Source: a virus. From it: a stretch of 25,483 nt of DNA. The notes beneath the pieces were generated by a model, which ran no database searches, was not told the origin of the DNA, and saw only the letters and a program-made list of their open reading frames with translations. The DNA lies in the IMG/VR virus record IMGVR_UViG_3300034156_000024, positions 1 through 25,483 of that record. One strand, written 5' to 3'. The translations under genes and the position numbers were made by a program. Every line of letters starts with the position of its first letter. Position 1 is the first letter of the stretch. Shown here in pieces: positions 1 through 25,483 of the stretch.

Positions 1-101
1 GTGAACTGCTGGCCTACATGCGCGAACAACACGGCATGACCCACGCTCAGGCACGAGAAATTTGCCAGCGTTGGGACGTTACCGAAAACGAATACACCTG
101 A
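1..101 (+). CDS. 3' end of an unidentified gene (partial)
   Basis: An open frame enters from the left edge (first full codon at 3) and stops at TGA 99-101, giving the last 32 residues, which begin ELLAYMREQHGMTHAQ and end TENEYT. The stretch is polar, probably helical, with one Cys and one Trp. The next gene starts 10 bases after the stop, so both probably share a transcript. No family is recognised, and with the N-terminus missing no function can be given. Confidence 0.5.
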   Translation, partial: ELLAYMREQHGMTHAQAREICQRWDVTENEYT

Positions 102-111
102 GGGCTTTGAA

Positions 112-546
112 ATGAGAAAGGTAAAACACTGGCTACATATCGTGCTGACAATCCTGACAAGTGGCCTGTGGCTGCCGGTCTATGTGATCCTGTTGGCAAC
201 AACCGAAATGTTCAACCGTGGCTATCGCGAGGGTAAAGCAGCGGGTCGGGTTGCGCGGCAGAATGAGATTGATGAGGAACGCGCAATTCCAAAATCTCAG
301 TGGGTCACCCCGCCTGATTCGCGCACTTTTAACTGCCGCTGTGTCGTAAAACCTATACCCGACGTCAACGAGCCTCAGGTTGGAGCGGACGGTAAGATTT
401 ACGGTTACGCACCAAAAATGGCTGAGCGTGCCAAGTCACCAACCATGCGCTATCTCGACTTGTGCGATTGGCGGCGCGAGTGCAATCCTTTGCCACCAAC
501 CCTTGAAACAGAGTACCAGCAGTTGCATCAGGAGTTTGGGCAATGA
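112..546 (+). CDS. Small membrane-anchored protein with an NCRC motif
   Basis: A 144-residue protein. Residues about 8-30 are hydrophobic and follow a basic start (MRKVKHW), so an N-terminal membrane anchor is likely, with the rest soluble. The soluble part carries SRTFNCRCVVKPIPD at about 65-79. This resembles the C-terminal motif of Mu F-like head proteins, including the one in this window (DDYNCRCTMRPIV), but the rest is unlike that family and the resemblance may be chance. GAGGG at 100-104 is correctly spaced for ATG 112. The stop overlaps the next start (ATGA). It lies among small accessory genes upstream of the replication genes. Function unknown; an accessory envelope protein is one possibility. 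Confidence 0.6.
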   Translation: MRKVKHWLHIVLTILTSGLWLPVYVILLATTEMFNRGYREGKAAGRVARQNEIDEERAIPKSQWVTPPDSRTFNCRCVVKPIPDVNEPQVGADGKIYGYAPKMAERAKSPTMRYLDLCDWRRECNPLPPTLETEYQQLHQEFGQ

Positions 547-920
547 GCGTTGGAACCATCAAACCCGTTGTGAGCGCTGCCGACATTGAAGCGCTGCCGG
601 ATGCCAAGTTGCAGTTGCAAGCACGTGCAGCCCTGGCCGCTGGGTACACTGTGGACGTTCGCCACATTCGTTATGAGTTCATGATTTTTGCGAACGGTAA
701 ACACTTCTACCCGCTGAGCAATTGGGGTCAGTGCGTGCGGTTGATCGTCGATACACAATCGAAATTTAAGGTTCTGGCAGATGGTGCCATTTACACGAGC
801 AGCTATGTCGCGGGGCTCGGGGTCAACTCCGAACGCCGTGAGCCAACCACTGACCCCGAGTATCATCAGCAAATGTGTGACGCAGTGGTCACCAACGTTG
901 CAAAGGGCTGCGCGTTTTGA
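543..920 (+). CDS. Hypothetical phage protein, possibly NinX/DUF2591-like
   Basis: A 125-residue soluble protein. GGAG at 531-534 is correctly spaced for ATG 543, which overlaps the previous stop. The middle (HFYPLSNWGQCVRLI, about 69-83) and a helical C-terminus (QMCDAVVTNVAKG) vaguely recall small phage proteins of the NinX/DUF2591 kind, in which a YxPSxNW segment precedes a C-terminal helix. I regard this as weak. No catalytic motif is evident. Its stop TGA (918-920) overlaps the TTG I propose as the start of the next gene. Confidence 0.6.
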   Translation: MSVGTIKPVVSAADIEALPDAKLQLQARAALAAGYTVDVRHIRYEFMIFANGKHFYPLSNWGQCVRLIVDTQSKFKVLADGAIYTSSYVAGLGVNSERREPTTDPEYHQQMCDAVVTNVAKGCAF

Positions 921-1084
921 ATCAGCGCCCCGCGTTTTACTGGGATGGCGTCAACGCCTGGTTGCGGGGCGCTGCCAAACTTACAAATCCTAACCCGTAC
1001 ATGTCTGAGCAATGGGCTTGGTGGTTGGCGGGTTGGAATGACACGGACATTCAACATGACAAGAAAACCGAACAACACGCGTGA
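917..1084 (+). CDS. Rmf/CrpP-like small protein (first of four), TTG start
   Basis: A 55-residue ORF. It contains FYWDGVNAWLRGAAKLTNPN followed by PYMSEQWAWWLAGWNDTD. This fits the ribosome modulation factor/CrpP pattern: aromatic, then GxxAxxxG, then a C/N-P-Y turn, then WxxGW in a second helix. Known Rmf proteins are about 55 residues, bind the ribosome and promote 100S dimers; the role of phage homologues is not settled. The start is inferred: no ATG precedes the conserved part, and TTG 917-919 overlaps the previous stop, with AAAGGG at 902-907 upstream. It begins a run of four similar genes. Confidence 0.65.
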   Translation: MNQRPAFYWDGVNAWLRGAAKLTNPNPYMSEQWAWWLAGWNDTDIQHDKKTEQHA

Positions 1085-1256
1085 ACAGTGCGCCTTTGAT
1101 AGTGGCGCTCAAAAGGCTCGCATTATTTATCAACCTGAGCTGCCGGTTACCGCTGAGCAGTGGGGCGAGAAGCGTGACCAACGCAACCCGCACAAAAAGA
1201 ACTCCAATGAGTGGCAGTTCTGGAACGATGGTTTTGACTCGGTGAGCGCGCTATGA
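1056..1256 (+). CDS. Rmf/CrpP-like small protein (second of four)
   Basis: A 66-residue ORF from ATG 1056, overlapping the preceding gene by 29 bases. The fold signature is present but stretched: AFDSGAQKARI, a longer middle, then NPHKKNSNEWQFWNDGFDSV. The NP turn and the W(x)nGF end match the Rmf/CrpP pattern, while the extra residues in the middle set it apart from its neighbours. No strong ribosome-binding site precedes 1056, so translational coupling to the upstream gene is likely. The frame is open further upstream (to 945), but that part overlaps gene one and shows no family match. Function unknown. Confidence 0.55.
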   Translation: MTRKPNNTREQCAFDSGAQKARIIYQPELPVTAEQWGEKRDQRNPHKKNSNEWQFWNDGFDSVSAL

Positions 1257-1399
1257 CTCAGACACGTTGGTATCACGGCGGGGCCAGTCAGCGCCGCAAC
1301 GGCAAACCCTGCACACCCCCACCAGCCTGCAAGGATTGGGAACGCCGACACTGGCAGCAGGGTTGGAATGATAAAGATGAGGCAATTAAAAATGCGTGA
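1253..1399 (+). CDS. Rmf/CrpP-like small protein (third of four)
   Basis: A 48-residue ORF starting at ATG 1253, which overlaps the previous stop (ATGA). GGTGAG at 1241-1246 is a suitable ribosome-binding site. The sequence runs WYHGGASQRRNGKPCTPP, then CKDWERRHWQQGWNDKDEA. It keeps the aromatic-GGA start, an NGKPC turn and the WxxGWxD end of the Rmf/CrpP pattern. It shares little identity with its neighbours beyond those positions, so any duplication is old or the genes arrived separately. Function unknown. Confidence 0.6.
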   Translation: MTQTRWYHGGASQRRNGKPCTPPPACKDWERRHWQQGWNDKDEAIKNA

Positions 1400-1580
1400 T
1401 AGTCGGTGGTTCAAAGAAGGTCAGGTGGCAGCCGAGCAGTGCGAAAAAGAAGGCAAGGTGGGTGCGGTTTGCCCTTATGGTGTTAACTCTGCAAAATTCT
1501 ACCTGTGGAACGAGGGTTTCACAGACAAAGTTATAGAAGGCTACAGCAAGACTGTTGACACCCCTGCAGTGAGTGCGTAA
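1392..1580 (+). CDS. Rmf/CrpP-like small protein (fourth of four)
   Basis: A 62-residue ORF. I chose ATG 1392 because GAGG at 1379-1382 is well spaced for it and the protein then starts just before the conserved part; an ATG at 1368 is in frame but lies deep in the upstream gene. The sequence WFKEGQVAAEQCEKEGKVGA, then VCPYGVNSAKFYLWNEGFTD, is the most orthodox Rmf/CrpP match of the four: G-x-x-A, a CPY turn and WxEGF. The C-terminal tail (about 15 residues) is extra. It is the last gene before the terminator at 1618. Confidence 0.65.
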   Translation: MRDSRWFKEGQVAAEQCEKEGKVGAVCPYGVNSAKFYLWNEGFTDKVIEGYSKTVDTPAVSA

Positions 1581-1617
1581 AGTCGCCCGTGCATTGTCAC
1601 TGCCTGTGCTGTACCTG

Positions 1618-1649
1618 GCCCCGATTGCTTCCCCGGCATCGGGGCTTTT
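1618..1649 (+). terminator. Intrinsic terminator after the Rmf-like gene run
   Basis: An 8-bp perfect stem, GCCCCGAT (1618-1625) with ATCGGGGC (1638-1645), a 12-base loop and a TTTT tract. It lies 38 bases after the last Rmf-like stop and ends the first operon of the window. Confidence 0.85.
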
Positions 1650-1660
1650 CTTTGCCTGTC

Positions 1661-1674
1661 ATTTGTGTTCTAGT
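1661..1674 (+). promoter_or_regulatory. Candidate extended -10 promoter upstream of the membrane-protein gene
   Basis: ATTTGTGTTCTAGT can be read as an extended -10 element (TG-N-TCTAGT, 4 of 6 to TATAAT). It sits just after a terminator and 43 bases before the next start codon. The support is that nearly the same sequence recurs after the next terminator (2052-2065). No good -35 box is visible. Inference only. Confidence 0.35.
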
Positions 1675-1717
1675 ACTGACTCTATTTGACCTTTAACCTG
1701 CAATGAGGTGACAAAGT

Positions 1718-1999
1718 ATGAAAATCTTGCGTTCTTTGGGTATGGCTCTCGCACTGCTCGGCGGTCTGGCGTTGGGGGTTGCCTCGCTGGTTGTGGCACC
1801 AATCCTGCGCACCGTGGCCAATGTGTGTGACCGTGCCGCCTGCGGCATCGCCAAGCTGGACTTGGAGCTGGCACACAAGTTCGCCGACAAGGTGACCCTG
1901 AGTGACGACGTGCTGGCAAACATGCAACGCGAGTCGCACGGTTTCCGCCAAAGCTCCGCAGTTGAGCCCGAGGGTCACCAGACCTGGCGCACTGCATAA
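1718..1999 (+). CDS. Small membrane or exported protein in its own transcription unit
   Basis: A 93-residue protein with a strong ribosome-binding site (GAGGTGA, 1705-1711). Residues about 5-31 are hydrophobic and glycine-rich (LGMALALLGGLALGVASLVV), either an N-terminal anchor or an uncleaved signal. The remainder is a mixed helical domain with two nearby cysteines (VCDRAACG). The gene stands alone between two terminators with a candidate promoter in front, the arrangement of an independently expressed accessory gene. Holin or spanin functions are conceivable from the membrane segment but nothing specific supports them. Confidence 0.65.
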   Translation: MKILRSLGMALALLGGLALGVASLVVAPILRTVANVCDRAACGIAKLDLELAHKFADKVTLSDDVLANMQRESHGFRQSSAVEPEGHQTWRTA

Positions 2000-2015
2000 A
2001 GCATAAGCAACAAGA

Positions 2016-2041
2016 AAAGCCCCGTACTCTCGGGGCTTTTT
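2016..2041 (+). terminator. Intrinsic terminator after the membrane-protein gene
   Basis: The stem AAAAGCCCCG / CGGGGCTTTT (2015-2024 with 2031-2040) encloses a 6-base loop (TACTCT) and ends in five T. The flanking A run means it could act on both strands. Confidence 0.85.
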
Positions 2042-2051
2042 AATGCCCGTA

Positions 2052-2065
2052 ATTTGTGGTCTACT
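2052..2065 (+). promoter_or_regulatory. Candidate extended -10 promoter, second copy
   Basis: ATTTGTGGTCTACT differs from the copy at 1661-1674 at two positions and lies at the same distance from its upstream terminator. Read as an extended -10 (TG-N-TCTACT), it would start transcription near 2072, at the head of the structured element described next. Inferred from the repetition; no convincing -35 box. Confidence 0.35.
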
Positions 2066-2071
2066 CACCGG

Positions 2072-2170
2072 CGCCAAGTTCAAATTAATCAGTAAAAAGC
2101 CCGTAGCAATCTGGGCAGGGGTACTGACCCCTGTGAGCTTGGCAGCCATCCAGATTGCTACGGGCTTTTT
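2072..2170 (+). ncRNA. Candidate structured small RNA or leader/attenuator
   Basis: No gene with a credible start occupies this stretch. If transcription begins near 2072 from the candidate promoter, the transcript would be about 100 bases, would fold into the 21-bp stem (2094-2114 with 2150-2170) with an inner 6-bp hairpin (CAGGGG 2116-2121, CCCCTG 2128-2133), and would end at the T tract at 2166-2170. GCCAAG (2073-2078) could also pair with CTTGGC (2138-2143) in the big loop, forming a pseudoknot, though six bases can match by chance. It could be a free small RNA, or a leader controlling read-through into the SLOG and primase genes. The structure is seen; transcription is inferred. Confidence 0.4.
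2094..2170 (+). terminator. Long perfect inverted repeat with terminal T tract
   Basis: Arms 2094-2114 and 2150-2170 are exact reverse complements over 21 bp. The left arm starts AAAAAGCCCGTAGC and the right arm ends GCTACGGGCTTTTT. The 35-base loop holds its own 6-bp hairpin. The A and T tracts at the two ends make it a possible bidirectional terminator. A 21-bp stem is much longer than the two simple terminators upstream, which suggests an added role. Confidence 0.7.
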
Positions 2171-2189
2171 CGTTCATAAGGCAATGACA

Positions 2190-2642
2190 ATGATAATCGC
2201 AGCAACAGGCCACCGGCCTGACAAACTCGGCGGCTATGGGGTAGGCGCTAAAATCAAACTCGGCAGGCTTGCCACTGAATACCTTGTGATCGCAAAGCCC
2301 GAAGCTGTAATAGTTGGGATGGCGCAAGGTTGGGATCAAGCTGTAGGTTTTGCAGCAGTCCGCTTGGGGATCACCGTTCACGCGGCAGTGCCGTTCGAAG
2401 GTCAGGAAAGCCATTGGCCACCCGAGGCGCAAGGTGAGTACCGCAGCCTATTGGCCTGCTGTGCATCCATCACCGTTGTGTTTCCTGGCGGTTACTGCGC
2501 GTACGCTATGCAGTTGCGCAACGAGTGGATGGTTGACCGCTGCAACCAGCTCATGGCGATGTGGGACGGCTCACCCGGTGGGACGGCCAACTGCATCAAG
2601 TACGCCACCAAGCGCGGCGTACCCGTCGTGAACCTCATCTAA
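2190..2642 (+). CDS. SLOG-fold (YpsA/DUF1273-like) protein
   Basis: A 150-residue protein beginning MIIAATGHRPDKLGGY. The TGHRPxKLGG start, the glycine-rich VGMAQGWDQAVGFAAVRLG segment (about 45-63) and FPGGYCAYAMQLRNEWMVD match the Rossmann-like SLOG superfamily (LOG/DprA/YpsA), which is thought to bind nucleotides or nucleotide-derived ligands. The frame is open back to 2043, but that part is the terminator and inverted repeat, so it is not coding. Of the two nearby ATG codons (2184, 2190) the second is properly spaced from AAGG at 2178-2181. The primase follows 15 bases later behind an identical 17-base leader. The ligand and role are unknown. Confidence 0.75.
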   Translation: MIIAATGHRPDKLGGYGVGAKIKLGRLATEYLVIAKPEAVIVGMAQGWDQAVGFAAVRLGITVHAAVPFEGQESHWPPEAQGEYRSLLACCASITVVFPGGYCAYAMQLRNEWMVDRCNQLMAMWDGSPGGTANCIKYATKRGVPVVNLI

Positions 2643-2657
2643 AATAAGGCAATGACA

Positions 2658-5279
2658 ATGCTTGCAACAGCTTTGGCGGGAATGACCGCCATCAATCAAT
2701 GGTTCGTGTGGCGCCTGAGCCCCGATCCTAAAAAGCCGGGGAAGTACCTAAAGGTGCCTGCGCATCCTGACGGTCGAATTGAGTTTGATGAGAACGGGAA
2801 GCTGAAAGGGCCTGACGCCCAAAAGCCGTACGCGTGGTCATCGTTTGAGGTAGCCACGGCTCAGCTACAGCAGCACATGGGGAGGCTTGACGGGTATGTC
2901 TACACGCTCGGTTTTATGGTTACTCGTGATTGCGGTTACTGGTTCCTCGATATCGATTCTTGTGTTGACGGTGCTGGTGCTCTCACACCATGGGCAGCCT
3001 GGTTCTATCAGAACTTGCCCGGTGCATTCTTCGAATACAGCTCAAGCGGGAAGGGCGTCCACTTTCTAGGTCGCGGTTGCCCGCCCGCTGGTCACCGCAC
3101 ACGACCAACTCAGGCTTGGGAAGCTGAGCACCCTGGCAATGACCTTGAGTTCTACACGGGTGGGCGGGGCATTGCGTTCGGCTTGAGTGGGCAGGCTTGG
3201 GGCTCGGCTGATACGCACCTGGGCTCACAAACCCAATACATCGTTGACCAGATTTTCACCCCTGCTGAGTCGACCGGTGTGGCCTTGCTGGGTGATGGAC
3301 CTCGGGCGGATTGGCGCGGCCCTGAGGATGATGACGAATTGATACGCCGCGCCATGCAGTCGCGCAGCGCCGGGGCGATGTTCTCAGGCAAAGCGACCTT
3401 TGCGGACTTGTGGACGTGCAACGTTCAAGCCCTGGCGGCGAGCTACCCGGATGAGGGGCGCAGCGACGGCAAGCCATACGGCGGCACTGAGGTTGACTTT
3501 GCGCTGGCCTCACACCTGGCGTTCTGGACGGGCTGCGATGCTGAGCGGATGGTGCGCCTGATGTGGCGCTCGGGCCTGGTGCGTGACAAGTGGACTGAGC
3601 ACCGCACCTACCTGGCTGAGCTGACCGTTGACCGTGCCTGCAAGCAAACGCGCAACGTGTGCCAGGATAAGGAGACGACACCCAAGCTGGATGCCTCAGT
3701 GACCCTGAGCGCGGGAGTGAGCCGGCAGGAATATTACGACCTCATTATGAGCTGCAACGATGACGCGGACCTGCGCAATGAGGTGGTACCGCAGATTGCC
3801 GCTGACCGCTCGATTGCAATGCTTGACCGGGATTGGCTGGCAGCCGCCATCAAGAAGCGCATGAGCGATTGGGGGTTCCCGGTCAGCATCAGTGACTGCA
3901 AGGCCATGGTGCGCCTGCAGGTGGTCGAGGACGAAGACGGCGGGGTTATCCCTGAGTGGGCCAACCGGCACGTGTATGTCATGGCAACGGATTGCTTCTT
4001 TGACCTGATCACCGCAAGCACGATGAGCCGCACCGCGTTCAACGCGCAATACGAGCGCATGATGCCGCAGAAGCCGAACGGCGACCGTGAGGACGCGGCC
4101 AAGTGGTGCTTGCAGCGTTGGAACACCGCCACCGTGGGCGACACGATGTATCTGCCAGGCAAGGAGCCCATCTTTAATCATGAGGGCCGTTGGTACGCCA
4201 ACCTGTACAGCCCAAGCACGGTGCCGGAAATAGCCTTGGGTTACACGCAGGGCGGTGTTGATGCCATCCAAGCGTTCTTGCGCCACCTGCAGGCGCTGTG
4301 CGGCAACCGGTCTGAGGTGTATTTGAACCTGTTGGACTGGATGGCCTGGTGTGCGCAGAACCCTGGCAAGAAGTGCCGGTATGCACCAATCATCAAAGGC
4401 ATGCCCGGTGACGGCAAGTCGCTCATCATTAACGTCATGCAAGCGGTGATGGGATTTGCCAACGCAACCTCAGTGGGTGCCAAGCTGGTCTGCTCAGATT
4501 TCGGCGACTGGCAGGAAGGGAGCTGCGTTACTGCGTTTGAGGAACTGATGATCACCGGGGCCAAGCGCTATGCCGTGGCCAACGCGATCAAAGAGCCCAT
4601 CACCAACAACACGCTCAAGATTAACCGCAAGGGTCGACCCGCTGGTGCGTCAATTATTAACGTCACTAACTACATCGCCTTTACCAACTTCGTAGACGCG
4701 GTGCCACTTGAGGACAATGACCGGCGGTGGTGGGTGATCTTTTCCCCGTTCAACTCGTTGAGTGGATTGGCAGCAGCGCTGAGCCTGACGACCGAGGGTT
4801 TGACCGCGCACTACGACATGATCTTTGACAGCCTCACGGATAGCCGGCGCGGTGAGTGGCGCAAGTTCTTGGTTGAGTACGCTGTGAGCGAGAATTTCAA
4901 GCCGAACTCAAAAGCCCCTGACACTGATGAGAAGCATGAAATGCAAGCGGGCGGGGAAGACGCCCACGAGGCCGTGGCGCGTCAATGTATTGAAACCGGG
5001 GCCGTTGGTGTCGGTCAGTTCGTTTTAAGCTCTAGCAGCCTAACAGCGGCTATGAGGACTATATGCGTACAGGACGGGTTGGACATTCCTAAAACCACTG
5101 CGGTTAACCACGTGCTTACCCGGATGGGGTTCTCACCTGTACGTCAGCTCAAGTGGGATGGTAAGCCGCACCGTGTTTGGTGGAAGCGCGGCACCGTGGC
5201 CAACAACGACAACGAGACGCTGCGTTCGATGTTGGAGTTGACGAAAATTCAGCACCTTGCAGGATTGGTTAATAATTGA
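2658..5279 (+). CDS. Primase-helicase fusion (AEP-type primase plus SF3/D5-like helicase)
   Basis: About 873 residues; numbering below counts from the alternative ATG at 2652. The N-terminal third looks like an archaeo-eukaryotic (Prim-Pol) primase: the metal-binding pair FLDID at 98-102, SSSGKGVHF at 130-138 and EFYTGGRGIAFG at 166-177. The C-terminal half is an SF3/D5-like helicase: Walker A GMPGDGKS at 583-590, a Walker B-like TAFEELM around 627-633, and a motif C segment YIAFTN at 674-679. Such fusions prime and unwind DNA at phage and plasmid origins, which fits the repeat-rich region right after its stop. AAGG at 2646-2649 favours ATG 2658 as the start. Family DUF5906-like is my best reading. 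Confidence 0.9.
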   Translation: MLATALAGMTAINQWFVWRLSPDPKKPGKYLKVPAHPDGRIEFDENGKLKGPDAQKPYAWSSFEVATAQLQQHMGRLDGYVYTLGFMVTRDCGYWFLDIDSCVDGAGALTPWAAWFYQNLPGAFFEYSSSGKGVHFLGRGCPPAGHRTRPTQAWEAEHPGNDLEFYTGGRGIAFGLSGQAWGSADTHLGSQTQYIVDQIFTPAESTGVALLGDGPRADWRGPEDDDELIRRAMQSRSAGAMFSGKATFADLWTCNVQALAASYPDEGRSDGKPYGGTEVDFALASHLAFWTGCDAERMVRLMWRSGLVRDKWTEHRTYLAELTVDRACKQTRNVCQDKETTPKLDASVTLSAGVSRQEYYDLIMSCNDDADLRNEVVPQIAADRSIAMLDRDWLAAAIKKRMSDWGFPVSISDCKAMVRLQVVEDEDGGVIPEWANRHVYVMATDCFFDLITASTMSRTAFNAQYERMMPQKPNGDREDAAKWCLQRWNTATVGDTMYLPGKEPIFNHEGRWYANLYSPSTVPEIALGYTQGGVDAIQAFLRHLQALCGNRSEVYLNLLDWMAWCAQNPGKKCRYAPIIKGMPGDGKSLIINVMQAVMGFANATSVGAKLVCSDFGDWQEGSCVTAFEELMITGAKRYAVANAIKEPITNNTLKINRKGRPAGASIINVTNYIAFTNFVDAVPLEDNDRRWWVIFSPFNSLSGLAAALSLTTEGLTAHYDMIFDSLTDSRRGEWRKFLVEYAVSENFKPNSKAPDTDEKHEMQAGGEDAHEAVARQCIETGAVGVGQFVLSSSSLTAAMRTICVQDGLDIPKTTAVNHVLTRMGFSPVRQLKWDGKPHRVWWKRGTVANNDNETLRSMLELTKIQHLAGLVNN

Positions 5280-5330
5280 TCAGGTCCCAAGGGTAACAAG
5301 TAGGTCCCAGGTCAAAACAACTTGGGACCC

Positions 5331-5354
5331 GCTGAGAGCCCCGGTTTATAAGGG
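5331..5354 (+). repeat. 24-bp direct repeat, copy 1
   Basis: This 24-base sequence (starting GCTGAGAGCC, ending GTTTATAAGGG) recurs exactly at 5510-5533, 179 bases downstream. Both copies directly follow or lie close to a CTTGGGACC-type site and flank the AT-rich core. Confidence 0.9.
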
Positions 5355-5509
5355 TTTCTTCTCTTTTAGGTCCCAAGGTCCCAAGTAGAAGTAAAAGTAG
5401 CTACACACAAGAGACACAAGATTTATATAGGTGGTCATCATTTGTCGTAGCATGTATGTCATTACGTAATGCATTTAGATATTTTCAACTTGGGACTCGG
5501 GACCTTTTG

Positions 5510-5533
5510 GCTGAGAGCCCCGGTTTATAAGGG
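5510..5533 (+). repeat. 24-bp direct repeat, copy 2
   Basis: Exact second copy of the sequence at 5331-5354. The 9-mer GGTAACAAG, also found at 5292-5300, follows at 5541-5549, so the two edges of the region share several elements. Confidence 0.9.
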
Positions 5534-5595
5534 CTGTAGAGGTAACAAGCTTGGGACCTCCCCTTGGGACCTTTTCTAAATTTGGAGCTGAGAAC

Positions 5596-6372
5596 ATGAA
5601 GAAACGTAGAATTTCAAAAGAAGAGGCCGAATTTGCGCGGAAATACGTTGAATGTGGAAAACCTGGTGAGGCTTACAAATTTGCGTACGTCTGTAAAAAT
5701 TTAACCAACGCACAGATTTCAAGTCGTGCTACGGCTACAAAGAACCGCAAGCCAGTTAAAGAGCTGATTGAGACGTTGCAAAAAAAGGTGAGCAAGGACG
5801 CTGAATTTGGAATTGCTCAGGTTGTTGAAATTTGGCAGGACATTGCGACCGCAGATCCAAATGAGTTGATGAGCAACTTGAGGCGCTGTTGCCGCTATTG
5901 CTACGGCCGTGGTCATCATTACCAGTGGAAGGACAAAGCAGAATTTGCCTATGCATTGGGCCAGGCGCTGAAATCCAAGAAGGACGCCAAGGATAAAAGC
6001 CCGTCAGAAGTGCCGAGCGATGAGGGCGGGTACGGCTTCAACTTCACGTTCCGCCCGCACCCCGAGTGCACCGAGTGCAAAGGTGAGGGGCACCTAGACA
6101 CGTTCTTTGCCGACACCCGCAAACTGAGCCGCCAGGGGCGCCGGCTGTACGCTGGGGTTAAGCAGACAGCGCAGGGCATGCAGGTGCTAACACGCGACCA
6201 AGATGCAGCGCTTGCCAACCTGGCCAAGTTCTACGGAATGATGCAGGACAAATTACAAGTCACAGGGGCTGACGGTGGACCGTTATTAAGTGCTACTATG
6301 CCGCTGCCGGCTGATCCGGTAGAAGCCGCGAACCTATACGCGGAATTCATCAAGAAGAATGCAAGGGGATGA
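5596..6372 (+). CDS. terS: Terminase small subunit with a DnaJ-type zinc-finger insertion
   Basis: A 258-residue protein. The N-terminus (ISKEEAEFARKYVECGKPGE, about 6-25) has the helix-turn-helix layout of Terminase_2-type small subunits, which bind the packaging site and recruit the large subunit. Two CxxCxGxG motifs, C99-RY-C102-YGRG and C158-TE-C161-KGEG, match the zinc-binding repeat of DnaJ and are separated by a charged stretch. The C-terminal part (DQDAALANLAKFYGMMQDKL) is typical of the family. ATG 5596 is chosen because GGAG at 5584-5587 is correctly spaced; the upstream open frame starts inside the repeats. The large subunit follows after five small genes. Confidence 0.85.
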   Translation: MKKRRISKEEAEFARKYVECGKPGEAYKFAYVCKNLTNAQISSRATATKNRKPVKELIETLQKKVSKDAEFGIAQVVEIWQDIATADPNELMSNLRRCCRYCYGRGHHYQWKDKAEFAYALGQALKSKKDAKDKSPSEVPSDEGGYGFNFTFRPHPECTECKGEGHLDTFFADTRKLSRQGRRLYAGVKQTAQGMQVLTRDQDAALANLAKFYGMMQDKLQVTGADGGPLLSATMPLPADPVEAANLYAEFIKKNARG

Positions 6373-6374
6373 CA

Positions 6375-6770
6375 ATGCAAAAGTATCACGTTGAAATGAT
6401 GCGCAAAGGGGAATGGCAAGGTGACCAAGCTGTTTACTGCGATGATGAGGTTGACGCTGAGATTCAACGCCTCAAGGGATTGCTCAACGTTGAATACGGC
6501 CCAATGCAGCCACCTCAACCACCCGTAATGCTACCCGAGCCACCGAGCCACGAAACCAGCTATGCCAACAACCTGACCGCTGCGCTTGAGTCTTGCCGCT
6601 TCTATGAGAACGCCGCCGAGCGGCTGACCAAAGAACGCGACACCCTGCGTGACGTGCTGCGCTTGCTGGCGCCCGACCTTAAAACGATGGCGATCCTGTA
6701 CGCGCAGCAAGGGGACCATCAGCGGTCGCAAGCCCTGGCCAATATTTGCAAATCGGTGGGGGTTAAGTGA
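6375..6770 (+). CDS. Hypothetical protein with proline-rich linker and coiled coil
   Basis: About 131 residues. A short N-terminal part (KYHVEMMRKGEWQGDQAVYC) leads to a proline-rich linker (PPQPPVMLPEPP, about 46-57) and then a helical, coiled-coil-like C-terminus with regular Leu and Arg/Glu. Two in-frame ATG codons occur (6369, which overlaps the small terminase stop, and 6375). AAGGGG at 6363-6368 abuts the first and sits six bases before the second, so 6375 is preferred. It belongs to a run of five small genes between the terminase subunits. Function unknown. Confidence 0.65.
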   Translation: MQKYHVEMMRKGEWQGDQAVYCDDEVDAEIQRLKGLLNVEYGPMQPPQPPVMLPEPPSHETSYANNLTAALESCRFYENAAERLTKERDTLRDVLRLLAPDLKTMAILYAQQGDHQRSQALANICKSVGVK

Positions 6771-7072
6771 TGGCCAAGACTCTCATCGACGCACTTGAGG
6801 AAATCAGACAGCTCAACATTCGCCTGGGTGGGCAGACCGTCACAATCGAACGCCTCAACGCACGGATTGTGAAGAACGGCAAAAAGCTGCAAACACTGGT
6901 TGAGCGCAACACACGGCTCAAGTATCAGCGGGATGCCCAGCGCACCCTGCTGATAAAGCTGCGTGACTCGGGGCAGTGGTTCATTTCGGCGATTGAGCTT
7001 GAGCACGACATTGATGGTGAGGAACTGTTGAAAGCGATTGAAGCGCTGACAGGCCCGAGGGTGCTGCCATGA
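6770..7072 (+). CDS. Hypothetical coiled-coil protein
   Basis: A 100-residue protein (MAKTLIDALEEIRQLNIRLG...). Residues about 5-65 form a long amphipathic, probably coiled-coil helix rich in Leu, Arg and Lys. A short tail (SAIELEHDIDGEELLKAIEA) follows. ATG 6770 overlaps the previous stop (TGATG), with a G-rich ribosome-binding site at about 6757-6762. The frame also has a GTG at 6767, one codon earlier, which is less likely. Oligomerisation or protein binding is plausible; nothing more can be said. Confidence 0.65.
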   Translation: MAKTLIDALEEIRQLNIRLGGQTVTIERLNARIVKNGKKLQTLVERNTRLKYQRDAQRTLLIKLRDSGQWFISAIELEHDIDGEELLKAIEALTGPRVLP

Positions 7073-7269
7073 ACAACAACCGCAGCGGCACAAGTCAGCT
7101 ATCTATGAGCGTGCCGAAATTGCGCGCCTTGCTTCACGAAGCCTATAAGGCTGGTCGCGACTCAGCAGACCGCGACGACCCAAGCACGCCGGGAATAACT
7201 GGTCGCGACCTGGACGCCGAGCGCCGTGAGTACATCAAGCAGGTCATCATTGATTTGAATTGGAGATAG
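7069..7269 (+). CDS. Small hypothetical protein
   Basis: A 66-residue charged protein whose ATG overlaps the preceding stop (ATGA). It contains MSVPKLRALLHEAYKAGRDS, a helix ending in an AYxAGR pattern common in small phage proteins, and a second helix near the C-terminus (DAERREYIKQVIIDLNW). No cysteine and no membrane segment. Part of the small-gene run between the terminase subunits. Function unknown. Confidence 0.6.
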   Translation: MNNNRSGTSQLSMSVPKLRALLHEAYKAGRDSADRDDPSTPGITGRDLDAERREYIKQVIIDLNWR

Positions 7270-7275
7270 GGTGCC

Positions 7276-7575
7276 ATGAGCATCAATCTAAAAGATGTGA
7301 AGTTGGGCATTCAAAGACCTGACGGCGCGGTCGAATGGTTTGAGGCAACCATTGTGTATAACGTTGTAACTGTGAGGGTCCCAACGCTGTGCAAGTCCTG
7401 CGGCACGAACCTTGACTACAACCAGTGCTTTTGCGAGGTAGTGCCAGCGCTGCGCGAACCTGCAACCGTGGCCACCACTCACGTTTGCGAGCTGGGTGAG
7501 CACTGCCGCTGCAAGTTGTATGATGTTGCATATCAGCAAGACTGCTGGAACTGGATAGAGGAGGTTACGCGGTGA
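7276..7575 (+). CDS. Small cysteine-rich, probably metal-binding protein
   Basis: A 99-residue protein. The N-terminal 35 residues look like a beta hairpin domain (VKLGIQRPDGAVEWFEATIV). Eight cysteines follow, grouped as C39-x2-C42, C51-x-C53, C71, C77-x-C79 and C90, with a histidine at 69 and another at 76. This suggests one or two structural zinc sites. GGAG near 7261 and AGGG near 7268 precede ATG 7276. Function unknown; it may bind nucleic acid or protein, but no specific family is recognised. Confidence 0.65.
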   Translation: MSINLKDVKLGIQRPDGAVEWFEATIVYNVVTVRVPTLCKSCGTNLDYNQCFCEVVPALREPATVATTHVCELGEHCRCKLYDVAYQQDCWNWIEEVTR

Positions 7576-7778
7576 GTCCAACATTCAGCTTGATTTATGG
7601 GACATCGCTGTACGACACGTTTTCATTAGACGTGAGGGTTTGCGACCGGGTAATTTTCGAAACTGATTCAGGTCACGCGAATATGCTTCGCGCTGAAATC
7701 AAAAGTCGCGAAGACGTTGAGCAAATTCGTGACATGCTCAGCGCCTGGCTGGTCGCAACAGAACCTAAGGGCAACTAA
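7572..7778 (+). CDS. Small hypothetical protein, GTG start
   Basis: A 68-residue protein. GTG 7572 overlaps the previous stop, and a strong GAGGAGG (7558-7564) sits seven bases upstream, which decides the start. Two beta-like segments (FSLDVRVCDRVIFETD) precede a helix (SREDVEQIRDMLSAWLVA). Its stop overlaps the large terminase ATG by one base (TAATG), so the two are probably translationally coupled. No family recognised. Confidence 0.65.
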   Translation: MSPTFSLIYGTSLYDTFSLDVRVCDRVIFETDSGHANMLRAEIKSREDVEQIRDMLSAWLVATEPKGN

Positions 7779-9373
7779 TGGCCTTTGACTACCGCAACCC
7801 AAACTATCGCGATGTGCTGCAAGAGCGCCTTGAGAACCTGTCGAACATTCGAAAGAACCCGCAGATCATCCCGGCGCTAAAGATGCACTATCGCGAGAAC
7901 CCAATTGACTTTATCAGCGATTGGGGCACCACCTACGACCCCCGGCTTATTGAGCGGGGTTTGTCGCCTATCGTTCCCATGATCCTGTTTCCCAAGCAGA
8001 CCGACTTTATTGAGTGGGTGCTTGAGCGTTGGGCGGCGGGTGAGTCTGGTGTTGCGCCAAAGTCTCGGGACATGGGGCTGTCGGTGGTCTGCCAGCAACT
8101 GGCTGCAACGCTGTGCCTATTCCGCAAGAACATGAACATTGGGTTTGGCTCACGCAAAGAGGACTTGGTAGACAAGGTGGGTGACCCTGACACCCTGTTC
8201 TATAAAGGGCGGATGTTCCTCAACCACTTACCCGAGGAATTCAGGGGCGGCTTCAACGAATCGAACAAGGATCACAGCAGCCACCTCAAGCTGTTCATCC
8301 CCGAAACCCAAAGCATCATCAAGGGTGAGGCCGGCGACAACATTGGGCGTGGTGGGCGTACCGCGCTGTACTTCGACGATGAGTCAGCCTTTCAACCTCG
8401 CCCGCTGCTGATCGACGCGTCACTTTCCAACACGACCAACTGTCGAATATCGGTCAGCTCGGCCAACGGCACCGATAACCCGTTCTATGACAAGGTGCAA
8501 AACTGGCCTGAGCACCGGGTGTTCTGGTTCCACTGGCGAGCCGACCCGCGCAAGGATGACGCGTGGTACAAGAAGAAATGCGAGGACATCGACAACCCGT
8601 TGATCGTTGCTCAGGAAATTGACCTTAATTTCAGCGCTTCCAAATCTGGCATCCTCATACCTAGCGATTGGGTGCAGGCTGCAGTCAACGCGCACGTCAA
8701 GCTTGGGATCAAACCAACTGGTGAGAGTCGCGGTGCACTTGACGTTGCTGACGAAGGTATCGACCTGAACGCGTTCGGCAAGCGGCATGGCGTGGTCATG
8801 GAATTCTTGAAAGCCTGGTCGGGCAAAGGTTCTGACACGTTTGCCACGACAGCGCTGGCTTTTAATCTTGCCGACGAAAACGCTATTGATGAGTGGGACT
8901 TTGACAGTGACGGCCTGGGTGTGAGCGTTCGCGGTGACGCCAGGGTTCTCAACGAGGCACGCGGTAAGCACAAGCAGAAGGTGTTGCCATTCCGTGGCTC
9001 TGGCGAGGTGATCGACAAGGACAAAGAAATCATCCGGGGTGAGGGTGGCCGCAAGGGGCGTACCAATGAGGACTTCTTTGCGAACCGCAAGGCGCAAGAG
9101 TGGTGGCGTCTGATGACCCGCTTCAAGATGACCTATCGCGCTGTGGTTGAGGGGCTGCCGTACGACCCTGACGAAATCATAAGCCTTGACGACACCAAGA
9201 TTGAGCGCAAGGCATTTACTAAATTGTGCCAGGAACTCAGCCAACCAACATGGACGCAGAACGGTAGTGGTAAGATCCTGATTGATAAGGCGCCATCGGG
9301 CGCACGCTCGCCAAACTATGCTGACTGCTGCATGATTCTGTATTCCAAGCGCGCACGCCGCTCAGGCTTCTAA
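7778..9373 (+). CDS. terL: Terminase large subunit (ATPase-nuclease)
   Basis: A 531-residue packaging motor. The ATPase domain shows a variant Walker A, APKSRDMGLS (93-102), a Walker B LYFDDE (197-202) and a coupling motif SVSSANGTDNPFY (225-237). The nuclease domain starts near 290, with the first acidic residue probably D322 (GALDVADEG). Length is normal for the family. It cuts concatemeric DNA and pumps it through the portal using ATP, with the small subunit encoded at 5596 for recognition. The KSRxxG form of Walker A is common in large terminases. Confidence 0.93.
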   Translation: MAFDYRNPNYRDVLQERLENLSNIRKNPQIIPALKMHYRENPIDFISDWGTTYDPRLIERGLSPIVPMILFPKQTDFIEWVLERWAAGESGVAPKSRDMGLSVVCQQLAATLCLFRKNMNIGFGSRKEDLVDKVGDPDTLFYKGRMFLNHLPEEFRGGFNESNKDHSSHLKLFIPETQSIIKGEAGDNIGRGGRTALYFDDESAFQPRPLLIDASLSNTTNCRISVSSANGTDNPFYDKVQNWPEHRVFWFHWRADPRKDDAWYKKKCEDIDNPLIVAQEIDLNFSASKSGILIPSDWVQAAVNAHVKLGIKPTGESRGALDVADEGIDLNAFGKRHGVVMEFLKAWSGKGSDTFATTALAFNLADENAIDEWDFDSDGLGVSVRGDARVLNEARGKHKQKVLPFRGSGEVIDKDKEIIRGEGGRKGRTNEDFFANRKAQEWWRLMTRFKMTYRAVVEGLPYDPDEIISLDDTKIERKAFTKLCQELSQPTWTQNGSGKILIDKAPSGARSPNYADCCMILYSKRARRSGF

Positions 9374-9384
9374 GAGGGTTCACC

Positions 9385-11253
9385 ATGTTTAAACGTTTCT
9401 TCAACTGGTTGTTGGGGCCGAAGGGTGACCCGGTGCCTGCACTGGAACCTGACGCGCCAACGCCGCGCAGCTCGGGCATGTTCTCAACTGACCAAGCTGA
9501 GGGTCGTCCTGATGCTGAGCGCGTGCCACTTACTGACCGCCTGCGCTCGCTGTTTCAGGTGGCGCCAAAAGCACCAGCCGGCACGCACGCGCAGGATGAG
9601 GGGTTGGGCATCAGCAGCGAGGAAGGCGCGAACGGCTTTGTAAAGCAAGGCTATGGCGTGGGCATCAGTGAAGCCGGCGCACCACCTGCAATCGTCGACT
9701 GGTTTATCAGTCAGACGTTTATTGGGCACCAGTTGGCCGGCATGCTCGCGCAGCATTGGTTGATCGACAAGTGCTGCTTGATCCCGGCGCGTGATGCTGT
9801 TCGCCACGGTTTCGACATCCACGCCCCTGATGGCGGTGACCTTGAGGCGCCTGACGTTCTCAACATGATCAAGCGCCTTGACAAGCGTTTCAAGCTTCAC
9901 AAAAACATGGTCGAAATGATTTACAAGGGCAAGATTTTCGGCATCCGTATTGCGTTCTTTCAGATCGACAGTACCGACCCGATGTTCTATGAACTGCCGT
10001 TCAACATCGACAGCGTAACGCCTGGCAGCTACAAGGGGATTGTGCAAGTAGACCCGTATTGGTGTATCCCCGAGCTTGATCAGGCCGGCGCATCGCAGCC
10101 CAACTCGATGCACTTTTACGAGCCCAAGTTTTGGGTGATCAACGGCAAGCGCTATCACCGTTCGCACCTGATCATTTATCGTGAGGGTGATGTAATTGAC
10201 ATCCTCAAGCCGTCCTATCTGTACGGCGGTATCCCGGTCCCTCAAAAGATTTTCGAGCGGGTATATGCGTCTGAGCGCACAGCCAACGAGGCGCCGCAAC
10301 TGGCACTCACCAAGCGGACCATCATCCTGCAAACAGAGCTTGAGGAAGGCATTGCGCTTGGTCCTCGCTACGGTGAGCGGCTTGCCCAACAGTCGGAGTT
10401 GCAAAACAACTACGCGGTCACGCTCGGCGACACGAACGACAAGTACACGCAGTTCGATACCAGCCTGGCTGACCTTGATGCCGTCATCATGACGAACTAT
10501 CAGTTGTGCGCAGCTATCGCCAACGTACCCGGCACCAAGCTGCTGATGACCGCGCCCAAGGGCTTCAACGCGACTGGCGAGTATGATGAGGCCAGCTATC
10601 ACGAGGAACTTGAATCAATCCAGGCAGGCGCCCCGACCGAGTTGGTTGAGCGCCATCATGAGCTGATCATGCACAGCGTTGTGCTGCCGTACATGCGCAA
10701 GCGTGATGTTGAATGGGCACCGCTGCAAACCGTCATCAGTTGGGCACCGCTGGACAGCCCGACCGCCAAAGAGTACGCAGAAATCAACCTCATCAAAGCG
10801 AACACCGGTCAGGCGCTTGTCAACTCAGGGGCCATCGACGGCTACGACGAACGCGACCGCTTGCGCGCCGACAAGGATAGCGGGTACACGGGGATTGCTG
10901 AGGCTGCGCGCCCTGATGAGAACCTTGACGGTGAGCCAGACCCTGCCAAGGTTGGCCAGCCGCCAGCGCCCGCACAGCCAGGTTTTGACGCGGGTATTGA
11001 TGAACCGCAGTTGATCACCAATCAGTTGCGCCTTGATCCTGAGATTGTTGAGGCCAAACGCGGCACCAAGGATTACACGGTACAAGTCTCCCCGGTCATC
11101 ATGGACGTTGTGACCGGCAAGCAATACCGCGTGGTCATCGACGGTCATCACTCGCTAGAGGCTGCCAGGTTGGACGGTGTTCCACCTGAGCTGGTTGAGG
11201 GCGGTTACGGTGAGTCGGATTACTTCGACGCTGACAACGGCCAGCCCCTGTGA
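9385..11253 (+). CDS. Portal protein (DUF1073-type) with a ParB/sulfiredoxin-like C-terminal extension
   Basis: A 622-residue protein. GAGGG before ATG 9385 supports the start. Residues about 90-480 carry the DUF1073 portal pattern (for example DWFISQTFIGHQLAGMLAQH, then IDKCCLIPARDAVRHGFDI), forming the ring through which DNA enters and leaves the head. After a proline-rich linker (about 515-540) comes a separate small domain with QYRVVIDGHHSLEAARLDGV around 578-597. The VIDGHHxLxAAxxxGVP pattern is characteristic of ParB/sulfiredoxin-like folds. Some DUF1073 proteins carry extra C-terminal domains, including Acb1; the paired HxT/S motifs of Acb1 are not seen here. Whether this domain is active is unknown. 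Confidence 0.88.
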   Translation: MFKRFFNWLLGPKGDPVPALEPDAPTPRSSGMFSTDQAEGRPDAERVPLTDRLRSLFQVAPKAPAGTHAQDEGLGISSEEGANGFVKQGYGVGISEAGAPPAIVDWFISQTFIGHQLAGMLAQHWLIDKCCLIPARDAVRHGFDIHAPDGGDLEAPDVLNMIKRLDKRFKLHKNMVEMIYKGKIFGIRIAFFQIDSTDPMFYELPFNIDSVTPGSYKGIVQVDPYWCIPELDQAGASQPNSMHFYEPKFWVINGKRYHRSHLIIYREGDVIDILKPSYLYGGIPVPQKIFERVYASERTANEAPQLALTKRTIILQTELEEGIALGPRYGERLAQQSELQNNYAVTLGDTNDKYTQFDTSLADLDAVIMTNYQLCAAIANVPGTKLLMTAPKGFNATGEYDEASYHEELESIQAGAPTELVERHHELIMHSVVLPYMRKRDVEWAPLQTVISWAPLDSPTAKEYAEINLIKANTGQALVNSGAIDGYDERDRLRADKDSGYTGIAEAARPDENLDGEPDPAKVGQPPAPAQPGFDAGIDEPQLITNQLRLDPEIVEAKRGTKDYTVQVSPVIMDVVTGKQYRVVIDGHHSLEAARLDGVPPELVEGGYGESDYFDADNGQPL

Positions 11254-12098
11254 TTAAAAAGAAGGTGCGCCTTGTGCAGCGCCCCGCCCCGCTTGGCACT
11301 GAGTCTAAGCGGGCACAAACCCTCAAGCCCTCGGTGAGCGTGGGGGCTGCTTACGCACGTGAGCTGCAGGCGCTGACCGATGAAATGTATCGTGAAGCTG
11401 CCGAGGCAGTTTTGGCCGAGTACCAAGAAACTGCCGCAGCAGATGCAGCGCAAGACTTCTGGTCACGGCTTGCCGAGCGCCTGGCATCCAAGTTCGCAGC
11501 GAAGGCAACCACGTTGGCCACGGGTTTTCTAACCCGCGTTGAGCGCAACGCAACCACCAACCTTGAGCGGTCTTTAAAGTCAACAAGTGCTGACCTGACA
11601 CTAAACATGAAAAACACCCCAGCGGTCGCCAAGGACATCAAAAAGCGCATCGCCTACAACGTCGACCTGATAACCCGCATCCCGATGGAATATTTGGACA
11701 AGGTAAAGAAGGACGTCAACGATTCGCTGAGTAAGGGCAACGGCCTGGCGGACCTGCAGCCGGCGCTTGAGGAACGATACGGGGAGGCTAAGCGGCACGC
11801 GCAGCTTGTAGCGCTCGACCAGACGCGCAAGGCTTACACCGCGATCAACACCGCCAAGATGCGCCAGAACGGAATCACTAAATTTGAGTGGGTGCACAGT
11901 GGCGGGAGCCAAGAGCCACGCCCCTATCATATGCACAGCCCCGCACAGGGCGGATTGAACGGCGGGATATTCGACATCAACGACCCGCCTGTAATTGACC
12001 AGAAGACCGGCGAGCGCGGGTTGCCTGGTGACGATTACAACTGCCGGTGTACAATGCGACCAATTGTAACGTTTGACGATGATGAGGCTGAGGAATGA
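11250..12098 (+). CDS. Mu F-like head morphogenesis protein
   Basis: A 282-residue minor head protein. The start is GTG 11250, overlapping the portal stop (GTGA). The N-terminal half is long and helical. The C-terminal half has the Mu F/SPP1 gp7 pattern: LVALDQTRKAYTAINTAKMR (about 188-207), then FEWVHSGGSQEPRPYHM, ending with GLPGDDYNCRCTMRPIV (about 258-274). Such proteins enter the head with the portal and help assembly or DNA ejection. Its place right after the portal is standard. Confidence 0.88.
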   Translation: MIKKKVRLVQRPAPLGTESKRAQTLKPSVSVGAAYARELQALTDEMYREAAEAVLAEYQETAAADAAQDFWSRLAERLASKFAAKATTLATGFLTRVERNATTNLERSLKSTSADLTLNMKNTPAVAKDIKKRIAYNVDLITRIPMEYLDKVKKDVNDSLSKGNGLADLQPALEERYGEAKRHAQLVALDQTRKAYTAINTAKMRQNGITKFEWVHSGGSQEPRPYHMHSPAQGGLNGGIFDINDPPVIDQKTGERGLPGDDYNCRCTMRPIVTFDDDEAEE

Positions 12099-13264
12099 CG
12101 CACCGCATTGAAGACTTTAACGGGTGGTTCGAAGTTGCGCGCAACCCGATCAGCAAGGCCGGTGTGTTCCCGTACCTGGGCTCAAGTCTCGGCGCGGACA
12201 TCATTAAAGAACAGAACATTGACCCCGAAAAGGTCTACATGGTTTTGCGCCCGCCTGAGGAACTAGCTAAGCCTGAATTCCTTTTCAGTTGCTCGCTGCT
12301 GCCGTGGATCAATGACCACACCATGTTGGGCGGTGATGAGACTGGTTACACCAAGCCTGAGGAAAAGGGCATCGGTGGTGTGACCGGTGAGCAAGTTGTG
12401 TTTGACGACACTGACGACACCGTGTATTCAAACATCAAATTGTTTTCCGAAGCTCACAAGAACGAAGTAGCAAACGGCAAAACCCCATTGTCTTTGGGTT
12501 ATCGGTGCGCATACAAATGGGCGCCCGGTGAGTACAAAGGCGAGAAGTATGATTTAATACAAGTGAACCTGCGTGGCAATCACCTGGCATCAGTTGATGA
12601 TGGGCGGATGGGGCCAAGCGTTGCAGTTCTCGACCACAATGATATTAAAGGTGAATCCCCGATGGACGAACTCATCAAGCTCATGGCTGCGGTCATGGCA
12701 AAGTTGCAAGAAATGAAAGACGCAGCCCCCGGCGCTGATGACCCTGCAAAGGTCGTGGTTGAGGATACTGACGACGTGCCGGCCAAGGATGCCGATGATG
12801 TTCCCGCAAAGGACGCTGACGTCCCAGCCAAAGACGCTGACGACGTGCCGGCCAAGGATGCCGATGATGTTCCCGCAAAGGACGCTGACGTCCCAGCCAA
12901 AGACGCTGACGACACCGCCCCGGTAACCGTCGAAGCAATGGATGCTGCGGTCAACACCCGCGTAATGGCGCAATTCGAATCCCTCAAGCGCGGCGCGGCT
13001 CTCGCAGCCAAGCTGAAACCGCACGTCGGTGTATTCGACCACTCCAACAAGACCGAAGCCGAGATTGCCGCATACGGCGTCAAGAAGCTTGGTCTTTCCG
13101 TCGACAAGGGTTCGGAGATTCCAACCCTGAAAGGCTACCTTGCTGCGAAGGGTGACCCGAGCAAGGACGCTGTGAGCCGCAACGGCATGACCCACGCCCA
13201 AGACGCTGCGGAGACCAAGCCGTCGCTGATGGATAAAAAATTGGCTGATCGGAGCAAAGTATAA
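12095..13264 (+). CDS. Prohead protease/scaffold (DUF2213 family)
   Basis: A 389-residue protein. Residues 1-180 match DUF2213, a capsid maturation protease group: H75 in WINDHTMLGG, S133 in PLSLGYRCAY, and NHLASVDDGRMGPS at 162-175, consistent with a Ser/His protease of the herpesvirus/HK97 type. The C-terminal half (190-389) is acidic, helical and scaffold-like, with a 23-residue unit (VPAKDADDVPAKDADVPAKD type) present twice at about 225-271. An in-frame ATG at residue 190 has its own ribosome-binding site and could give free scaffold. ATG 12095 overlaps the previous stop. The catalytic assignment is by analogy. Confidence 0.82.
   Translation: MTHRIEDFNGWFEVARNPISKAGVFPYLGSSLGADIIKEQNIDPEKVYMVLRPPEELAKPEFLFSCSLLPWINDHTMLGGDETGYTKPEEKGIGGVTGEQVVFDDTDDTVYSNIKLFSEAHKNEVANGKTPLSLGYRCAYKWAPGEYKGEKYDLIQVNLRGNHLASVDDGRMGPSVAVLDHNDIKGESPMDELIKLMAAVMAKLQEMKDAAPGADDPAKVVVEDTDDVPAKDADDVPAKDADVPAKDADDVPAKDADDVPAKDADVPAKDADDTAPVTVEAMDAAVNTRVMAQFESLKRGAALAAKLKPHVGVFDHSNKTEAEIAAYGVKKLGLSVDKGSEIPTLKGYLAAKGDPSKDAVSRNGMTHAQDAAETKPSLMDKKLADRSKV
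12647..12664 (+). promoter_or_regulatory. Internal ribosome-binding site and start for a nested scaffold protein
   Basis: AAAGGTGA (12647-12654) lies seven bases before an in-frame ATG (12662-12664, residue 190 of the protease). The start falls exactly at the boundary between the protease domain and the acidic scaffold part. A product of 200 residues would result, like the nested scaffolds known in lambda-type phages. Confidence 0.5.
12768..12913 (+). repeat. 69-bp perfect tandem repeat in the scaffold region
   Basis: Two identical 69-base units (12768-12836, 12837-12905) plus eight bases of a third. They encode a 23-residue unit made from DDVPAKDA and DVPAKDA blocks, so each unit is itself internally repetitive. 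The exact match indicates a recent duplication or ongoing copy-number change. Confidence 0.92.
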
Positions 13265-13785
13265 TGTTTCAGCAAACTGTGAACCGTGACATTGGTGCAG
13301 GCATTCCCGGCGAGCTGGCATTTGACGGCCCGCTGCGCGCAACCCCTGGCACCATCGACCCACTCGCGACCGCCGCAAACTGTGTACTCGGTCGCTACTT
13401 CACCAAGAACCGCGACACCGCGCTGTATGGCCCTGGTGGCGACACTGGCAGCAACGCTGACCTGTTCCTCGGTGGTATCGCGATCACTCCAAAAGAGCTG
13501 ATCAACTACGGCACCGCAGCCGGTGGCCCACTGGCCCCAAGCCTGCTGATGAAACCGGGTAGCCAGGCAACGTTCGTTGAAATGGGTATGGTGTGGGTGT
13601 CCGTCGCTGCGCCGGCTCAGATCAGCGACAAAGTGATTTACACCATTGCAACCGGCGTTATCGCAACCGTACCTGCTGAAACCGCCGTACCTGCGCTGAG
13701 CCTGGCCGTACCTAACGCCGTGGTTTATCGCGTCGGCACCGACCTGGCTGGCGGCGACGTCATCTGCATCAAATTGACCAACTAA
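13264..13785 (+). CDS. Head decoration / structural cement protein (Gp24-like)
   Basis: A 173-residue protein whose ATG overlaps the protease stop (TAATG). It is rich in Gly, Ala, Thr and Val with a beta-strand character. The N-terminus (NRDIGAGIPGELAFDGPLRA) and the C-terminal end (GTDLAGGDVICIKLT) resemble small capsid decoration or cement proteins, which commonly lie between the protease and the major capsid gene. They stabilise the expanded capsid. The exact family (cement Gp24-type) is my best guess. Confidence 0.7.
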   Translation: MFQQTVNRDIGAGIPGELAFDGPLRATPGTIDPLATAANCVLGRYFTKNRDTALYGPGGDTGSNADLFLGGIAITPKELINYGTAAGGPLAPSLLMKPGSQATFVEMGMVWVSVAAPAQISDKVIYTIATGVIATVPAETAVPALSLAVPNAVVYRVGTDLAGGDVICIKLTN

Positions 13786-13798
13786 GGACATCGCGAAC

Positions 13799-14914
13799 AT
13801 GGCACATTTGACGCCTAGCCGCATCCGCAGCACCCAGCACGCCCGCCAAGTTGGCGTGATGCACATCACCCCCGATGAAATTCGTGACGCCGGTATTCGC
13901 GGCTTGGGCCTCGACCGCATCGGCATTGATTTGAGCGAGGGTGATTTCCGCCGTATGGCCTTCGCGATGGACGCCAATTTGGTAACCACGCCAAGCGCTG
14001 CAACCCTGCTGCAATTCACGCAGGCGTGGCTACCTGGCACCATCCGCATTTTGACTGCGGCCCGTAAAATTGATGACCTGCTCGGTGAGCGCGTTGTCGG
14101 TTCCTGGGAAATGGGCAGCGTTGTACAGAAGGTTATGGAATCGGTGGGCGCTGCTCAACCGTACAGCGACCACGGCAACGTCCCGCTTTCCAGCTACAAC
14201 GCCACCTTCGAAGAACGCGACATTGTTCGCTTCGAACAAGGTTTCCAAGTCGGTGCACTGGAAGACGCCCGCGCCGCGCTGATGAAAGATAACGCAGCCG
14301 GAGAGAAGCGTGACGCGGCCATGATGGCCCTGGAAATCTCCCGCAACCGCCTGGGCTTCTACGGTTACAACAGCGGCAGCAACCGTACCTACGGTCTACT
14401 CAATGACCCTGGCCTACTGCCGTATGTCACCGTGCCTGCCGGCGCTGGTGGCTCGACCAAGTGGATGGATAAAACCTTCCTTGAAATCGTCCGCGACCTG
14501 CGCACCGCTGCTGCTGCAATCCGGGTTCGCTCGGGCGGCAACATCGATCCGAAGAAAACCCCAATGACCCTGGCTGTCGGTGTCACTGTGATCGAATTCC
14601 TCAGCATCCCCAACGACTTGGGCACCACCACGGTTGGCGAGTGGATCAAGGAGAACTACCCGAACTGGCGCGTTGAGGACGCCGTCGAACTGGACGCGGC
14701 CAACGGCGGCGCAAACGTGGCGTACCTGTACGTCGAAAAAGTTGAGTCCACTGGTGATGACGCTGGCCAGGTGATCCAACAACTGATCGCTTCCAAGGTT
14801 CACCCGCTGGGCATTGAAAAGCGCGTCAAAACAACCGTAGAGGATTACACCAACGCGCTCGCCGGGGTTATGGTTACCCGTCCGTTCGCTGTGTACCGCA
14901 TGACCGGCGTTTAA
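13799..14914 (+). CDS. Major capsid protein (DUF2184 family)
   Basis: A 371-residue protein with AAGGA upstream of ATG 13799. It follows the DUF2184 pattern, an HK97-fold capsid group: TTPSAATLLQFTQAWLPGTI (about 62-81), ERDIVRFEQGFQVGALEDAR around 140-159, then NRLGFYGYNSGSNRTYGLLN at about 183-202, and a C-terminal TRPFAVYRMTGV. The order protease, cement, major capsid is as expected. No frameshift or truncation is seen. Confidence 0.88.
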   Translation: MAHLTPSRIRSTQHARQVGVMHITPDEIRDAGIRGLGLDRIGIDLSEGDFRRMAFAMDANLVTTPSAATLLQFTQAWLPGTIRILTAARKIDDLLGERVVGSWEMGSVVQKVMESVGAAQPYSDHGNVPLSSYNATFEERDIVRFEQGFQVGALEDARAALMKDNAAGEKRDAAMMALEISRNRLGFYGYNSGSNRTYGLLNDPGLLPYVTVPAGAGGSTKWMDKTFLEIVRDLRTAAAAIRVRSGGNIDPKKTPMTLAVGVTVIEFLSIPNDLGTTTVGEWIKENYPNWRVEDAVELDAANGGANVAYLYVEKVESTGDDAGQVIQQLIASKVHPLGIEKRVKTTVEDYTNALAGVMVTRPFAVYRMTGV

Positions 14915-14923
14915 CAAACCGTC

Positions 14924-14949
14924 AGGGGTGTGCTATGTTGGGCACCCCT
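14924..14949 (+). other. Intercistronic hairpin after the major capsid gene
   Basis: AGGGGTG (14924-14930) pairs with CACCCCT (14943-14949) across a 12-base loop. No T tract follows, so it is not a standard terminator. It may protect the capsid mRNA 3' end or reduce read-through. Confidence 0.5.
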
Positions 14950-14975
14950 ACACCACCAGACAGAAGGGCTTTGAC

Positions 14976-15395
14976 ATGCCATTGATTTTTTCGACCATGA
15001 CCGGTGCTGTTACCTACACCGACTGGCAGATTTCCCCCGGTGGCCTCAGCGTCCCCGGCAAACAAGTCACCATCCAGGGTGGCGCCAACGTTGCCCACCG
15101 CAAAACCATCATCACCCCGCGTGGCGTTGGTACACAGGTCAGCGATGCTGATTTGGCGTTCCTCGAAAATGACGCGGTGTTCAAGTTCCACAAGCAGGGC
15201 GGCTTTATCACCATCGACAGCGTTGCTGACATCCGTGACGCTGATCTGGCTGCCGCTGACATGACTGGCCGCGACGACTCGGCGCCGGACGTTGAACAGG
15301 ACTACACCGCGAACGGTGAGAAACCGCCCACCGTGGTCAACACTGTTCAAATCGAAACCCCGCCACCAACCGGCAGCCGTCGCGCTCGCAAATAA
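14976..15395 (+). CDS. Unidentified head or neck protein
   Basis: A 139-residue protein. AAGGG at 14963-14967 favours ATG 14976 over an in-frame ATG at 14928, which lies within the intercistronic hairpin. The N-terminal part is beta-rich (FSTMTGAVTYTDWQISPGG, VPGKQVTIQGGANVAHRKTI). The middle, LAFLENDAVFKFHKQGGFIT, resembles small phage structural proteins with an FxxHxxxGF pattern. The tail is disordered and ends in basic residues. Its place between the capsid and neck genes suggests a virion or head-completion role, but I do not recognise a family with certainty. Confidence 0.65.
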   Translation: MPLIFSTMTGAVTYTDWQISPGGLSVPGKQVTIQGGANVAHRKTIITPRGVGTQVSDADLAFLENDAVFKFHKQGGFITIDSVADIRDADLAAADMTGRDDSAPDVEQDYTANGEKPPTVVNTVQIETPPPTGSRRARK

Positions 15396-15406
15396 GGTGC
15401 ACAACC

Positions 15407-15865
15407 ATGGCCGAACATATTTTTGATTCGGTCGCCTTTCGCGCTCAGTTCCCGGCTTTCACGAGCACGACCAAATACCCCGATGAGCAATTATCGGGGT
15501 ATTTTACTATGGCGACCCTGTACATCTTTCCGAAGGATTGGGGCGGCGTCTGCGGTGAGCGCCTACAACTGTGCCTTAACCTGATGACCGCGCACCTCGC
15601 TTGGCTCAATCAGCTCATCGTTGCAGGCAATACCAGCGCCGCACCAGTTGCAGGCGCCAGTATCGACAAGGTTTCGGTTAGCTTGGTTGCCCCTGAGTCT
15701 AAAAGCGCGTGGACCTACTGGCTCAACACCACGCCGTACGGCAAGCAACTGTTGGCGCTGCTGCGCCTCTTGTCACGCGGCGGCGGTATTGTCGGGGGCT
15801 CGCCTGAGGGCTTGGCGTTTCGCGGCGTGTTCGGCGTTGCACGCGGTCGGATGCGCTTACGGTGA
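15407..15865 (+). CDS. Head-tail adaptor (DUF4054 family)
   Basis: A 152-residue protein. AAGGTG lies upstream of ATG 15407. The start (VAFRAQFPAFTSTTKYPDEQ, about 9-28) and LQLCLNLMTAHLAWL match DUF4054, a family of small head-tail adaptors. The end (GGIVGGSPEGLAFRGVFGVA) is also typical. It probably docks below the portal as part of the neck. The codons for KYPDEQLSGYF form a perfect terminator-like hairpin at 15473-15505. Confidence 0.82.
   Translation: MAEHIFDSVAFRAQFPAFTSTTKYPDEQLSGYFTMATLYIFPKDWGGVCGERLQLCLNLMTAHLAWLNQLIVAGNTSAAPVAGASIDKVSVSLVAPESKSAWTYWLNTTPYGKQLLALLRLLSRGGGIVGGSPEGLAFRGVFGVARGRMRLR
15473..15505 (+). terminator. Terminator-like hairpin inside the DUF4054 gene
   Basis: AAATACCCCGAT (15473-15484) is the exact reverse complement of ATCGGGGTATTT (15493-15504), with an 8-base loop and a TTTT run. 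It looks like an intrinsic terminator but lies about 25 codons into an open gene. It could lower transcription of the genes downstream or be silent under translation. Confidence 0.5.
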
Positions 15866-16362
15866 AAGTCTCCAAGGGTGCCGGGGTTGGGCGCGATGTG
15901 CTGGCCAAGCGGCTTGCTGAGCTGCAAAGTAAGCAAGCCGCTGTTGGTTGGTTCTCGACAGCCAAGTACCCCGACAGCAACGTGCCGGTTGCGTACGTTG
16001 CAACTATTGCTGAGTTCGGGAACCCCGAGAACGGCCAGCCTCCACGGTCCTTTGTGCGCGCAACGCAGACCGAGAAGCAAAAGGGTTGGGCGGTGCTGCT
16101 TGCCAAGGGGTCAGCGTCAGTGATGGCAGGCAAGCATACTGCCGCCAATATGTATGAGCTTCTTGGGCTGCAGGTGGCCGGCGACATCCGCAAGACCCTG
16201 GCAACCGCCGAGTTCGCGCCGCTGGCTGAGGCAACTATTGCAGCACGCGCCAGGGTTCGCGGCGTCAGCATTGAGGAAGTGAACAAAGACCCGCTGCACT
16301 TCACCGGCTACATGCAGACCAGTTTGACGAACCAAGTCACCGAGAAGGACGCAACGTTATGA
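15862..16362 (+). CDS. Tail-completion / virion morphogenesis-like protein
   Basis: A 166-residue protein with GTG start 15862 overlapping the previous stop. The run AAVGWFSTAKYPDSNVPVAY, then VATIAEFGNPENGQPPRSFV, matches the HK97 gp10/Mu gpG-like group, whose members bind near the head-tail junction: the EFG and PPRxF parts are diagnostic. The C-terminal portion is helical with a FTGYMQTSL segment. Likely a neck or tail-completion protein acting with its neighbours. Confidence 0.75.
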   Translation: MKVSKGAGVGRDVLAKRLAELQSKQAAVGWFSTAKYPDSNVPVAYVATIAEFGNPENGQPPRSFVRATQTEKQKGWAVLLAKGSASVMAGKHTAANMYELLGLQVAGDIRKTLATAEFAPLAEATIAARARVRGVSIEEVNKDPLHFTGYMQTSLTNQVTEKDATL

Positions 16363-16733
16363 TTGTGCCAGGTAGTAACCTTTTATCCATCGCGCTCACG
16401 GTCATTGCACCGCAACAGATCGCGCTGAGCCGCGCCACGGGGCGTGCAAAGAACGCAGTGGGTGAATGGGTGACCACGTATGCTGCGCAGGTGCCCGTTG
16501 AGGGCTCATGGCAGCCCATCGACCAGACCAAGTACGAAGCGCTAGGGCTCGACCTGGCGAAGAAATATTACATGTTCTACACAACTGAGCTGATCACCTC
16601 GATTGAGCGCAACCAGTCGCCAGACATCTGCGAGCGCAACGGGCGCAAGTACAGCACTGTGTCGGATGTTCCATGGAACGACGTAGACGGGTGGCAGTCC
16701 GCAATGTTTGTCGACATAGGGGTGGCTGACTGA
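16359..16733 (+). CDS. Probable head-tail connector or neck protein
   Basis: A 124-residue protein with ATG overlapping the previous stop. It is beta-rich, with VEGSWQPIDQTKYEALGLDL (about 47-66) and YYMFYTTELITSIERNQSPD. The pattern of a W-Q-P-x-x segment followed by a beta core is common in small stopper or connector proteins of contractile phages. Position between the gp10-like and tail-terminator-like genes supports a neck role. The exact family is uncertain. Confidence 0.65.
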   Translation: MIVPGSNLLSIALTVIAPQQIALSRATGRAKNAVGEWVTTYAAQVPVEGSWQPIDQTKYEALGLDLAKKYYMFYTTELITSIERNQSPDICERNGRKYSTVSDVPWNDVDGWQSAMFVDIGVAD

Positions 16734-17275
16734 TGCCAACGAACAACGATATTGCGGCGTTCTTTGTCACGCAGATGACGGGACTCATGACCGAGCAGGG
16801 TCACCCTGAGGTTGATGTTGTGACCAGCTTTCAAACCGACAACCAAGGGCGGCTTGACGGCCCCGTGCTTTATTTTGCTGAGATTGGTGACGACCCGTAC
16901 GGGGCGCAGAAGACAGCGACCACCAAGGACATTGGCACGCAGCAGATTGTTGACGTCTCGGCGCAACGTATGCGCATCACGTTTCAAGTCCAGGGGTTCG
17001 CCCCGGTCGACAAAACAGACCTGACTAAGTTGCGCGCATCGGATGTTGTGAAGCTGGCTCTGATGCTGCTCAAGTCCCCGCCGTTCCTCAAAGCCCTCAA
17101 AGCCGCGAACATGGGCATTGAAAAGATACCGTCAACTAAGCCTAACTTTGTCGTGAATGATCGCGCCCAATATGAGGCGGGGCCGATGTTTGAATTTACT
17201 ATGAGTTACCGACGTTCCATAATCCAAAAGTCTGCGATAATCACGACCGCAGATATCGCAACCCACCGAGTATAA
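16733..17275 (+). CDS. Tail terminator / neck protein (gp12-like)
   Basis: A 180-residue protein whose ATG overlaps the previous stop (TGATG type). The layout fits tail terminators of this phage group: an N-terminal helix, QTDNQGRLDGPVLYFAEIGD, a beta strand MRITFQVQGFAP, and PMFEFTMSYRRSI near the C-terminus. Such proteins cap the tube and bind the neck. It stands directly before the sheath gene. Confidence 0.72.
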   Translation: MPTNNDIAAFFVTQMTGLMTEQGHPEVDVVTSFQTDNQGRLDGPVLYFAEIGDDPYGAQKTATTKDIGTQQIVDVSAQRMRITFQVQGFAPVDKTDLTKLRASDVVKLALMLLKSPPFLKALKAANMGIEKIPSTKPNFVVNDRAQYEAGPMFEFTMSYRRSIIQKSAIITTADIATHRV

Positions 17276-17285
17276 AGGGGCCACC

Positions 17286-18809
17286 ATGCCTATTAGCATT
17301 AACCGTTACGTTCCCATCACGTCCGGGGTTGTCGGCGCTCAGGCTGTTGCTGAGCGTTCGCGCTGCGGGCTCCGATTCACTACTGACCCAAAGATTCCAG
17401 CCGGCAGCGTGGTCACCCTCACCGATGAGATTGCGAGCCTGGCAGCGTCCTTGTTTGGCACCAGTTCCCCGGATACGGTGTTCGCCTCGCAATACGCGGC
17501 CTACATTTCCCCGCCACCTGCGAGCAAAGCTAAAGAGCTGCGCTTTGCTGCGTATGTCGATGTGGACCGTGCACCGCGCATTTTCGGTGGCAAGATCAAA
17601 CCGGTTCTCGCCAACTTCACGGCCATCACTGCCGGCACGCTGCCGCTCACGCTGGGCGCTATCACGCAGAACCTGACCGGCATCAACTGGTCAACTGCAC
17701 TGACCCTGGCCGACGTCGCAAGCCAGCTACAGACCATTGTTCGTGCGGCTAACGCTGACCCTGTTTGGGCGACAGCAACGGTCGCATATGACGCGGTTGC
17801 AACGTCCTTCAATGTGGTTGGTGGTGCTGCAGGTGTTGCACCTGTGAGCATTGGCGCTGCCGTTAGCGGTGACGTTGGTGCAGTGCTCGGCTGGCGCGCA
17901 GCGTTGACTATTTTTTCCCCTGGTGCAGCAGCGCAAGAGCCTGTTGAAGCATTGCAGGTTGCCGAGCAAGTAACCGATTCGTTCGGCTCGTTTTCGTTCT
18001 CCGCTGCCGGCGCTGTTGCCGTCGACGAAGCAGAAGCCGTTGCGCTTTACAACGCCGGGTTGAACGTCAAATACCAGTTCTACTATCAGGTTACCCTTGC
18101 CAACGCGGCGCAGGTTTACGCGCAACTCTCGCAGTACGCATCAACCGGCCTGATTCTCAACGGCCTCGTTGGTGAGTTCAAAGAGGCGTTGCCGGCAGCC
18201 ATCGGTGCGGCCATCGACTACGCCCGCAGCAACTGCGTGGTCAACGTGATGTATCGCCAAGGGCCTTTCGCGAACGAGAACGATGTTGAGGACGACATCA
18301 CCGCCGACGCCCTGGATGCGCTGCGTGTGAACTACTACGGAACCACGGCAAACGCTGGTCAAAAGCTGGCATTCTTTCAACGCGGATATCTGCTCGGCCC
18401 TGCAAGCGCACCGCTCGACATCAACGTGCACTTCAATGAGCAATGGTTGAAATCGGCGTTGCAAGCTGACTTCCTCAGCGGCCAAATCTCGCTCGCCCAA
18501 ATCGGCGCGGACGACAAGGGGCGCGGCATTGTTCTCGGTTTGCTGCTGGGTCGTGTTGTCCAGGGCAAACGCAACGGTGTTATCAGCATCGGCAAGCCGT
18601 TCACCACGCTGCAACAAATCGCAATCACGCAGATTACCGGCGACACTGACGCCTGGCGCGATGTGCAGTCTAATGGCTACTGGGCTGACGTTGTGATTGT
18701 TCCGTACACCGGCCCGAGCAACACGACCGAGTACAAAGCCGTGTACACTCTCGTTTACTCGAAAAACGACGTCATCCGCAAAATCGAAGGTTCACACAAC
18801 CTCGTTTAA
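17286..18809 (+). CDS. Tail sheath protein (DUF3383 family)
   Basis: A 507-residue protein with AAGGGG upstream of ATG 17286. It follows the DUF3383 sheath pattern: MPISINRYVPITSGVVGAQA at the start, LASLFGTSSPDTVFASQYAA (about 57-76), and a long C-terminal domain ending in YTLVYSKNDVIRKIEGSH. The sheath contracts around the tube during infection. The tube gene follows, as in all contractile systems of this type. Confidence 0.88.
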   Translation: MPISINRYVPITSGVVGAQAVAERSRCGLRFTTDPKIPAGSVVTLTDEIASLAASLFGTSSPDTVFASQYAAYISPPPASKAKELRFAAYVDVDRAPRIFGGKIKPVLANFTAITAGTLPLTLGAITQNLTGINWSTALTLADVASQLQTIVRAANADPVWATATVAYDAVATSFNVVGGAAGVAPVSIGAAVSGDVGAVLGWRAALTIFSPGAAAQEPVEALQVAEQVTDSFGSFSFSAAGAVAVDEAEAVALYNAGLNVKYQFYYQVTLANAAQVYAQLSQYASTGLILNGLVGEFKEALPAAIGAAIDYARSNCVVNVMYRQGPFANENDVEDDITADALDALRVNYYGTTANAGQKLAFFQRGYLLGPASAPLDINVHFNEQWLKSALQADFLSGQISLAQIGADDKGRGIVLGLLLGRVVQGKRNGVISIGKPFTTLQQIAITQITGDTDAWRDVQSNGYWADVVIVPYTGPSNTTEYKAVYTLVYSKNDVIRKIEGSHNLV

Positions 18810-18824
18810 TTTGGAGCATTAATT

Positions 18825-19286
18825 ATGCCGCAAGATATCAGCTCGACGGGGTTAAGTTACCGGGTGGTCGCTACCAGCACCTACCCGAGTGGCGTGACCA
18901 TCACCGAGGTTGCCGACGGCACCGACCCGCTCGACATTCCCGAGGTGCAAATTGCTGACTCGGCAATGACCGCCAACGGCACCCTGGTTCATTGGTCGGC
19001 CCCTAAGCCGATCCCAATCAAGGTGGCCGTAGTGCCAGGTAGCGAGGATGACATTGCGCTGCAATACCTGTTCGATGCCAACCGCGCAGCTAAAGGTAAA
19101 CGTGTTGCTCGTGACGAAGTGTCGATCATCGGCAACTACCCTGACGGCGGCACGGTGACGCTCTCAGGCGGTCACTGCGGCGCGTACATGCCGGGTCGCT
19201 CGGCAACGTCTGCAGGTCGTTACAAAGACAGCGTGTACAGCTTCACATTCGAAAACGTTGCAACAACCAAAGGCACGGGGAACTAA
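18825..19286 (+). CDS. Tail tube protein (DUF3277 family)
   Basis: A 153-residue protein. GGAG is correctly placed for ATG 18825. The sequence is beta-rich with VADGTDPLDIPEVQIADSAM (about 30-49), then TLVHWSAPKPIPIKVAVVPG, and an ending SVYSFTFENV. This fits the DUF3277 tube group, whose members stack as hexameric rings inside the sheath. Size and position agree. Confidence 0.87.
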   Translation: MPQDISSTGLSYRVVATSTYPSGVTITEVADGTDPLDIPEVQIADSAMTANGTLVHWSAPKPIPIKVAVVPGSEDDIALQYLFDANRAAKGKRVARDEVSIIGNYPDGGTVTLSGGHCGAYMPGRSATSAGRYKDSVYSFTFENVATTKGTGN

Positions 19287-19288
19287 CA

Positions 19289-19753
19289 ATGTCTGACCTA
19301 ATCAAGCCGCACGAAGTAGAAATCAAGGACTGTGAAGGGAACGTAAAAACGTTCATCATTTCGCGGATTCCCGCAATTCCAATGCGGGAAGTGATGGCAA
19401 AGTATCCGGTGAGCAACATTCCTAAGCTCGGTGAATATCAAGCGTCGAAGGAAGTGATGTTGCTGCTCATGCGATACGTTGCGGTGCGGCTTGAAGACGG
19501 TCGGGAGCTGCAGTTGGTGAACTCGGCGTTGATCGATAACCACGTTGTCGATGGCGAGCAACTGTTGCGCATTGAGTACGCCATGCTGCAATACAACACA
19601 AGTTTTTTCGGTCAAGGCGATCTCTCGACTTTCTTGCGCGAGTTGATTGCCAAGCACCTACCATCGATTATCCAAACTGTGACGGATTCGTTGCGTGCAT
19701 CCTCACCGGCAGCCAGGGAGCTGTCAGCCTCACCGAACTCAAAACGACCATAG
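19289..19753 (+). CDS. Tail assembly chaperone, short form
   Basis: A 154-residue protein starting three bases after the tube stop. It begins MSDLIKPHEVEIKDCEGNVK and continues with an SRIPAIPMREVMAKYP segment, then a helical core. Placement between tube and tape measure is that of the lambda gpG-type chaperone, which binds the tape measure during tail assembly. It contains the slippery heptamer T TTT TTC at 19603-19609, from which a longer form would be made. Confidence 0.78.
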   Translation: MSDLIKPHEVEIKDCEGNVKTFIISRIPAIPMREVMAKYPVSNIPKLGEYQASKEVMLLLMRYVAVRLEDGRELQLVNSALIDNHVVDGEQLLRIEYAMLQYNTSFFGQGDLSTFLRELIAKHLPSIIQTVTDSLRASSPAARELSASPNSKRP

Positions 19754-19848
19754 ATATGGAAGAAGCGTTTGACCTGTGGGAAGCAATACAGGTCAACCGC
19801 TACAACGAGTACAAAGCAGCCGAGTACGCACGAAACAAGGGGCAGTAA
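19289..19848 (+). CDS. Tail assembly chaperone, -1 frameshift long form
   Basis: Predicted join of 19289-19609 and 19609-19848, about 186 residues. The -1 frame is open from 19576 to TAA 19846-19848, immediately before the tape measure ATG. Its C-terminus (TELKTTIDMEEAFDLWEAIQ, then VNRYNEYKAAEYARNK) looks like a real protein and is typical of the second chaperone reading frame (gpGT-like). The 0-frame stops earlier, at 19753. An ATG at 19756 could start this part alone, but no ribosome-binding site precedes it. Confidence 0.62.
19603..19609 (+). other. Programmed -1 frameshift slippery site
   Basis: T TTT TTC in the zero frame (codons AGT TTT TTC) has the X XXY YYZ form. A tandem -1 slip lets both tRNAs re-pair as TTT TTT. 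No strong downstream stem is obvious. Confidence 0.6.
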
Positions 19849-21402
19849 ATGGGCGGCATTCTCGACACCTGGGTCACGGTCTTTCAATCCGACACCAAGT
19901 CAGTTGATGACGGTAATAAAAAGGCCGCAATGTCGGCTGACGCCTTGATTGCGAAACTCAAAACCACTGATGAGGTTGCCGCCAAAACCGGCACCTCAAT
20001 GGTTGGGCTCATCAGCAGGGCTGCGGGCGCACTCATCGGCTTTGTCGCAGCAAAGGCTAGCATTGACGGGGTGTTTGAGTCGGCCAACATGCTTGTGGCC
20101 TTGCAGCAGACGTCAGACGCTTTGGGTGAAACCATCGAGAACGTCGACGCGTTCGGCAAGGCTGCGGCAGCCATGGGCGGCGATGCTCAGGGTGCCCGCG
20201 ACTCGCTGACCGACCTGGCCGAAAAGATGGGCGAGGCAATGAGTGACGCAGAGTCAGGCGCCGCTAAAGCGTTCAAGACTCTCGGGTTGGGCCTCAAAGA
20301 TACTGCGGGCAACACAAAGGGCGCAGTACAAGGGATGCTTGAGCTAGCCGGCGCGGTTGAGAAGCTGCCGAAAAACGAAGCAGTCTTTAAAATCAAAGAG
20401 CTTGGCATTACCGACAACCGCACAGTTGAAATGCTGTTGAAGGGCCGCAAAGAACTTGAGCGCCTGCTTGAGAAGCAGAAAGAACAAGGCGTGGTCACCA
20501 AAGAGAACGCCGAGCAAGCCGTCAAATTCAAAGCCTCGTGGAACGAACTTAGCGCAGGGTTTGAGCGCGCTGGCCTGAGCATCAGCACCGGCTTGATGCC
20601 TTACTTCACCAAGGCTATTGACGGCCTGTCGGTGGGGTTTAACTGGCTTGAGGATCACAAGGACTTAGTTGCAGGGGTGTTTATTGCCATCGGTGCTGTC
20701 GTGGCAGTTTTCTATGTGCCGCCAATGGTTGCTGCGGCAGCCGCGACGATTGCAGCAACTTGGCCGATTCTGGCAATTGCAGCGGCCATCGGTGTAGCTG
20801 CTGCTGCGTTCGCCCTGATCTATGACGACATCATGAACTTTATAGACGGCAACGATTCGTTTATAGGTCAGATGGTTCAAAAGTACCCAGCCGTACAATC
20901 GATAGTTGAGGGCCTGGCGGCGGCGTTCAAGTTCCTCGGTCAGATGGCTAGCGATGTTTGGCGCGCCATCACCGTTGGGTTCCAACAAATGCTTGATTTC
21001 GTTTTGACCGGCATCAAGCAGATCGCCTCGGGCGTTTCGTCGGTCGCCTCTTTCTTTGGCATCGGCTTAGAGGAACGCGAGCAAGCAGGCCCACAAGACA
21101 AACGCTCAAAGGGCAGCGGAAGCGGCCAGGACGCGAGCGACGTTCCTGGCAATGACACCGTGCTTATGGGCAAGCAAGCGTTGGCCACGGCTGGCGCAAG
21201 CCCGCTCAACTCAACAAGCAGCAACGCCATCAGCAACGCCAACAGCAACAGCAAGGTTGAGAACAATCTGAGTGTTGGCGAGTTGAACGTAAACGCACCG
21301 CAAGCCACTGACGCCAACGGCGTTATGGCGGGTGCAACGGGCGCCCTTGATAAGCAGCTCAAGTCGATGCAGGAAAGCTCGGCGAACGGGAGGGAGCGCT
21401 AA
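19849..21402 (+). CDS. Tape measure protein
   Basis: A 517-residue protein whose ATG directly follows the frameshifted chaperone stop. The first part is helical with long coiled-coil-like runs. Residues about 272-325 are strongly hydrophobic (AGVFIAIGAVVAVFYVPPMV, then AAAAATIAATWPILAIAAAI), as in tape measures that insert into the inner membrane. The C-terminal 100 residues are Ser/Asn/Gly-rich and flexible. It is short for a tape measure; at about 1.5 angstrom per residue the tail would be under about 80 nm. Confidence 0.85.
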   Translation: MGGILDTWVTVFQSDTKSVDDGNKKAAMSADALIAKLKTTDEVAAKTGTSMVGLISRAAGALIGFVAAKASIDGVFESANMLVALQQTSDALGETIENVDAFGKAAAAMGGDAQGARDSLTDLAEKMGEAMSDAESGAAKAFKTLGLGLKDTAGNTKGAVQGMLELAGAVEKLPKNEAVFKIKELGITDNRTVEMLLKGRKELERLLEKQKEQGVVTKENAEQAVKFKASWNELSAGFERAGLSISTGLMPYFTKAIDGLSVGFNWLEDHKDLVAGVFIAIGAVVAVFYVPPMVAAAAATIAATWPILAIAAAIGVAAAAFALIYDDIMNFIDGNDSFIGQMVQKYPAVQSIVEGLAAAFKFLGQMASDVWRAITVGFQQMLDFVLTGIKQIASGVSSVASFFGIGLEEREQAGPQDKRSKGSGSGQDASDVPGNDTVLMGKQALATAGASPLNSTSSNAISNANSNSKVENNLSVGELNVNAPQATDANGVMAGATGALDKQLKSMQESSANGRER

Positions 21403-21951
21403 ATGGCTTCAACTGACACAAGTATCAACCTGTCAAGTCAGGACGTGATTGCGATTCTTGACGCCGACAGTTTGACGCAATTGTTTCCCCTGGCGGGCGT
21501 CATGCAGGTGACTGTGCGCGAGATTTCCAAAATCCTCAGTTACACCGCTGAGGACGGCAGCGAGAAGTCAGACCATATCGTTTATTTGCCGGTTGAAATC
21601 GATATACCTTTCCTGCTCACCGACGATATGCGCAATGTTTATGCAGCGTTCAAGCAAGCGTGGAAAACGCAAAAAAGCTTGGTGGTTCAAACCCGCGTTG
21701 ACACCTATTCAAGCATGTTGATTTACGAAATGCCCCACGATGAAACCGCCGAGTTTGGTGCGTCTACCGTGGTGCAGGTCAAGCTAAAGGTTTTCGAAAC
21801 AACGCAGCCTGAATACGGCCCGTTGCCGCCGCGCAAGGTAGCCAATAAATCGCAGGGTAGCACCGTCAAAAAGGGCCAGGTGCAGACAACTGAAAGTAAC
21901 GCACCGACCAAGCGCAAGGGTTCGGTACTGGCGGGGATATACAACGGATGA
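21403..21951 (+). CDS. Dit-like baseplate/tail protein
   Basis: A 182-residue protein beginning right after the tape measure stop. The pattern MQVTVREISKILSYTAEDGS, then EKSDHIVYLPVEIDIPFLLT (about 28-67), recalls the N-terminal domain of Dit-like proteins (VREI, then SDHIVxxPVEI). The C-terminal 45 residues are a flexible, Lys/Thr-rich tail. Dit-like proteins form the ring joining tube and hub. Order (tape measure, Dit-like, plug, hub, spike) supports the call. Confidence 0.72.
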   Translation: MASTDTSINLSSQDVIAILDADSLTQLFPLAGVMQVTVREISKILSYTAEDGSEKSDHIVYLPVEIDIPFLLTDDMRNVYAAFKQAWKTQKSLVVQTRVDTYSSMLIYEMPHDETAEFGASTVVQVKLKVFETTQPEYGPLPPRKVANKSQGSTVKKGQVQTTESNAPTKRKGSVLAGIYNG

Positions 21952-22244
21952 GAACTATTTCGCTTGATGCAATCCCAAACCAAGAGCTATCAGTTACCCT
22001 GGACGGCAATCGCTGGGACATCACAATCAAGGAGTGCAACGGCGTGATGTGCGCAACGCTGCTGCTCAACGATACCCTTCTGTTGTCAGGTCAGCGCATT
22101 GTCGCCGGCTCGCCGCTCATCCCGTACAAGCATATGCAGGGGTCCGGCAATTTTTGGATACTCACCGAGAATGATGAACTGCCGTATTATGATCGCTTTG
22201 GCGTTGATCAACAGTTCATCTATATGAGTTTTGGGGAGGTCTGA
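21948..22244 (+). CDS. Baseplate plug protein (Pam3 gp18-like)
   Basis: A 98-residue protein whose ATG overlaps the previous stop (ATGA). MRTISLDAIPNQELSVTLDG, then LLSGQRIVAGSPLIPYKHMQ and a C-terminal YYDRFGVDQQFIYM, match the plug family first seen in cyanophage Pam3 (IPNQxLSVxLDG and GxxLIPY). It would close the central channel at the hub. The hub gene follows two bases later. Confidence 0.82.
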   Translation: MRTISLDAIPNQELSVTLDGNRWDITIKECNGVMCATLLLNDTLLLSGQRIVAGSPLIPYKHMQGSGNFWILTENDELPYYDRFGVDQQFIYMSFGEV

Positions 22245-22246
22245 AA

Positions 22247-23077
22247 ATGGGGGCAGTAGACTTGCGACGGGTGCGCCTGGGTATTGAGGTCAGCGGGCGC
22301 ATCAATTGGTACAACAGCGAGGGTGGGTTCAAGATCAAGGCGACCGGCACAAAGTACGCCAACCCCGAGCAGAATGAATGCACCGTGGTAATCACGAACT
22401 TGAAGCGGCAAACCCGTGACTTTATGGTAACCGAGGCGAGCCCGTTCAATAGCAACCCGACGCCAAAGCGCTTGATCCTTGAAGTAGGTAGGGTGTCCAC
22501 GGGGTTGTTCCGCCTGTTCGTCGGCGACATCACCTCAGCCGAGCCTAGCGCGCCGCCAGACATCGAACTCACTATTGTCGCCAAGACAGCCAACGCGAGC
22601 AAAGGGAAGCTCACAGCGAAGTCAGCAGGGGCGCAGAGCAAGCTAAGCGCTATTGCCAAGTCAATCGCTGACGACATTGGGGTTGACCTAGATTTCCAGG
22701 CACAAGACAAGAACATTGGCAACTACACGCACAGCGGCCCCGAGCTTAAACAGGTTGAGCTGTTACAGCAGGCTGGTGGTGTGAGCGCGTATATCGATGA
22801 TGGCAAGCTTGTTGTTAAAGACGCACTAATGCCGCTCACCGGACGGATACGAATCCTCAACAAGAACAGTGGCATGGTGGGGGTTCCCAAGCCGACTGAG
22901 AAGGGCTTAAAAGTGACGTTCACCATCGACCCTGATACCGTGCTCGGGGGTGCACTGCGCCTACAGTCGCAAATCAACCCGGCTGCGAACGGTGACTATG
23001 TGATCACGCAACTTGCGTTCGATGTTGCAACGCATGAAACCCCATTCTTTTACACCGCCCTGGCGACCCGAGCATGA
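22247..23077 (+). CDS. Baseplate hub protein
   Basis: A 276-residue protein preceded by GGGGAGG. The layout (LGIEVSGRINWYNSEGGFKI, then a NECTVVITNLKRQTRD segment, then LRLFVGDITSAEPS-type strands and a central helix GAQSKLSAIAKSIADDIGVD) is that of gp27/gpD-like hub subunits of simple contractile tails. It links tube and spike. The C-terminus (GDYVITQLAFDVATHETPFF) is typical of the family. Confidence 0.8.
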   Translation: MGAVDLRRVRLGIEVSGRINWYNSEGGFKIKATGTKYANPEQNECTVVITNLKRQTRDFMVTEASPFNSNPTPKRLILEVGRVSTGLFRLFVGDITSAEPSAPPDIELTIVAKTANASKGKLTAKSAGAQSKLSAIAKSIADDIGVDLDFQAQDKNIGNYTHSGPELKQVELLQQAGGVSAYIDDGKLVVKDALMPLTGRIRILNKNSGMVGVPKPTEKGLKVTFTIDPDTVLGGALRLQSQINPAANGDYVITQLAFDVATHETPFFYTALATRA

Positions 23078-23748
23078 CCGACATTCTCAAGCCCAACAGC
23101 GAGCAGGCGAACAGCGGCAACCTGACCGGGATAACCAACGAGTTTTTGGCGAACTGGTTGCGCAACGAGGTTGACGGCATGGTGCCCGCCCGCGTGGTCA
23201 GCTACAACGATCAAACCAACCGCGCAACGCTGCACCCTATCGTCATGATGGGTGGCACTGATGGCAGCAAGGTGCAACGGGCTGATGTGCACAACATCCC
23301 GGTCTATCGCTTTGGCGGCGGTGGCATCTTTATGCGCTTCCCGCTCAAAGCCGGTGACCTGGGTTGGTTGGCTGCCAACGACAACGATATCAGTCTGATT
23401 ATGCAGGGTGGTGGGGCCGAAGACTGGCCAAACACTACGCGGCAATGCAAATTCAGTGACGCGATGTTCTTTCCCGATACACTCAAGGCGTGGATCATCG
23501 ACGGCGCCAACGCTGAGAACGCCGTATGGCAAACACTGGACGGTCAGGTTTGCATATCCCTTGGGGTTGCCGGCGTTAAGATTAAGGCGGGTTCGTCATC
23601 AATTGAAGTGACGCCCTCAGGTATCAACATGATCAGTCTGCCGGGTACGCTCAAGCACAATGGCAAGAACGTTGGCGACACTCATACACACAATGGGCCG
23701 GCTACTGCGCCGCTTGGCCCCGTCAGCCCTACAGGGGTTCCTGTCTAA
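23074..23748 (+). CDS. Membrane-puncturing spike (Gp138-like)
   Basis: A 224-residue protein with ATG overlapping the hub stop. An OB-fold N-terminal domain (VPARVVSYNDQTNRATLHPI, then FMRFPLKAGDLGWLAANDND) matches the phi92 gp138 N-domain. A beta-helix-like stretch follows (AGVKIKAGSSSIEVTPSGIN). The tip reads GDTHTHNGPATAPLGPVSPT, and the HxH at 204 and 206 is where spikes of this group bind iron. It is the cell-piercing needle of the baseplate. Confidence 0.85.
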   Translation: MTDILKPNSEQANSGNLTGITNEFLANWLRNEVDGMVPARVVSYNDQTNRATLHPIVMMGGTDGSKVQRADVHNIPVYRFGGGGIFMRFPLKAGDLGWLAANDNDISLIMQGGGAEDWPNTTRQCKFSDAMFFPDTLKAWIIDGANAENAVWQTLDGQVCISLGVAGVKIKAGSSSIEVTPSGINMISLPGTLKHNGKNVGDTHTHNGPATAPLGPVSPTGVPV

Positions 23749-24092
23749 TGCGTACCTTTCAAGTCGACGAAAACAACAACTTTGTGTTTGGTGCTGATGG
23801 GCAAATCCCCATCATTGGTGAGGCGCCTGCAACCCTTCAAACGGCGCGGCAGTTCTCACAGGCCCGTCGCGATGAAATGATTTACAAGGCTGATGAGGGT
23901 GTGCCGTATGCAGTGATTGCGTGGGCGGCAAATCCCAACGAAGCGGCATTTGAAGTGAGCCAGCGGCAACGCCTGCTGCAAGCACCAACAGTAAACGCTG
24001 TCACCGCGTTTGAAATCATCCGGGTTGGCGAGGATTTGAAGTACACTGCGACCCTGGACACCGACAACGGGGAGCTGGTCGTTAATGGCTAA
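23748..24092 (+). CDS. Baseplate wedge / sheath initiator (gp25-like)
   Basis: A 114-residue protein whose ATG overlaps the spike stop (TAATG). The run ATLQTARQFSQARRDEMIYK, then ADEGVPYAVIAW, matches the gp25/Mu gp46-type group, in which a GVPY motif ends the first helix. Members start sheath assembly on the baseplate. The end (VGEDLKYTATLDTDNGELVV) is the expected beta hairpin. Small size and place before the J-like gene agree. Confidence 0.75.
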   Translation: MRTFQVDENNNFVFGADGQIPIIGEAPATLQTARQFSQARRDEMIYKADEGVPYAVIAWAANPNEAAFEVSQRQRLLQAPTVNAVTAFEIIRVGEDLKYTATLDTDNGELVVNG

Positions 24093-25281
24093 CTATAACT
24101 ACATCGACGCAACGGGCCTGATCGTTCCCGACACCTCAACCATTCTGGAAGAGGTCAAAGACGAATGGCGCGAAGCCTACGGCGCTGATGTGATCCTTGA
24201 ACCCGAGACGTCACAAGGCGTGATTGTGGTTCAAGACACCGAGGTGCGTGACGGCACGGTGCGCAACAACGTAGCCGTGGCCAACCAGATCAACCCCGAC
24301 TACGCGGGTGGCGTGTTCCTTGATGCAATTTGGGCGCTCACTCGTGGCAAGCGGAACGGCGCAACTCGCAGCACTATCACTGGTGTTACGCTCGGCGGGC
24401 AGAACGGAACGTCAGTACCCGCAGGCTCAGCAGCGACTGTGACAACTTCCGGTGAACGCTTCCTGACTGTCGCAACGGTTGTTATTGGTGAGTTCGTGCC
24501 GGGGTTGGCCACGGTTGACTTTATTGCTGAGAACTACGGCCCCGTTGCCGCTGCTATCGGTGCGCTCAACGCTGTCGCCTCGGGTGTGCTTGGTTGGGAG
24601 ACGGTAACAAACCCAAACGCTGCTGTTGTTGGTGCGCTCGCTGAGTCTGACATTGCTGGACGCCGCCGCCGCCGCCTAACCCTGGCCCTGCAATCGGTCG
24701 CGATGCCCGAGGCAATCATTTCAGCGCTGTACGATATCCCCGAGGTCGACTCGCTCACGTTTCGCGAGAACGTCGAAAATACCACTCAAGTTATCGACGG
24801 TATAAGTCTTATCGCGCACAGTATTTGGGTGTGCGTGAAAGGTGGTTCAAACACGCAGATTGCAGAGTCGCTGCTTGAAACCAAAGGTATTGGCGGCGGC
24901 TACAACGGTGCGGTATCGGTGCCAGTGGTTGAGCAGGCCAGCGGTCAAACCTACATTGTGAAATTTGACCGCCCAACGGCTGTTATTCTGTTCGTGCGGG
25001 TGACCGCAAAATTCAACAATACTGACGGTGCCACCATCATTCCTGCCGCTGTAATGGCTTACGCAAACGGTGACCTTGAAGGTGACGCGGGTTTGGTGGT
25101 CGGTGCATCAGTAAGCCCATGGGAAATTGCAGGCGCTGTCAATCAGGTTGAGCCGCGCATCAAGGTGAACTTGGTGGAACTGTCTACCGACGGCATCACC
25201 TGGGGCACCAGCATTCTATCAATAGCGCTTGACCATCAAGCCGAGTTGACGTCAGCCCGCGTGCTGGTGGTTGCCGTATGA
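24085..25281 (+). CDS. Baseplate J-like protein
   Basis: A 398-residue protein starting within the previous gene (8-base overlap). The N-terminus, YIDATGLIVPDTSTILEEVK, then DEWREAYGADVILEPETSQG, is characteristic of J-like/Mu gp47-type wedge proteins. Middle parts include GVTLGGQNGTSVPAGSAATV and a GRRRRRLTLALQSVAMPEAI helix. J-like proteins form the outer baseplate wedge with the gp25-like protein. Complete in the window. Confidence 0.85.
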   Translation: MANYNYIDATGLIVPDTSTILEEVKDEWREAYGADVILEPETSQGVIVVQDTEVRDGTVRNNVAVANQINPDYAGGVFLDAIWALTRGKRNGATRSTITGVTLGGQNGTSVPAGSAATVTTSGERFLTVATVVIGEFVPGLATVDFIAENYGPVAAAIGALNAVASGVLGWETVTNPNAAVVGALAESDIAGRRRRRLTLALQSVAMPEAIISALYDIPEVDSLTFRENVENTTQVIDGISLIAHSIWVCVKGGSNTQIAESLLETKGIGGGYNGAVSVPVVEQASGQTYIVKFDRPTAVILFVRVTAKFNNTDGATIIPAAVMAYANGDLEGDAGLVVGASVSPWEIAGAVNQVEPRIKVNLVELSTDGITWGTSILSIALDHQAELTSARVLVVAV

Positions 25282-25483
25282 GCCGCATACAAGCGCTAGA
25301 CACAAGCGTCAATGTGCTCAAGTCTATCCTTTGGGAGCACGAAGGCGCCGACAAGCTGGTTATGCTGGCGCGCCTAAAGCAAGAGTGGTACGAAAAGAAT
25401 CAAAGCGAATTTTGGACAAATTGGGTTCGCGATGTGTTCAACATCGACACAGCAAATCAATTTGGGCTTGCTGTGTGGGGTCG
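25278..25483 (+). CDS. DUF2612-like baseplate protein (partial, 3' end missing)
   Basis: ATG 25278 overlaps the J-like stop (ATGA). The 68 residues visible run from MSRIQALDTSVNVLKSILWE, through LVMLARLKQEWYEKNQSEFW, to NIDTANQFGLAVWG, matching DUF2612, a gpI-like wedge protein. The gene runs off the window, so length and C-terminus are unknown. Confidence 0.78.
   Translation, partial: MSRIQALDTSVNVLKSILWEHEGADKLVMLARLKQEWYEKNQSEFWTNWVRDVFNIDTANQFGLAVWG

What the first reader, a model, noticed from the sequence alone, without database searches (positions are those of the whole stretch)
5280..5575. Nine GGTCCCAAG-type sites around an AT-rich core: origin or packaging site
Six exact and three near copies are arranged so that left copies mostly point inward from the left and right copies from the right, around a core of about one third GC. 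The region sits between a primase-helicase and the small terminase. It may be an iteron origin, a cos/pac recognition site or both, with a 9-mer I do not recognise.
Basis: partly seen in the sequence, partly recalled or inferred. Interest (0 to 1): 0.75.

Follow-up and report, generated by a model that had tools for sequence, protein, structure and literature searches.

The report
Phage replication origin with drifting recognition sites
The repeats are almost certainly the docking sites of the phage's own primase-helicase at its replication origin, and across related phages the repeat sequence and the protein's DNA-reading loop change together, so the recognition rules can partly be read from genomes alone.

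Summary
In detail: nine GGTCCCAAG-type sites (six exact, three with one mismatch) lie at 5283-5571. Two GGTAACAAG sites bring the array to eleven, around a 32% GC core. Ten close relatives have the same array at the same place, but the repeat changes in concert: GGTCCCAAG, GGTTACA(A/G)G, GGTAACAGG or GGTCACAAG. Distant phages have an equivalent array just after the same primase-helicase gene, whatever gene follows (terminase, endolysin, HNH, tail). The array therefore belongs to the primase, not the terminase. The repeat sequence tracks residues 830-841 of the primase, the wing of a predicted C-terminal winged helix: this is the best of all 12-residue windows scanned, and simple rules mostly held on new loci. 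No small-terminase column tracks the repeat (0 of 119). In four complete circular genomes the array is the most AT-rich 300 bp, and nearly all copies of the repeat lie there. Best reading: an iteron replication origin, working like the P4 crr and PICI/SaPI origins, recognised by the wing of an NrS-1-like primase-helicase. The packaging-site reading is not supported. What is new is this layout in whole tailed phages, its concerted drift, and a readable wing-iteron code. Binding and origin activity are inferred, not shown.

The parts
2652..5279 (+). primase-helicase (875 aa), proposed initiator; C-terminal winged helix about residues 790-848, wing hairpin 827-845, specificity residues 831, 832, 834, 839, 840, 841
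5142..5174 (+). codons of wing residues 831-841 (RQLKWDGKPHR)
5283..5291 (+). iteron s1 GGTCCCAAG
5292..5300 (+). iteron s2 GGTAACAAG (other allele, likely relic or still tolerated)
5303..5311 (+). iteron s3 GGTCCCAGG
5321..5329 (-). iteron s4 GGTCCCAAG
5331..5354 (+). 24-bp element GCTGAGAGCCCCGGTTTATAAGGG, copy 1, between outer and inner iterons; role unknown
5369..5377 (+). inner iteron s5 GGTCCCAAG
5377..5385 (+). inner iteron s6 GGTCCCAAG (8-nt tandem step from s5)
5386..5488 (.). AT-rich core (32% GC), proposed unwinding region
5426..5441 (+). conserved core motif TATAGGTGGTCATCAT; holds GTGG, a preferred start site of NrS-1 PrimPol (PMC8718748); possible primer site
5489..5497 (-). inner iteron s7 AGTCCCAAG
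5496..5504 (-). inner iteron s8 GGTCCCGAG (7-nt tandem step)
5510..5533 (+). 24-bp element, copy 2
5541..5549 (+). iteron s9 GGTAACAAG (other allele)
5550..5558 (-). iteron s10 GGTCCCAAG
5563..5571 (-). iteron s11 GGTCCCAAG

Best explanation
The region is the replication origin of a roughly 43-45 kb contractile-tailed phage. The primase-helicase encoded just upstream binds the GGTCCCAAG iterons through the wing beta-hairpin of its C-terminal winged helix. Residues 832, 834, 839 and 841 lie on one predicted face of the hairpin and read base pairs 2 to 6 of the repeat. Inverted clusters of iterons on both sides load the helicase rings facing each other, the AT-rich core melts, and the primase-polymerase domain starts synthesis there, possibly at the conserved GTGG. 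Across relatives the iterons change in concert with the wing, so each lineage has a private initiator-origin pair. Shown by sequence: the array, its conserved place and layout, its concerted drift, and its covariation with the wing. Inferred: binding, loading, melting, priming and origin activity.
For: (1) The array lies directly after the primase stop in ten close relatives and in distant phages: Psp6 (44% identity), Silvanus (35%), PCA1 (34%) and dozens of viral contigs. The shared plan is left copies, two + copies 7-8 nt apart, a core of about 100 bp, then - copies 7 nt apart. (2) The next gene varies: terminase, HNH, glycoside hydrolase 19, VRR-NUC, minor tail. (3) Concerted switching across the sites. 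(4) In the close clade, repeat class matches 13 of 274 variable primase columns, all in residues 712-850, against 0 of 119 in TerS. (5) An unbiased scan of 345 C-terminal columns puts 830-841 first at all three redundancy thresholds, about 4 s.d. above the mean. (6) After collapsing to 15 clusters: pos6 G with 841 T/Q, p=0.006; pos2 not G with 834 not K, p=0.0015; pos3 not T with 839 M, p=0.004; pos4 A with 839 P, p=0.002. (7) On new loci the rules for positions 2, 4 and 6 mostly held, including a new motif GGTTTGA predicted from T841. (8) AlphaFold gives a winged helix with strands 827-835 and 838-845; the best matches are Orc1/Cdc6 initiators on origin DNA. (9) In four circular genomes the array is the most AT-rich 300 bp, and at most two repeat copies lie elsewhere.
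Against: No experiment. GC skew shows no switch at the array; its cumulative curve rises along the genome. Part of the close-clade covariation is linkage: 3 of 20 synonymous-variable codons in residues 800-850 also follow class, against 6 of 19 amino-acid columns. A parsimony co-change test was noisy and not decisive. The cluster-level rules were framed on the same data. The out-of-sample rule for position 3 failed when residue 839 was N, R or K, and T841 predicted position 6 wrongly in L275. Some relatives show no array (L050, L106, SppYZU01, Edwardsiella phages).
Confidence: 0.86

Rival explanations
1. Packaging site (cos or pac): the nine-mers are bound by the small terminase encoded just downstream.
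For: Adjacent to TerS in this clade, where cos and pac sites often lie; arrays of short repeats are typical of cosB and pac (general knowledge).
Against: The array stays with the primase when TerS is elsewhere (Psp6: about 1.3 kb further on) or another gene follows. No TerS column follows the repeat class (0 of 119). TerS N-termini of the window and L004 are nearly identical though their repeats differ; L004 and L010 share the repeat but differ in TerS. Circular assemblies break elsewhere.
Confidence: 0.06
2. Cruciform or hairpin: the inner inverted copies form a stem-loop that is recognised by shape, as proposed for pRN1.
For: Inner copies are inverted around the core. pRN1 has an essential 100-bp stem-loop at the same place relative to a related gene (PMC4234260).
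Against: Outer, unpaired copies change in the same way, which a stem does not need. In L006 the inner pairs are mismatched in hairpin register (s5 CA with s8 CT, s6 CT with s7 CA). The sequence tracks a DNA-reading wing. The pRN1 stem arms are themselves tandem TGTCCA repeats at +57, +66 and inverted at +136, +145, so it can equally be read as iterons.
Confidence: 0.05
3. Transcriptional control: the primase or another regulator binds the repeats to switch off its operon or switch on late genes.
For: Lies between the replication and structural modules in this clade; iterons often also serve autoregulation (general knowledge).
Against: It is downstream, not upstream, of the primase. The gene that follows is not conserved. 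The fixed position and AT-richness fit an origin better. A secondary regulatory role is not excluded.
Confidence: 0.03

Closest known systems
PICI / SaPI rep-ori module
   Same: [quoted passage not shown] AEP primase and helicase; the Rep C-terminal domain binds the iterons (PMC6092414, PMC7581432).
   Different: Here it lies in phages that carry their own terminase, portal, capsid and tail genes, not in satellites; the array is larger in this clade. [quoted passage not shown]
Phage P4 alpha protein and crr
   Same: Repeats GGTGAACA directly 3' of the alpha gene (crr 4291-4590, alpha stop 4636); a C-terminal winged helix binds them (literature); the repeat resembles GGTNNCAAG.
   Different: P4 alpha has a Toprim, not an AEP, primase (PMC4234260), and P4 has a second, separate ori; P4 is a satellite.
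pRN1 ORF904 and its 3' origin
   Same: AEP primase, SF3 helicase and winged helix; an essential origin of about 100 bp directly 3' of the gene (PMC4234260). Its stem arms are tandem TGTCCA repeats, inverted around an A/T core.
   Different: Described as a stem-loop without iterons; different repeat; archaeal plasmid.
NrS-1 phage primase-polymerase
   Same: Shared HBD domain PF22763; NrS-1 PrimPol starts at TTTGGTTA or GTG(G) (PMC8718748); GTGG lies in the conserved core and ATTGGTTA at 5264-5271.
   Different: No iteron origin is described for NrS-1 in the papers read; its genome was not examined here.
Geminivirus iterons and Rep iteron-related domain
   Same: Works alike: conserved arrangement, lineage-specific repeat sequence, matching residues in the initiator (PMC12548392).
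   Different: Unrelated rolling-circle Rep and ssDNA genome; analogy only.

Membership tests
Iteron-type replication origin 3' of a primase-helicase (PICI/SaPI/P4 crr layout) | iterons directly downstream of the initiator gene | tested here: met
   P4 control
Iteron-type replication origin 3' of a primase-helicase (PICI/SaPI/P4 crr layout) | two iteron sets flanking an AT-rich region | tested here: met
Iteron-type replication origin 3' of a primase-helicase (PICI/SaPI/P4 crr layout) | C-terminal DNA-binding domain of the initiator is a winged helix | tested here: met
   AlphaFold pLDDT 87, helix-helix-hairpin layout; winged-helix matches, moderate scores
Iteron-type replication origin 3' of a primase-helicase (PICI/SaPI/P4 crr layout) | initiator binds the iterons | not testable with these tools
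   only covariation support
Iteron-type replication origin 3' of a primase-helicase (PICI/SaPI/P4 crr layout) | region drives autonomous replication | not testable with these tools
   needs a plasmid maintenance assay
PICI / SaPI satellite element | satellite lacking its own full set of structural genes | tested here: not met
   the window has terminase, portal, protease, capsid, tail sheath and tape measure genes
NrS-1-like primase-polymerase | HBD domain PF22763 above the curated cut-off | tested here: met
   65.7 bits against 27.9
NrS-1-like primase-polymerase | primer-independent DNA synthesis | not testable with these tools
   biochemistry needed
cos/pac packaging site | recognition sequence follows the small terminase | tested here: not met
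   0 of 119 TerS columns follow repeat class; array stays with primase
cos/pac packaging site | genome ends map at the site | tested here: inconclusive
   four related contigs are circular assemblies with 123-127 bp end overlaps, breaks elsewhere; physical ends unknown
pRN1-type stem-loop origin | base-paired stem maintained | tested here: inconclusive
   inner pairs mismatched in hairpin register in L006, but this is one relative only

The most novel reading that the evidence does not exclude
A large group of AEP primase-helicase replicons, including this phage family and probably pRN1, uses one general origin design: inverted tandem iterons around an AT core directly 3' of the gene. A winged-helix hairpin reads the iterons by a compact, decodable residue-to-base code: 834 to base 2, 839 to bases 3-4, 832 to base 4, 840/841 to bases 5-6. 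Specificity changes by concerted replacement of the sites, and this window is caught mid-switch, with nine CC and two AA sites. If so, origin sequences and compatibility groups of uncultivated phages could be predicted from the protein.
Probability: 0.5. Interest if true: 0.78.

Novelty: new variant of a known kind. Interest (0 to 1): 0.64.

Why it matters
How phage initiator-origin pairs change specificity is rarely visible. Here dozens of natural variants keep the architecture while repeat and reader change together, and there is an apparent intermediate state. That makes a protein-DNA recognition code testable, gives a way to locate origins in uncultivated phages, extends the PICI-type origin beyond satellites to complete tailed phages, and suggests re-reading the pRN1 stem-loop as inverted iterons.

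Tried and rejected
GC skew as an origin test: uninformative, cumulative skew rises along the whole genome. Parsimony co-change on a FastTree: too noisy, many columns change on the same branches. PDB sequence search with the C-terminal profile: nothing significant; P4 OBD and RFX1 did not appear among the listed fold matches, RFX5 did at weak score, so no kinship within winged helices is claimed. DNA search in cultured phages: no match. Genome ends from contig ends: contigs with end overlaps are circular assemblies, so no termini can be read. BIP-1 record not in the collection; the Ubeda SaPI origin papers are not in the library. A rule tying position 4 = C to residue 839 failed (p=0.62). Recognition of the 9-mer by TerS was considered first and rejected.

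Full report
OBSERVATION. The array is real. Six exact and three one-mismatch copies of GGTCCCAAG lie at 5283-5571, and no exact copy lies elsewhere in the window. Two more sites of the same shape, GGTAACAAG at 5292-5300 and 5541-5549, complete an 11-site array. The core 5386-5488 is 32% GC against 56% for the window. A 24-bp element is repeated exactly at 5331 and 5510.

SURROUNDINGS. Upstream is an 875-aa primase-helicase with an NrS-1 polymerase HBD domain and DUF5906. Downstream is a Terminase_2 small terminase, then large terminase, portal, protease, major capsid, tail sheath and tape measure genes: a contractile-tailed phage. Four related contigs have 123-127 bp exact end overlaps and different break points, so I read them as circular assemblies of 43-45 kb. 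In these four, the 300-bp windows with the highest AT content are at the array, and the lineage's repeat occurs almost only there (7 of 7, 7 of 7, 7 of 8, 7 of 9).

RELATIVES. Ten IMG/VR contigs with 70-94% identical primases carry the array in the same place, but the repeat differs as a set: GGTCCCAAG (window, L003, L012), GGTTACAAG (L005, L007, L008, L011), GGTTACAGG (L009), GGTAACAGG (L004, L010), GGTCACAAG (L006). A wider search gave 80 viral and 5 genome loci. By my count of the printed scores, about 60 of 73 distinct downstream regions have a repeat score at least two points above their own shuffles (only six shuffles each). The common plan is two or three left copies just after the stop codon, two + copies 7-8 nt apart, a core of about 100 bp, and two or three - copies 7 nt apart. 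Motifs include GGTTCGAGG, GGATCGAGG, GGTTAGAGG, GGTAAGG, GGCTACAAG and CCATACAAG. The array follows the primase even where the next gene is HNH, glycoside hydrolase 19, VRR-NUC or a minor tail gene, and in cultured phages Psp6, Silvanus and PCA1. It is absent after the primases of SppYZU01 and the Edwardsiella phages.

WHICH PROTEIN READS IT. In the close clade, repeat class is matched by 13 of 274 variable primase columns, all between residues 712 and 850, and by 0 of 119 small-terminase columns. TerS N-termini of the window and L004 are nearly the same although their repeats differ; L004 and L010 share repeat and wing but not TerS. Some of this is linkage: synonymous codons near the array also follow class, less often (3 of 20 against 6 of 19 in residues 800-850). 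Across 55 diverse loci, mutual information with repeat positions 3-6 places residues 830-841 as the best 12-residue window of the C-terminal 345 residues at three redundancy levels. Collapsed to 15 clusters, four residue-base associations each reach p of 0.001-0.006; these rules were framed on the same data. I then fetched new loci and computed predictions and motifs by script; aligning the printed motif to the 9-mer register was done by eye. Position 2 was right in nearly all loci with a clear array, position 4 in all six clear new lineages where it was predicted (L175, L184, L203, L212, L258, L267), and position 6 in most, including GGTTTGA predicted from T841 in L203. Position 3 failed where residue 839 is N, R or K.

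STRUCTURE. AlphaFold (pLDDT 87) shows a winged helix with hairpin strands 827-835 and 838-845. With a two-residue turn, 834:839 and 832:841 are cross-strand pairs on one face; this register is inferred. Closest solved folds are Orc1/Cdc6 winged helices bound to origin DNA, at moderate scores. Prominent base reading by the wing recalls RFX1 (literature cited in PMC10516667; not tested).

MECHANISM. Best reading: the primase-helicase binds the iterons through its wing, helicase rings assemble from both sides, the core melts, and the primase domain starts, possibly at GTGG in the conserved core motif 5426-5441, since NrS-1 PrimPol prefers GTG(G) and TTTGGTTA (PMC8718748). Sites s2 and s9 keep GGTAAC in all three CC genomes. 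Proline 839, which elsewhere goes with A at position 4, may tolerate both, so the CC arrays look like an unfinished switch from AA.

COMPARISON. The layout equals that of PICI/SaPI origins (PMC6092414, PMC7581432) and of the P4 crr. This phage is not a PICI. pRN1, a relative by domain order, has an essential stem-loop in the same place (PMC4234260), whose arms I find to be tandem TGTCCA repeats at +57/+66 and inverted at +136/+145. The concerted, lineage-specific drift resembles geminivirus iterons (PMC12548392) by analogy only.

LIMITS. No binding, replication or end-mapping data exist here. The motif register was set partly by hand. Origin function rests on place, composition, architecture and analogy; recognition rests on covariation.

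Noticed in passing
window 5331-5354 and 5510-5533: A 24-bp perfect direct repeat GCTGAGAGCCCCGGTTTATAAGGG sits between outer and inner iterons on each side and is kept in relatives; other lineages (PCA1, Silvanus, L087, L100) have AAGTTGTTGAT or a close variant at the equivalent left place. Role unknown.
   Followed up: partly
window 5426-5441: TATAGGTGGTCATCAT is the best conserved stretch of the core in the close clade; it contains GTGG, a start site preferred by NrS-1 PrimPol.
   Followed up: no
L139 (pRN1), +57 to +150 after orf904: The published stem-loop origin of pRN1 has stem arms made of two tandem TGTCCA repeats, inverted around an A/T core, the same inner layout as here.
   Followed up: partly
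L004 and L010: Same array and primase C-terminus but different small-terminase N-termini, suggesting recombination between array and terminase gene.
   Followed up: no
L006 (L035): Inner sites s6 and s8 both carry GTCTC while the other sites carry GTCAC: a paired departure inside one array.
   Followed up: no
L013 (Psp6) 3465-6007: The Psp6 primase is annotated as two overlapping ORFs; probably a frameshift in sequence or annotation.
   Followed up: no
window 2043-2642: A SLOG-family (YpsA-like) protein gene lies just upstream of the primase.
   Followed up: no
window 7778-9373: The large terminase is divergent: no Pfam hit and only a weak PHROG hit.
   Followed up: no
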